64,000 nucleotides of DNA from Prostheceraeus crozeri. Its lineage: Eukaryota > Platyhelminthes > Polycladida > Euryleptidae. The number at the start of each line of letters is the position of its first letter. Positions within the stretch are counted from its first letter, which is position 1. The DNA lies in NCBI GenBank assembly GCA_907163375.1, contig CAJQUW010010372.1:136501-200500 (forward strand), written 5' to 3'. The notes below the pieces were generated by a model, which worked only from the letters and a program-made list of their open reading frames with translations, searched no databases and was not told where the DNA came from. This document shows positions 1-64,000 of this stretch, one piece after another. A program made the position numbers and the translations under genes.

Positions 1-234
1 TCTCGAGCACTGGATGGGGAACTAATGACTATGAAAAAGTTATAGGATTTCCCAGTGAGACGGAATTCTCTCGACGTGAAGGATGACCGCTCAAATTATG
101 CACACTGGTATTTGAAACAGTACCCTGATTTTTATTGATGAAACCTGTTTCAATTTTTTTACGAAGAGAACAAGGAGGCGAAACGAAGAGAACAATATTG
201 CTCTTGCATTTCTATAAGGCAAACCGGCTGACAT

Positions 235-940
235 GTGATCTGGCCATGGTTGGGGACAAGTCCAGGAAGGACAAATGCTGACATAAAGGTACCGGTGGAA
301 AAGCACGGACACACCATTGAAGACCTCCTACCTGCGCATCTGCCATCAGGTTGTGACACCGTGGCTGCTCTCTGGAGTGTGGGGAAGGGAACTGTGCTCA
401 AGATAGTGAAAGATGGCGGGCAACGACTTGACAAACTTGGTGATGTTACTGAGAGCATTGATACTGTCAGCCTACAAGCAATTGCTTTCGTTGCGTCATG
501 CCATGGTCACCCCTGTGAATCTAACGTGACAGCTCAACAGTATGAAGTCTGGTTGAAAAAAATGTCGTATCACAAATTGAACTCTGCTCCAGACCATAAA
601 GTGATCCCGCCAACAAGTGAAACTTTCGAACAACATATTCTTAGAGCTCATTTCCAACCTGCTATCTGGAGAAGTGCGCTTGATCCAGATCTACCTTCTC
701 TCAGTCCCCTGCAGTATGGGTGGAAAAAGTCCCAAAGCAACACCCTGGAGCCAATCGCTCTACCGACAGATGTGACTGCAGCACCAGAAGAGGTCCTTCA
801 TATGATCAAATACAGCTGCGATGTATGCTCAACAGCCAGATGTAGCTGCAGAGTAGCGAATACGACTTGCTCCTAGTATTGTGGCTGTCAAGCAGGCAGT
901 GACTGCCTCAGACGAGAATTGTAACATCGTCAATAACAGG
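235..940 (+). pseudogene. Transposon-associated conserved protein, C-terminal fragment
   Basis: An open frame runs from about 235 to a TAG at 874-876. The same frame then continues with more Cys pairs to about 920. It contains the LPSGCDTVAALW stretch followed by a GKGTVLKIVK segment. A C-terminal Cys-rich tail (CDVCSTARCSC) closes it. From memory this combination marks a widespread, poorly characterised family found in cnidarian, mollusc and arthropod genomes beside mobile elements; I think it is related to PIN/FEN1-type nucleases, but that is recollection, not a search. The N-terminal half is absent, and the TAG cuts the Cys-rich tail, so this is a decayed fragment. It lies antisense to the host FAN1 exons. 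Confidence 0.45.
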
Positions 941-1571
941 TGATGAAGAGTTTGATGAGACCAATGTTGAGTGAGCGCGAAACACTGATGGTTCTGCACA
1001 CTCGATGGTCATTGCATTAGGTCATATATGAGTGATTCTTCCAAGGAAAGTAATGTTACTCTTTTGTTTTAAATTGATGTTCTTAGTTTGCATGCCGCAA
1101 AAATGCAGTTTTATGTCTCTTAGAATGTATCATCGTCCTATTGGCGTAGCAAAAGTGCTCTTGAGATGGATATCTACTAGCAGCTTTGAAATCGCATTTT
1201 CATATTTTATGAGTAGTATGATGCAAATATTCAGCTCTCACGGCTAACAGTGAGGTCTGACGAATGTGGACACCTAAAATTCGGATTGATCATGAAAGTT
1301 TGGACTGGATAAGATTGATATCGTCTCCGCTATATTAACTCCCCGCCTTCAAATCTATTTACAGGGCGAATTAGAGAATTTTCACGTATATTTTAAGCGC
1401 ATGGTCGGTCATTTTGAAAATAGGCCGATAAAAAATTTTGCCCAAGGGTGCCAGCCTGGCACCCGACTGATATATGCTCCAAATGACCCATTTAAGCATA
1501 ATCAACAATAAAACATCTGTTATCAAACAAAACAAGGTTTAGTGAAATTCCTCTAGACTATTGGTTCTTAC
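941..1571. other. No gene recognised; one palindrome
   Basis: Short ORFs here have no recognisable domain. The only structure noticed is the 19-bp palindrome at 1446-1464. Because FAN1 reads leftward through this point, it is probably the next FAN1 intron. Confidence 0.5.
1446..1464. repeat. Perfect 19-bp palindrome
   Basis: The sequence GGGTGCCAGCCTGGCACCC has 9-bp arms around a central C. No coding or TE context was identified; it may be the relic of a small inverted-repeat element. Confidence 0.6.
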
Positions 1572-1770
1572 CGCTTCCTTAGTTGTTGTCGGACAGATGG
1601 AAAGCTATCCATGAATGAGGTCAACGATTTTCTACTTGCTCTTTCCAGCAAACCCGTCTTGATCTCTTTACTTCGAGCTCCTTGACGTAATTTGTAATCC
1701 CTCCCAAAATCTGCCAGCTCGGGAGCAGTGAGAAGATCAAGAAGTGTAGATAAATCCTCTTCAGATGTAT
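1572..1770 (-). CDS. FAN1: FAN1 exon (SAP-like region)
   Basis: This minus-strand exon has an acceptor ending TTTCAG just before 1770 and a donor GTAAGA starting at 1571. It begins with two bases that complete the GAT codon left by the exon at 32286-32426, so the splice phase fits exactly. The translation includes LLDLLTAPELADFGRDYKL and later KTGLLERASRKSL. This resembles the SAP-like part of FAN1, a structure-specific nuclease of DNA cross-link repair (the human protein has a LLSAPELKSLAKTFHL-type stretch here). The frame is open throughout and shows no decay, unlike the surrounding mobile elements. The exon would continue into further exons left of the window. Identification rests on remembered family sequence plus the matching splice phase. 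Confidence 0.85.
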
Positions 1771-2547
1771 CTGAAATGAAGTGCTATAAGAGACAATCAA
1801 ATTGGTTACCAAAAACTCCTCCGTAAATCACAAAGGTGAAATTGTATGGAACTTTGTCAATCTATGGGTGCATCTCTGATAAGAGGTTAGATGGCTAAGT
1901 TTTAATAAATTAATAAACAATAACTTTTAATTACTATTTTTTCATGTACTTCCCCTGTCATATCGATGTTGATAACTTTTAAAGCATAAAAACCGAAAAT
2001 CACTTTTTTGTTTTAAGATGATTCTTCTGATACGGAAATTTACACCGATTGACTTTCAAACGCATTTCCTTTGACTCAACTTCATTCTTATTATCTTTAA
2101 GTGAGCCTTACTTTAATCTAATTGATCTATTTTTCTCATCTTGATTACTTTTCATTCATGATGATTGATTGAAATGCTGCTTCTTCACTTAAAGACTAAT
2201 CACTTCTTCTAATAAACGACACCCTCTACTAAGCGCCGCAGCTGAGAGGTCAACTTATTAATGAACGACATCCTTAAATATACACCGCATCTTTATTAGC
2301 AAAGAATTAAAAGGAATAAATGCAGTGAATAATCGTCCGTAAACAAACGAGCAAAATAACAAGAATACAGGCCATCTAATAGATATCTAATAATAGTCAT
2401 TTACCGTGAACATTTACCGTTATATGTTCATTCTTTACTATCATGATTCCCATGATACAATTACAACCGTGCGATCCTGATCCTTCGTTGTAGGCCAGCA
2501 CACGGCGCTATAGAGCGACAGAGATAGTCGATCCAAGATATTTAAAG
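1771..2547. other. Intronic AT-rich sequence, nothing recognised
   Basis: No ORF with recognisable content, no TIR and no RNA gene was seen. Confidence 0.5.
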
Positions 2548-4298
2548 TAGTGGTGTACCGACTAGCGATTTTGATAATCGGCCGATTACCGATTAATCGG
2601 TAGAAGGTAGGTCTTGAATGTTCCATGCAAAAAGCGTTGTGATGCTGCTCCAGTCCTATGTTAAGTTGAATAATAAGAACTTTTATCAATTGCTTTTGAT
2701 TAGATTGCAGTAAGCTACTTAAAGTATTGATAATAGAAGATTCCGAAATACAGAACAGAGAAGTATATTTCGTATTTTTATGATATTATTTCATAATTGC
2801 AGCGGTAATCAGCATCATTGAAATAATATAGTCGCGGAGGAGCCGATCCAATTTCTAGGCAATGATGGCTTGAAAGGACAGAACACGACGACCTTAATAT
2901 GTCAAAAGGGTCTGAAGTGACTTGTAATTACTTACTATAGGACTCCAATTTGGTAAATGATGATTTCATCCGTTACTTACGGAAATTAAAATATAGACCG
3001 ATATTCGGCGCTGGGACTTGAACCCAGATGCCCTAGTTGTACTAGTGAGAAAAGTTTATAGCAAGGCTACAGTAGCAGCTGGTTAGCTCTAAAGTGAATG
3101 GTTGAATATCTAAGTCAACCAGAGACGAGATCGTGACGTGGTCAAGGACTAGCAAGAATTTGAAAAGCATGAAAAGTAGAGAACAGCGCTTCCAGGTTAA
3201 AAGTCGAGGCCTGGCCTGGATTTTTGGAGTCATGATGCGTCTACATGTATAGGCTATAAAATTGCGCTGATGCGCAATCGAGTATAATTCGTACGGTTTA
3301 CAGTCATGTCTATCATAGCGAACGCTAAAATCATTAGACATTGACGGTTAGGCTATTCTTTTCCTTGACACACGCAAAATCTTCTCCCTAAAAATTCAAT
3401 TTGTGGATTTAAAAACCAGCGAGTTATGTTAAGAGCGACTAAGTCATGACAAAGTATTTCTGTGAGATGACAGAATTTTCAGAGCATTTTATTGGGGGAA
3501 TAAGTTATTGATAACCTGGGCATTTCCTTTGCTGGCGCGAATCATAATTCGAGTTTGAAAAGGAGACACGCGTCTGCATATTTCGACATACATCAATGAA
3601 TATGAAAGCACGCATGTACACTTACAGTAAATATCCAAAGTTGGATTTAGTTGGTGGCTATGTATACTAACTTATGAATACTCATGCCATGAACAAGAAG
3701 ACATTTTGAGTGAATCTTGATAATGTAAAATATGATAATTGATTGCTCAATCATAATTTTCAAATATATTTAAATGGCTATTTATTTTAAATAAGACGGG
3801 CTAAAAATTAGTAAAATGCGAGTCAGGCTCTGGCCGAAAAATTAAATCTAAAACGTGACCAAAAATTTGTGACCTTGGGGCCCTTACGGGCCCGCACTGA
3901 AAACTCATGGCCGGTTTCCATTCTGGGCTCTTCTCCTCACACTTGGTGAAAAAATTATAAGTGACACGCGAAAATAACTTCTTACCAGCATTTATGATCA
4001 ATATGAAAATCTATTCTATGGCAGAATTCAGTTCTTCTCAATCATCGAAGTCATGAAAAGGAGTCATCAGAATTAAATTTAGTAGTTCAATGGACAATGA
4101 GCATGTAAAGTTAAGTTTATCTAAATATTTGAAATCCTGTCTTTCGATCAGTCACTAAATTTAAATGGAAATTTACAAAAATATTCAAAAGACCACTAAT
4201 CGGCAAATAATCGGCGATTAGTGACTAATCGGCCTATTACCGATTATCGCTTTGCCGTGTCAATAATCGGCCGATTAGTCGGTTTGCCGATTAATGGC
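2548..4298. mobile_element. hAT-like non-autonomous element, right end lost
   Basis: The left end begins TAGTGGTGTACCG and is followed within 60 bp by several AATCGG / CCGATT motifs. A second cluster of the same motifs lies at 4194-4295. Short terminal repeats beginning AGTG together with subterminal motif clusters at both ends are seen in the intact hAT at 33347-34588, so the same architecture is inferred here. The matching right TIR (ending ACACCACT) is not present; the element stops where the left repeat of Polinton 1 begins. Inside are a tRNA-like T-arm and no transposase. Confidence 0.45.
3011..3027 (-). repeat. tRNA-like T-arm (B-box), probable SINE remnant
   Basis: Read on the minus strand, a 5-bp stem (CTGGG/CCCAG) encloses the 7-nt loop TTCAAGT, giving a B-box GGTTCAAGTCC. 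No A-box or full cloverleaf precedes it, so it is not annotated as a tRNA gene. Confidence 0.45.
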
Positions 4299-4545
4299 AG
4301 CGTTTCTTCCAACTTTGGTTCTAGAGATCGTAGAAAGTCGTGCAATAGCTCGTTTGAAAGCCAAGAGTGCCACAAATTGACTGGAAAGCACAGTTTGGCC
4401 CTATCTTTCATTGCTGAGGCTTGAGAGTGACATTGAGACTTTTGGTCATGTTAGAGAGCCGTCAGAGGTTGAGTTTTGTGTTTAGGACTCCAGCGGGCGA
4501 ACGAAGCATCAAACGAGAAAACTAAGACAAGATTTGGATTCAGCG
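4299..4545 (+). repeat. Left inverted repeat of Polinton 1
   Basis: This segment matches the reverse complement of 24466-24703 over about 240 bp with scattered mismatches. The shared core includes TTTGGTCATGTTAGAGAGCC and the CGGGCGAACGAAGCATC segment. The right copy is an open frame; the left copy has the same frame with one in-frame TGA. This suggests that a terminal coding segment was once present in both copies. Confidence 0.8.
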
Positions 4546-5254
4546 TCAAATTTTGGATAACCAATGTCTGACCCCCCCCTCTTATCGACTGCATATTCAC
4601 AGGATATATAAGTACGAGTTCGGGAAAGGAATCTCACTAAGTTGAGATACTGACTACAGGTAAGTCGTTTCTCTTGAGGTCCAGTATCGGACTTCTGACT
4701 TTTCATTGCTGATATCAGCTAAGGAGTCAGACTTATAGGTTAGTCAGTATAGCATGACTGACCATTTGATGATAGTAGGCCGAAATCTTCAAACGGCTAT
4801 AACTTTGCTTCTACAGGTCCTTTAGACTTGATTCAAAAAACGTTGACAGCTCATGATGTGCTATAGGTGATATAAACGTTTTATAAGTAGTACTAAAATA
4901 CTGAAAAATTTAAATTCGTATTTAATGATGATGATTAAAGTTTTTGAATAAAAAGCAGTCGTTTATGAGTCTCTGCGACTTGGGACGTTTCCTCTTGTAA
5001 ATAACTCCACCGGTTTTCATGTCAAAATCGGGGCCCGGATACCAACGCAGTGACATGACGCACGCTCTGTCCGCCCGAGGTTGGATTTGTGGGTCGATGC
5101 CCTGGAGCTGGGATAACATCCCCTCTGAGTAATGCCTGTAACGGATTCAAGAGCCTAACGCCTAGACGACTGCTATCAAATGTTTTTGGACTTAGTCTTT
5201 CAATGCATATCAGCAAGTAGTATCCTATAAACACTTGCTATCAAATTCGTCACT
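4546..5254 (+). promoter_or_regulatory. Subterminal promoter-like region with splice donor
   Basis: A CCAAT lies at about 4560 and a TATATAAG box at 4605-4612. A consensus splice donor follows at 4660 (CTACAG|GTAAGT). This arrangement mirrors the opposite end of the element, where a TATA box at 24390-24396 precedes a short first exon. The layout suggests a rightward transcript starting inside the left terminus. No long coding exon was identified between 4662 and 5254. Confidence 0.4.
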
Positions 5255-6419
5255 ATGACCAAAATGATTTATGCGCGTATACTGATTGGCAAGTGTAGCT
5301 GCGGCCATATTACCAGAGGCAGCGAACTAAAGAAACACATTAAAGAGGGGACGGTGGGCGAGCATGTGAGGAAAGTGTTGTTGAGGGTGTGTGTGTGTGT
5401 GTGCATCACAAGATAGTATGCGAGGAGGGGAGTGATGTAGAGTTCATTAGGAACCATAGCCAGTGCCCTAGTGGCAATATTAGTATGCAGGGGTTTAAGT
5501 CGTGGTTTGAGGGAGTTTTGATGGATATGGAAGAGGTGAGAATGGCAGTGGCGACGATTGAGGGTGCGGTGGGGAAGAAAGGTGTAACCAAGGCGACTGA
5601 TGAGGGTTTGAGTGAGGAAGAAGTGGAGTTGAGAGGGGACATCAAGAAGCCTGATGTTGATGTTGATTTGGATGACGTGTTGGAGGAATTGTTTGGGAAC
5701 ATTGGTGATCTTGAGGAGAAGGGGAAGGATGAAGGAAAGGAAGTGGGTAAGCCGTTGGCAGCATCATCGCCTCGGAGGGATGAAGGGAACACAAGGGATG
5801 AATATGTAAGGATGAAGGATCGATTGAGGGCGGTTGAGTAGAAGAATAATGTACTAGTGATGCGGAATGAGAAGTTGACTGCGAAGGCTGAAGGGTATAA
5901 GGTGACGAGAGAAGAGTTGGAAAGTATGAGGCAGAAGGAGAAAGAGTGGATGGCGGATAAGAGTGAGCTGATGAAGAAAGCAAGTTTGGTGAGTAGTCTG
6001 CAGGTGACTTTGTTGAGGAAGGATGATGAGATAGATCGTATGCGAAGTGTGGTGAAGGAAACAGAGTAAGTGAAGGGCGTGAACATGAGGTTGGTGTCGG
6101 AAGTGGAGCGATTGCATGAGCGCGAGAAGTGTAGAAAAAGAAGAGTGTATGAAGTCCATCTTCCCCTCTTCAAAAATAATGTGTGCGACGCTCCAACGAT
6201 CACTAGCGATCCCAATCAGACGCAGCAATGCTACGAGGGCGACGGAGTCCGATGTCTCCATATGAATATGGACATCACCGGCGAGCTTGAGGACTTCGTC
6301 GTCCGGAAAGCCCGGAAGAAAGTTCCCAGTAAGTTACTTCAACATGATCATTTCCTTACCGCATCTAATCTCCTATTCTTTTGCTTTCAGAGTTTTTACA
6401 TCAGTCGTAGGATCTTTTG
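5255..6419 (+). pseudogene. Unrecognised coiled-coil protein with N-terminal Cys/His motif
   Basis: An ATG at 5255 opens a frame with a GKCSCGHITRGSELKKH motif, possibly zinc-binding. A (GT)n run at about 5387-5402 shifts the frame. The continuation is open to a TAG at 5839-5841 and a TAA at 6067-6069, both in the same frame. It is rich in Glu, Lys and Asp with heptad-like spacing typical of coiled coils. A consensus intron (donor after 6329, acceptor TTTGCTTTCAG near 6390) joins the frame to a short last exon that stops just before the first histone-like stem-loop. I do not recognise the family. The long minus-strand frame over the same bases (5406-6215) looks like a shadow of this purine-biased strand. 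Confidence 0.4.
5387..5402 (+). repeat. (GT)n microsatellite inside the coiled-coil gene
   Basis: About eight GT units sit where the Cys/His-containing frame and the coiled-coil frame should join. Slippage in this tract is the likely cause of the frame break. Confidence 0.8.
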
Positions 6420-6439
6420 ATCCCGAGAACGCCCCAAAT

Positions 6440-6455
6440 GGCTCATTTAAGAGCC
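6440..6455 (+). promoter_or_regulatory. Histone-mRNA-like 3' stem-loop, copy 1
   Basis: GGCTCATTTAAGAGCC forms five pairs plus one A-A mismatch around a TTTA loop. It is preceded by CGAGAACGCCCCAAAT and follows the stop of the spliced upstream gene. Size, loop and A-rich 5' flank resemble the metazoan histone 3' stem-loop. Confidence 0.65.
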
Positions 6456-6468
6456 ACACGGAGCAAGA

Positions 6469-6527
6469 GTGATAGCACTCCCTCGTGGTTTGCTCTGGAC
6501 AGACTTCGGTCTGACTCAATCTATCAC
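6469..6527 (+). promoter_or_regulatory. Compound hairpin with UUCG tetraloop, copy 1
   Basis: GTGATAG (6469-6475) pairs with CTATCAC (6521-6527). Inside them is CAGAC-TTCG-GTCTG (6500-6513), a C(UUCG)G tetraloop hairpin. The same arrangement recurs at 6936-6994 with a compensatory change in the outer stem. Confidence 0.6.
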
Positions 6528-6610
6528 ATAATTAGAAAGACTGAGTCATGTCTTTGTATCAGAGGGGTATACAAATCATTGCCTCTTTCATTTTCATTCT
6601 ATACTCCATC

Positions 6611-6892
6611 ATGAAAACACCTAAGACGACAATCAGCTCTCCTGACAAGCCTCGGCTTACACCGAGAAATTTATTTATTGAGTTTCTAGAGATGGAGGAG
6701 CGAGAGCGAGTCTATAACAACCTTGCTCGAATTGGCTCATCAACAACTGACGATGATGTCGATTCAACAGAGTGGGGGTATATACCACCCTCTGACAGTC
6801 AGCTTATAGTAGAGGAGGTCGATGCCTCTGACAGAGAGATTACAAGTCTCTCTCAGCGGAATCGGCCAAACCTAAGTCCATTCATTTCCTGA
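6611..6892 (+). CDS. Small acidic protein of unknown function (93 aa)
   Basis: The frame runs from ATG 6611 to TGA 6890-6892. An upstream in-frame ATG at 6548 exists, but 6611 is chosen because the segment before it resembles promoter or leader sequence (GTATACAAAT, then a TCATTTTC tract). The protein starts with a Thr/Ser/Pro-rich segment. It continues with an FLEMEERERVYNNLARI amphipathic stretch and an acidic DDDVDSTEW patch. No known domain is recognised. It is one of the few intact frames in Polinton 1. Its stop lies 12 nt before the second, perfectly paired histone-like stem-loop, so the mRNA probably ends in that structure. It may be an accessory or regulatory protein of the element. 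Confidence 0.5.
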   Translation: MKTPKTTISSPDKPRLTPRNLFIEFLEMEERERVYNNLARIGSSTTDDDVDSTEWGYIPPSDSQLIVEEVDASDREITSLSQRNRPNLSPFIS

Positions 6893-6904
6893 GAACGAAC
6901 CAAC

Positions 6905-6920
6905 GGTCTTTTTAAAGACC
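6905..6920 (+). promoter_or_regulatory. Histone-mRNA-like 3' stem-loop, copy 2
   Basis: GGTCTTTTTAAAGACC has a perfect 6-bp stem and a TTTA loop. It is followed by ACCA and preceded by TGAGAACGAACCAAC. This matches the histone stem-loop pattern in stem length, 4-nt loop, purine/pyrimidine polarity, A/C-rich 5' flank and ACCA 3' flank. It lies 12 nt after the stop of the 93-aa gene. Confidence 0.75.
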
Positions 6921-6935
6921 ACCATGGGGCAAAAT

Positions 6936-6994
6936 ATGATAAGACCTCCACGTGGTTTGCCCTGGACAGACTTCGGTCTGACTGAATCTATCAT
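6936..6994 (+). promoter_or_regulatory. Compound hairpin with UUCG tetraloop, copy 2
   Basis: ATGATA (6936-6941) pairs with TATCAT (6989-6994) around CAGAC-TTCG-GTCTG (6967-6980). Compared with copy 1 the outer pair G-C has become A-T on both sides, which supports selection on structure. Confidence 0.6.
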
Positions 6995-7520
6995 ACAAAT
7001 AAAAAATAAAATCACAAAGTTGTATCTGCTATCAGTCAACTTAAACGTTGCATGTTAAGGAGGATTTCGGTATAATTCTTCCTGTTGGTGGGCGATCTCT
7101 CTTCAGACAGCGGATGATATCGTAGTGATAAGTGTGGCAAGGGAGTGTGTCATATTTTACACCGAAACCTCTGGGGCAACTCATGTTGGGCATTTGACAC
7201 AGTTCTCAACGCAACACTTTGAACGCCAATCGGTTGAGTCTTAGCTATCTGCCACAGGTTACTTTTTAAATTCTCCATTGCCAACGTTATCTGAGAATGA
7301 GCCATGAGTTCTTTTAAGAACTGCCTCTATCACTGAGGCTAAATGATGAAGGGATGAAATGGGAGGTCACTCTTACGCCACACGTATACAAAATCACTTT
7401 CCATCTTCTCTAATGGTGCGATCTCTTTTGATAGAAAAGTAGACCGATAATAAATGTGTTAACTAACCCCATATCTAGATTCCTCCATTTATTTCCATTT
7501 CTAGATAAATACATTGCAAA
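6995..7520. other. Non-coding stretch with a third stem-loop
   Basis: No gene is recognised between the second hairpin unit and the 3' end of the minus-strand small gene. The stem-loop at 7307-7322 suggests that a third plus-strand small gene once ended here and has decayed. Confidence 0.4.
7307..7322 (+). promoter_or_regulatory. Histone-mRNA-like 3' stem-loop, copy 3
   Basis: AGTTCTTTTAAGAACT has a perfect 6-bp stem and a TTTA loop. It is preceded by CTGAGAATGAGCCATG, the same GAGAAYG...CCA flank as the other two copies. The stem sequence is entirely different, while pairing and loop are kept. Confidence 0.65.
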
Positions 7521-7569
7521 ACAAAGACATGTAGTATGTAGGTTTATTTACAATTGAAGCACACATACT

Positions 7570-7821
7570 TTATAGCGAGGAAAAGTCAAGCGGAAGAACC
7601 TTTAAATCATTGTAGACTTTGTAGCACCTTGGTCGTTTTGGGGCATCGGGCGCTCTTCTCACGCGCGTTGTTTTTGGTGTAAAATCACGATTACTCCACA
7701 CAACTTGCACAATCTTGCCTTTATCATAAGTCTCCTTCCGATCGCACTCTTCATCCCACTCGTCGACCACTTCAAAGAATTTGTTGAAGATCTCTAAAGC
7801 GGGAGATGTACCTTCCATCAT
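7570..7821 (-). CDS. Small basic protein, member A of an inverted paralogous pair
   Basis: An 83-aa frame. Its C-terminal half contains a block beginning RRAPDAPKRPRCYKVYND and ending LKVLPL. That block is nearly identical to the one in the gene at 7985-8245 on the opposite strand. The N-terminal parts share an acidic/Cys-containing EW..E/K.DRKET.DKGK segment. Both genes are followed by the same TGTAAATAAA polyadenylation-like signal and a GAGG/CCTC hairpin, so the duplication is inverted and includes the 3' ends. No known domain is recognised. It is intact and is likely an accessory gene of Polinton 1. Confidence 0.55.
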   Translation of the reverse strand: MMEGTSPALEIFNKFFEVVDEWDEECDRKETYDKGKIVQVVWSNRDFTPKTTRVRRAPDAPKRPRCYKVYNDLKVLPLDFSSL

Positions 7822-7984
7822 GAGATAGATGAGAATGAGAAGTGTTTCAATTTTCTGACTTTTATATGTTTTTCAACAATGAATTCCTCATCAACCAATC
7901 AGAATGATTCTAATTTAGATGAAGACTACATAAGTCGGAAGATTGTAGCACTCTTATTCACATTATACGAACTAGCACGCCAAG
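7822..7984. promoter_or_regulatory. Bidirectional promoter between the paralogous pair
   Basis: This 163-bp spacer separates two head-to-head genes. It contains a CCAATCAG box at about 7896 and AT-rich flanks. A shared or divergent promoter is inferred from the gene orientation. Confidence 0.4.
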
Positions 7985-8245
7985 ATGACAAACTCAGAAA
8001 CACTATGTAATTTTGTGATCGTCAATGAGTGGTGTGATAAAGACAAGTGTGATCAGAAGGAGACTTGCGACAAAGGCAAGACTGTAAGACTTGTCTGGAT
8101 AGATGAAGAGTGGACACCGAAAACAACGCCCGTGAGAAGAGCGCCAGATGCCCCAAAACGACCAAGGTGCTACAAAGTCTACAATGACTTAAAGGTTCTT
8201 CCGCTTTTCCTCAACATAAAGTATATGTGCTTCAATTGTAAATAA
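7985..8245 (+). CDS. Small basic protein, member B of an inverted paralogous pair
   Basis: An 86-aa frame divergent from the gene at 7570-7821 and clearly paralogous to it. The RRAPDAPKRPRCYKVYND block and the following LKVLPL are shared, and the N-terminal WCDKDKCDQKETCDKGK segment aligns with the other copy. The end of the frame (NIKYMCFNCK) reads into what is non-coding in the other copy, so the C-terminus may be slightly extended by mutation. AATAAA lies directly at the stop. Function is unknown. Conserved Arg/Pro/Lys runs would fit nucleic-acid or nuclear-import binding, which is inference only. Confidence 0.55.
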   Translation: MTNSETLCNFVIVNEWCDKDKCDQKETCDKGKTVRLVWIDEEWTPKTTPVRRAPDAPKRPRCYKVYNDLKVLPLFLNIKYMCFNCK

Positions 8246-8466
8246 ATCTAAAGAACTATATGTCTCTGTTTTTGATATTCAATCCCTTTATCATTTATCC
8301 TCAGTGATAGAGGTAGTATTTAGGAAAAATAATGGTGTCTAGCATCAGCTGCTATGATTTATACTGAGCTGTCAAATGATTGGATTTTCACTATGATGTT
8401 GATGACTACATTACCCAGAAATAAGTGAAAACAGACAGATATAGCAAATAAAACATTTATTGGAAA

Positions 8467-8874
8467 TTAAAAGTAGTTTAAAAGTTCTTCACTACTGATA
8501 TTGTCCCACAGCGATTCACAGTTACTACAGTCACATTTCAGTTGTCGCAGTCTTTCCTCCGCTGCGGACAGCACACCAAAGACGTACTTCCATTCCACTT
8601 CGTTTCTGGGTTGGGACGATGGGCTGTACCATCTCCGTATGTCATGGAGAAGGCTGATGTCATCCTCCTTCGACACATCCTCCTTATTATACATTAGGTA
8701 TTTCCACCGCACATAGATCATCTCTAGTTCTTCTTGTTCTGTGAGAGATGGTAATTCCAACTTTGGAATGTCATCTACATTTCTCTGCTTCTCCACCTTT
8801 ACCTTCTTCAGAGCGGGAGGCTAAGTTGGCATGCTTGATGCAGACACTGGTGATTGAGTTGATGGTGAATTCAT
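8467..8874 (-). pseudogene. Unrecognised accessory protein with basic NLS-like motif, one nonsense codon
   Basis: The frame starts at an ATG at 8874. It has a Ser/Pro/Thr-rich N-terminus, is broken by one in-frame TAG about 17 codons in, and continues to 8467. Directly after the stop is a KKVKVEK motif resembling a nuclear localisation signal. The rest is rich in Glu and Leu with an EEERLRQLKCDCSNCESLW stretch near the C-terminus. An AATAAA lies just beyond the 3' end. The single nonsense codon suggests recent loss. No family is recognised. It is divergent from the polymerase promoter region. Confidence 0.45.
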
Positions 8875-8929
8875 GACTTCAAATTGTATGACATAAACTT
8901 GATTTCTTAGTGCTTAAGTACAAGTAAGC

Positions 8930-9010
8930 AGCCAATCAAATGAACAGCCAATGAATGATGAGTATGAGAGTATAAAGGGGGAGGAAATAGACTTACTTTC
9001 ATTTTATATT
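8930..9010 (+). promoter_or_regulatory. Polymerase B promoter
   Basis: Two CCAAT boxes (about 8933 and 8947) are followed by TATAAAG at 8971-8977 and a CTTACTTTCATTTT initiator-like tract near 9000. The first coding ATG is at 9105. Confidence 0.6.
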
Positions 9011-9104
9011 TGAGACTTGTTGAGATTATTTGAAGTCTCTATCTTGATAAACTATACAATTTTCTGACATTGAAGTATCATACTTAAACTTGATTTCGTT
9101 GAAA

Positions 9105-12100
9105 TGGTAAGTTGAAGATTTCCTCACTTATCTCCCTAAAACGTTTGGCTAATAGCATCTTTCTCAATTACAGGCATCTACTTCATCATCAAAGCGCTCC
9201 CTTCTCGAGGAAGCTTTACAACTGTTGAGTGAAGGTAGGTTGCAAAAATAAACAATGACTTTAATAGAGATGATAGAATGATTTCTCTCTCAGGTGATGC
9301 TAGTTCCAGCTCAAGCGGCCAGTCGCGGCAATCTAATGAGCGGGAATGTGCTGATTGTGGGCATATCTTTACGAGGAAGCGTGATCTCATCCGACACATC
9401 AGACAACGTGTGTGTCAACCCAAACCATCATCAATCTCCCGAGGTGAGGATGACTCTATTCAAGATTTCCAATCTTTTGAATAGTTATAGCAACAGCACC
9501 TCCTCTATTCGACTAACTGAAGTATCGCTCAATAATGTAGTGAGAAATTACCATATGGAATCCTCAGAAACTACTGCTGATTTTCCGGAGTGGTTCCATC
9601 AAAATTCAACATTGATAGACGCGCTCTTTCATAATTTAGAGCAGTTTAGAATAAAAGCGCTCATCTACCTTAAAATGAAATATGTTAAAGCTGATTATCA
9701 TACTGTTGAAATAGTACAGAGGTTGGTGTTTTACATACCCTCCTCTCCTGCTACAGAGGTAGTCGATAAAGAAGCTTGGTTAAATTTTCACATCCAAGGA
9801 CTAAAATAAAATATTGATAAATTCAACGAGCGCGATAGTGGTCTAATTTTTGATGGCATAGAATCTGCCAAGTTTAAAATTACTCTATTATAAAATTACC
9901 GTGGTCGAGGCTCCTTCAATCTTCCAAAAACGTTAAGAGCCAAGAATGCAGTCATTTCTGTTGATTGTGAATCACAGTATTTTAAGTACGCTGTATTATC
10001 TATTTTCCACTATCATGATATACAGAACAACCGTTTCCGTAGAAGCAAATATCATGAATGGGAGAATGAATTGAAGTTTGATGACTGCAATAGCGAATGA
10101 CATGAAGTTTAAAGATATAGAGAAATTTGAAAAATAAAATGGAATGAAAATAGTTGTTCACATCTGGCAAGAAGGGCTTAAGGGTGTGCGTTACAACAGC
10201 CGTTCATCAACTTATGATCGGGTAGTCAATCTCCTGCTAGTATATCAAAATGATAGTGAAAATTGGCATTACTGTGGTATTCCTAAAATGACTCGACTAT
10301 ATTCCCACTTAACATCTAGAAGAGGAGAGTATTTCATATATGACCGTTGTATGCGCCCCTTCTGGTCAAAAGAAAAATTTGAAACACATTATAAATGGTG
10401 CAAGCGAGGTAAACTGCAAATAGAATGCATGCCCAAAGATAAAGAGTTTTCATATAGAGAGAAAGGTGATGAATTAAGTCCTCTTCGTGTCATCTATGCT
10501 GACATCGAATGCTATATTGATGATAACACCCATAAAGCGGCAGCCATATCATGTTATGAGGTATGGCATGGTTACTTCAAAAATAAAAATAATAAAATGC
10601 ACGTCTGGCAAGGTGACGATTGTATACATAAATTCTTACAATTCCTCGAAAGCGCTGTCAAATTTCAGCAAAAATATGATAGTGAACTGCAACGCAGATC
10701 ATTGAATATGTCAGCAGATGATCAAGTAAAATTTGAAAGTTGTGAAGCCTGTGCAAGATGTAAAATAAAAGAAGCGTTTGATGAAGATAAAATCAAGAAA
10801 GTGCGCGACCATGATCACATCACTGGTAAATTTAGAAACGCGCTATGTACAAGATGTAATTTTTCACTGAGACTGAAACGGCGCACTCAACCCGTTATTT
10901 TTCATAACTTCAAAGGTTATGACAGTCATATGATAATAAAAGGGGTTATGAAAAATGAAAGAGTGGAAGTTAAGTGTAATAGCTCAAACGAGAGAAAAGT
11001 TCATGGCCATGACACCAAAAGTAGCAGTTGACAAACCTAAAGAAAGTAAGACTGTATATTTTGATATAAAATTTTTAGATTCCTATCAATTCATGGCTTC
11101 ATCACTAGCATCTCTCGTTCAAAATCTTAAGTCTCTTCCACTAACTCAAAATTTGAAGAAACAATATTCTAACTTGACAGATGAAGTCATCACACGCAAA
11201 GGAGTGTTTCCATATGCATACTTTGATAACATTTCTAAACTTAGTGGGACTTCTCTTCCATCAATAGACAAATTTAAAAATGATTTGACTGGTGTAGAAT
11301 GCAAGGTAGAAGATTACAATCATACTGAAGTTGCATGGACAAAATTTGCCTGTCAAACGTTTAGCGATTATATGATCGCCTATCTAAAATTAGATGTATT
11401 TTTGCTGGCTGATGTATTTCAGGAGTTTCGACGAGTGGCATTAGAAGAAGATAAATTAGATCCTGTTCACTTTGTCAGTCTTCCAGCCATGTCATTCCAG
11501 TCTGCTTTTAAAATGACTGGAGAAACCATCCATCTTTTGCAAGATCCAGAGATATACAATTTATTTTAACGAGGAATTCGCGGTGGTCTTACATTTGTAA
11601 ATAGGCATCAAATAAAATCAAAAATGGTAGATGATGATGAGATTCATCTTAAGTACCATGACCAGAATAATTTATATAATAGTTCACTGTCCAAACCTCT
11701 ACCTCACTCTGAGTCTAGCTGGTTGGGTGATAACGAAATTCAGCATTTCTCCAACCCTTCAAACATACTAGCTATTCCAGATAATGGTTATTGGGGATAT
11801 TATTTTGAGATAGATCTTATATATCCAAATAGTATTGAAAATAAAACTGTGGATTTTACACTTGCATCCGAATCAGGCGAACTGACTGAAGATATGTTTT
11901 CGGACTTTATGAAACAATTTCATAAAGATTTAGAAGGGAGCGGACAGCCCAAGTATAAGCCTTGCCGTAAACTTTTGCTTACTCAATTTGATAAAGAAAA
12001 TTATTTAGTCCACTTCTCTATCTTAAAATTGTATTTAGAAATGGGGATGATTTTAAAAACAGTTCACCGCATTATCAAATTTAGACAGAAAGCCTTTCTG

Positions 12101-13002
12101 AAACCTTATATTGATAGTAACAGCCAGAGACGTGCATTAGCCCAAAATAATTTTGAAAAGGATTTCTATAAATATAAGAATAATAGTCTCTTTGGTAAGA
12201 CGATGGAGGACGTTAGAAAGCGTATTAACTATGAACTTGTGAATCATAACGATAAATTTCAAAAGTTAGCGACATCACCTCTCTTTTTTGATAGAGATAT
12301 TATAGATGATGAGTTGGTTGGTGTTAAAATGATAAAATCAGAAGTAGAGTTGTGCAAGCCCATCTACATTGGACAAGCTGTGTTAGATTATTCCAAGCTT
12401 GAAATGCATCAACTCTTCTACAGAATATTAAAACCATGCCCTAAATTAAAGACGTACGTTTGCTGGGCGGTGATGCCGACAGTTTCTTTTTAAGTATCGC
12501 TGCTCAGAAAGAGTTAAATTTCAATGAAATAGGAAAATCTTTAGAAAAATATTTTGATACATCAAATTATCCTACATATCATCCACTATACTCTACTAAA
12601 AATAAAGCAATATCAGGATGCTTTAAAGATGAAATGGTAGGAAAGGAAATTAAGGAAATGATTCTTCTTCGTCCTAAAATGTATTCTGTGAAACCAAAAG
12701 ACTCCAGTAACAGTATTAAGCGCGCAAAAAGCATATCTAAATCGATTGTTGTAAATATGAAACATAGGGCTTATAAGATGGCCTACATAAATAAGAACAT
12801 GACGTTTGTCAACATGACCATCTTAAAATCAAAGACACATGAGGTAAAAACTCATACATTTTGGAAGCGAGCACTTTCAGCGCGGGAGGATAGGAGGTGT
12901 TGGATAGGACATAACATATCTCTTCCACATGGACATCCTGACACAAACATATCACCACCCAAAGGAATTAAACTCGCACTACCACATTCAGGAGATGTGT
13001 AA
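9105..13002 (+). pseudogene. POLB: Protein-primed DNA polymerase B of Polinton 1, spliced and decayed
   Basis: Exon 1 ends with the ATG (9105-9107) itself. Intron 1 is 9108-9173, exon 2 is 9174-9234, intron 2 is 9235-9293 and exon 3 runs on; all junctions are GT-AG and in frame. N-terminal: a C2HC finger (CADCGHIFTRKRDLIRH). Middle: exonuclease motif IYADIECY at about 10500, an HNH-like DHDHITGKFRNALC block, then FHNFKGYDSH. C-terminal: palm motif A YHDQNNLY near 11645, motif B NNSLFGK near 12180 and motif C GDADS near 12470 (the usual DTDS is altered). Breaks are frameshifts near 9476, 10095, 10960 and 12460, and stops at 9807, 9891, 10135 and 11567. The enzyme would copy the linear element from a terminal protein primer. 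AATAAA follows at 13175. Confidence 0.92.
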
Positions 13003-13194
13003 ATAGATTCATTCTTAAATCAGTATTTTTATGATCTTTTTTGTTGATATTCATTTGCTGCTTTATGTATCGCTTTAGATTGCACTTTCTTGTGAATATA
13101 TGCCTACAGTCAGTTCATTCCCACTATATATGTGAAAAGACTTTCCCACTTTGTCATACATATCTTTTTATTTCAATAAAATTTTACAATGACC

Positions 13195-14709
13195 TTACTT
13201 TGTTTTCCGAAACACTGAAGTTATGAGGGATTTAGTATCTTTAACATGAATGCACTCATGTAAAACGTTTGTAATTTTGAGAGAAACAGACGGGATAGTT
13301 TGTTTGATAACAGGATGGTAGAAAATAGGCTTAAACATCTTTTCAACGATTCCATAGGAAGCGTCTTTATCATGAATGAAATTACGTAAAATGTATTCTT
13401 TTTTCTTACCAACAGAAAAAGGTGAAATCAGATCACTTTGAATGTAGAGATGTTGTTCATGCTTATCAAGTGTCATTGGTATTCCTACACCAATCGTGTA
13501 TGAAGTAGCAAACTTATCTTGTAGCAATGAAAAGCCAAAGAGTTTTTTCAAATTGTTACTCAATTGACATTGAATGTGATCACCCAGCTTCAGAACAGCA
13601 CTTTGATTTTTAATTGAAAACGAAATGTGATGTGCCTTTGCATCATATCTACTTTTCAACACTTAATTCAACTTATATTGTATACATGGATTTATGACAC
13701 GAATGAAGTGTTCAACTGTATTGTATAGACGCGGCATTATATTGATACTTTAGTTTCTTGATAAGATTGGTAAATTTTCTTGATGCGATCACCATAGATG
13801 TCCACCCACCATTCATCATTAACTGAATCAGCTTTAGTGTGATATTCATGAGAAGCATAAACCAAACCGCTTCCAATAATAGGCGATACATGTCTTACAA
13901 AATGATTCAAGGTTGGAGAGAAATAAACTGTAAGTTTGTCATTATATTTCTGAATAACCAACTTATCCTTCTCAGCCATGACTTTCTCTCCATACTTCTT
14001 ACCCACAGTCTCATTCCATCGTTTTACTAAGTCAATAAGTGTCAAAGGCTTGACACCACGCTTTTTCAAAATGATGCGTTCTTCACATTCTACAACATCT
14101 TCATCAAATATTTTAAATTTATAATGAAATTTGTTTCTTCGGTTTGAATAGATTTTTGTAACATTTCAATAGCCATTGATGTCAGATGCAGACTGTGTCC
14201 AAAACCGAGATGTGGATAGAATTCATTATGCAAATTCAATGTAAGCCCTTTCGTATAAGAGTGAAAACGATAGAAGTGTCTCCCGTGCCATTCATAGATA
14301 GTAAACTCAAACTTTCTGACCCTTATTTTTCATAATAGAAGCATTGCCACGATTGAATGCCTTAATGATTTTATCTTCATCTCATGATCCAAAATAATCT
14401 GATTCTAACTGATTCCATTGATAATTCCACTTTCAATCTGATGTTAAATTGTATGGAAACTTGAATGCATTATTCATCGTTATTCCATCACGGGTACGAG
14501 GAGTCAATACCATTTCTTTCAATTCATTCACATTCTGAATATTGCTATCATAACAAATGCTGGAAACACCTACTTCCCATTCACCTTCTAGAAGTAATGG
14601 ACGATTCAATTCTACTCAATAGTCTGATGGTATAATTATTGGGAAATTTATTCATAGAAGCATTACTGGGTAAGTAAATTAGAAACGAATCCTTATTTTC
14701 ATTTTCCAT
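13195..14709 (-). pseudogene. Minor-capsid-type structural protein B of Polinton 1
   Basis: The ATG is at 14709. The N-terminus reads LIYLPSNASMNKFPNN, followed after a frameshift by LLLEGEWEVGVSSICYD. This is the characteristic opening of the Polinton minor capsid family, in which a Leu-Pro-Ser-Asn stretch precedes a WEVG motif. The C-terminal part contains HLYIQSDLISPFSVG and the end of a beta-rich domain. Several frameshifts and stops interrupt it (for example around 14620, 14440, 14330 and 13737). It is a paralogue of the adjacent gene at 14749-16112 and is separated from it by about 40 bp. Together they probably formed penton or other minor capsid parts. It converges on polymerase B, with polyadenylation signals for both strands around 13165-13180. 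Confidence 0.72.
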
Positions 14710-14748
14710 ATCATTCACATTGGAAACATATATTTCCACACTTTTGCA

Positions 14749-16112
14749 TTAATGCTTCATTCGAAAATGGAGTGTGATACTTGTCACAGCATCTTTATGA
14801 AAAGGAATCAACGCACCAGTATCGTCATAAATTGCAATATCAATTTGAGGTATATAGTTTGATTTCAAGTTTGTATAATGCACTTTCTGAAAAGTATGCT
14901 CAGATAGAAGTGGAGCTTCAACATCTCCCACACGTACATCTTCACCAATACTGGAATATATCTAATAAAATAGTTAATACGACGCGATAACGATATGCTC
15001 GCGCTAGCTTTTGTTACAGTACTACCTTCATAAGTATTTTGATCAAATCCCAAAATGTCCATTAGGGTATTGTCCATAATCAGCTCAATATTTTTCCCAC
15101 TTACACCAAGACACTGAACATCTTCTTTTTCAGAAAAAGAAATATGCTGTTCATTAATCAGTTCATTCTAATTTGTAGCCAATTTCACTGAAGTGATAAT
15201 GCGAGGTGTCAACACTCTTGTTTTATGTAAGATATCACCTAAAGGATCTATACACTTTCTGTATAAAGATACGGACTATTCTGTATCAAATTGATTTGAA
15301 CTATTACGTCCCAGATAGCGCATATTAAATTTTCCATGAACAGCTGCAGAACGATGTCGTAAGAACTGATGAAAATTTTCTGAACAAACCAATACTAGAT
15401 CATCATCCTCTAGTTTATTGATTGCGATATTACTAGACCCTTTGTTGCAAGTTAATGTTGCCACTTGTTCACCATCTACTCGAAGGAGATAATTAAATTT
15501 ATTCAATAATGCTTCAGGAGTCATGTTCGTCTTTCTTGCTTTAATCACAATCTTCTTCACCAACGTCTTTTCATTTTTCGGAATAAGATGCACATAATAG
15601 GCTTTGTCTTTATAAATTAAATTTTTGCCACCTGTTGGATAGTAATTAGCTTTATAATTATCATAGCTTGTCAAGGCGCTAGCAAAGTAACCTAAATCAT
15701 TTCTTAAACTCGGACTCAAAGCAACAATCCAATCTTTATCAACTGCATGATACATATGATCATATTCACTATTGTGGGGAGTAAACTCGACAATGTGTCT
15801 ACATGCTTTATTCAGGAAATCAAATGCGAATTTTTTACATGTTGAGAAATCTTTCTTCGGCCATTTCGGAATGTCAACTCGACATCCCTCTTCACACTGA
15901 TAGGCATCTGTACGTCTCATATTAATAGTCATCACTTCATGATCCAAAGTATAGACATAGTTACTGTGAACAATTTGGGTGACGCCTACTTCCCACTTCC
16001 CATTCAGCTGTTGTGTATTATCAATCGGAGTAGAAAAGATAGCAGCTCGATTGCCAACATATCTATTTGTTGCCACATTGCTAAGCAATACATGATAGAA
16101 TGACATTTTCAT
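14749..16112 (-). pseudogene. Minor-capsid-type structural protein A of Polinton 1
   Basis: It starts at 16112 with SFYHVLLSNVATNRYVGN and a GKWEVGVTQIVHSNYVYT segment, the Polinton minor capsid opening. The C-terminus reads IDIAIYDDTGALIPFHKD followed by ITLHFR, again typical. The first 278 codons are open. Two in-frame stops (near 15276 and 15170) and one frameshift (near 14935) then break it. The full length would be about 450 codons, normal for the family. The same C-terminal pattern appears in the Polinton 2 gene at 38688-39490, so the two elements share this protein. It is divergent from the small gene at 16149. Confidence 0.8.
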
Positions 16113-16148
16113 TTCGGTGATCTATACATTACCAATTTCCATAACATC

Positions 16149-16346
16149 ATGAAGACTTGGATTTTGGACTCTCTACAATATATTAAAGTTGATCGCGATG
16201 GAAATGTTCATTTCAAGAATTCTTAGGGAAATACATCGAAAGGAATTATATTAACATGGCGACAATTATTCAATCTTAATGATATCATGAGGGATTTTGA
16301 ATATTTTAATACGTTGAAATTCATCTCCTTGGGTAATCAAGCTTGA
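16149..16346 (+). pseudogene. Small gene, decayed tandem copy (PC4-like fold suspected)
   Basis: This ATG-initiated frame is broken by a TAG at 16224 and then continues to TGA 16344-16346. Its product is clearly paralogous to the C-terminal 55 residues of the next gene: both begin MKTW, contain an LQY(I/V)..D...NV.F segment and share an IM.D(F/L) ending. The order of beta-strands followed by a final helix resembles the PC4 single-stranded DNA-binding fold, but this is pattern recognition only. It is divergent from the minor capsid gene. Confidence 0.4.
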
Positions 16347-16399
16347 CTTCAACATCACAGAAATGAAATTCAAATCTATCATTCTCATCTCTCTATCTA

Positions 16400-16455
16400 T
16401 TTCTCATTTCGCAAATGTAATTGGGAAAAGTATAAAAGATGTGTACATCGCTGCA
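16400..16455 (+). promoter_or_regulatory. TATA promoter, copy 1 of a duplicated pair
   Basis: GTATAAAAG at about 16429-16437 is followed 14 nt later by CATCGCTGCA and an ATG at 16456. The 85-bp segment upstream is similar to that at 16755-16840, so the promoter was duplicated along with the gene cluster. Confidence 0.6.
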
Positions 16456-16710
16456 ATGTCATTCATTCGACGCGACTTCATCGCATTGCTACGCAAATCT
16501 TATTCAGACACCATTTTCAACACAATGTCACACTCCATCATGAAGACTTGGAAATTGGATTTCCTACAATATGTTGAGATTGATCATGAACGAAACGTAT
16601 GTTTCACAGATTATACTGGAAATTTAAGAAGGGTATTTGCTTTATCAAATCGACATTTTCAGTCTCTAAACCATATTATGAAGGACTTGAAATACTTCTG
16701 TATGGAATAA
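16456..16710 (+). CDS. Small protein, PC4-like fold suspected (84 aa)
   Basis: An ATG further upstream (16363) is in frame, but a TATA box lies between the two, so 16456 is chosen. The protein starts SFIRRDFIALLRKS. It then has the paralogous block beginning MKTWKLDFLQYVEIDHE and ending SLNHIMKDLKYFCME. It is intact. The block would fit four beta-strands and a terminal helix as in the PC4/p15 family of single-stranded DNA-binding coactivators. This cannot be confirmed without a profile search. Its neighbours are a decayed copy at 16149 and the TBP-like gene at 16864. Confidence 0.5.
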   Translation: MSFIRRDFIALLRKSYSDTIFNTMSHSIMKTWKLDFLQYVEIDHERNVCFTDYTGNLRRVFALSNRHFQSLNHIMKDLKYFCME

Positions 16711-16754
16711 CACTCACGCATAGGAAATCGCATATGGCTGCGACTTAAAAACAG

Positions 16755-16863
16755 CGAATTAAAATCCATCATTCACAACGTTCTATCTACTTCACATTTC
16801 ATCAAAGTAGCTGGGAAGAGTATAAAAGGAAGATGCATCGCTCTATTTACTCATTTCTTCATC
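16755..16863 (+). promoter_or_regulatory. TATA promoter, copy 2 of a duplicated pair
   Basis: GTATAAAAGG at about 16830 is followed by GATGCATCGCTC, matching the promoter at 16400-16455. The ATG of the TBP-like gene follows at 16864. Confidence 0.6.
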
Positions 16864-17190
16864 ATGAAACGTCATCGCTACACCATCGTCAACATTATCC
16901 GACGCATCAGACTCTACACGAAAATCGATCTCGCAACATTACATCAACAAATTCCAGACAGCAAGTATTATCCGGGTCGACCGCAAATGTTAGTGGTGAA
17001 GATGAGCAATTTACGGAATCTTCAACTCTTCCCAAATGGAACTGTTCAGATTCTCGGCGCCCTTTCTCATTCATCAGCGCGGCCAATACGCTTAGAGCTG
17101 CAGAAACTACTACGTCGGATATGGAAGAGGGAGAAGTGTGTGATGTCGAATCTGACTGGACAATATGGTGATCTCTACTCAATTGAGTGA
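16864..17190 (+). CDS. TATA-binding-protein-like small protein (108 aa)
   Basis: An intact frame. Residues about 6-85 follow the order of one TBP repeat. A TIVNIIRRIRLYTKIDL strand and helix come first, then a Y(Y)PGRPQMLVVKM strand pair (compare the YNPKRF...I/V.R/K family pattern). Next is LQLFPNGTVQILGA (compare the LIF.SGK...TGA pattern) and a final helix rich in Leu and Arg. One repeat is present, not the two of cellular TBP. If real, it could act as a dimeric TATA-binding factor directing transcription from the element's own TATA promoters, several of which are visible nearby. The similarity is read by eye; a structure prediction would decide. Confidence 0.5.
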   Translation: MKRHRYTIVNIIRRIRLYTKIDLATLHQQIPDSKYYPGRPQMLVVKMSNLRNLQLFPNGTVQILGALSHSSARPIRLELQKLLRRIWKREKCVMSNLTGQYGDLYSIE

Positions 17191-17303
17191 AGATGTATCA
17201 TTTTTAAAGATTCATACCATCCGTTTCAATTTGTGTTATGAACCAGAACTTTTTCCCGCAGCTCTCATTAGTTGCTGGTTACACGATAACTAGCAGTGAA
17301 GAA

Positions 17304-18557
17304 TCACACACGATACTTAGTTATTTCAATACTTGAATCAAAGACTGCATAAATTAATACATTGATCGTCTCCGTTAGCGTTGTTTTGAACTCCAGATCC
17401 AAGCGAATATTTTGAGGAACGTTAGCTTGACGATAAGGCGCACTAATATCGCTGTCGGCAGTCAAATCAAATGCGTAAATAGTATATCCATTTTTAAACT
17501 CTTTCATTGTGAGTCGGTTAGTATCGTCTGTATTGTAAAAGCCAAAGACATTCATGTAATCAACATTACTGCGCAGAAATTGATCCGCAGCAAAATCTGG
17601 TTTGTAGGGTGGACCAGGATGGCTAACACCATTTATACACAAAGCAATTTCACTTAAATTGTTGTGTTTGAAGTTGAAAGGATTCTTCTTGACATTACCA
17701 TTGAATGCATCATTTTCAACCATTGCTACCATGAGGAGCTTTGGCACTTCCGATGGAAAAGACCATCTTTCATAAAACTCTATTGATCTTTAGGAATAGC
17801 AAATGTGAGAAGCTTTGTATGTTGAATGGGATAAATGGCATTGTTGCGGTTTATCCCTCAGCATGTCCTCCAACTACACTTGGATTAGCCACCACTCGAC
17901 GAATGTATACTGTAATATCTTCCACATGAATTCTAAAATTGTCAACTTTAGCAAATGCATTCAGCGCAAATTCAGGCTTATTCAATGTCAGCTTGAGTCG
18001 CATGCTGGTATTACAGAGTAAAAATTTTGACTGTCTGAAGAAGTCTAAATTCAGCGGACCATATAGCTGACATACTCTACTATCTTTAATCATAGCAGAT
18101 CGCTTCACAAAACCAGTGTTTGTCTCACTATCAAATAGTGCTGCTTGATCTCTATACCATCCCATTGCTTCATTTGACTGTTTTGATCTGGTGGATGAAA
18201 CTGTAAAACAGCATTCAAATATGCTTTATAGGGATAATCGCCTTGACCACCTTCCACCTGTTGCTCTCCAATAGTTAGAGAAACATCGCGAAATAATGTA
18301 TCCAGCGGTAAATTGTTCAGACCAACTTTATGTGCAGCATCGATGTTAGAACCATGTGCTTGCTGAATTCTGAACCGCACATCAACCATCGCATAACTTA
18401 AATCAATGTAGTCATCACTAGCGCCAGGAATGACAAATTCAATTGGGCCAGTATTCTCAGCAGTTCGAGGATGATAATCTACAATGCTTGAACTAAGAAT
18501 ATATGTCTGCATTGCTTGTTGATCAAACAAAGAAAAGCCTGAAGTTTTGCACTCCAT
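17304..18557 (-). pseudogene. MCP: Major capsid protein of Polinton 1 (double jelly roll)
   Basis: The ATG is at 18557. The N-terminal part includes PIEFVIPGASDDYIDLS and RDVSLTIGEQQVEGG. The middle has KSKFLL/LNKPEF-type strands. The C-terminal part has NAFNG-like DAFNGNVKKNPFNFKHNN, then NGYTIYAFDLTADSD and a closing VLIYAVFDSSIEI strand. This is the signature of the Polinton/adintovirus major capsid protein, which would form the hexagonal capsomers of a virion. Three frames must be read (breaks near 18150 and between 17851 and 17750), so it is not functional. It begins 2 bp after the stop of the basic protein gene at 18560-19023, consistent with a packed late gene block. Confidence 0.88.
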
Positions 18558-18559
18558 GA

Positions 18560-19023
18560 TTAGAATTTATGACAGCGTCGTCGTTTAGCACTTGATGAAA
18601 GATTACAGCGCGCGCGACGTTTGCGTGAATGCCTTTTCTTAGTTTTGTCTGAAGTTCGCTTCTTACCACCTCCGCGCTGTTGTCTTTTTCTTCTAACATT
18701 CCTTCGATTAGGTGCTTTCTTTTGCCGAGTAGCATTAAAAGGTAGCTGTAATGTTCTTGAACCACGTTCCTTCCAACGATTTAGTTGAGTACTCTTTACA
18801 TTTTTACCACCGGTAATATCATTAACAACATCACCAGCAAAGCCAACAGCATTATTGAAAAAAGTTCGTTTTAAAGATCTTCCGACAGTAGATAAGAGAG
18901 GTGCTACAGCAGATTTCAGCGCACCAAATATGCTACCTCCACGTTGACGGCGGGTGCCGCTTTTTTTGCACCCACGCCACTCAGATAGGAGGGGCGTGAA
19001 TAAAACGATGCAGTCGTATTCAT
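18560..19023 (-). pseudogene. Basic core-type protein of Polinton 1
   Basis: It starts at 19023 with TASFYSRPSYLSGVG. A run of seven A residues (near 18960) shifts the frame. The continuation begins with an RRQRGGSIFGALKSAV segment and a hydrophobic helix, and contains DVVNDITGGKNVK. It ends in a long Arg/Lys-rich tail (KKRHSRKRRAR). This SFYSRP...GG..G...GGKNVK layout is typical of the small Polinton virion protein compared with adenovirus core or pVI-type proteins. A smaller frame at 18523-18765 is an out-of-frame shadow. It is probably DNA-condensing and capsid-associated. Confidence 0.65.
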
Positions 19024-19063
19024 GACTTAGACCTTGACTTTACAAGTTATATCTTTGCATAAA

Positions 19064-20133
19064 TCACTGACGATCGCGTAGATGAAAGATGTCTGCACGA
19101 CGCATCCAAGAGTTCATACTTGAAGGATAACCGACCCATTTAACTAGACACCTTTCTTCACCTTGTCGTTTCTTACTTCGAGTGATTTTCTCTACTAAAT
19201 ATGTTTCATTTTGAGTGACCAACTCAATCTCATCACGATAAAAGCTACCATCAATTTCCTCATTATCGTTATTTTTCAACTTGCAAGTTGTGGGAGTCTT
19301 TTTTATTGGTACTTGAAACTGTGAAAATCTCTTCTGTCCAATTCGGGAGATAACCTTTGGCAAAAACACTCAACTTTTGATATGCGAACTTTATCACCTA
19401 TTTTAACATAACTTTTTGCATTATTACGCTTGCGTTGGAATGTTTCACGCACTCTATCTACGTTCTCAGCATTCACATCCGCTGGTCTGAGTCAAATAGA
19501 ACGACGAATAGAGTGATCGTAGGCATAAAGCGTATCTTGTAGAACCTTTGTCCAATTTTGTGTTAAGTTGGCAGTAAAATGTCGCCACAAGCGATTTTTT
19601 AATGTGCGATTAAAACGTTCAACTAGTGCAGCCTCATATGAACTTTTAACACTAAAAAACTCAATATCATATCTCTCAAATAATCTTCCCACATGCTGAT
19701 TTTCGAACTCTTTTCCTTGATCACTCTGAATTCTCTTTGGAATACGACCCTCTCGGAAAATTGACTGGAATGCCTTTGCTACTCGTTTACCTTCTTTACT
19801 TTTTAAAGGTTGAGCGAGAAACTATCAATTACGGTTAAGATAAAACTGTGCCCCGAGTTGTTTTGAAATAGCAGCAACGTCACAAAAATCTGCTTGCCAC
19901 TGTTCATCAATGTCATGAGCAATATAATGACGGGTCCGGTACTTCTTTTTCGCTTGTTTGTGGAGTGTATATGTAGCTTGACCCTTTAACCATTGTTTAA
20001 CTTGTGAGTGTGGAAGACCGCTCGCTTTTGACAACTTCTTTATAGATGCAAATCCTGCAGGATGTTTTATATCATAATATATTGACTTTAAAAGTTCATC
20101 CGATGACGACTGACTCTTCCTCCTTCTTCTCAT
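19064..20133 (-). pseudogene. INT: Retrovirus-like integrase of Polinton 1 with chromodomain
   Basis: The ATG is at 20133, followed by an RRRRKSQ basic start. The N-terminal helix-turn-helix-like region reads GFASIKKLSKASGLPHSQVK. The rve core shows the three acidic residues: ADFCDV, QSDQGKEF and ALVERFNRTLK, with about 33 residues between the last two. The C-terminus has a chromodomain (a VEKIT start, then CLVKWVGYPSSMNSW), which would target insertion to particular chromatin. A deletion removes residues after the first Asp (near 19820), and stops or frameshifts occur near 19825, 19492 and 19369. It overlaps the Cys-rich gene by 38 bp. Confidence 0.88.
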
Positions 20134-20299
20134 GTTTTTGCTTTCTTACCTTTTTGCATTTACAGCAACCACAGGATTTATGGGATTTACGTTTACATTG
20201 CTTAGGAGTCTCATTGTGAGAGCTGGCACACCAGGTACAAGTTACCGCTACATTTACTTCCGGCGGCTCATTACATGGTAAGCAACACATCTGCTTCAT
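20096..20299 (-). CDS. Small Cys-rich, Lys-rich protein
   Basis: An intact 67-aa frame from an ATG at 20299. It contains CCLPC, CTWC and CGCCKC clusters followed by a Lys-rich tail (KKVRKQKHEKKEEE). The spacing would suit one or two zinc sites. It overlaps the genes on both sides (20271-20930 and the integrase), as is common in compact viral gene blocks. The function is not recognised. Confidence 0.45.
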   Translation of the reverse strand: MKQMCCLPCNEPPEVNVAVTCTWCASSHNETPKQCKRKSHKSCGCCKCKKVRKQKHEKKEEESVVIG

Positions 20300-20930
20300 A
20301 TTGGTAGTCTGAGAACATGTATTTCTTTGAAGGAGTTCTTCTACATCGTTCTCTTCCCCTTGTTTGCTTCATGGTTGTGGGAGGGGATTTAGAAGGTGAT
20401 CTCTTAAACCAATTCCTTGGCATTTTCATTTTACTCTTAACCGGTGAAATAGATGAAGTAGCATCAACTGCTGAAACAGAATCAAGTTCTTTCAATGTTT
20501 CATTATTCAAAGCAAATTTTGGAATATTGTGCTTTTTCAATAGTTTAAGAAAGTAAGAACGGCGCTTTCTGCGTGTTGCATAATGAATCAAGTCTTCACA
20601 ACGTGAAGCGTTAATAATTTCATTATCATCTGAAATGATTTCACCTCTATCATTCACAGTGAGATATGGTTCAATGCTGTTGAAAAGGGACATAGCATGT
20701 GCGCGAGATGCTAAAGATGTAGCAGTCGAAACATAGTCACGCATCTTATTCTTCAAACTTTTTAATTCTTCGACAGTTTCCCATTGTAATAATACAGCAC
20801 GATGTGGATCTTCGATATGTGCATTTTGCTGATAATTTAATTCATTCTCATAAATTTGATTTGCGACAGGTTGTCTTACTGTTTGCATGGTAGTCAATTG
20901 TGCATATTCATCCTGAGGAATAACAACCAT
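20271..20930 (-). CDS. Polinton structural-block protein, about 219 aa
   Basis: The ATG at 20930 is chosen; the frame stays open a little upstream but without an ATG. It begins VVIPQDEYAQLTTMQ, a start I associate with Polinton proteins located beside the integrase and ATPase. The middle is helical (LKSLKNKMRDYVSTATSLASRA). A basic segment, RRKRRSYFLKLLKKHNIPKF, follows, and the C-terminus is Ser/Pro/Lys-rich. It is intact. Its position in the late block suggests a virion or scaffold role; this is inference. Confidence 0.5.
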   Translation of the reverse strand: MVVIPQDEYAQLTTMQTVRQPVANQIYENELNYQQNAHIEDPHRAVLLQWETVEELKSLKNKMRDYVSTATSLASRAHAMSLFNSIEPYLTVNDRGEIISDDNEIINASRCEDLIHYATRRKRRSYFLKLLKKHNIPKFALNNETLKELDSVSAVDATSSISPVKSKMKMPRNWFKRSPSKSPPTTMKQTRGRERCRRTPSKKYMFSDYQYEADVLLTM

Positions 20931-21075
20931 GCGAGAATAAGAACTCGTAGTTTGTAGATAATCATAGGCTCTTTCCAAATATCACTTCGAAATCTACATT
21001 CTTCTGGACCCTCCTGTGTAAAATCAATAAATAAGTAACCGTGTGGTTTTTCAGTTGCTGCTTGAAAAATTTCAA

Positions 21076-21567
21076 TTAAGGCTTTTGAACCTCTTGGCGC
21101 AACTTAGTGCAACTTGCTAAAATTTCAAATTGACTTCTATCTCGTGGATTCTTAAAAATAGCGTAATACTGCGTATTCAGGTTTCGTGTGCGGGCTTCTT
21201 TTCCATCAGGAAACAAATTTTGCGTGATATAGATTATAAAACATATTTTGTGATGTGCTGCTTGAGTGAGCATATCTGCAACATCTTTAGAATTCTTGCT
21301 TTCTTTTAATAGATCATCCAATACAACGACATCATTGGACTGAATCTTATCCACTGGAATAATTTCTTCATTTCGAATAAAGTTACGACGTTGTAATTCC
21401 TGAAAGAGTGACGGTTGATAAATTCCATAACACCAAATAACTTGATTGATAGGTTCCTTAAACAATTATTTTCTTTTGTCTAGCAAATTCAGAGTGAAAA
21501 CAGTTTTACCTGCATGGGATGGACCTGATACAGTCAGAACTTTATCACATTGAAGTCTGAAATCCAT
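21076..21567 (-). pseudogene. ATP: Packaging ATPase (FtsK/HerA, A32-like) of Polinton 1
   Basis: From an ATG at 21567 the frame shows a Walker A GPSHAGKT. A TAA at 21466 interrupts it. The same frame then resumes with a Walker B VVVLDDLL and a sensor-like ITQNLF. A YAIFKNPRDRSQFEIL segment near the C-terminus is characteristic of Polinton packaging ATPases. The enzyme pumps the genome into the procapsid. The single nonsense codon is the main lesion. Confidence 0.85.
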
Positions 21568-21598
21568 TTTAATACTTTGGGGTTCAATATTTGCGTAA

Positions 21599-21988
21599 TT
21601 AAAACTTAGGATTAAAGATCCTACCCAATAGGTCACCTACTACAGGAGCTAACAGCAGAAGTAACACTGAAAGGAAACCGCCCTTTTGTGGTAGAGTTTT
21701 CCTCTTTCTTTGAAGGGTAACTTGAGGATTGGAGATGAATCGCACTTTTGTAGTATGTCGCTTAAGTAACTTTCATTGTTGTGGTGATAATTTCTTTGTC
21801 TTCAAACTTCTCACATGAGAAACAATTTCTCGAATAAATTTATCGTTAGCATGTCGTATACCATTATATCGCTGATTTCCTTTCATTCGTTGAAGAGCTC
21901 GAATGGCCTCAGAAAATTTTGAAGACTTTCGACTTTTGCGTTTCGCCATTTTTCTCTTAACCATTGTTACGACTTGATTTTTCCACAT
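21599..21988 (-). pseudogene. Basic protein with hydrophobic C-terminus (pX/Mu-like)
   Basis: It starts MWKNQ at 21988 and is rich in Lys and Arg (KRKMAKRKSRKSSK). A HANDKFIREIVSHVRSL segment follows, then an in-frame TGA at about 21773. The same frame continues through QRKRKTLPQKGGFLS to a hydrophobic LLLLLAPVVGDLLG end. A basic body with a Lys/Arg-GGFL-hydrophobic tail is a recurring Polinton virion protein often likened to adenovirus pX. The Polinton 2 gene at 55371-55860 carries a comparable GGILPLIPLIIGG segment. Confidence 0.6.
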
Positions 21989-22007
21989 TTACATAGGTGC
22001 TCTAACT

Positions 22008-22735
22008 TTAATGACAGAAGTGACACTCAAAATGAGCTATATCACAGTGACTGCATTGACAAACTTAAATACAGTATCGCATGAAACAGCGCTGGCAGAA
22101 AGTATGCTTACATCTCTTAAAGATGCGTTCTTCACTTCCATCCTTTCGCTTACATATATCGTACATATATTCACTCTTACTGACAACTTCTAAAGCAAGT
22201 CTTTTTGAAGACATGAAATTGCTAGCCTTTTCTAAATAATAGACACATGTGCAGAAGGAATATACTTCGAGAACAAGCAGACATAACTCGAAAACCAATT
22301 GTGCTACTATCAAGTACCATTGCATCTTTAAGTTTCTTTTATACAATGTTGAATGTGAATATGTGAAATCGCTTCAATCACTAGACTGCTACCATGATGG
22401 TTAAATGCATCAAGACGTTGAGCAATTTTTCCCATGTCTTTCAAAAAATTCTTCGGGATTATCTACAACTTCCATTGAATAGGAAGAAAAGTGGAAGAAA
22501 CGATCTTCTACCTCTTCTTTCCCAAAATGGCTGAAATGAATTACAATCGCGCAATTACACTTCTATCAGAAAACGCATCCATTAACTTCAAAAATATAGT
22601 GCTAGTATCACCAATAACTGATTTGATGTTGATCTCATCTTTATGAAAAGCTACTGCATAATCTTGAATAGTTCCCTTTAAGCTTTGTCTATGAAAACTT
22701 AATGTTCCACAATCATTTGAAAAAGACATTATCAT
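22008..22735 (-). pseudogene. Unrecognised protein with C-terminal RING-like Cys/His motif
   Basis: It starts at 22735 (MIMSFSNDCG). Three frames are needed to reach the end at 22008. The first holds TIQDYAVAFHKDEINIK and a later FHFSSYSMEVVDNPEEFF segment. The last holds CKHTFCQRC followed, after a stop, by CSHC and C..C pairs, as in RING fingers (CxHxxCxxC). A ubiquitin ligase or zinc adaptor role is possible. It lies in the minus-strand block between the basic protein and the gene at 22816. Confidence 0.4.
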
Positions 22736-22815
22736 CCTTCATCTATCCCACCCGTTGCATCAAAATAACAAATCTCTTCATGAAGCATTTATTAAACGAC
22801 TTTAACAAGCATGCA

Positions 22816-23345
22816 TTACAAATTTTGGGTTTGAAGCAGATAAAATAGATACAGTCGGTAGCTATCATATAAAGAGCAATGATGACCAAACATTACTTTG
22901 GCAGTGTTGAGATATGGAGGAAAAAAGCTTTGATTATGAATGTAGCGACTATAACGAACATTTAAAATAGGAACACTCAATTCCTTAAAACGTTTAGTGA
23001 CTTCATGGTAGTGTTGATTGACTCTACTATCCCAAGGTGGAAGTAGAATATCATTGATGATTAGATTTGGAAATAGTTTCTTCTCCTTAGTAGGATCATT
23101 GCAAAAGATACATACAACATTAAAAGCTACTAACCATCTTTTAAAGTCAATAAGAAGAGCACATTCATTAGAAAAACCATAGTCTTGGAAGTATTGCTGA
23201 TGAAGTCCATGGATGTTTTCTCGCCCAGCTATCAGCGTTGGGATCACACTTGGCATGTTGATGGTAGACACTAACAAGTTGACACTAACCAATTGTCCAT
23301 AGCAATAGCACTGAGCTCCTGTACAGGTTCACCCTCACCATCCAT
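22816..23345 (-). pseudogene. Unrecognised Polinton 1 protein, about 170 aa
   Basis: It starts at an ATG at 23345. A short imperfect tandem duplication (TTAGTGTC...TTAGTGTC near 23275) shifts the frame once. The remainder is open to 22816. It contains ECALLIDFKRWLVAFNVVC, a KEKKLFPNLIINDILLPPWD segment and an FGHHCSLYDSYRLYLFYL end. The last part has His, Cys and Asp, but the spacing does not match the adenovirus-type protease seen in Polinton 2. I do not assign a function. Confidence 0.45.
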
Positions 23346-23406
23346 AAAAATGATGATAGATGACTAAAAAGGAAATAACAAATTTTTACTCATCTGATGA
23401 AGAGTC

Positions 23407-24292
23407 CTATAACATATTACAAAATGATGAAGTACATCGATGCTGTTCACGACAAAATACACAAATAACATAATGGCAGCGAAGAAGTAAAATGTATCTG
23501 ATAAGTCCACGTCTACGACACTCAAAGCACATAAGCGCATTGCCATAAGGTAGAGATAGGTAAGGACTAGCGATTCTCCTTTGTTTTGCGTTTAGCGGAA
23601 TCATTCTTCTCTGACTTACGCTTCGTACCGCTCTCGTTGAGGATTTGATAAATAATGTTATTAACATCTGGCTGCTTCGGTATATATAGGATGGATTGAG
23701 TATGCATTGCTATAGAGGCCAATTTATTATCCTTGTGATAGCCATAATATAGTCCGCTTATTGTCCGCTTGTTCATCTCCTTCCTTTTATATAGTATGAG
23801 CACAAATGCGATAGTGGTAAAGAAAGCTTTTTACCATCCCATATCTTTCTATATGGAGTATCATTGTCGTTTCTCGCCTTCCATTCCTTGCTAATGGGAG
23901 TAGGGATGTCCATATTTAATGTTGCAAACTCTTCAATAATATCGAGTTGGCGACGAATGTATGGATTCACAGGAATGACTACGTAGTCCCCATACTGATT
24001 GTTCAATAGCTTCACTTCAGTGGAAGGAAGCATTCCCGTTTGCAATACTATGCTATGATCGTAATATCGCATGGCTTGTCTAAATTTACGCTGTAGTGGG
24101 GTAGGATTATGTACCTTTGTTGTCTCTTCTACTGGCCTCAATATAAGACGATCTGATTGTAGAGATCCTTGTAACGTCTGAACACTATCTTTTCCTGTAA
24201 ATGTAGTAGATGTAGTAGATGCCTGAAAATAAAAGAGATGCTATTTAGTTAACACTCAAAGAAGGAGAGGAAGGAAGGTTCCGACTTACCAC
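23407..24292 (-). pseudogene. Spliced protein with C-terminal RING-type finger
   Basis: A short exon ends at 24290; its last codon is GTG where an ATG is expected. It is followed by an intron (24289-24223, GTAAGT...TTTCAG) and an exon starting GCATCTACT. The same arrangement opens polymerase B (ATG|GTAAGT...CAG|GCATCTACT), so the start codon has probably mutated. The protein has a Ser/Thr-rich start and a PLQRKFRQAMRYYDHSIVL region. It ends with ALMCFECRRRGLI plus LLRCHYVICVFCREQHRC, a RING-like Cys/His pattern. Frameshifts lie near 23790 and 23600. It is likely the first gene of the leftward transcript from the right terminus. Confidence 0.5.
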
Positions 24293-24379
24293 TTCAGATG
24301 GATAATATAATGGGAATGTAGAGGGAGAACGTGCGTCCGACACCTGTGCGACACAAAGGTATAATGATTGTCACTCTGA

Positions 24380-24445
24380 AAACCTCATTATTTATAGAGA
24401 AATGCTGGATTCTCATTGGATGTGCTCCTCATTGGCCAATGACAT
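24380..24445 (-). promoter_or_regulatory. Right-terminal promoter of Polinton 1
   Basis: On the minus strand, two CCAAT boxes (near 24436 and 24416) precede CTATAAATA (TATA at 24390-24396), about 100 bp before the splice donor at 24289. Confidence 0.55.
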
Positions 24446-24465
24446 CAAGTTGATTCCAAATCTGG

Positions 24466-24703
24466 TCTCAGTTTTCTCGTCCGATGCTTCGTTCGCCCGC
24501 TGGAGTCCTAAACACAAAACTCAACCTCTGACGGCTCTCTAACATGACCAAAAGTCTCAATGTCACTCTCAAGCCTCGGCAATGGAAGATAGGGACAAAC
24601 TGTGCTTTCCAATGAATTTGTGGCACTCTTAGCTTTCAAACGAGCTATTGCACGACTCTCCACCATTTCTAGAACCAAAGTTTGAAGATCGCTGCCGAAG
24701 GGG
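24466..24703 (-). repeat. Right inverted repeat of Polinton 1
   Basis: The reverse complement matches 4299-4545. On the minus strand it is part of an open 90-codon frame (24780-24508) that includes ESRAIARLKAKSATN and FGHVREPSEVEFCV. The corresponding left copy has a stop. The frame belongs to no family I recognise. Confidence 0.8.
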
Positions 24704-25069
24704 GGGTCGAAGTTCTTCGTTGTTTGGCCTACGACTTTGGAAACAAGTCTACTAGACCCAACATTGGCCAAAAAGTCCAAATCCGCCGTCCATTTTCACG
24801 TACGAGGCTTCCTTTCGCCGCTACAGCCAGTTTTTCACTCAAAAACACACCTAAACCACACCTACACCCAAGAAACACAACATGTCGACCCAGAATTTCA
24901 TCAGGAAACCAAATCTAAACACAAAATAAACCTACAACTATCCCTACACATCAAAAACAAAGACCGCCGCCCAAGAACAATCACGACGGTCGACCAAGAC
25001 ACACCCGGCCGGTCGACCCAGAACCACACCAACCCAACTCGCGCTCCAGAGGGGGGACGCTGTGCGCAG
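24704..25069. other. Unassigned GC-richer stretch between Polinton 1 and RTE
   Basis: It contains two GGTCGACC-type sites and no recognisable gene. It may be the outer part of the right TIR, with no counterpart left at the other end. Confidence 0.35.
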
Positions 25070-25860
25070 GTGGGAGGATTCCTTACTACTGGCGACCCCG
25101 TTAATGCGAAGTTTATTAAATTCGCTTTGGTCTGTTGTCAGGTATTCCGCTTTCGTAGTGTTGATCCTCAAACCAAGCTAGTCGGTCGTTCCACGCTTGA
25201 ACCAGCTGTTAAAGATTCATCCTACCCACGGATGCTACCATGACGTCGGCCGCGAAAAGGAGCGTTCAAGGACTGGCCGTTGAAGATCCCGGGTGACGGC
25301 GTCCATGTCAAGGATAAACAGTAGCGGGGAAAGACCGATCTCTGATGAACACCTACGGTGATGCGAAAATCTCTCGATGTTCCGGCGGCGACTTGTACAC
25401 GACTTCTTGGACATCCATGCAGAAGCTTCACCAATGTGATCAGCTCTTCTGGGACCTCGTGACAGCGCAGTGCGCATCAGATGACTTCGTGTGGCACTCG
25501 ATCAAATGCCGTCTCTAGGGTCGAGGAATGCGACATGGAGTGGCTTCTGCCTCTTTCTGTGCTTTTCAAAGAGCATCCTCGCAGCATGGATGGCGTCCGT
25601 CGTCCCACAATTCTTCACAAATGCGGCATGATTGACGCTGACGTGAATGATGTCACGAATTCGGCTTTGGAAGACACGATTGGAAGACTTCATACGTGAC
25701 AAAGGAGTCGTATCGGCCTATAATTGTAGCAGTCGGCTGGGCTGCCCTTCCGCTTGCAGATTGGTGCTTCCAGTCGGAAGGGGTGCTCTTTTCTGTGACG
25801 ATGAGGTTGAAGAACTGTGTCAACTAGCTAGCGACATTCCGACGTGATTTCCACAAGTCC
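25070..25860 (-). mobile_element. RTE-type LINE, 3' part (reverse transcriptase)
   Basis: On the minus strand the pieces read KNCGTTDAIHAARMLFEKHR, VKLLHGCPRSRVQVAAGTS, SPLLFILDMDAVTRDLQRP and NTTKAEYLTTDQSEF. These are standard RTE reverse-transcriptase segments around motif A to the thumb, broken by frameshifts. It is directly continuous in frame with the fragment at 30136-31440 once the hAT at 25869-30127 and one copy of its target duplication are set aside. Confidence 0.8.
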
Positions 25861-26027
25861 GCTGCCAGCAGGGTGTCCGCGCAAATTTGAATGAAAATTT
25901 CCATGTGTTTTTCAGGATTTCCAGGGCAAAATTCATTTTCCTGGTTTTCCAGGGAAATCTACCAAAAATCAAGGGTCAAATTTGAAGGAAGATGTTCAGA
26001 CTTTCTGCAAGGAAATTTTACTCAAAT

Positions 26028-29000
26028 GACTTACTTACTTGACTTAAGTCCTGACTGACGGCGTGTCAGGTTGGGTCCCACATTGAACGTCTGAATGATA
26101 TCCATCTTTCACGATGTCTTGCTTGATGCAGCATTTCTTCTGCTATGACATGGCTGTTGGCTGATCGAAACTGCTGCCACCAGTTGATTCGAGGGCGGCC
26201 CCTTGGCCGTGTCCCATGCACTCTCCCGTGCAACATCATCTTGGGACATCTCTTCTCATACATTCTCTCCACATGGCCGAACCATCTTCGTTGTTGGTCT
26301 TCGATCACATTCAATATACTTCTCCATCCTACCGCCATTTCTCTCAATCGCATGTTTGGTACTCTGTCTTGCCATCGGATGTTCAGCATTCGTCGTAGGC
26401 AGTTCATCTCGAATGCTTCAGCTTTCTCTTTCTTTGCTCTTCAGGATCCAGCTTTCCGATCCGTTAATCGCTGTTGGAATCACTATGGCGGTTAGAAGTC
26501 GGAACTTTAGTTGCAGTGGTATGCGGCGGCTTTTCCACAGTTTGCTGAGTTTGCCCAGTGCCACGTACCCCATGCTCACTCTCTTTCTCACACAGCTTTC
26601 CAAGTGTCTCTATTTTGTGAAAAGAGGACAACAAGGTATTTGAAGGTGTCAACCTGCTCCACCAGATCAGCGCCCAATGATATGCGGATTTTCTCCTCTC
26701 TCCTGCTGAACACGATCGCTTTCGTTTTTGTTACACTAATTTTCAGCTTGTACTTAGAGCAGGTTCGGTAGATGCTATCCGTCATTGCTTGAAGTTGCTC
26801 ACAGGAATCGGCAACAAGGACTATGTCATCTGCATATCTGAAGTTATTTATGCACTGTCCAGCAATGAAAATACCGTCCTCTTCGTGTTCTTTTAAGCTC
26901 TCTTTCATCACATATTCCAAAAAGATGTTAAAGAGATGCGGTGAGAGGGGGCATCCTTGCAAAATTCCTCTTCTCGTTGGAAAAACGTCCGTGGATATCT
27001 TCCCCTTTCTGACTGTCGCTAGTGTCTGGTTGTTCAGCATTCGGATGACTTCAATGATGTCTCTGTCAAAGCCGTACCATTCTAGTATAGACTCCATCGC
27101 TGGTCTCCAAACAGAATCGAAGGCCTTCTCAAAATCAGTGAACAGGCAGAACACGTCTCTGTCCATCTCCCACATTCTCTCAGTCAATTGTGAGAAAATA
27201 TTTGGTCCGTCGTGCCTCTACCGGCTCTAAAACCAGCCTGTTCTTCATCGGGAATCGTCTCCTCCTTTGCTTCAATTCTCTTCTGTAGAATTTTCGCCAT
27301 AACTTTGTAAGAATCAGATAGGAGACTTATTGGCCTATAGTTGTTACGTTCTGTCACGTCGCCTTTTTTGAACAATGGCACTATTTCTGCAGCGGTCCAA
27401 TCAGTGGCCAATGAGCCCCTTTGTAGCGCATCATTGTACAATCTTAACAGCCACTTCTCAACAGGCTCTCCTCCCGTTTGAAGCATCTCCACTGTTACCG
27501 CATCCTTCCCTGGGGCTTTGTTTGTTGACATCTGTTGAATGCTTTTTCTTACTTCATCAGCTATAATAGGTGGTGTACTTTCTTCATTTAATACTCTCCT
27601 GAACTGTGGGAAGATGTCCAAACAGAAATCTTCGTCGTACTCTCCATAGATCTTAGTGAAGTGTTCTCTCCATGCCTGTGATACGCTTTCTTCGTCAGCT
27701 ACTTTTTCACCTTGGTTGTTTTCTATCACCATGGAATTGTTATTTCGAGTGTTCGATAACTCCTTCACAGTTCTAAACAAGGTGCGAGAGCTACCGTGAC
27801 GAAAATTAGCTTCACAGCTACGACACTTCTCCTCAATCCATCTGTTCTCTGCTCTTTTGCACTCCCTTTTCACTTCACTACACGCCCTTCTGTATTATTC
27901 CTTGTTGTCGTCTGTTGGGCATCTGTTTTTCCTTCTTTTTGCCTCTTCTTCTATCACAACTATTGAGTACTTCCTCCGTCATCCATGGCTGTCACATGTG
28001 TCTCCTATGACCGAGGACTTCCTCTGAGGTTTTAACCAGGATTTCTTTTCCTTGGCTCTCGAGTTCTTCTACACTGAGGTTCTGCTCTTGAATCTGTTAA
28101 AATTTGCTTTCCAAACTCGTCTCGAAAGCTCGCTTCACGTTCGGGTCACTAAGTTTGTCCGCGTTGAATCTCAAATTCCCTTTCCGTCAGTAGCTGCAGT
28201 TTTGAATTTTATCCTCACATTAGCGAGAATAAGCTCATGATCACTCCCAAAATCAGTACCTCTCCTCACCGTCACGTCGTTCATTGCCGATGCCCATATT
28301 TTCTTAGTTAGGACGTAATCGATGCAACTTCTATGCCTCCCATCTGGGTGATTCCAGGTGAATTTGTGCCTTTCTGTGTGTCTAAAGAAAGTATTCATCA
28401 CACAAAGACCTTTTTCTTTGCAGAAGTCCAACATCTTTTCTCCTCTCTCGTTGCGGTCTCCGATTCCAAAATTCCTCAAAACGTCCTCGTAGCCGCCCTT
28501 GTCTCTGCCAACTTTACTATTGAAGTCTCCGATTATGTACAGGAGATCCTTCGATTTAGTTCTGCTCACCTCTTCCGATAATGACTCATAGAAAAGCTCG
28601 ACTTCTTCATCTTCGTGGCTTGAGTCCAGAGCGTACACTTGAATGATTTTCGCATTCTTGTGCTGGCCCTTCAGAGTCACCGATATTATTCTTGGCGACA
28701 CCGGTCTGTGTTCCAGATAAGCCTTCTGGGCTTCCTTATTCAAGAGAATTGCGACACCTTCCCGATGTATACCATCATCACGACCAGATAAAAGCACTCT
28801 CACTCCATCCGATGTCAGCTCTCCCACGCCGATCCAGTGGGTTTCCGCTACTCCTAGGAGGTCCCATTTGTATCTATTGATCTCTCTAACTGCACAAGCC
28901 AGCTTTCCTGGTGCATACCAAGTACGAACATTAACTGTGGCTAGAGTCGTAACTCTTTTTGCGGATCACATAACATATTTTCCACCACGGGACTGTGGTC

Positions 29001-29566
29001 GACCCTGTGGCGCGTCGGTGGCCCCGTAAGCGGTAGCCATATCTTCATTCATCATATCAGACATTTTTATGAGGGTTACAAGGCTAAGTTAAGACAGCCG
29101 GTCGCCAATCCTCTGCTGAATCTCTATTATCGGTAGAGCCCTAACCTTTGCCATAAAGCAAGACCTACAAGGTAGCAGGTGGTTTGATAGGGAGGTTTTC
29201 CTTCCTCTGAAACCCAAAGCCTTATTGAGCTAAACAGTTCTAACTCACTGAGGCAGTGGAGCGTCTAGGACTGACCGTTTATACTCTGCTGAAGCAGATT
29301 ACTCACGGCTGACCTACATATCTATAGGTCATCTCCCATCCAACAGCTGGGAGACGGACTTGGGCGTCATGACCTAGGGTGTCAGGACGACCTAGAGTGC
29401 CAATGCCTGTTAGTTAGCCGAAGTACGGCCCTTCACCGCCGTTAACGAACCTGTTCGCCAAGGTAAGACCTGCCGGGAACTTAAGTTCCAGACGACATAG
29501 CTTCGTTACGACTCCGTGTTCACCCCTTCAACACTTTCACAGGTCACAGGATGGACTTAGAAGGGG
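26028..29566 (-). mobile_element. APE-type non-LTR retrotransposon (LINE), near full length
   Basis: It is flanked by the 10-bp duplication TTACTCAAAT (26018-26027 and 29567-29576). Transcription is leftward: a GC-richer 5' region (29566-28970), then endonuclease, reverse transcriptase and a C-terminal region. A 3' tail of AAGT-like repeats lies at 26030-26050. Two short direct-repeat boundaries inside a hAT give a clear insertion order. Confidence 0.88.
26066..28960 (-). pseudogene. LINE ORF: endonuclease and reverse transcriptase, decayed
   Basis: The endonuclease part shows VRTWYAPGKLACAV, AETHWIGVGELTSDGV, LLYIIGDFNSKVGRD and DFGSDHELI, the APE-like active-site segments. The reverse transcriptase shows PGKDAVTVEMLQ, NYRPISLLSDSYKV, FTDFEKAFDSV, GCPLSPHLFN and the catalytic FRYADDIVL. 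The C-terminal segment RRMLNIRWQDRV, with a later RRWFGHVERM and RPRGRPRINWW, is common in such LINEs. Frame breaks lie near 28171-27900, 27187 and 26590-26400. The clade (RTE-X or related) is not certain. Confidence 0.85.
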
Positions 29567-30135
29567 TTACTCAAATACACGCGTCAAATTTAAAAGAAAA
29601 ATTCTGGGAAAAATCTACCCATAGTTCTGTGCTAAGGAGCTTGCACACCATAAAATTAGTATTACTGACGAAAAAAATTTGAAAGTTGGCGTGAAATTGG
29701 CTGGATTTTTAAGGCGCTGGTGATTCCAAATAAAAAATACCAATATATGCATCAGACGGCTACATTAAATTTCTAGAAAAAAATGAAAAGTTCAACAACT
29801 GTTCATAGTTAACCATACCATGCAGTTCGGTCTCATTCACGTTGTATACGTTATGATGGGAGACTCCAGTCACTGTAATATTCTAAAAACTAAAAAATTT
29901 ATGAGAATGAAGGTTATATTTGTAACAAATAAGTAGAGATATGAAAAATAAAATCTGGAAAAATTGAGAACACTTCAACCATAGAGTAAGCATGACTTCA
30001 ACAACTTGCAATTAGTGCTTTATCAAGTCTCATAATTTCCAGGAGTTTTCCAGGATTTCCAGGGTAAAATTCGTTTTCCAGGTGTTTTCCAGGTTTTCGA
30101 GGTTTTCCAGGGAGCGCGGACACCCTGGCTGCCAG

Positions 30136-31440
30136 GTCGTCCAGACCAGTCGCATTGCTTGTATTCATTCGCTTTAGAGCACAGTTAACTTCGTCAACTG
30201 TGATCTGCTGTACTGGGCCAAAGACGGGGCTGCTAATGGGATCTATCGGTGTGGAAACTCCTCTGTCGATATCTTCTCGAAGAATTAACTCCAGCGTTCG
30301 TTGGCCTTTTGACGATCTTGTTTTTATCATTCAATATGTCTCTTGCTCCCCTTCCCATGTGTCCAGCTTCTGGTAAAGATCCATGTATCTTGCGTGCTTG
30401 ACTTCTGTGACTGCCATATTAGCATTTAGGCGAGACTCAACGTATGTGGTAGAGGCGCCTCTTCTCGTGGACCTCCGATTTGCCGTTCTCTGTCATGAGC
30501 CATGTTTCTTTTTCAATCTTCCGTCTACCGGGCTTCGTCATGCCAAATGCTGTTCTTGCCGCTTCTCTTGTCGACTGCTTTATATTTCTCCATGCACTGC
30601 GACGGTCGCAAGAGGGGCAAGTGTATACGTCAGATGATCTCTGCTTCGTTTCCGCTTTCTCTTAGCTTCCATCATTTTATTATAAAGCGGCCATTTTTAT
30701 CACATATGCTCTCCTTCGGTGGCTCTATGCAGATCCTGCAGACCATAGGACGGTGCTGAGCTGCAATCGTCTCGTGCGGGATAACTACACTGGGAATGAT
30801 CAACTGGGGCACTGGGGTACTGGGACGATACATTGCCACTATAGTATGTGGCAAAGTGAGACGGCCGTTTGCTGAACCACATATTGCTGATGACGAGACT
30901 GAGAGTCAGTGAAATCAAGGATTCATTCTCCGTCTTCGCTACGGGCACCGTAACCGTGTTCTACGTGACAATGGTGACCATCGTTGTGCTGACCAACATG
31001 GCCGTTCAGGTCGCCTACGACGATGATGCTCTCATTTGGCGGCACTTCTGCTACATTTTCCTGAAGTAATGTGCAGAGCTTGCCCTTGATCCTGTCTGCG
31101 GTGCGTAGGCGCTGAAGAAGTTGAAACGTTTTTGTTGTGTAGCAACTGCGATCTGCATCAACCGATCGTCATATCGTTGAACTTCCGAAACTGCATCGCG
31201 AAACGCTCTGAAACTACGACAAGCGGGATTTAGATCCACTCCATCGGGTTTCTTGCACGGTGTATATCATGTTGATGCATCGCTGTTTCAAGGATGCAGC
31301 GAATTCGTAGGATCTGCCTGTCGGTGGGTCGATATTGAGCGTTACCACTTGTATATTTCTTCTGTTGGACTCGCTTACTTACGTTCCGACGTCATCTGTG
31401 CGTCGGGAACCTTTGCATACTTTTCGCACAGGCTGGGCCT
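30136..31440 (-). mobile_element. RTE-type LINE, 5' part (endonuclease to start of RT)
   Basis: On the minus strand it begins with a TLNI...TGRSYEFAASLKQRC region and VQETRWSGSKSR near 31250. Next come SEVQRYDDRLMQIAVATQQ, FSAYAPQTG and VVGDLNGHVG near 30990. It ends in the RT segment QITVDEVNCALKRMNTSNAT near 30190. This is the usual RTE layout. Frameshifts are frequent. It is the same copy as 25070-25860, split by the hAT insertion. Confidence 0.8.
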
Positions 31441-31559
31441 TGCGTGAACGCGCCGTTTGCGAAGGACGCTCTTGTATGACTACGAATTTCAGGGGAAGAC
31501 ATTATGAACCATAATAATGTTCTTCTTCTTCTGAGGTGAGATTCGGTTTACAATTTCGT

Positions 31560-32080
31560 CCGCGACCAGGAGATGATGCTGTGACACACACCCTTATCCC
31601 GGGACCATCTTCACATTCTACCCCATTTGAAGTCGTCTTTGCGAACCAAAACGTAGTCGATCATAGACTTATTGCAACCTGACGATAATGTAATCAACTT
31701 TCGGCGCACTTTCTGAAATGCGTTGCGAGCAACAAGGTCAACTGAATCAGCAAAATCCAGGATATTCAACCCTTTCTTATTACGAAACCCATAGCTGCAA
31801 CCACCGTATGCATCATCGTATTGCCTGTTGTCCAACATGGCCGCTCAGTTCTCCTCCAATCACGACGAAATCTCTTTGGGTGTAGTGCAGCTAACAGGAA
31901 TGTCAGCTGATTCAAAGAGGCTTCTTTTTCGACATCCGGTCTCCCTAATTGCGTCACACAGGCCGAAATGCAGTAGAAAAATCGACCCTTGAATAACCGA
32001 GTGGAATATTTGATCCCAGTACAAGGAAATCTCTAAGGATCTGAATCTCAGCATCGTTGGTTTGATAGGCAATGTTTGAA
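31560..32080 (-). mobile_element. Second RTE endonuclease fragment
   Basis: Pieces include KEASLNQLTFLLAALHPK, FVVIGGELSGHVG, YGFRNKKGLNILDFADS and SGCNKSMIDYVLVRKDD. These belong to the C-terminal half of an RTE endonuclease. Because the neighbouring copy begins again with an endonuclease N-terminus at about 31420, this is a separate, 3'-truncated or older copy. Confidence 0.7.
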
Positions 32081-32285
32081 ATTAATCATTAAAAGAAAAA
32101 ACATCATAGTGAAATCTATGATATGGAAGGATGTTTTAACTTCGCGAAGTTTTCATCGCCAAACTTAAGAGACTAAATGAATACACATTCGCCAACCAAC
32201 GTCGATATATGGACGTGGTTATTCAGAATGTTTTCATGGGAAGATGACCCTTTACTCTACATTCAGCATGGAAACATTTACTTAC

Positions 32286-32426
32286 CCGTGCTAACAAAGC
32301 CTTTATCTACGAGGAGCGTTAAAATAGGTTCCAAATCAGAATCAATCTTGTCATACTTGATTTGACCTTGTCTTAACCATCGATACTTTCTCCCATATAG
32401 TCTAATATACAGCTTTTTCGAAGAAT
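32286..32426 (-). CDS. FAN1: FAN1 exon upstream of the SAP-like exon
   Basis: The acceptor TTTTTTTGCAG lies before 32426, and the donor GTAAGT starts at 32285. The exon is 141 bp, phase 1 at both ends, open throughout. It encodes KKLYIRLYGRKYRWLRQG and then IKYDKIDSDLEPIL plus LVDKGFVST. The FAN1 family has a KLFVRLF.RK..W......Y.EI...L.P.I..L...GF pattern at this position, directly before the SAP-like segment. The next coding exon in the same phase is at 1572-1770. No upstream FAN1 exon was recognised to the right of this point. Confidence 0.88.
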
Positions 32427-33346
32427 CTGCAAAAAAAGACAAGAACATGACTTGGCTAGGTATACAGAAATGAAAGTGAAAGCGAAGTAACTGATATCAA
32501 TTTATTTATCAATAACCGATCAGAATCGACTACTAGACGTAGCCATCATCAGGGTGAATAACTGATTCACTTTATAAGCTGCTACCAAATTGAAATGCGA
32601 AAGTCCTTCAACATGCGACTACTCATTACTTCCTATGTATTATAACAGCAGAAATTTCATTTTCAGCGAATCTGCACACGATCAACCGATGATAAAATTC
32701 ATACTGTTGTGATCATACATGACGCGAAAGAGATTCATTTGAGGTTTCTTAAAAATTGAACCTTCAAGAAGATGTGAAACTCTACTTGAGAATCTAATTG
32801 TGTCGAAAATATTCAATTTGAAATTGAATTATGCAGCTCAGTTTCGAGCTTGACAGTTACTGTTTTAGTGATTTTGTAATTTATACCATTTATGTTCAGA
32901 GCTAGTAATTTAACCTACCATGAATCATTCCGATATCATACCAATAATGTAAATGTGTATCATTTAGAGGTAGCGTTGAAACAACCATGAAAGTGCAGAA
33001 TTCAAATAGCATAAACTTCAAAAAGTTATTCAAATAACACATTTGAAAACTATTTATTTTGGCTAATTTTCTGAAATATAATGACTATTATACAATAATT
33101 TAAGCAAAAAATATTCACACAACAATTTATACAAAAGAAGTGTAAGATGATGCGTCTATATTCTAATGATTTCAAATTTATCACGTGAAACCTATTCAGG
33201 TGGTAATCTTAACTGACACTTGCTCGTTTGCAAACGATGCGGGTTAAGCATTTGGACGTGCACAATGCGTGAAATGTCACGGTTAGGGCAGAGTGAAAAG
33301 TTGTCACTAGGATACGGGAGTCACGGCAAACGAAGGAGTTTCAGAT
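32427..33346. other. FAN1 upstream intron sequence, nothing recognised
   Basis: AT-rich; no recognisable gene or repeat boundary except the target duplication TTTCAGAT at 33339-33346. Confidence 0.5.
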
Positions 33347-34588
33347 AAGTGATGTGCGGCTATAACCGTAGTTGCGGTTAACTGCGGTTAACCGTTGTGA
33401 CCACGGTTAATGACCACAGCGGTCAAAAGTACTACGGTTATAGTCGGTCACGGTTAACGTGACCAGTGATTGTGGTTAATCTCGGTTACATTTTGAATTG
33501 GAATATAAATTTCTCTTTTTGTTTTACTTTTGAAACTTTAAATTAATGGCAATTGACTATTGTCTTAAAGTTGAAAAATAACAAGATATTTATAGAAATC
33601 TGAATAATGTCAGAATCATCATACGTGTTGTATCATGAAAATTAATTGTACAGGTATGCTAGGTTTGTGCATTTGCTTTACTTAAAATTAACACCTCTGT
33701 TAGATGTCTGCGTAAGCAAGTAGACGACTGTAACATGATATATTACATAATTGGCTGCAAGTTCTAATCTCAGTTATTGGTATGAGAACATGTACGTACA
33801 CAATATCAAAGTTAATAACAATTAAAAACTTTAACGCTCGATAGACTTGATCTTGACTTTCCATTTACCACGACTAATCATGTCTCACATTCAGGCCACC
33901 TTAATGGGATATTTCCATATACATGTAGGCCTAGACTACGAACTATGATTAGGAGGATACGCAAAATCTTTCTTATTTAATCACAAGTAGGCCTCTTTGG
34001 TGTAGACCATCCTATGCGGTAACGTAGCCTGCACTATATACAGGTATAATTATTAGCTGACCTATCTTGATTGAAGCGTCTGTCAAATAAAGGAAAGAAT
34101 AGCTTAATCACATAGTGTACCATAGGCCAATAGAACAATCGCCTATATGATTCGCATTTGTAACGCATGCAAAACCGCTGTCTTTGACTACATGTGTACA
34201 TGTATTTGATAAACTGCATTAACCACGAATTTTTTAAAAATGAAGCTTTGTATAATAATAGCTGGGCAAGATAAGCCAAGCTGGCACAGGTCTATTAGTC
34301 AGTATTTTGTCGATAAGTGATGTGAAGCATGTCATGCATAAGACTATTATGCAAGCTGTAGTTTATTACGATGACCAGTAGGTAACCGATATAATGCATT
34401 GATTCAACAAGCGCATACGTTCAAACGATTAACAGTCGGATATACAATATGTATATCCGACATACATGTATCTCTGCGGTTAACGGTCGGTTACGGTCAG
34501 AACTCTAACGGTTGCGGTTGGTCACAGTTGTAAATCCCATTATTGCGGTTGGTTACGGTTAAGAAATTCATGTAACCGCACATCACTA
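33347..34588. mobile_element. Non-autonomous hAT with CGGTTA subterminal arrays
   Basis: The left end is AAGTGATGTGCGG and the right end is CCGCACATCACTA, an inverted match in 12 of 13 positions. Both are flanked by the 8-bp duplication TTTCAGAT (33339-33346 and 34589-34596). Many CGGTTA / TAACCG motifs cluster at 33355-33490 and 34470-34580. There is no transposase. The length is 1242 bp. Confidence 0.9.
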
Positions 34589-36680
34589 TTTCAGATATAA
34601 AATGCTCTGGTTTATGCGGTTGAACAACGTGCACAATGATCGCACATGATGAAATCAGGAAGCCAACGTGTTTCACAGTAGTTGACTTGGTCAGTGGGTT
34701 AAGATAGCAGTCAACAGGTGGCATAAAATAAGTCGATATCCAACAGTCAAGATAAGATCTCTGTAAAGAAGTGATCAGCTGCCACATTTTGCAACAACTA
34801 TCAAATTAGAGAAGGTCGTGTTTAAAGTTCGAATAAGACATCACTTCTAGTTGAGATAACATTATGGTCATCAACATAAAGGCGGGCAGAAGTTGATTCA
34901 ACCAGACAATCAAACAAAAATGGTGTAGGTTCAAGGACTGATTCTTGAAGCACATGTTGACTATTACCTGCTTGCACCGCTGCACCGGCCATGGTAACCG
35001 GTGCACCGATAATGTTATCAGCTGCAATGAAGCACTGAAGTGCAGCCGAAATATAACTTCTTTTTCGCTCTAGACTGATGGTTAATAAAGACCTCAAGAT
35101 CTTCTTCAAGGTTAGTTTTCTATCTTGTGTTCTAAATGTTTAGAATTTGATACAAATTTCATTAAGTACTGGGAATATTCAATAAACTTACTAGGATTCT
35201 TTTAATTTTATTTTGCCAATTCTTGCAAGTGACTCTCATATTTAGCCGCAACCAGAAAGTGGCAAAAAGTTCAATGCACTAAGTCAGTGGCAGACGAAAC
35301 GTCCACGTTTTAATTGTTTCTTTTACAATGCATATACATTATGCACGTGCAGTATCAAACAAAGGAAGAGCTTATCATTGATACTTTTTAAACTTAAGAA
35401 AAATACAACATCTGAAAACAGGAGAAATAGAATGAAGCGGAGCCATGTCACCGCAATCAACAAATTGCTGTTCAGGAGGGTCAACATCCAGGCACAACTT
35501 GGTTTCAGGCAGTCTCTTTGAAATGATACAATGCAACCATATCGTGCGGAAACATCCTTCGGACAGAACGCTGGATATATCTTGAGATTCTGGAGTATGA
35601 GATTCCTATCAGACTATGAGATGGACATATGACAATTACGCTATGAAATTCCAAGATACTTAGGTCTCGAGAAATGAGATTTTGTGGCCTTAACTGACTT
35701 CTCATGAACTTGAATCATCTATTATTTTTGTCACTTTTTCGCATTTTCTTATTATCAGGAAATGTGTCAGTAAATTAATGATATAGCATTGATTTTCAGA
35801 ATGCTTCAATTTCATCACTTTGAAATTTGAAGTGTAAAATGAATTGAATTGATTAAGAGAATTGAATAATGTTCTCCTAGTTAGATTAACCATGTTGCAT
35901 GCTTAAAGATCATTCCTCTGTATCTGTTGCGACTAAGATTTGCGGATAGAATTAATTAATTTTAAGTAGAACTGTACAGTAAAATGTCAATTTCATCAAA
36001 ATTCGAACGTTTCGGGTCACCGGACCAAAAACTTGTTCTCGCAAAAGAACCGGTGAACCGTGAGGAGCCCCACGTATTAAACATTGATTTATCTGAAACG
36101 AGGAGATTTTTTCTTAGGCGATAGAGGTTATCACATATGATTAAAAAATGAATCAAAGCTGCTCGCTATGCCAAACAGTTCGTGTCCACGTCGGGATAGG
36201 CGGTTTCAACACGATGACCCCTCTAACCTTTATATAGTATCTGATTTCTATGACTGAAACTTCCGTACAAAGAATTTAAACTGTGCGTGTACATGAAATC
36301 ATAGAATAAAAGAGCAAAAGTTGAAAGTTGAAAGGAAGTGGAAGTTGGCACAGAATCATTGGAAAAACAACCTCTCCTTCTGTACATGTTTTTCCAATGA
36401 TTGCTCTCAAGATATTTTCCATGTTATTTATCTCTTCTTTTGCAACCACTACTGGTTGCTCAAAATTCTTGATACCACATTGATTGTTGTCATTCATTCA
36501 TTCATATCCAGAAATCCAAAATTCCTGATCAGTGATCATCCTCTACTTCATTCAGCTCAACACTCAAAAATGAATCGTGTTATTGCTGCACACTGTAAAA
36601 CAAATCGCCATCGAAGCTGTTTTGTGATCTCCTTATCTGTGAGAGCTGGTTGACTAGTTTAAACTTAAGACGCATACTAG
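34589..36680. other. Intergenic or intronic sequence left of Polinton 2
   Basis: No gene is recognised. A 95-codon minus frame at 34822-35109 contains a GAPVTMAGAAVQAGNSQH stretch but matches nothing I know. A 16-bp stem hairpin lies at 36355-36402. Confidence 0.4.
36355..36402. repeat. Long-stem hairpin outside Polinton 2
   Basis: AATCATTGGAAAAACA and its exact complement TGTTTTTCCAATGATT are separated by about 16 nt. The stem length would suit a small foldback or a miRNA-like precursor. Confidence 0.5.
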
Positions 36681-36686
36681 TTCCCT

Positions 36687-37440
36687 AGTAATGTATATAT
36701 GACCGGTCCAGGAAAACCAAAAAAAAATAAGATACCTCAAAAATGCAAACAATGTATATATGACCGACTCAGGACAACTAAAAAAAATAAGATACCTCCA
36801 GAATGAGTATAGGAAATATTTCATACACTGAAAAAGTTTTATAAATAAAAATAATATTACGGATAAAATCAAAAAAACAGTTTTAAGCTCGTTGGGATTT
36901 TTCCTTATACTGAAAAGAGGTTCCAAAAATATCACGTGGTCGAAAATTTAGGTAGTCTAAAAAATATCAAAAATTTACATAGTCTAAGAATTTCACTTAG
37001 TCGAAAATTTCCGTAGTCTAAAATTTAGGTAGTCTAAAAATTTCACATAGTCTAAAAGAATCAGAAGATTGTATTCAAAATATTTATTAAAAAATGGAAA
37101 CCTCAAAAGTGGAAGAAACCTCAAAAATGAAAGAAACTTCGAGAATGGAAGGAACTTCGAGAATATAGCCTTAGTTAATAAATGAACGTAGTTCTACTTT
37201 AATGGACATTGAAAAGATGAACATTGAAAAACACAAAGATAGAGTACGTTATATGAAAGATAAGGAATCTCAATTATTATTAAGATTAGAGCATTATGAT
37301 CAATTAAGAAAGAGATGGTCTAAAGTCAAGAATGTAACGCAAGGCACTGGAATATCTTTAACAATAAGTTTAGGAGTATTTACAATTGTTATTTCTTCAG
37401 GTGTTTTAGTAATTCCAGTAGTTGCTACTGCTTTAACAGG
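36687..37440 (+). repeat. Left terminal inverted repeat of Polinton 2
   Basis: It matches the reverse complement of 59167-60059 throughout. The largest difference is copy number in the internal GTCTA/TAGAC array (36955-37060). The 5' part of the gene at 37202 lies within the repeat. Confidence 0.92.
36940..37060 (+). repeat. Subterminal tandem array, left TIR
   Basis: About six degenerate units of the form TAGTCTAAAATTT(A/C)(G/A) with GTAG / CATAG spacing. The corresponding right array is about twice as long. Confidence 0.7.
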
Positions 37441-37816
37441 TACGGGTGTTTTTACAACTTCACTTGTTACAATGTTAGATAAATCTCTAATTACTGAGAA
37501 ACGAAAATCATTAAAAAATAAACATTTACATACTAAAGAAGTTTATGATAAACTACATTATTATTTTCAAAGAGTGTGTGATGATAATGTTATTGCGTTT
37601 GATGAGATTGAAAAATTTGATCAAATAGCTAATGAAGTAAATCAAATATCATTTCAATTACAGTCAGAAAAAGTTGATGACAAGAATAAACAGGATGGAA
37701 AAACTTCTCTTGAGGAAACTGATGAAGTTTTTTTAGAAGAACTAAAAACTTTAAGCGAAACTTTCAGCAAAACTTTATTAAACAAAACTTTAGACGCCAA
37801 AGCAATGAAAAAATAA
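37202..37816 (+). CDS. Membrane-type protein overlapping the left TIR (204 aa)
   Basis: An intact frame from an ATG at 37202. The N-terminal 45 residues are charged (MDIEKMNIEKHKDRVRYM). Two hydrophobic segments follow, ISLTISLGVFTIVISSG and VLVIPVVATALTGTGVF, and then a long acidic/helical tail. It looks like a hairpin-type membrane protein with a cytoplasmic coiled tail. The right TIR carries only its first part, broken and ending at about 59167. It is probably a virion or membrane-interaction protein. The family is not recognised beyond general Polinton hypothetical proteins. Confidence 0.55.
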   Translation: MDIEKMNIEKHKDRVRYMKDKESQLLLRLEHYDQLRKRWSKVKNVTQGTGISLTISLGVFTIVISSGVLVIPVVATALTGTGVFTTSLVTMLDKSLITEKRKSLKNKHLHTKEVYDKLHYYFQRVCDDNVIAFDEIEKFDQIANEVNQISFQLQSEKVDDKNKQDGKTSLEETDEVFLEELKTLSETFSKTLLNKTLDAKAMKK

Positions 37817-37883
37817 TTTGTTCAGTAAAATGTTTTTGCTGTATTCCAATGTTACCACAAAATTCAAATATTATATTTTAAAA

Positions 37884-38682
37884 ATGGATAAAATTAAAGC
37901 TGATAATCAAAAAAGAATCCAACAATTAGATGAGTTAATAAAACAAAAAAATATTATAAAAGAAAATCATACTCAGCATAGAATGATAAAAGCTGGTATT
38001 CAATCTGATATGTTTGAAAAAATGCAGCAAACCGAGCCAGCAAAAACTGATTTTGAAAAAACTATTGAACCATTTAAAAAGCTTGAAAAAGAACTTACAA
38101 ATAATGATAAACAAATTAATATAGCAGATCCAGAGCACAAAACTATATTAGATGACTATGGATTACTAGAATCAAACATTAATAAGAAATCACCAAAATC
38201 TATGCAATTTGAACATTCTATTTCATTTATAGATGGACAAACAATACCTAGATTTTATCTCGGACAAAAAGAAATATTTCCACAACCTTTTCGAGGTTTA
38301 ATTTTTTCACCAGATAAATCTCCTTTAAGTTTAGATAGAAATTTTGTTGATCTTTTAAGAGGAGCAGATTTAAAAATATGCTGTAGAAGATCTCATAAAA
38401 TATGAAGCTATGTTAGATAGAGTTGATGAGTCAACGGGAGTTAAAGTAGGAAAGGGTTTTAAAACAGAAACAACTATATTTTTACCAGATGACCCACTAG
38501 AATTAATAAATAGATTAGAGATTTTAATATCTGCAATAAAAGAAGGACATAACTGGAATTTTAACGAAATACATGCAATCTTAAAAAGACTGTTAGAAAA
38601 GATTTTTATAAATGAAGATGATTATAAAAATATAGCTGAAACATGTCGTTTTCAATTTTTTCATATAAAAAATGTTTCATAA
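37884..38682 (+). pseudogene. Polinton hypothetical protein, one frameshift
   Basis: An ATG at 37884 follows TTTTAAAA. The N-terminal part is coiled-coil-like (QQLDELIKQKNIIKENH). The C-terminal part has LIFSPDKSPLSLDRNFVDLL. After a frameshift near 38385 come LDRVDESTGVKVGKGFKTET and FLPDDPLELINRLEILISAI. From memory this SPDK...VDE.TGVKVG.GFKTET...LPDDP combination recurs in cnidarian-type Polintons beside the minor capsid gene. It has no assigned biochemical role. Confidence 0.6.
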
Positions 38683-38687
38683 AAAAA

Positions 38688-39490
38688 ATGTCTGCGAGAG
38701 AATTATCATCAGCAGAACTAGAAAAAATTGATAATCATTTAGAAAATCTAGCAGAGATTTTGGGTTCATCAAAATTTAGTGCGACGTTAAAAATTATAAC
38801 AACTACTTCATCACACACTTATAATTTAGAACCTATTCTACATTTGGAACAAAATAAAAATTATCAAATTGCATTGACTAGTTTCTCCACATTTAACACT
38901 ATTCAAAATGTTATAAAAGATGTGAATGATCAATTTAGATATTCTACTGATAAAGGCAAAACGTGGAAAGTACTAACTTTTCTTCCTGGTTCTTACGAAG
39001 TTGAATCAATATCAAATGAAATTAAGAGACATTTAGGTATACCATTTAAAGATAAGAATTAACTACATTTTGCAGTTGAACCGGCAGTTAATAAATTTTC
39101 TCTTACATTGTACGAAAATCATCAAGTTGATTTTAATCATGATAGATCATTGTCAGAGCTATTAGGATTTAATAAACAAACCTATAGTCAAGGTTATCAT
39201 TTAGGTGAGAAGATTCCAAAAATAACTGAAATAAATTCAATTGTTGTACATTGTGACATTATTGAAGGAGGATATATAAATGGTAAATTGTCAAATTTCA
39301 TATTCAGTTTTCCAGCTTTTACTGTACCCATTGGTTATAGATTAAATGTAATTCCACAAACATTAATATATTTCACTATTACAAGAAAACTATTAACAGC
39401 ATTAACATTAGAATCGCTGATGAGAAAGGACAAGAAATAAATTTTGGAGGTGAAGAGATTATGATAGATCTTTTGGTTAGAGAAGTTTAA
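38688..39490 (+). pseudogene. Minor-capsid-type protein of Polinton 2
   Basis: An ATG at 38688 after an A-run. The N-terminal part has KFSATLKIITTTSSHTYNL and KNYQIALTSFSTFNTIQNV. A TAA at 39060 interrupts it. The same frame continues with RSLSELLGFNKQTYS and GGYINGKLSNFIFSF. After a frameshift near 39400 it ends with INIRIADEKGQEINFGGEEI. The LLGF and final (I)RI.D..G..I.F segments match Polinton 1 gene A (ILGFDQNTYEG; IAIYDDTGALIPF), so the two are homologous. It probably formed the penton or another minor capsid subunit. Confidence 0.72.
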
Positions 39491-39534
39491 ATTTATTTTT
39501 CTTCTTCTTACAAATAAAAATTATTTTATTAAAA

Positions 39535-40418
39535 ATGAGTGAAGAAATTTTTACAAAATTACCATTAAATAAAAAAAAACTTAAGTTTAATCATCATCCA
39601 AATTTATCGAATAAAGTTCTGTCAGTTATTTGTGGAAGATCAGGATGTGGAAAAACATATTTATTATTTAAAATTTTAACGACTCCAAAGTTTTTGGATT
39701 ATAAAATCCTATAATTTATACAACAACAGCAGAACAACCCGTCTATCAATTTTTAAAATGTGGATTTGAAAATAATCTTACAAAAACAGCAATTGCTTCA
39801 TTATTCAAAGAACATGAAAAATCTGAAGATGAAGAAGAAATAAGTTCGTGGTGTGAAGAAGCAGCAAAAAATAATCAGTTAGTAGAATCCAATAAAAATA
39901 AGCATATAAAGATACAATTAATAGATGATAGTGGTAATATGCAAGATCCTAGTAAACTAGATAAAACAATGAAACATTGTGTAATTTTTAATGATTGTGT
40001 TAATGATAGAAATCAGTCAGTTCAGAGAAATTATTTCACAGGAGGAAGACATAACAACTGTAGTGTTTTTTATTTAACACAAAGTATGTATTCATTAGAT
40101 GGAAGTGTTATTAGAAAGAATGCCAATATATTTATACTATTTGAAATAAACGCAAGAAATGTATGTGATTTATTAAGAGATTTATGTATAAGAGATAAAT
40201 ATGAATTTAAACATTCGTGTAATAATGCTTGGTCAGAAGATTATGGCTTCATTACAATTAATATTGACAAAAAAACACATGATACATTACAATGCAATTA
40301 TATTTTTCTATTTTCTATTTTTCTATTTTCTATAACTCTATCATGTGTTTTTTTGTCAATATTAATTGTAATAAAGCATGTAATTCAACAAAGAAACACA
40401 TGCGGAGTGATCGAATAA
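39535..40418 (+). pseudogene. ATP: Packaging ATPase of Polinton 2
   Basis: An ATG at 39535 after TTATTAAAA. Walker A is GRSGCGKTYLL near 39630. After a frameshift near 39710 the frame holds IYTTTAEQPVYQFLKCG, a Walker B HCVIFNDCVND and a YFTGGRHNNCSVFYLTQS segment, diagnostic for this ATPase group. The C-terminus is spoiled by a foldback: 34 bp at 40251-40284 recur as an exact inverse at 40339-40372. The true last residues are therefore lost. Confidence 0.88.
40251..40372. repeat. Perfect foldback with 34-bp arms
   Basis: Arms at 40251-40284 and 40339-40372 are exact inverse copies with a 54-bp AT-rich spacer. They lie at the 3' end of the ATPase gene. Confidence 0.9.
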
Positions 40419-40589
40419 TTTATTGTTTTCTTATAATTTTTCTTAATCTTTGAAAATTTAGAAGTTTAAAAATTAGACAATTTAAAAGGTAAAGCAGTTA
40501 TTCCATCAGACTGATTAGCGTTCTGAAGCAATGACAAAACAAGACACATTACACGAATTTGCAAGAATTTAAGCTAGTAGGTAAAGCAA
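40419..40589. other. AT-rich spacer and 3' tail of Penelope-like element 1
   Basis: It contains a direct repeat GGTAAAGCARTTATT at about 40489 and 40580. The exact end of the inserted element was not resolved. Confidence 0.4.
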
Positions 40590-42222
40590 TTATTTATTTA
40601 AAAACCTTTAGGAGGTATGACATACCGTTGTAATCTGCAGTGTGATTGATCTTAGGTTGATACTCTTTTATCATTAAAGCTTCTACAACATTTATATGAT
40701 AATTACTGTTACCTTTATACCTTATGCGAAATTGATTACTTATATCATACGTACAATGATTACATGTATTGACATGTTTGTAAACTGCTGTATCTGTACT
40801 TCTATGCTCTTCGATCCTTTGTTGGAGTCTTCGTTTGGTTTTGCCAATATATTGGCTGCTTGGATCACCCAAGCATGTGAATTCATAGACCACACAAGAC
40901 TTCAGCAAAGGTCCCGATTTGCATTTCAAAGAGAAGTATGATTTTACTTTCGTAGTGTTGAATACAATCTTAGAGTTGATACCGTATCTTTTGTATATTT
41001 TCATAAAATTATTCCGTAATGTAAGCGATGGTTGACCAATATACGGAAGAACTGTATAGTTTACATGTGCATCTGCTGTACTCGTACATGTATCATTGTG
41101 CCCGTTGGAAATCACTGTATTCTTTTTGTTAAGAAAGTTACGTACGATTTTTTCTACTGTACTCCGAGGGTAGCCGTTTTTCTGAAAAATACTAGTCATG
41201 TTTTCTACTTCGTTATGAAACATTTCCCAGCAGTTTGATACTGTATATGCTCGATGTAACATCCCATTAATAAGTCCAACTTTCCATTGCCTAGGGCAAA
41301 AGAATTGTAATTTAATAAGAGGCCAGTATACGTATCTTTACGGTAAATGGAAGTTTGTAAAGTATCTTCAGTGTTAATGAATACATCTAGGAAAGGTAAC
41401 TTGTTGTTGCCCACTTCAGTGGTGAATTTTAGGTTAGGATGTTGTCTGTTTAGGTACTCATGGAATTTGTGAATTTTGTCTACGTTATCAAATACGCATA
41501 TGCAGTCATCTACATATCTGGAGTAGAACAGGGGCGAAAATTGTTCTCCCATCCAACCTTGTTCTAATTCTGCTAGGAAGAGATTGGCAAGCGTTGGTGC
41601 CAACGGTGAACCCATCGAAACTCCATCTGTTTGAGTATACATATTATCATTATACATAAAGCTACCTTGTGTAGCGAATTTACAAAGTTTTATGAAAACA
41701 TCTTTACCGTATCGCGGTTTGTTGTTTGAATTACTACTGTATACTAGGTTAGCTGCTATGTTAATAACTTCATCTACAGGTACATTGGTAAACAGTGATT
41801 CCACGTCAAAACTCACTAAGACATTATTCTTATTAAATACCGACTGTCTTTCTTTAATTCTGTCAATAAATTCAGCTGTTGAACTCAGCAGGTACGTTTT
41901 ATTGATGTGTTGTTTAATAATTGTATCGAGGTACTTGGTCAAATTGTAATTGTACGACCCTCTTGTACTGACAATTGGTGGAGCAGGAGCGTTAGTTTTA
42001 TGTACTTTTATCGTACCGTACATTTTAGCTGGTTCACTACCAGATGGCATAATGTACTTGTATGTGTCTTCAGTGATGTACCGTTTTACATATTTTACTA
42101 AGTATCGATACAATCTGCCTTCTTCCATAATGGTAGGGTGCTTTTCTAAGTCATCTGGTACTTGTACTTTTTTAAACTTAGAGGTATCATTGATAATTAC
42201 GTCTAATTTGTTAAAGTAACAA
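40590..42222 (-). mobile_element. Penelope-like element 1 (RT plus GIY-YIG endonuclease)
   Basis: It lies within Polinton 2 between the ATPase and polymerase B. It is transcribed leftward and its 5' part is truncated: coding starts in the KLDVIIND / KFKKVQVPDD region upstream of the RT core. The 5' junction carries a 23-bp inverted duplicate of the element's own first bases. Confidence 0.88.
40594..42219 (-). pseudogene. Penelope-like RT-GIY-YIG polyprotein, one frameshift
   Basis: The reverse transcriptase (42219-41240) shows SFDVESLFTNVP, a TQTDGVSMGSPLAPTLANLF motif B region, the catalytic YSRYVDDCICVF and LPFLDVFI. A frameshift near 41240 leads to the second frame, with VVYEFTCLGDPSSQYIGKTK and LQQRIEEHR, the GIY-YIG nuclease core. 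The nearly intact state suggests it is younger than the host Polinton. The N-terminus is missing. Confidence 0.9.
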
Positions 42223-42245
42223 ACTTTAACAAATTAGACGTAATT
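42195..42245. repeat. Junction palindrome between Penelope 1 and polymerase B
   Basis: 23-bp arms (42195-42217 and 42223-42245) flank a 5-nt loop. The right arm also forms the end of the polymerase reading frame, where its stop codon lies. Confidence 0.9.
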
Positions 42246-44929
42246 TGAATTAAGTCTATAATTACATGCTGTTTTTATTTCATTGTTAAATAATGCATTC
42301 TTATAATCTTGAAATGTTATTTGGTTAGCCACTGATGCCTTTGAAATTCCTTTTAATGTTTTAGATGTTTTTGAACTTGTGCTAGAATTTGTGTTATAAC
42401 AATAACATTTAGGTTTTAAAAATACAGCTTCTGTTATGTGCTCTTCATTTCCTTCTAGTTCATCTTTTACTTTACATAAATCAGAAGAATGAATGATATC
42501 TTTCATTTTATTAATTTCTTCATCAAGTGAAGAATTATACGGTATTGTTAATTCTAAGAAAACGCTATCAGTATCTGTAAAGTGTAATTTATAGTTTTCG
42601 CCATAAGCAGGTGCTAAATAATCATATATAAATCTATACATAAATAGTTTAGCCAATTCTAATATAGTGAATCCTATAAAATTAAACTTATCATGTTTTA
42701 TAATGTTTCGTCTTAGATGCACTGCACATAGTTCATCACTGAATCTAGTAGTTCTTTTATATGTAGGTTTCCTTGTTAAATTTTGAAACCTATCTTTATC
42801 ATAAACTATTTCAATATTTTGTCTATTACGCACATTTTCAAAAGTCTCACCATACAATGCATTATTCATTAATTTAAAGAACACGCTTCCAAAATCATCT
42901 TTATTTCTTTTATCTATTTTACGTTTTTCAATATTGAACTCTATATAATCATTTAACCACCTACATTTTCTATACACTAGTTTCCGGTGAATTTTAACAA
43001 GAATCATTCCATGATCTAAATACCAATCTAGCATTCTTCCTTCAACAACATACTTTCCTTTATTACTTTGTGTTAAGTTCCTTTGTTGGCCTGTATTTCT
43101 TAGGAATTAAAGATTTTTGATAATCTGAAAAATCCTCTATATTGGGAATTTTGTTTTCGGGACAGAATGGATAATATTTTGTTGCGCCTTTTATATAATC
43201 AGGGCATGCTAAATCAACTTCATATATGTAACCATAATTATTTTCACCATCTAATGTAGGTTTGTATTCAAGAATGATTAAACAATTTTATAAACTGATC
43301 GCTTCTTGTATCATGCAAGAAGAATATAAGCTACTAAAATCATAATATAACAAATACTTTTCTCTCATGAATTCATCAACTGCTGCTTGACTCTCTTCAT
43401 TTGATATAAGTCCTTCTACATTTTGATTAAACAACTTTATAAACTGATCGCTTTCTTCTGGAGATAAAGGTTTATATATTCCATAATCATCAGGATTTAC
43501 TTTCTTATTATAACATTTAACATATCTATTACCTAGAGCAGATAAAACACCACCTCTAATTCCAGATTCCAAAAATAATAATTTATCATAAGAACTTTCT
43601 TCATGATATTTAAGTTTAACATTTGTATGTTTCAACCCTGCTAACCATGTTAATCCTGATGTAGAATAACAATAACATGGATCTATTCCGTAATATTCTA
43701 CATACATGTTACGAAAGTTTTCAAAAAGATCATCAAGGATTAATACATCTATCTGAAGATATTTCATTGTATAATCATACATTGTTCTACAATTTAACTC
43801 TCTCCAATTCTTTTCAGCTTCTGCATAGTCTTCTTCAGATAGTTGTGATTGTTTTAATGTTGATTTAAATTTATCACGTGAAGAAAGTTGATGTTCTTGC
43901 ATTATTTCATTTATTCTATTTATATCTCCAGTTAAATATTCGTAGGGAAAAATACCTTTTAAAGGTTTTAAATTATATTTATTTAATATTTTACATTGTT
44001 CAGGTTTCAAAGTTTTTCCCATGACCTCTAGTGAATAACGATTAAAAAATTTAAATGCATCTAATATTCTAATACAACCAAATTGCATTGAAAAATATTC
44101 TTCTTCTGTTTTACATAGTACGTTTGTTCTTAGTTGTTGTAATTTTTCAGATGAGAATAGATCTTTTATTATTAAATGGAAATCATATTTAGAACCATTG
44201 TAGAAATATAAAGGCACAAAGTTATATCTAAATTTATTAGCATTAAGATTACAAGAATTATGTGCTGCACCTCTATATAATCCATTTAGATTATCATGAT
44301 TTTTTACTTTATAAGTTGTAAATTCTTTTCCACAGTAATAACAATTTTTTTCATTATCAAATTGTACTAATTGGTCATACGTTAATGGAGGCATTGGTTT
44401 ATTTGTTTTAAGCAATTGTGAAAAATATTTTTGTAATTCTTCTATTTTCTTTGTAAACATTTCTGAACTATATTCACCATAGTATTGATAATATTCTGAT
44501 TTAAATAATTCAGGATAATTTGAATGAATGTACATTCCCCAACATAATGGTTTTTGTTCAAGCAAATGCTTACCAGAACTTTGTGTCATGTTAACATTAT
44601 ATGCTTCAAAATCACAATATATAATAAAGGGTACTTTATTTTTGTAATACCATTTATTATATACTAAATAATCTTCTTTAATAAAAGTATTTTTAACTGC
44701 TTCATTTTGTTGACAATTCTTCTTTAGTTCTAAAGCTCGTCATACATTGGAGACAGGGAAAATTTGCATTATCTGAAGATTATAGAAATATCTTTACACA
44801 ATATGTAATGACCTTGATAATATAGTATATTCGCTTGTGCTGGTTGCATTAACTGCTGCTTTAACATTTTTAACTTTTGTTGATATTCCTGTTGTAATAT
44901 TTCTAACTAATTGTTCAACGTGGTCATAC

Positions 44930-46036
44930 TCAATCAATAAAATAGCACTAAGCTTCCGAACAGAAACCACGTAATAAAAAACCAACAGTTTTTGCAAGGC
45001 CTTTCACCTGCGTCTTACAGGCATCTTCAGGCAATTGTGTTATTCTTCACATTTGAGATAATATATATACATCGTCAATTAACTTTCAAACATCACTGTC
45101 CAAGCATGTCAAATCAATTAGCACATGATATGAAAGGGAATCTTTTCATCAAGTCTTAACAATAGGCAGTCGACCCTGCAGAAGTAACTGATCCCTCGTA
45201 CCCGCCCCTCACACCAGAAGACCTTTCCATGCCTGGCTAATCTCCCACCTGTTGTTGAAACTCGCCGTCCTCTCAGATAACACCGCTTCCTTCACCTTTC
45301 TCTTATACCAATGCCCCTCACCAGCTAAAATCCGCCCTTCCCGCTTTTTCAACATTTTTCTTGTGCTCTTTTGTTCTCACCTCCAGACCTCGTTTTGTCT
45401 CTCCGATGTAAACTTTGTCACAATCTGAGCATGGAATACTGTAAATTACCTCTTTCCTTTCCATTGCCTCCCTCTTTCTTATGAGTCCTTTCCCGATAGA
45501 ACCGGAATTCTTCTCGAACACTTTTATCTTGTGCCTTCTCATAATGTTGTAAATTCTCTCAAACAAATTCTTTTGGTAAGGTAAACAGACTACTCCTTCC
45601 CAATTATCAACTTTCACATCTACATGTATTTTCTCCTTCCTGACTGATCGAAAGCATCTCTCTATGAAACCCCTGCTGTAACCATTCTGCCGAAAAGCCC
45701 ACTTCAGATGTTCAAATTCCTCCTCTCTATTGTCCCCGTCACATACCTTCATCGCTCGTCTTATCAAACCTTTCAAAACTCCCGACTTGACCCGTTCGCT
45801 GTGATTCGATCTTTCATTAATATATAAATCCGTGTGAGTTTTTCTTTCTGTAGACCTTGGTAATAATTCTTTTTTCTTTTCTCTCTAGCTCTACATCCAA
45901 GAATGCCAAACTCCTTGTATTCTCGTTTTCTGTCTCGTACGTGAATTTTATATCGGGATGAACCGAATTCGTAAATTCCACCAACTCTTCTATGTCTTCC
46001 CCATTGCCTTCCACTACATCCAAACAGTCATCTACA
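44930..46036 (-). mobile_element. Penelope-like element 2, 5'-truncated
   Basis: The coding part begins at the RT catalytic region (VDDCLDVVEGNGED), runs through LAFLDVELERKEKRIITKV, and after a frameshift near 45830 reaches a GIY-YIG part, VIYSIPCSDCDKVYIGETK with LEVRTKEHKK. The 3' untranslated region runs to about 44930. GAACAATTAG / GAACAGTTAG sequences at the two junctions may be the target duplication. It disrupts the Q-rich segment of polymerase B. It is distinct in sequence from element 1. Confidence 0.85.
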
Positions 46037-46369
46037 GATGTTTCTAACTGTTCTTGATATTTTTTTGAAATTGTTCTTCATATTGTTTTCGACATTGTTC
46101 TTCATATTGTTCATGATATTCCTTACTTAACATATTTATACCCATATGATATTCTTGTAGATTTTTTTGTTGACAATGTTCTTTATATTGTAGTAGATTT
46201 TTAGGATGACATTCTAGCTCATTAAATTGAGAATTACATTGTTGGTAGACTATGTATGATAATTTCAAATATTCTTTACCTTCAAGATTCAATTCTTTTT
46301 CAATATATTTGCGAAATAATATAGTTACTTCTTGTTGATATTCTTGTAGATATTGATTATGTAACATTT

Positions 46370-46425
46370 GTAACTCTTGTTGATATTCTTGTTGATATTC
46401 TTGTTGATATTGTTTTTTATATAGT
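46370..46425 (-). repeat. Q-rich short tandem repeat in polymerase B
   Basis: Repeated 15-bp units encode (Q)QEYQ; they are read on the minus strand as QYQQEYQQEYQQE. This is an unusual low-complexity insertion between the N-terminal domain and the finger. Confidence 0.7.
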
Positions 46426-47788
46426 TGCGGTAACATCTTTAACTTATGTATATATTCTGACGATAGAGACGAACGCTCGGTTTCGTACTCATAGGGAAAT
46501 CCACATCCTTTATAATTATTATGATTAATCATCATTGGTGATAATGTTTTTATAATTTCATATTTTTCAGTACATATTACATTTCCTTTGTAAATAATAT
46601 TATGATGCATGTAATTTCCTCTTTCATTGTATACTATTTCTATTTGGCATAAATTTTTGTTATTCAATTATAATTCTTTTAAGTTGTTATAAACAATGTT
46701 ATTAACTTCAATATCTCCGGCATATAAGGGAGTAATACCACCAATAGAAACATACTTCACATTTAATTCAAAAACATTTACTTCTATTAAATTTTTATTC
46801 TTTTTGTGAAACTTTATTAACCTACTATAATCACATGGAAATTCATCCAAGCCATCAGAGAGATCAAATTCATTTATATATTCTTCTTTTGTTATAATGA
46901 CTTAGTCTTTCTTTGTGATATTTTGCAGGATGTAAATGTGCTATAACACTCCACAGAAAACAATATTCATCTTCATTCTGTATGTTGATTATTTGTGGAG
47001 AACTGAAAGGAAGGGGTATGTAACTACCATCAGTATTATTTTTATATTTGTCAATTACTATTTTCTTAGATAGTATTGCAATAAATCTCCAACCAGATTC
47101 ACGCAACTCAGCTTCAGTTATAGCATCTTTTAATTTATTTATCATTGTTTCAAATATGGGTTGTATATCATTTATATCATGAATTTCTTGTGTCTGTGTA
47201 AAATGTCCTTGTAATATTTCTTCAGTCATTCCATCGGGTCCAGTTTTTGTATAAAGTAATTCTACATTCATATAACATTTGAAAGATTTCTTAAATATAT
47301 TATAGAAGTTTGTTAATACATCATAAAACGTTTCATCGGTTTCATTATGTTCAACAGATTCATCAAATAGATATTTTATAACTGTTACAGCTTCGTCGGT
47401 TTCGTCAGTTTCATTAAATAAATTTCTTATATCTGTTTCGGGCGAAGTACTAGAACCTTCGATTTCCCCAAAAACATCTTCACTATTAAAAACTTTTTTA
47501 TATTCCGAATGTGAATAATCATCAAATATTTTTAAAACTTATATATCAGTAGGTAATGTTTCTAGATAGTTTTTGTAATTATTTAATTTTGATATATTTC
47601 CTTCATCAGCTCGATCTACATTTTGTAAATGCATTTTACTTTTCAAATGAGATTGATAACTTCTTTTTGTGTGTAACTGTCTTTTACATAAGACACAATA
47701 AAACTTGGCATTTTCCATTATTTTTCAGTTTTTAAAGAAAAAATTTGTGTTTTAATTTTACATATAAATTTTAGATCTTATAAATTTT

Positions 47789-48124
47789 TTAGATGAAGGC
47801 AGGAATATTTAATTGTTGCAATGTTTTTAAATCATATACTGCTAAATGTTCTTTATTAATTAACCACCATAAATTATTATAAGCCAAAAATACTCTGAAA
47901 CTTCGCAAACAAAGTGGAAAATCATTTGTTTTAGTGTATTTTAATATACCGTGTATTATTTTGTAATCTTTGACGAACTGCATATATTTTCGATGGTAAT
48001 GAAATTTAACTTCTTGTTTAGGTGTAAGAGGATTTCTAGGATGACGATAATTTTTTAAAACTGGCACATGTTCTATTTTATACATTTTTTCGTGCAACTT
48101 TTTGTCGTGTAACTTTTTCTCCAA
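47789..48124 (-). CDS. Unrecognised basic protein (111 aa)
   Basis: An intact frame starting at 48124. It is rich in Lys and His at the N-terminus (EKKLHDKKLHEKMYKIEH). It has an aromatic middle (KFHYHRKYMQFVKDYK) and an LAYNNLWWLINKEHLAVYDL end. No domain is recognised. It lies 71 bp upstream of polymerase B on the same strand, so it may be cotranscribed. Confidence 0.45.
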   Translation of the reverse strand: MEKKLHDKKLHEKMYKIEHVPVLKNYRHPRNPLTPKQEVKFHYHRKYMQFVKDYKIIHGILKYTKTNDFPLCLRSFRVFLAYNNLWWLINKEHLAVYDLKTLQQLNIPAFI

Positions 48125-48194
48125 GATTCATTTATCGCATCCATCATTTTTTAGAAAAAAAATGCGTATCCAAAATTTATATCTAAAAATATAA

Positions 48195-48604
48195 CTAATT
48201 AATTATAGCACTCACGCCGTTTATTATTGGTTTTTTATCTTCAATTGTTTGTTTTGCTTCAGCTAATGTAGATGTGGCATCAGATATTATTGGTGTTGCT
48301 TTTTTCAAAGAATTTCTTACATCATCAATTCCAGATTTTAAACATTTTAATGTATTATTATTTTCTAATATACTAGCTTAGCTATTGGTATACCAAATTT
48401 TGCATTTAAATAATTATCAAAATAAAATGTTTCAGGAATAATTGTTAGTGGTACTTTTGCTTCATTTTCTAAAAAGATAATTATTTCTTCTACAGGTTGA
48501 GGTGTTACTTTCGCATACATTCTAATATCAAAGTCTTGAGAGTTATTGTATATTTCACGTTCAGTATCTATTAATATATTCAAATCTTTATCATATATTT
48601 GCAT
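48195..48604 (-). pseudogene. Unrecognised Polinton 2 protein, one frameshift
   Basis: It starts MQIYDKDLNILIDTEREIYN at 48604 and is open to 48365. A shifted frame then continues with DDVRNSLKKATPIISDATST and stops at 48195. The C-terminal half looks like a regular helix with Ala/Thr/Lys. The function is not recognised. Confidence 0.45.
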
Positions 48605-48612
48605 TTGCTCAA

Positions 48613-49608
48613 TTATAGATTAGGACAAAGTGTTACATGTCGCGGAAATATTTTCTTCAATATAATTTTTTGACAACCTCTACACTTTACTTTTTCTTTT
48701 AAACAATCCTTACACTGATATTTACTATCATAAAACTCTGTCTTAGGTTTAATAATTTGACAATTTGTACATTGTCTTGTAGAATTTATAAAAGAATTAT
48801 AATGATTAGTATTTCCTTAACTTGTGAAATATTTATTATAATTACGACATAGCTGATCTTTCATTTTATATTTTATTTTATCTTTTTTAGCCTCCTCTGG
48901 TTGCTCACATAATTTTAAATGACGTGCAAAATTTTTAGACGTTATATTTTTATTACAACCAGAACCTATTTTTTTCGTATTACATTGCACAGATTGTCGT
49001 GCATCCATAGATTGCCTAGCTTGAAGAATTTTATTTTTTTGTGGCATGTGAACTTCTTCCTGATTTTGATCGACATGATTATTCTGTACTAGATGATTAT
49101 TTGGAACTACATGATTATTCTGTACTAGATGATTATTTGGAACTACATGATTATTCTGTACTAGATGATTATTTGGAACTAAATAATTGTTATTTGGACC
49201 TACATGATTATTCTGTACTAGATGATTATTTGGAACTAAATAATTATTATTTGGACCTACGTTATTTTTGCTAGCTGTATAAAGATTTTGTCCTTGTTGA
49301 GGTATAAACAAATGTTGCAATTGTTGAATATTTCACATAGGTTGAATTTCTTGAAAAGGTTGCATATTTTGAATAGGTTGCATATTTTGACCTTGTTGAG
49401 GTATAAACAAATTTTTTAATTGTTGTGATTGACGAATGTATTGCTTATATGTCATAGGTAGTAATTGTTGCATACTTGACATAGGTTGCATATTTTGTTG
49501 AGATTGTTCTATAAGTTGACCACATGGTGTATATTTCGTATCTGAATATAAGAACGCTTGATTTGTAAAACGCTTATTACAAACTTGACAAATTTGAGTC
49601 ATTTCCAT
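48613..49608 (-). pseudogene. N/Q-rich repeat protein with zinc-binding ends
   Basis: It starts at 49608 after CATAAAA. The N-terminal finger is CQVCNKRFTNQAF. Met/Gln-rich repeats follow, then a stop at 49333, then a 12-residue tandem repeat (NNHLVQNNHVVP). Next is a CNTKKIGSGCNK...HLKLC finger, a stop at 48817 and a last Cys-rich part (CTNCQIIKPKTEFYDSKYQC, CRGC, H...C). All parts are in one frame, so only two nonsense codons disable it. It may bind nucleic acid and self-assemble through its Asn/Gln repeats; this is inference. Confidence 0.5.
49077..49262 (-). repeat. 36-bp coding minisatellite (12-aa NNH repeat)
   Basis: Three near-identical 36-bp units (49077, 49113, 49149) are followed by two 57-bp variants containing an extra NNNYLVP-type insert. 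The reading frame is maintained through all copies. Confidence 0.85.
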
Positions 49609-50316
49609 TTTTATGTGAGAAAAATTTATTTTTTATTTTCATGAGAAAATAATTTTTATTTTTTTATTTCCATGACATATCTTTTATTGTTAAAAAATGA
49701 TGTTACCAAATGTTGGTGGAGGTGCATATATCCCGAATAATCGTGAATCAGAAATAAAAAATTATATCATAAAAACTGGAGACGTTTTATCTGGTCCATT
49801 GCATCTTTCTATTCTTCTGCAACAAAATACAGAGTTAACAAATAAACAATATGTTGATACACAAATCAATGACTTAAAAGAAAAATATATAATCGCAGGT
49901 CTGTGGCGCTTACTTACAAAAAATAGAGGAATTTTGACGCTAAAAATAGAGGAAATGAAAAATGATTCTTTTGCAAAATTCTAACTTATTTGTGGTATGT
50001 CCAAGTGTGTTTGGAAAATTACACAGCAAAAAACGGTTTTTCAACTCAATGAATTGTCTCTAGAACTAGTTCCCTATATACCGCTTGTCCTTCACCCCGG
50101 CACTATGTATCAACTCCAGCATTTGAGAATTCTCTTGGCGGCATCAAAATCTGAAGAAGAAAGATTTGTACAGAGGATGTAGACTTCATGATGCAATATA
50201 CACGTGGACGTGCCCTTGGAATAATAGCCTTTTTCTCAAGAAACTTTACATCAGTTGTTTTTGAATGTAGATAGAGAGAAATCTGAAAGTGATCATTTAA
50301 CCTTTAACAGCGTAGT

Positions 50317-52490
50317 TTAGTCGAAAATCAGTCGACTTACCATCTGCAATTTTACTTTGCTTAGGCAATGGCCTATATCTTGAATGAGACAGATTCTCCG
50401 TGAACTTTCGCTTATTTGAGTTCTGTTTATTTTGCATTTTTTGTATCTCATCCAGCTTCGTTTGAGCACTACTCCAATATTCTCGACATTCTTATTTTGG
50501 ATTGCTGTTTTGATTTTTGCACTAGCTTCTTTCATCAAATTATTTGCCACGGACATTTCTCTCTCCATTATTCGATCCATATCGTGGAATTCCCGCAATC
50601 TTGAATTGATATTTTCTTTTTCAATTTCGACCTGTTCTTGTTCCGCTTCGGCTTTGGATGTATCTTCCTTACTTTTTGACGCTTTTGATTTCTGTATGCT
50701 GTCTTTGTAGGTGGCTCGAGCAGCGGTCATTCTTTCTATCAGCGACTTTGTTATCGGCAAATTTTCAGGTTTCTCTCCCAACGACATCAAGCTGTCATTA
50801 GTAGTTCTAAGAGCCTTAATACTTGAAGAGACAAAGACGTTCTAGTAGTGACCATAAAGAACTTATTCCGTGAAAAGCCTCTTTCAACATCTGCACTTCC
50901 GTGAAAGAAGCACAATACTGCTTTACTCAACTTTGTCAAAATTGGGTACTTAATCTGTCCATCAGTCCGCTTCGAAAAAAAATTATTTCTCGGATACCAA
51001 AGTTATATTATTCTGCCAAATATTTCGGCTTCCGCATTCGTCAGTGGCAATAGAGCACAGAATGATGTTACAATTGCAGGACTGCATGAAGAACCTGTTG
51101 TGAATAGTTATCAATTAAAAGTCAATACCCTTTGAGATAAAAAGTCAAAACAAGCACTCTACTGAATAAAAGTAGACAGTAACTACGTAGATGAAATAAA
51201 ATATGACACGGCAATAAAAACAAGCAATCATTTCAATAAGAAAATAAACAATGATACATAAGTATAAGAAGGCTCAATGAAGAGAAAATGAGGTACTCAA
51301 GACAAAGTCAAAGAGACTCCACGGTATCCATTCATCAATTCGAACTCGTTTGATAGTTTGCGGATGTATAATGCTTCAAGCTTCTTCCTCTTCGCTTTAT
51401 GACTTTATTGACTTTTAATTGATAACTATTCACAACAGGTTCTTCATGCAGTCCTGCAATTGTAACATCATTCTGTGCTCTATTGCCACTGACGAAGGCG
51501 GAAGCCGAAATATTTGGCAGAATAATATAACTTTGGTATCCGAGAAATAATTTTTTTTCGAATTATGAATGACCGGATACGTGGAGGACAGCCTACCTTG
51601 GCCACTTGCGCATCAGTCCGCTTAATTTGAAATACTTTGCTCCAGTATGCGTCAACTAGAACGGAAGAGTACCACGACTCCTGGATCAATGGTTCGATGG
51701 AATATTGCATCCATTCATCCACGAGTTAATCAATCTCGTTTGGTTTCACAACAGCTTTCAAGTTTTGGCTTAATATTTTGACATGAGTCAATCCGTTTTC
51801 TTCCGTTCTGCATGAAGGGCTCATGCACCGCTAAGACTTCAAAACAGGATTAGAAAGTGGGAGCTTTTTCGATAGGTGTCCCGCAACCGCGACGTAAAAC
51901 CTTTTGACATCGGCCCGAAAACTCAAGTGCTGTGATGGAGTACAATGTTTGAGTAACGATTCTGCTTTTACCCTATGTGAATTGTCTCAAGTTGGTTTTC
52001 AGTACATTCCATGTCAATTTCTAAAAGCTGATGTCCTTCTTTTTGTGCAACAGTGTTCGGTCGGATGAATCTCAACAGTAACATTCTGATCAAATCAGAC
52101 AACTGGGTGGGTGTACAATAAATGTACAAGCGGGCCTTCCGTTTGGAAAAAACGTTCAAATTTGTCAAAAACCGATGAAACAGAGACAATGAAATGGATT
52201 TCGGCTTCGAAGGTTCTATCCTGCAGTGCAGCTACCATTCTGTTGTATCGAGCGTTGGATGTGCAAATTTTGTTATTCTGTTTTATAGACACTAAGAAAT
52301 ATTGCTTCAGTGCAACAAATTGCTCTGTTAATCTGATACACACAGGTCCCAGTGACAGCATCATTAATGTAAACTCCACCTGTAAATTATGCAAAAAACA
52401 CATCCGAAATCTGTTCAACGTATACTTGTATACTTTCCCCACTGATGTCTTTAACAATGATACATCATTATCAACATTAATACATTTTTA
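50317..52490 (-). pseudogene. hAT-family transposase remnant
   Basis: In minus-strand order: CIRLTEQFVALKQYFL, FDKFERFFQTEGPLVHLLY and LIRMLLLRFIRPNTV (52457-51968); WYSSVLVDAYWSKVFQIKR (51722-51600); KAVLCFFHGSADVERGFSRN (near 50920), the dimerisation-domain signature; then a helical C-terminus to 50317. This order matches a large animal family of hAT-derived transposases with an LSHGNADVERGFS-type motif. Many frames are broken, and a 157-bp foldback interrupts the middle. Confidence 0.75.
50971..51562. repeat. Large foldback with 157-bp near-identical arms
   Basis: Arms at 50971-51127 and 51406-51562 are inverse copies; one mismatch was noticed (CGCATTCG versus CGCCTTCG). The loop is 278 bp. 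The arms include transposase coding sequence (YYSAKYFGFRLRQWQ), so a piece of the gene was copied in reverse. Confidence 0.92.
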
Positions 52491-53300
52491 GAGGAAATAG
52501 AGGAAATTTTCTAAAATAGAGCATTTAAGAGGAGAGGGACCAAAAATTGAGGAAATAGAGGACCTGCCACAGGCCTGTAAACGATGTTTTGGTTCCACTG
52601 ATGAATGAATTAAAGTTGCTTAAACTTAATGACAAATCATCAAACGAAAAATTATTAAAACTTGATAAAAAGGATAAAGAGCTAGAAGTAAATATAGGAG
52701 AACTTTTTAAAAAAAATTTCAGAACAATCAAACATTTTAATATTACTTTCTATAAAGTTAAAATCTGCAGTCATTAAAAATAAACATCAGATACAACTAT
52801 TGAAAGAACAATTAGAAAATGAACTAGAAAAACTTCCTAAGAAAATTTTTAAAGATTTAAATAAGTTACAAGCTAAATTCCAAAAAAGTGTTGATGAATT
52901 AAGTTCCAAAATTACTCAACAAATGAAAAACATGAATAGAATAATAAATGAAGTAAACTCACTTAATCAAAAAGTTGATAAAATGAAAACTTTTAAAATC
53001 AATTTAGAAAATGAATTAAAGAAAAATTATAAAGGAAATCAAAAACAGCTAGATGCTGTTAGAAATCAGTTAGATGTTCTTAAAATTAAGTTGAAGGCTC
53101 TTAAAACGGATTTAAAGATGAATCAGCAGAACATGCAAGTTAATAGAAAAGAAATTAAAATACATCACACGCTGCTTAACGCAATAGAGAGTGCAAAAGC
53201 AAATTAATGAAGTTATCACGCGGTTGTTGTACATTCACATACGTAAATCTTAATCATAAACGTAAATATTTTTCCCAAAAGTCAAATTTAATCCTAAAAA

Positions 53301-53792
53301 ATGCCTATAATTTATAAACACAATCTTAAACATTTTGCTTCAAATAAAAAAATTGCTCATGAACCATCTATGAAATCTGTTTACCATATTGACAATGTAG
53401 AAACTATTCAAAAAGAAGGAGATGGAATATTTTCTGGCATCAGTGATAATATAGGAAGCATCGGTAATGTTATTGAAAATAACAAAGATTTGATTACATC
53501 TGCTGCAAAAGGAGCCGTTGCTATAGGTAGTGCAGCTAGTGCAATATCAAATGCTGTTAAGTCTCAAAACGAATTAAAACAACTAGAAACTGTTCGTCAA
53601 CTTAAGAATGATTCTGAAGAACTAAAAAAATTAAAAAACCTTTCAGAGGAAACAAAAAACAAAATTGCTAACATAGCCGCGGCAGGTGAAAAATTGAGGA
53701 GTAGTACTCCGTCTGAAAGTAAACAGGAGAAGAAAACAATTGAAATAAGAAGTAATGGAACGCAGTTAGGTGCTGGTTTAGCAAAATTCTAA
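53301..53792 (+). CDS. Small Ala/Gly-helical virion-type protein (163 aa)
   Basis: An intact frame from an ATG at 53301 preceded by CCTAAAAA. The N-terminus is PIIYKHNLKHFASNKKIAHE. A GIFSGISDNIGSIGNVIENN segment and an AAKGAVAIGSAASAISNAV helix follow, then a charged coiled tail. The amphipathic Gly/Ala stretch resembles membrane-lytic or minor capsid proteins (adenovirus pVI-like by position, just before the major capsid gene). The role is inferred. Confidence 0.55.
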   Translation: MPIIYKHNLKHFASNKKIAHEPSMKSVYHIDNVETIQKEGDGIFSGISDNIGSIGNVIENNKDLITSAAKGAVAIGSAASAISNAVKSQNELKQLETVRQLKNDSEELKKLKNLSEETKNKIANIAAAGEKLRSSTPSESKQEKKTIEIRSNGTQLGAGLAKF

Positions 53793-53870
53793 AAATTCGA
53801 AACGGAAACCTAAGAAAATATTTTTTCTGTGTGTGAGAAAAAACAAAAAGTAAAATTATTTTTTATAAAA

Positions 53871-55224
53871 ATGTCTTCCTTGATCAATCATTCAGATCGC
53901 TTTATCGAAAATAAATCTAGATTAGACGATCCTCCGTTCGTCAGTTACAATCAAAAAAAGAATGACTATATAAGAATTGCTATGAATCCCGGATCTTCTA
54001 GTAGAGTAAGTACTGGAGGAGATCTTTGAAGTTAATAATCAGCTAAGTTATTTATATTTACCTGATTCTTTTTTACACTGTGAATATTCTTTATATAGTG
54101 ATGCCAATTTTACAACGCCATTACCAGATACCGATAATATTGCATTAGAGAATAATTTCTTTCCAAGATTATTTACACAAATGCGTTTAGATGTTGTAAC
54201 TCTAAATATAGAAACAATAAGTGATTCTCCATGTCTAATTGATACAATGCTTCGATTTGAAACAATTGGTGAAAATAATAAAAAGCATGAAATCGAAGGT
54301 TGGTTTCCTGATACTAATGATGGTATAATTGTTGATGATTCAACTCACGTTGGAACAGATGCCGCAGGAATTGCGAAGGATGTAGAAAATATTGCAAATC
54401 ATTTAAATAAAACAAACAATAGTGCATATAAAGAAAGACGTGAATTTAACAAGAAAAGTAAACAGACAGTAAATTGGTCATTGTCTCCATTATTCGGATA
54501 TTTAGATTATGATAAAATATCATGTCAATTAAAATTTAAATTAATAATTCATCGTACAGCAAATAATGAATTAATCTTTTATGGTAAGACTGGAGAAAAA
54601 GCATATTTAAAATTGATAGACTTAAATGGTGGATAAAACATATTACTCCTAGTTTAGAGATTGAATTAACTATTGCAAAAAGATTAAATACTAACAAACC
54701 AATTCCAGTAAATTTTCTAAAGAGTACTGCTAGTTCTATAACTTTCTCTGAGCAAAGATTGAATTGGCATTTTACTAGAACTTCGAATACTCCCAGATAT
54801 TTATTACTAACTTTTCAAAGAAATAATTCTCCAAGTTTTGATAAGAACAACAATCTTTTTCATATTAACACAATTCGAAGTTTACAAGTTGTTTTACATC
54901 AAACCCGATATCCAATTGATCCATTAAGATTCGATGATACCAATAATCAAGTTATGGAAGGATACGATGCTTATAGAAATCTTTGTATAGAATTTAGAGT
55001 TGAACCACAATTAACTCCTGGAGATTCGAGACATTTATATCCAGTTTTCTGTTTCGATTTAAGTGCACAATCTGAAGATAGATATTCTTAAAAATGGCTG
55101 CGATGTAGCAATTAATATTGAAAAGAAAGATTCCACAACTTCATTGATGACTTATGGTTTATTGCTAGATGTAAAATATTCTATTGAAATTCTTAATGGA
55201 AAGATGGTTAGGATAGGTAAGTAA
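53871..55224 (+). pseudogene. MCP: Major capsid protein of Polinton 2 (double jelly roll)
   Basis: An ATG at 53871 after TTTTATAAAA. The N-terminal part is SLINHSDRFIENKSRLDD. Frameshifts near 54020, 54640 and 55090 separate the parts. The middle shows LYLPDSFLHCEYSLYSD and FNKKSKQTVNWSLSPLFGYL. The C-terminal jelly roll shows NTPRYLLLTFQRNNSPSFDKN, HQTRYPIDPLRFD and VFCFDLSAQSEDRYS, and ends with LLLDVKYSIEILN. The LLLTFQ...F.KN...F segment aligns with LMVAMVENDAFNGNVKKNPF in Polinton 1. The protein would build the capsid shell. The total length is about 450 codons. Confidence 0.82.
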
Positions 55225-55370
55225 CCTGAGGACCTTTGGTCCGATCGGCTAAAGCCTCTGAACAAAGTTCTATAGGTTAAAACCCAAGACCTCGTCGACA
55301 AGTTAATTAAAATTTTTTCATAACTTGAATAGATTAAAAAAAATTCTTAACTTAAAATTTTTTATTAAAA
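55225..55370 (+). other. Intergenic spacer with short hairpin
   Basis: A GGACC-TTT-GGTCC hairpin (55230-55242) lies 6 nt after the capsid stop; it could be a 3'-end element. The rest is AT-rich leader. Confidence 0.35.
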
Positions 55371-55860
55371 ATGTCGCAAGCGAAAAGTAATAGAAATTAT
55401 AATAAAACTGTTGAATTAAAATTACGTAACATTGTTGACAAAAATACACCTAAAACTATTACGATTAACAAAAAACATATTACATTAGTAAACCAATGAT
55501 AGAAAATATATCAAATTACAAGAAGAAAAGAATGGTGGAATTCTCCCATTAATTCCACTAATAATAGGAGGTATAGCAGCAGGAGGAAGTGTTGCAGGTG
55601 GGACAGCTGCTATTGTCCAAGCAGTAAATAAAAATAAATCAGAGAAGGCAGCATTAGAAGAACAAAAACGTCATAATAGAGAGCTGGAGAAAGTTGCTAG
55701 GGGTGAAGGAATAGTAGATAATTTTATTAGTAAATTAAATTTAGTTGATGAAGGAAAACGAGTTCTCAAAAACATTCTACATAGTGTTGATGATTTAATA
55801 GAGATAAAGGAAATTAAAGATGGTTCTGGTATATATCTAAGTCCTAGGATGATTCGTTGA
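55371..55860 (+). pseudogene. Core or minor virion protein with Gly-rich membrane segment
   Basis: An ATG at 55371 after TATTAAAA. The first part is basic (KSNRNYNKTVELKLRNIV). Stops or a frameshift occur near 55497. The continuation has KLQEEKNGGILPLIPLIIGG and AAGGSVAGGTAAIVQAVN, a strongly hydrophobic Gly-rich stretch, followed by a charged helix ending at 55860. The basic body plus GG-I/FLP-hydrophobic motif parallels Polinton 1 21599-21988. Confidence 0.6.
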
Positions 55861-56048
55861 CAAACATTTCTGATAAATATGTTGCTATAATGTCATAAAT
55901 ATATTGCTATAAAGTTATAAATATTTTTCTATCTTTAAAATGTATTCTACAAATTCTACAAATTCTAAAAATTCCAAAAATTTAATTAAATAAAAAACTG
56001 CTAATTTGGATTTATTGAATTATCTGTTACACGTACATAAAACTCAAA

Positions 56049-56450
56049 TTGTCAGAGTTACGATGCAACGACATACAAAAAACATTAGAAAACTTTCCTG
56101 GATTTATTTGGAGTAAATATTCAAAGGAAAAACATCTTCCTGGTCATACATATACCGGTCCAGGAACTCGATTAGATATAAGACTAGATGAGAATAATAA
56201 TCCAAAACCAGGTGAAGAACCAATAAACAGAGTTGATGCAGCAGCTTATAGACACATTTTTAGCTTATCGAAATCATGACCTAAAATCTCGTCATGAAGC
56301 TGATAGGAAAATGAAAGAAGAATTAAATAATATTCAAAATGCTGCATTTAGAGAAAAAATTGAAAGAATGCTTGTTAAAAAAGCTCTACAAGCTAAAATA
56401 TTGTTCGGTCAGGGTTTAGACAAAACTCATAACTCTGAAACCTACGCGTC
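56049..56450 (+). pseudogene. Phospholipase A2-like protein of Polinton 2
   Basis: The frame has no ATG (it would start near 56049). It contains LPGHTYTGPGTRLDIRLDEN, then INRVDAAAYRH. After a frameshift near 56255 come AYRNHDLKSRHEADRKM and a helical tail. The Y.GPG...LD....N.VD.AA..HD..Y layout is that of the parvovirus VP1-type PLA2-like domain, which also recurs in Polintons. The calcium loop GPG is present. The residue after the first His of the expected HD pair is altered by the frame break, so activity is unlikely. Such domains help virions leave endosomes. Confidence 0.7.
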
Positions 56451-57238
56451 CGAAATTCACAAGGGATATTAAAAGCCTAAATATCTATTGAAGGTAAAAG
56501 TATTTAATGAAGATGATATTTGGAGTGCTGATCTTATTCATATGCCGAATGAAAAGGATTATAAGTATGCTTTAACAGTCATTGATTTATATACTAGATA
56601 CGCTTGGGTGAAGCCATTAAAGAATAATAGTGGTTTATCAGTTAAATATGTGTTTGAAGAAATATTCAAGGAAAGTAATAGAAAGCCAAAGAAATTGTTT
56701 GTTGATAGAGGATCTGAGTTTTATAACAGAAATGTTAAGCCATTATTTGAAACAGACGAAAGTCATCTCCAAGGCTCAGTTTATTCCACAGAAAATGCTG
56801 GAAAAGCCGTAGTAATAGAAAGGTTTAATAGAACGTTAAAAAGTAAATTATTTAAGAAATTTACAGAACAAGGTAATCAGAGATGGTTAAAAATATTACC
56901 AGGAATTGTTGATGATTATAACAATAAGATTCATTCAAGTATTGAAGAAACTCCAAAGAATGCTTCTAACGATCCAGATTTAATAAGAAAGAAGATATTT
57001 GAAAATAATTATGAGAATGAAAGCAATGTTAATTAACAAAAGCGTAAATCGAAATTTACGATTGGTGATAGGGTACGAATATCTAAATATAAAAATAAAT
57101 TTGAAAAAGGTTTTGTTGGTTATTGGACTAAAGAAATATTTGAAGTATGTAAAATAAATCAAACTTATCCGATTACTTATGAAACTAAAGATTTAGATAA
57201 TGAGGGAATCAAAGGTAGATTTTATGAAAACGAATAAC
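56451..57238 (+). pseudogene. INT: Retrovirus-like integrase of Polinton 2
   Basis: After an ASEIHKGY start and an in-frame TAA at 56470-56472, the frame shows the three catalytic acids: IWSADLIHM, KKLFVDRGSEFYNRN and AVVIERFNRTLKSKL. The spacing is usual for D,D-35-E enzymes. A TAA at 57034-57036 separates the C-terminal SH3-like part (KFTIGDRVRIFKYKNKFEKG, then GRFYENE). No chromodomain is visible, unlike Polinton 1. The enzyme inserts the element with a 6-bp stagger, in line with the TTCCCT duplication. Confidence 0.88.
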
Positions 57239-57251
57239 AAAAGACTGAACT

Positions 57252-57754
57252 TTAATTACAAGTATCCTTTAGCCAGCCATTAATCAATTCTAACATAATA
57301 TCAAGAAATGGTACTACTTCCTGTAATTTGAATAAAACATAAAGACATAATTGTCCACAATAAGCAGTACCTGGTTTTTGAATTTGAAAAGTATTGTATG
57401 TTCCATTTCCAAGTATTTCTTTTACTTCATTTGTTGGAGGCAATCCATATGAGTCGAAATAATAGTTAGAACCATTTTTATTTCTTTTCCCTGCTGACCA
57501 ATGTACTCCTTTTTGATCGGACGTGTGGAGATTTGTCATGAAGTTCAAAGGAATCGCTATATTTTTAATCAATTGTAATTCATCTCTCATTAACACGTGG
57601 AAATTTTTATTCCTAATTGATTAGCAATCTTCTTTAGATCAAAATTCGTAGTTGTTTGTTTGCCGTATTGTTTTAAGAAGCAACCGAAGGTCGGTGAGCT
57701 AAGCTCGGAGTCTTCAATGTTTAAGTTTTTCATTGTCTCCTTTTTGTTATTCAT
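57252..57754 (-). pseudogene. PRO: Adenovirus-type cysteine protease of Polinton 2
   Basis: The ATG at 57754 follows a run of A. A frameshift near 57592 joins KKIANQLGIK to the catalytic part. Active-site segments are KGVHWSA (His), YYFDSYGLPPT (Asp) and a PGTAYCGQLCLYVL Cys/Gln block, as in adenain. It would mature capsid precursors. It is convergent with the integrase, with a 13-bp gap. It is almost intact apart from the frameshift. Confidence 0.88.
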
Positions 57755-58499
57755 TTTTTTACAAAAATAATATATTTGACATATTTTGTTCTCTAAATTT
57801 GAAAACAAACAATTTTATAACAGAAAATAATATAATGTTTTAACATATACTGTTCATAAACTTTAACAGAAGAGAAATCTACATCTCCCTTTTGATCAAA
57901 TAACCGATACAAAGTTGCGCATGCATATAACATTTTGTCCATGCGTAGACACGATCTAATTGGTTGAAGCACGGTATTGTAGCTGAATGGCATAGTAATT
58001 GCATGTACATGTATGACAGGAAATAGCATTGCACATAAAAGAGAGATTCAAAATTGTTTTCTTCACAACACGACTCATGTCCACGCGTGGACGCGATTTG
58101 ATTAGTTGAAGCGCGGTATTGTAACTGAATGACACACCATTGAAAAGAATCGAATCATTTTGAATGTATAGCATGGAATAGCATTGCGTATGTCCACGCG
58201 TGGACGCGATCTGATTAGTTAAGCGGCTGAAGCGCGGAATTGCAAAATGAATGGCGCACCATTGTTTAGGAGAAGAATGAAATAGCATGGGATTTAACAC
58301 TGAAAATGAAGTGTCGTGCGGGCGCATCGCAGCAACAACAGCGGAGTTTCACAACGAAATCCAAAACTACATTGCATATGTCCGCGCGTGGACGCGATTT
58401 GATTAGTTGAAGCGCGGTATTGTAACTGAATGACGCACCATTGTTTAGGGGAAGAATGGAATCATTTTGAATGTCACACAATTGCTCAGCACTATAAAT
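57755..58499. repeat. Spacer with four palindrome-centred direct repeats
   Basis: Four copies of a unit starting GTCC(A/G)(C/T)GCGT(G/A)GAC begin at about 57939, 58078, 58194 and 58379. Each is followed by a GCG(A/C)T(T)TGATTAGTTGAAGCGCGG-like block. The units are unevenly spaced (139, 116 and 185 bp). No gene is recognised in the spacer. Confidence 0.7.
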
Positions 58500-59016
58500 C
58501 TAGTTGCCGCACCAAAATTCTCCATCACTTTGTAGACAATCTTCCAATATGGTCAGGTTGCGTTTTAAAAGTCTAAGAGGAAGAGACACTCCAGGCAACT
58601 GTTGCTGTCTTCTATCTTCATTTTGCTTTTTCTTGAAATTTTTTCTTTCTATCCGTGATGCTTCGATGAAGTCTGGATCAAACAAATGAGGGCATTTCGC
58701 AGTCTCCTTTCTAACAAATTCGAAATAATCACCGTGTTTTTTTGAAGATATAAACAAATTTGCGATCTCGCAGAAAAAATTTGGCAAATACTCTCTGATA
58801 ATCTTTGATTGAGTAGCGGAACAATCTTGGCTCATTTTGAGAAATATATGACGAGAGCGTTTCGGTACAACCTCCACTGACAAGAAACACTGTTAAATAA
58901 AATAAGACTCCAGCACAATTGTCTGAAATAGCCATATCAATTATTGTTGTTGTGTATTGTTTCATGGCACTGCAGCTGGAGCAGGATTTGCTGGATATAT
59001 ATTCCACGTCTTTCAA
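58500..59016 (-). pseudogene. Unrecognised ORF next to the right TIR
   Basis: Two overlapping minus frames (59016-58729 and 58883-58500) give one plausible product. It includes RYSIKDYQRVFAKFFLRD or, in the other frame, SKIIREYLPNFFCEIANLF. A YFEFVRKETAKCPHLFDPDF segment and a basic KKKQNEDRRQQQ patch follow. GC content is higher than in the rest of Polinton 2, suggesting capture from the host or a separate insertion. No family is recognised. Confidence 0.35.
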
Positions 59017-59166
59017 ATGTCAAAGTGGGGGTAGCAGCTGTTCGTTCTTTAATACATTGTTTCCTTTCAAATGTTCGAAGTGGGGGGTAACAGCTCTTTA
59101 TTCTGAAATGCTTTGCTTCATGAATGCGAGAAGCAGATGTTCTCTATAATTAAGTGATCATCTGAG

Positions 59167-60059
59167 TGCAAAGCAGTAGCAACTATTGGAATTACTAAAA
59201 CACCTGAAGAAATAACAATTGTAAATACTCCTAAACTTATTGTGAAAAAATTCCAATGCCTTGTGTTACATTCTTAACTTTAGACCACCTCTTTCTTAAT
59301 TTATCATAATGCTCTAATCTTAATAATAATTGAGATTCCTTATCTTTCATATAACGTACTCTATCTTTGTTTTTCAATGTTCATCTTTTCAATGTCCATT
59401 AAAGTAGAACTACGTTCATTTATTAACTAAGGCCATATTCTCGAAGTTTCTTCCATTCTCGAAGTTTCTTCCATTTTTGAGGTTTCTTCCACTTTTGAGG
59501 TTTCCATTTTTTAATAAATATTTTGAATACAATCTTCTGATATTTTTAGACTATGTGAAATTTTTAGACTACCTAAATTTTCGACTACGTAAATTTTCGA
59601 CTACGTGAAATTCTATGACTACCTAAATTTTGAGACTACTTAAATTTTCGACTACGTGAAATTTTGAGACTACCTAAATTTTAGACTACGTGAAATTTTT
59701 AGACTACGTGAAATTCTTAGACTACCTAAATTTTTGGACTACATATATTTTCGACCACGTGATATTTTTTAGACTACGTGAAACTTTGATATTTTTTGGA
59801 CTACGTGATATTTTTGAAACCTGTTTTCAGTATATGAAAAAATCCCAACGACCTTAAAACTGTTTTTTTGATTTTATCCTTAATATTATTTTTATTTATA
59901 AAACCATTTTTCAGTGTATGAAATATTTCCTATACTCATTCTGGAGGCATCTTATTTTTTTATTTGTCCTGAATCGGTCATATATACATTTTTTGCATTT
60001 TTGAGGTATCTTATTTTTTTTTGTTTTGGTTGTCCTGGACCGGTCATCTACACATAACT
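59167..60059 (-). repeat. Right terminal inverted repeat of Polinton 2
   Basis: The reverse complement matches 36687-37440. It includes a broken, truncated copy of the start of the membrane-protein gene (59167-59400) and an expanded internal array. Confidence 0.92.
59540..59800 (-). repeat. Subterminal tandem array, right TIR
   Basis: About thirteen degenerate units of the type GACTACGTGAAATTTTTA / GACTACCTAAATTTTC. Many contain CACGTG-like or TACGTG cores. The left TIR has about half as many. Confidence 0.75.
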
Positions 60060-60065
60060 TTCCCT

Positions 60066-61462
60066 GTTAATGTCATTCTCATTTGGAAAAAATATCTATA
60101 GACATTTTTCCTTTCTATTGTTTTAATTCGTCAACATTCCGAGATTTCGAACAACGGCAAGGCTTGGAGTGGAGGTCTTCGAAGACCAAAGGTCACGCGG
60201 ATTTCAGGAGAGAAATCGCGCATGCAAAGACTGAGGAAAGTATCGGTTAATGACGCGTTGCGAAATGCGAGCGAAAAAGATCCAATAAAAGTTGTTCCAC
60301 TGGATTGTAAATATGCAGCAGTGCTCCCATCTTGCATGAAAAGCAAGGTTGGACTTTCTGCATTTTCAAGAAGTTTCCACCAATCAACTGATTCATAAAA
60401 AGATGATACTGATAAAGAGCATAAATAAGTCTGGTGATAAGTCATGAATGTTTATTCTGAAGTAAAACTGAAAACGCAAAGCTATGGCTGCAATTGCACT
60501 TACAAGAAAGCGTTGATTACACAAAGCACAAAATATGCATACATGCAATATGCATACATGCAAAATATAGTTAACCTTCATATACAAAATACATGTGACA
60601 TATATATTTACAAATTTACAGAAAATCTATTCAAACAGTAACTTTTTCTGAGCTAAGATTTTTGTCACATTCACACTCATATCAGTTTTACTTGAGTTCC
60701 AAAGGAGATGTTTGTTCCAGTAATGGTACCATCCAAATAAAGCTAACACTAATCAAGTGATATTCGTAATGGTGCCCATGTCATGAAGGATCCAAATAGC
60801 GAATTAATCTGCGATCTCTCACAGAATAATAATCACTGGATAAAAGACGGCTGATTGAGGTACATTTTTGGGAGTGAAATAGGGGCTTTGAACAAGATGG
60901 ACCGATTTTAAGTAAAATTCGAGCTCATAAGTGTAATTGATAAATAAGGTTACCATCATATTGCATTGAGTGAGTGTAGACTGATGGGAAAATGTCAGAA
61001 TTCGTTATTGCCGTACTAATTTCACAAAGCATCCTATCCATCTGAGAAAGAGTGTGACTACATGAAAAATAAAATACAATTTAATACAAGCATAAAAATT
61101 CCATTACCCACTTTGCGATATAATTCTTATAGAATTGCATTCTACAGGCTTTAATTTTGTGATTCCGAAATTGCTCATTTTCAATTGATTCACACCGAAT
61201 CATTCCGCATGATTTTTATCCGCATGCTATCCAAACATCCCGCACTTTCGATTTCACTAAAATAAAACATTTCCGTAGTACGTTAAAGGCACTAGTCTTT
61301 CTCACCCTAACATGTCACCTAATGAAAGGATGTTGAGAAATGCATTTGCAACGCTTTAAATAGTTCTTGAGATATCGCGATTAGGCCACGGAACAACCGT
61401 GTGCTGCGCATGTAATTCATCTACATTGACCTGAAAAGGTTTAATTAGATGCAATTATTTTA
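60066..61462. other. Right flank of Polinton 2, no gene recognised
   Basis: A 104-codon minus frame at 60131-60445 and an overlapping plus frame are open but match nothing I know. The rest is AT-rich. Confidence 0.4.
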
Positions 61463-61560
61463 CAGGGTGACCGCGCCAATCTCAGTGTCAAACTCCCGGT
61501 TTTTCACGGGAAGAAGTTCCCGGTTGACTTGATGAAATTCCCTGTTTAAACATAAATTTA
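61463..61560. mobile_element. Solo hAT end
   Basis: CAGGGTGACCGCGCC at 61463-61477 differs by one base from the terminus of the hAT at 25869. It is followed by TCCCGGTT / ACGGGAA motifs that alternate as in hAT subterminal regions. The opposite end was not found. Confidence 0.5.
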
Positions 61561-62994
61561 CTTCAATCAAGCATGAGAAATATCAATAGAATCTATGAAT
61601 GAGGTCCTCTTCCATGCATCCTTCCAAGAGATCACATATATGGAGGAATTCATTCATTTTAATACCCCCTTTTCTTATATAAATAATGCAAAACCATCAC
61701 TGAAGTAACTATAACGTTTTTTCTTAACAAAGCTGTAGTAAAAACAACAAAGTGTAACAAACTGTTGAAATAGTAATAAAACTTCTCAGAATGCACCGTC
61801 AAATTAATCAAAAATCCAATCAATCTTACGCATCTAATAAAACAAACAATGGAAAACGAATGAACAATATGAGCCATGATAAATTGATTTCATAATGCTG
61901 CTTTTTGTGCTTGCTATCCTCTTGTATGAGTACATGTGCTCTTTGAGATTGTCTCTCTTGCAATTCTCATTCAGTGAAAACCCGCTCTCTATTTGAGCAT
62001 TTCCGTGACTGAGAATAAGAATTTTTTGAACATCAAAAATTGTCCTTGTAGCCTAGTCAGCATCATCGCCGATGATAGAAGCGAAAAAGGCGTCCGAGCG
62101 ACCACGGGAGAAATCAAAACCTTCCAATTTGCAATTTGAACTCAGTGTCATTTTGGAGCAGGAGGAACAGAGCTCTAGCTCTATCACCTGATTCAGCTGA
62201 AATGCGCTTCAATCTCACCGATTCTTGAACAAAAGAAATCGAACGTTTGCAGCATAAATCAAGCTTGGATTTCTGAAGAGATGGCGAGATGCAGCTAGCA
62301 TCACGAAAGCAGCGAATCCTGACTGCACATTTGCGAAACAAATCGTTAGTAAATTTCACGAAGAAACTTTTGCAGTCGTCATAGAATTTTTCTGCTCCAT
62401 CAGTTGCTACAGGCGACATGACTACTGTCACGCCGAATCAAATATCGGGTTTGCGCTTGCGCATCCGTTCATCTATAACATCACTACTGCAAAGTTTCGA
62501 ATGTGAAGTTGCTTGGACCAATGTTTTCTACTTGAAGAAGGCAATCACTAAATTGCGAATAAGATTTTGTTATCACTCACAGACAGATAATTGGCGAGAC
62601 AGTAGCCGGTAACTGAAATTTTCTCATAAAAGGTTCAACAAGACACAAATTTAAAGAAATGCCATTTTTCCAAAATCAAGTTCTCTCTGAAAGCAGATTC
62701 TACGTGCGAGAAAGAAGCATTGACGGTCAATTTAGTAGATGGATTTTCAATCTATTGATGCATATTAAGAGTAATAATGATTGCTCGTTCGCAAGCTCGC
62801 GAGTTTTCCAACCGATTACGCAGAACTTCACTGGAGATATATATCAAACCCTGTAATTTCGTAGTAAATTGTTCTTCGTGCAGGAGTCTTTAGAAATATA
62901 GCAGAGATGCCGTAGGAATCCATTAATATCCCATACCCTTGGTGACCGTGGAACACTGAGTTAAAAATTTACTGAACTTTTTAATGACACCTAG
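61561..62994. other. Unassigned sequence with a possible transposase scrap
   Basis: A minus frame at 62114-62431 contains KFYDDCKSFFVKFTNDLF followed by a Cys-containing helical part. This faintly resembles the region before the dimerisation domain of hAT transposases. It could belong to the solo hAT end at 61463. Nothing else is recognised. Confidence 0.3.
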
Positions 62995-63666
62995 CAGACC
63001 TGGAACTGGTCCACCGGCCCGCTCCGGTCCGGTCCCGGTCTGATTTTCGTTGCCCTGGTCCGATCTGTAAATTTATTTTCTGGACCGCTCTAAAATTTCA
63101 GACCGATCTTAAATCAGCTCTAGCACAATTATATAATCAAATATCCTACAAATGATTTTTTTTCATTTATAGTAAGATATTGAAATGTTTAGGACATTAA
63201 AGGACACAAGTCGACAGGCTTTTATTACAAATGCTCAGCTACCTAAGTTTGCCGTCTTATATGACATGCCTCATTACGAAATTTCGAAGAAACAAATGGT
63301 GCTTCCTACAGTGCTTCCTTTCTATGGCGCTTCCTATGAACTTTGTTTTAATTAAGGAATTAAGAATTTGTCTTAATTAAGAATTGGCGCATTAGATTAA
63401 AAACTTCGTTCCTATCAAACTCACTTAAATCAAATTTTGAATGATTTATACGTTTAAATAAGTGTTATTCCAATCGTTTCATAAATCAATAAGCCCTTAA
63501 TCAATTTATAAATTACACCGAATATCACTAGAAGCATCAAATTAGGAAAAATTAAATTTCTGGTCTGAACCGGTCCAGTCAGGTACAGCTTTGATCATTC
63601 CGTTGCGGTCTAGGTTTCGCAAATAACCGGATCGTTCTCCGATTTTTCAGACCAGTTCCAGGTTTG
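62995..63666. mobile_element. Non-autonomous hAT with GGTCC / CCGGTC arrays
   Basis: The left end CAGACCTGGAACTGG and right end CCAGTTCCAGGTTTG are inverse copies (14 of 15). They are flanked by ACACCTAG (62987-62994) and ACACCGAG (63667-63674), an 8-bp duplication with one change. GGTCC / CCGGTC motifs cluster at both ends (63008-63110, 63555-63655). There is no coding content. Confidence 0.88.
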
Positions 63667-63674
63667 ACACCGAG

Positions 63675-64000
63675 GGCCCAGTATATGCTACATATTTAAT
63701 AACGTGGTGTCTGTCTCCGATGGCTTTTCAAGTGTTTTGAAGGTTGCATAGTCCATCAGTGGTTCGTTTTACTTGGAGTTTGTTATCAGTCACTTCGTCT
63801 TGAAGGTTTGGATCGTCTTGTAACATCGTGACTCTGCATTCCCCTGAGTTTTCGCGATGTTTCAGCTTTTTTCCATATTCTTGTCCCAATGAGCTTCGAT
63901 TGAGAATCACTCATGATTTGTCATTTCTATCAGTTGTTGTCCACTGCATAATTGGAGTTCCTCGCTTTCTTTTTCTAAGTCGATATCTGTGTAAATCCTA
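63675..64000. other. Right edge, nothing recognised
   Basis: A 60-codon minus frame (63728-63910) is hydrophilic and matches nothing known to me. Confidence 0.4.

Follow-up and report, generated by a model that had tools for sequence, protein, structure and literature searches.

The window, the whole 64,000-nucleotide stretch of Prostheceraeus crozeri DNA that was analysed, contains an element that we take from its general layout to be a Polinton/Maverick, most of its core-gene pieces being below the Pfam cut-offs. The element has terminal inverted repeats with 238-nt arms and about 20 kb between them. Its polymerase region is divided among several frames, and the DNA_pol_B_2 piece has 22.5 bits (Pfam cut-off 25.8). 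The rve piece, with 21.2 bits (cut-off 32.6), and the DJR-like piece, with 14.5 bits (cut-off 27), are also below, while Endonuclease_7 (32.2 bits, cut-off 23.6) and a Chromo domain close to the integrase piece (28.0 bits, cut-off 25.1) are above. A chromodomain near the integrase is expected in Polintons. The left part of the element, between the left terminal repeat on one side and the broken polymerase region on the other, holds two small accessory genes, and behind each of them is a 3′-end unit of about 115 nt, hereafter referred to as the module. The module is composed, in this order, of a GAGAACG..CCAA flank, a histone-type stem-loop, a linker of 4–5 nt and a predicted HDV-like ribozyme architecture. 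The features are:

4305–4542, no strand: left terminal inverted repeat of the Polinton, 238 nt, 93% complementary to 24451–24688
6070–6410, plus strand: 3′ part of gene 1; stop codon TAG at 6408–6410 if spliced, TGA at 6418–6420 if unspliced
6425–6439, plus strand: conserved 5′ flank of copy 1 (GAGAACG...CAAAT), from sequence comparison
6440–6455, plus strand: histone-type stem-loop 1 (5 bp and A.A, TTTA in the loop), RF00032 14.9 bits
6456–6459, plus strand: linker ACAC, 4 nt; predicted ribozyme cut between 6459 and 6460
6460–6527, plus strand: predicted HDV-like ribozyme 1, from descriptors, pair comparison and folding
6611–6892, plus strand: gene 2, 93-aa protein with homologues P0001 and P0002
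6891–6904, plus strand: conserved 5′ flank of copy 2 (GAGAACG..CCAAC), from sequence comparison
6905–6920, plus strand: histone-type stem-loop 2 (6 bp, loop TTTA), RF00032 27.9 bits
6921–6925, plus strand: linker ACCAT, 5 nt; predicted ribozyme cut between 6925 and 6926
6926–6995, plus strand: predicted HDV-like ribozyme 2, from descriptors; the HDV-F-prausnitzii model starts at 6926
6998–7010, plus strand: two AATAAA signals (6998 and 7005), immediately 3′ of ribozyme 2
7293–7322, plus strand: copy 3, GAGAATG flank and stem-loop 7307–7322, without a descriptor match behind
24451–24688, no strand: right terminal inverted repeat of the Polinton, partner of 4305–4542

The distance from the stop codon to the stem-loop is short for both genes. 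In gene 2, whose protein has no Pfam family up to E 1, stem-loop 2 starts 12 nt after the TGA at 6890–6892. In gene 1, the distance is 29 nt if a predicted intron at 6329–6390 (GTAAGTT...TTTCAG; splice sites by eye only) is removed, and 19 nt if it is kept. Copies 1 and 2 of the module are homologous over about 115 nt, from GAGAACG to about 6530 and 6997, respectively, where the similarity fades, and a direct repeat between them, D1, has 84% identity over 69 nt. The two copies are paralogues and hence not independent finds. The module is adjoined by a divergent gene pair, held in an inverted duplication (7302–7748 and 8046–8335). One half of the pair has an AATAAA at 8241, and the other half, on the minus strand, has one at about 7545, the latter located by eye. 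Because of these signals next to the module, ordinary and stem-loop 3′ ends may exist side by side within one Polinton.

Comparison of the stem-loops with the histone model

The preliminary description of this DNA had pointed to three histone-type stem-loops with covarying stems, at 6440, 6905 and 7307. The three 16-mers are present there, each with TTTA in the loop, and the GAGAAYG..CC attributed to their upstream side is found in all three, with GAGAAYG starting 15, 14 and 14 nt before the stem. The proximity of copy 2 to a stop codon and the ACCA downstream of it are likewise as described. A stem of 6 bp had been given for all copies; copies 2 and 3 have it, but the stem of copy 1 has 5 bp with an A.A on top. 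Covariation of the stems is found between copies 1 and 2, where three of the six stem positions are changed on both sides and still paired.

The preliminary description had also proposed a comparison with the Rfam histone stem-loop model, RF00032. Copy 2 aligned to it over the full model length with 27.9 bits, which is a significant match (E 9.4e-4 over 64 kb and 4227 families; 1.7e-6 over 116 bases) but below the curated gathering score of 34, a score reached by none of the three copies. The flanks of copy 2, CCAAC before and ACCAT after the stem-loop, correspond to the A/C-rich 5′ flank and the ACC(C)A 3′ flank of the histone type. Copy 1 has 14.9 bits (E 0.11 over 116 bases) and is not listed for RF00032 up to E 10 over 64 kb. 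Its stem letters are canonical except for the A.A on top, and its flanks, CAAAT before and ACAC after, match the histone-type flanks in part. Copy 3 aligned with 11.0 bits over the stem and loop only, and its flanks, CCATG before and GCCT after, are not of the histone type and have no ACCA. In the Rfam scan of the 64-kb window, no family among the 4227 reached its gathering score. The reading as a histone-type 3′ stem-loop fits copy 2, extends to copy 1 through its homology with copy 2, and is weak for copy 3.

Hairpins of 6 pairs with TTTN or CTTN loops are many in the window when G.U is allowed, and requiring a TTTA loop and Watson-Crick pairs leaves copies 2 and 3 only, as judged by eye. 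Copy 3 was also considered as a complete third module and rejected, having no descriptor match and, up to E 10, three families of which none is a ribozyme. Read on the minus strand, it has a loop TAAA, which is not histone-like. Copy 3 is possibly a decayed relative of the module.

Predicted ribozyme architecture behind copies 1 and 2

The main point beyond the preliminary description is what follows the first two stem-loops. Judged from the sequence, an HDV-like ribozyme architecture lies directly behind copies 1 and 2 with a probability of about 0.85. It starts 4 nt (copy 1) and 5 nt (copy 2) after the stem-loop and continues for about 70 nt, and its parts are arranged as P1, P2, P3, P3′, P1′, P4, P4′, P2′, which is the order of the HDV ribozyme fold. 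The parts are:

6460–6466 and 6490–6496, plus strand: ribozyme 1, P1
6469–6475 and 6521–6527, plus strand: ribozyme 1, P2
6477–6479 and 6487–6489, plus strand: ribozyme 1, P3, with L3 at 6480–6486 (7 nt)
6497–6498, plus strand: ribozyme 1, GG for P1.1, directly after P1′
6500–6504 and 6509–6513, plus strand: ribozyme 1, P4, with the putative catalytic C at 6515
6926–6932 and 6957–6963, plus strand: ribozyme 2, P1
6935–6941 and 6989–6995, plus strand: ribozyme 2, P2
6944–6946 and 6954–6956, plus strand: ribozyme 2, P3, with L3 at 6947–6953
6964–6965, plus strand: ribozyme 2, GG for P1.1
6967–6971 and 6976–6980, plus strand: ribozyme 2, P4, with the putative catalytic C at 6982

Both copies have the pairing pattern of a nested double pseudoknot, with a P1 of 7 pairs that opens with G.U and a P1.1 made of the GG with the CC of L3. 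In both, L3 has CC at positions 2 and 3 and G at position 6, and J4/2 contains C, then U, one variable base and AA. The CC and G of L3, the GG for P1.1 and the C of J4/2 are hallmarks of the HDV fold. GCUAAG in the HDV-F-prausnitzii model is aligned, with an internal gap, to ACUGAA in J4/2 of copy 2; the equivalent segment of copy 1 is ACUCAA. The catalytic C of HDV-like ribozymes is located in J4/2 according to passages of PMC10879173.

A tight HDV descriptor, which was composed after copies 1 and 2 had been seen, matched at 6460 and 6926 only (64 kb, both strands) and had no match in 400 first-order Markov resampled windows (51.2 Mb of strand). A loose descriptor matched both copies and position 34438 in the window, with 0 or 1 match in each of 6 Markov resamplings. 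A second terminal-repeat element, at about 36.7–60.0 kb, has no match to the tight descriptor. The 6-pair hairpins of that element with TTTN or CTTN loops are A/T-rich or have G.U pairs.

Independently of any descriptor, cmscan of 116 bases around copy 2 gave, with an E limit of 10, five families, among them three HDV-fold ribozymes. The three are HDV-F-prausnitzii, with model position 1 at 6926 (21.0 bits, E 0.028, gathering score 44), CPEB3 (17.3 bits, E 0.015, gathering score 35) and drz-agam-1, over P3/L3 only with 12 of 13 letters identical (10.6 bits, E 8.9, gathering score 37). Within these 116 bases, no HDV-fold family reaches its gathering score. CPEB3 is the sole HDV-fold family left in a scan of 2201 bases (E 0.29), and none is listed up to E 10 in the scan of the whole 64 kb. 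For copy 1, even the scan of 116 bases gives no HDV family with E up to 10.

Single-strand folding is blind to pseudoknots and is thus of limited value here. When the ribozyme alone was folded, P1 formed in both copies with pair probabilities of 0.64–1.0, P4 had 0.99–1.0 in copy 1 and 0.55 in copy 2, and P3 had 0 and 0.14–0.16 in the two copies. In the fold of 6420–6560, stem-loop 1 is retained and P1 is lost. The z-scores of these single-strand folds are -3.28, -1.48 and -1.44 for copies 1, 2 and 3, respectively.

Paired changes between the copies and in a homologous protein

To compare copies 1 and 2, the structural register was set by hand, because MAFFT had aligned their stem-loops with a shift of one base. 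The comparison comprises 23 pairs: 6 of the stem-loop, 7 of P1, 7 of P2 and 3 of P3; P4, identical in both copies, was omitted. Fifteen pairs are identical, five are changed on both sides and still paired (three in the stem-loop, one in P1 and one in P2), one is changed on one side, and two are unpaired in one copy. The latter are the A.A of stem-loop 1 and one P2 pair of copy 2, an inner pair that is lost in the shared register and made good by one outer pair. Six of the eight pairs that differ between the copies remain paired in both. At least five two-sided, pair-preserving changes had a frequency of 1e-5 in a null simulation in which equal numbers of substitutions were placed randomly.

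When the gene-2 protein was compared with 5.8 billion proteins, two relatives emerged, P0001 and P0002. P0001 stops short of the module and is therefore uninformative on it. P0002, a protein of 131 amino acids from a 686-bp contig (ENA) that is known as protein only, continues past the gene into ENATNGSFKSHMGQKVIVPPRGLSWTDFGLTESITQI, which is the module in translation. The codons of P0002 permit 28 of 28 pairs (stem-loop 6, P1 7, P2 7, P3 3, P4 5), including a full 6-bp stem, while none of 3000 permuted P0002 peptides permits all 28, in a control that takes no account of the ancestry P0002 shares with copy 2. Under the genetic code, the serine codons of P0002 are incompatible, on each side of the stem, with the C-G that copy 2 has at stem position four, and the stem of P0002 is therefore not merely that of copy 2. 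When P0002 aligned with the frame of the window served as the query, P0002 itself was the sole result out of 42 candidates.

Protein-guided searches of IMG/VR, with two pieces of the PolB region, the gene at 15276–16112 (as an 11-sequence alignment) and the capsid-type piece as queries, found no relatives. A 22-base ribozyme pattern had no match in IMG/VR, and a ribozyme pattern had none in bacterial and archaeal genomes. A canonical stem-loop pattern was found in six IMG/VR contigs. All six lack CCAA immediately 5′ of the stem, and the 68,272 bases from these contigs contain no match to the tight descriptor.

Proposed 3′ ends of the Polinton mRNAs

The module suggests a route to a 3′ end that could be described as follows. 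The transcript would extend through the module, the HDV-like ribozyme would fold, and it would cut at its own 5′ edge. Since an HDV ribozyme cleaves at its own 5′ edge, the cut would fall 4–5 nt past the stem-loop, close to the histone cut, for which the usual distance is 4–5 nt after the stem. This match in position would make a histone-like end possible without the U7 snRNP, and the mRNA would be left with such an end and without poly(A). The host stem-loop binding protein (SLBP) would then bind the stem-loop and serve export, translation and stability. An HDV-type cut end would bear a 2′,3′-cyclic phosphate, which histone mRNAs do not, and this counts against the proposal. Passages of PMC7026596 place the cleavage of histone pre-mRNA between the stem-loop and the downstream element, and those of PMC6303110 give cut sites for one enzyme at 5 and 7 nt after the stem.

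On the evidence of the pairing patterns and the spacing, the ribozyme probably makes the 3′ end of these Polinton mRNAs. Binding by SLBP and coupling of the mRNAs to S phase are proposed more tentatively, with the odds slightly against them. Passages of PMC12775136 describe an S-phase rise of SLBP of about 20-fold and state that histone mRNA decay needs the loop close to the stop codon. With such a rise, mRNAs that depend on SLBP would be favoured in S phase. The AATAAA pair behind ribozyme 2 is a possible fallback poly(A) site for the case that the ribozyme fails. As a switch, it would let gene 2 end in the stem-loop or in poly(A), as decided by whether the ribozyme wins. In its widest form the proposal is that, in a Polinton lineage of animals, the U7 snRNP/CPSF73 step is replaced by a cis HDV-like ribozyme, giving poly(A)-free, SLBP-bound accessory mRNAs outside the histone locus body, with the AATAAA switch behind ribozyme 2; so stated it could well be wrong, though it has a serious chance of being right.

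The alternatives are in part compatible with one another. The ribozyme may be real and the hairpin not an SLBP target but a folding aid, or a 3′ hairpin that blocks exonucleases, for example in expression away from the host 3′-end machinery; this would be compatible with the cutting step. The missing top pair of copy 1 and the poor copy 3 would fit such a hairpin. However, copy 2 combines a CCAA flank, GG at the base, 6 bp, a UUUA loop and ACCA, and the codons of P0002 permit the full 6-bp stem, which makes a hairpin of this other kind unlikely. The architecture could also be a relic, derived from an active ancestor and no longer working in the present copy, as the polymerase region split over several frames, the decayed look of copy 3 and the A.A pair of copy 1 might indicate. 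Against decay stand the six of eight differing pairs that are paired in both copies, and we regard it as quite unlikely.

The preliminary description had assumed an ordinary histone-type end. The host U7 snRNP and CPSF73 would then cut, and the sequence behind the hairpin would be a purine-rich downstream element. The match of the stem-loop to RF00032 agrees with this, and purine-rich stretches, GGAGCAAGAG and GGGGCAAAATATGATAAGA, do follow both loops; these stretches, identified by eye, lie within the predicted ribozyme and are the only candidates for such an element. However, the region that follows the loop has the pairing of P1 and P2 in a double pseudoknot, includes pairs changed on both sides, and resembles the HDV models, albeit below their cut-offs, while a downstream element requires no such pairing. 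The assumption is not supported: the place right after the stem is occupied by a predicted HDV-like architecture that would itself make the 3′ end, and cleavage by the U7 route is improbable. That the module is protein-coding and its RNA structure a by-product is hardly credible: although P0002 reads through the module and open frames span parts of it, copy 2 has one base fewer before the stem and one more after it than copy 1, so that the stem falls in a different frame in each copy, the frame of P0002 hits a stop in P2 of copy 1, gene 2 ends at 6892, and the coding explanation therefore fails.

In the preferred reading, a histone-type end cut by a predicted cis ribozyme, the module can be compared with several known systems. 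With the metazoan replication-dependent histone mRNA end (RF00032; SLBP, U7 snRNP, CPSF73) it shares the 6-bp stem and UUUA loop (copy 2), the CCAA flank, the ACCA after the stem, the proximity to the stop codon and the predicted end 4–5 nt past the stem. It differs in that it follows transposon genes, scores below the Rfam cut-off and has a cis ribozyme architecture in place of the U7-binding element. With the HDV, CPEB3, drz-agam, HDV-F-prausnitzii, R2 and L1Tc ribozymes it shares the nested double pseudoknot, the 7-bp P1 opening with G.U and, as far as the letters are concerned, the CC and G of L3, the GG for P1.1 and the C of J4/2. Unlike these, the predicted Polinton ribozymes belong to a DNA transposon and lie 3′-terminally in protein genes. 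For R2 and L1Tc, a cut just upstream of the ribozyme frees the retrotransposon RNA from a longer transcript, according to passages of PMC3774820 and PMC4035085. The Leishmania ribozymes treated in PMC4035085 are also located in 3′ untranslated regions; there, the ribozymes of mobile elements are tied to down-regulation of mRNA, and the passages concerned mention no histone-type hairpin. The theta ribozymes of gut phages, as presented in passages of PMC10879173, often have their cut site beside an upstream structured RNA, a tRNA, whose 3′ end they are proposed to process. They serve phage tRNAs and are minimal, without P4, whereas the Polinton module has an mRNA, a histone-type hairpin and P4. 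The order of stem-loop and HDV ribozyme is the same in a laboratory fusion described in passages of PMC12775136, in which a histone stem-loop RNA with a shortened stem was joined to the ribozyme for exact 3′ ends; that fusion is engineered and was used in vitro, and the Polinton module is natural.

Histone stem-loops naturally linked to HDV-like ribozymes are absent from the titles and opening abstract lines listed from the open PubMed Central library. The one paper there that mentions both adintovirus and ribozyme (PMC11071296) has ribozyme passages about anelloviruses and adabscoviruses. The parts of the module are of known kinds, and their natural combination, a histone-type end that would be cut by a cis ribozyme, appears to be new as far as the open literature was searched. 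The module is also similar to an RNA deliberately built in a laboratory (as far as PMC12775136 describes it). If the proposal is true, ends of this type would have a second case in a mobile element whose own ribozyme produces them, and, as protein-coding mRNAs that end in a stem-loop, the transcripts of the element would form a second natural class. This would also give HDV-like ribozymes another role, and would hint that Polintons may tune their expression to host DNA replication.

Divergent paralogues in an inverted duplication

Two small paralogous genes, arranged divergently, are contained in an inverted duplication.

7302-7748 / 8046-8335: inverted duplication with the divergent gene pair

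The 3' flanks of both paralogues have CCTCAGTGATAGAGG and a nearby ATCA in common, and these segments, as judged by eye from the sequence, could form an H-type pseudoknot.

Reading frames on the minus strand

23407-23709, minus strand: cysteine-rich ORF of 100 amino acids
22065-22373, minus strand: ORF of 102 amino acids with weak RING-finger matches

The 100-residue ORF, for which no Pfam family was found up to an E-value of 1, includes an LxCxE motif (as LMCFE), a motif type known from retinoblastoma-binding proteins. The best RING-finger match of the 102-residue ORF, to zf-C3HC4_2, scored 18.8 bits, which is below the cut-off of 27.

Retrotransposon remnant and second Polinton-like element

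Next to the first Polinton, the element with the stem-loop and predicted ribozyme modules, lies a non-LTR retrotransposon remnant on the minus strand [27184-28827], with matches to endonuclease and reverse transcriptase. The second large Polinton-like element is about 23 kb in size.

36687-37434 / 59170-60059: terminal inverted repeats of the second element
41205-42128: reverse-transcriptase ORF within this element

A DNA_pol_B_2 match within the second element [42234-43034] scored 23.1 bits and so falls short of Pfam's threshold for the family, 25.8. Segment 42194-42246 is, on the minus strand, a near-perfect A/T-rich hairpin, which matches MIR6288 weakly (27.9 bits of 74). The element also has an inverted repeat [50971-51562], composed of 157-nt arms that are 99% complementary and separated by a 278-nt spacer.
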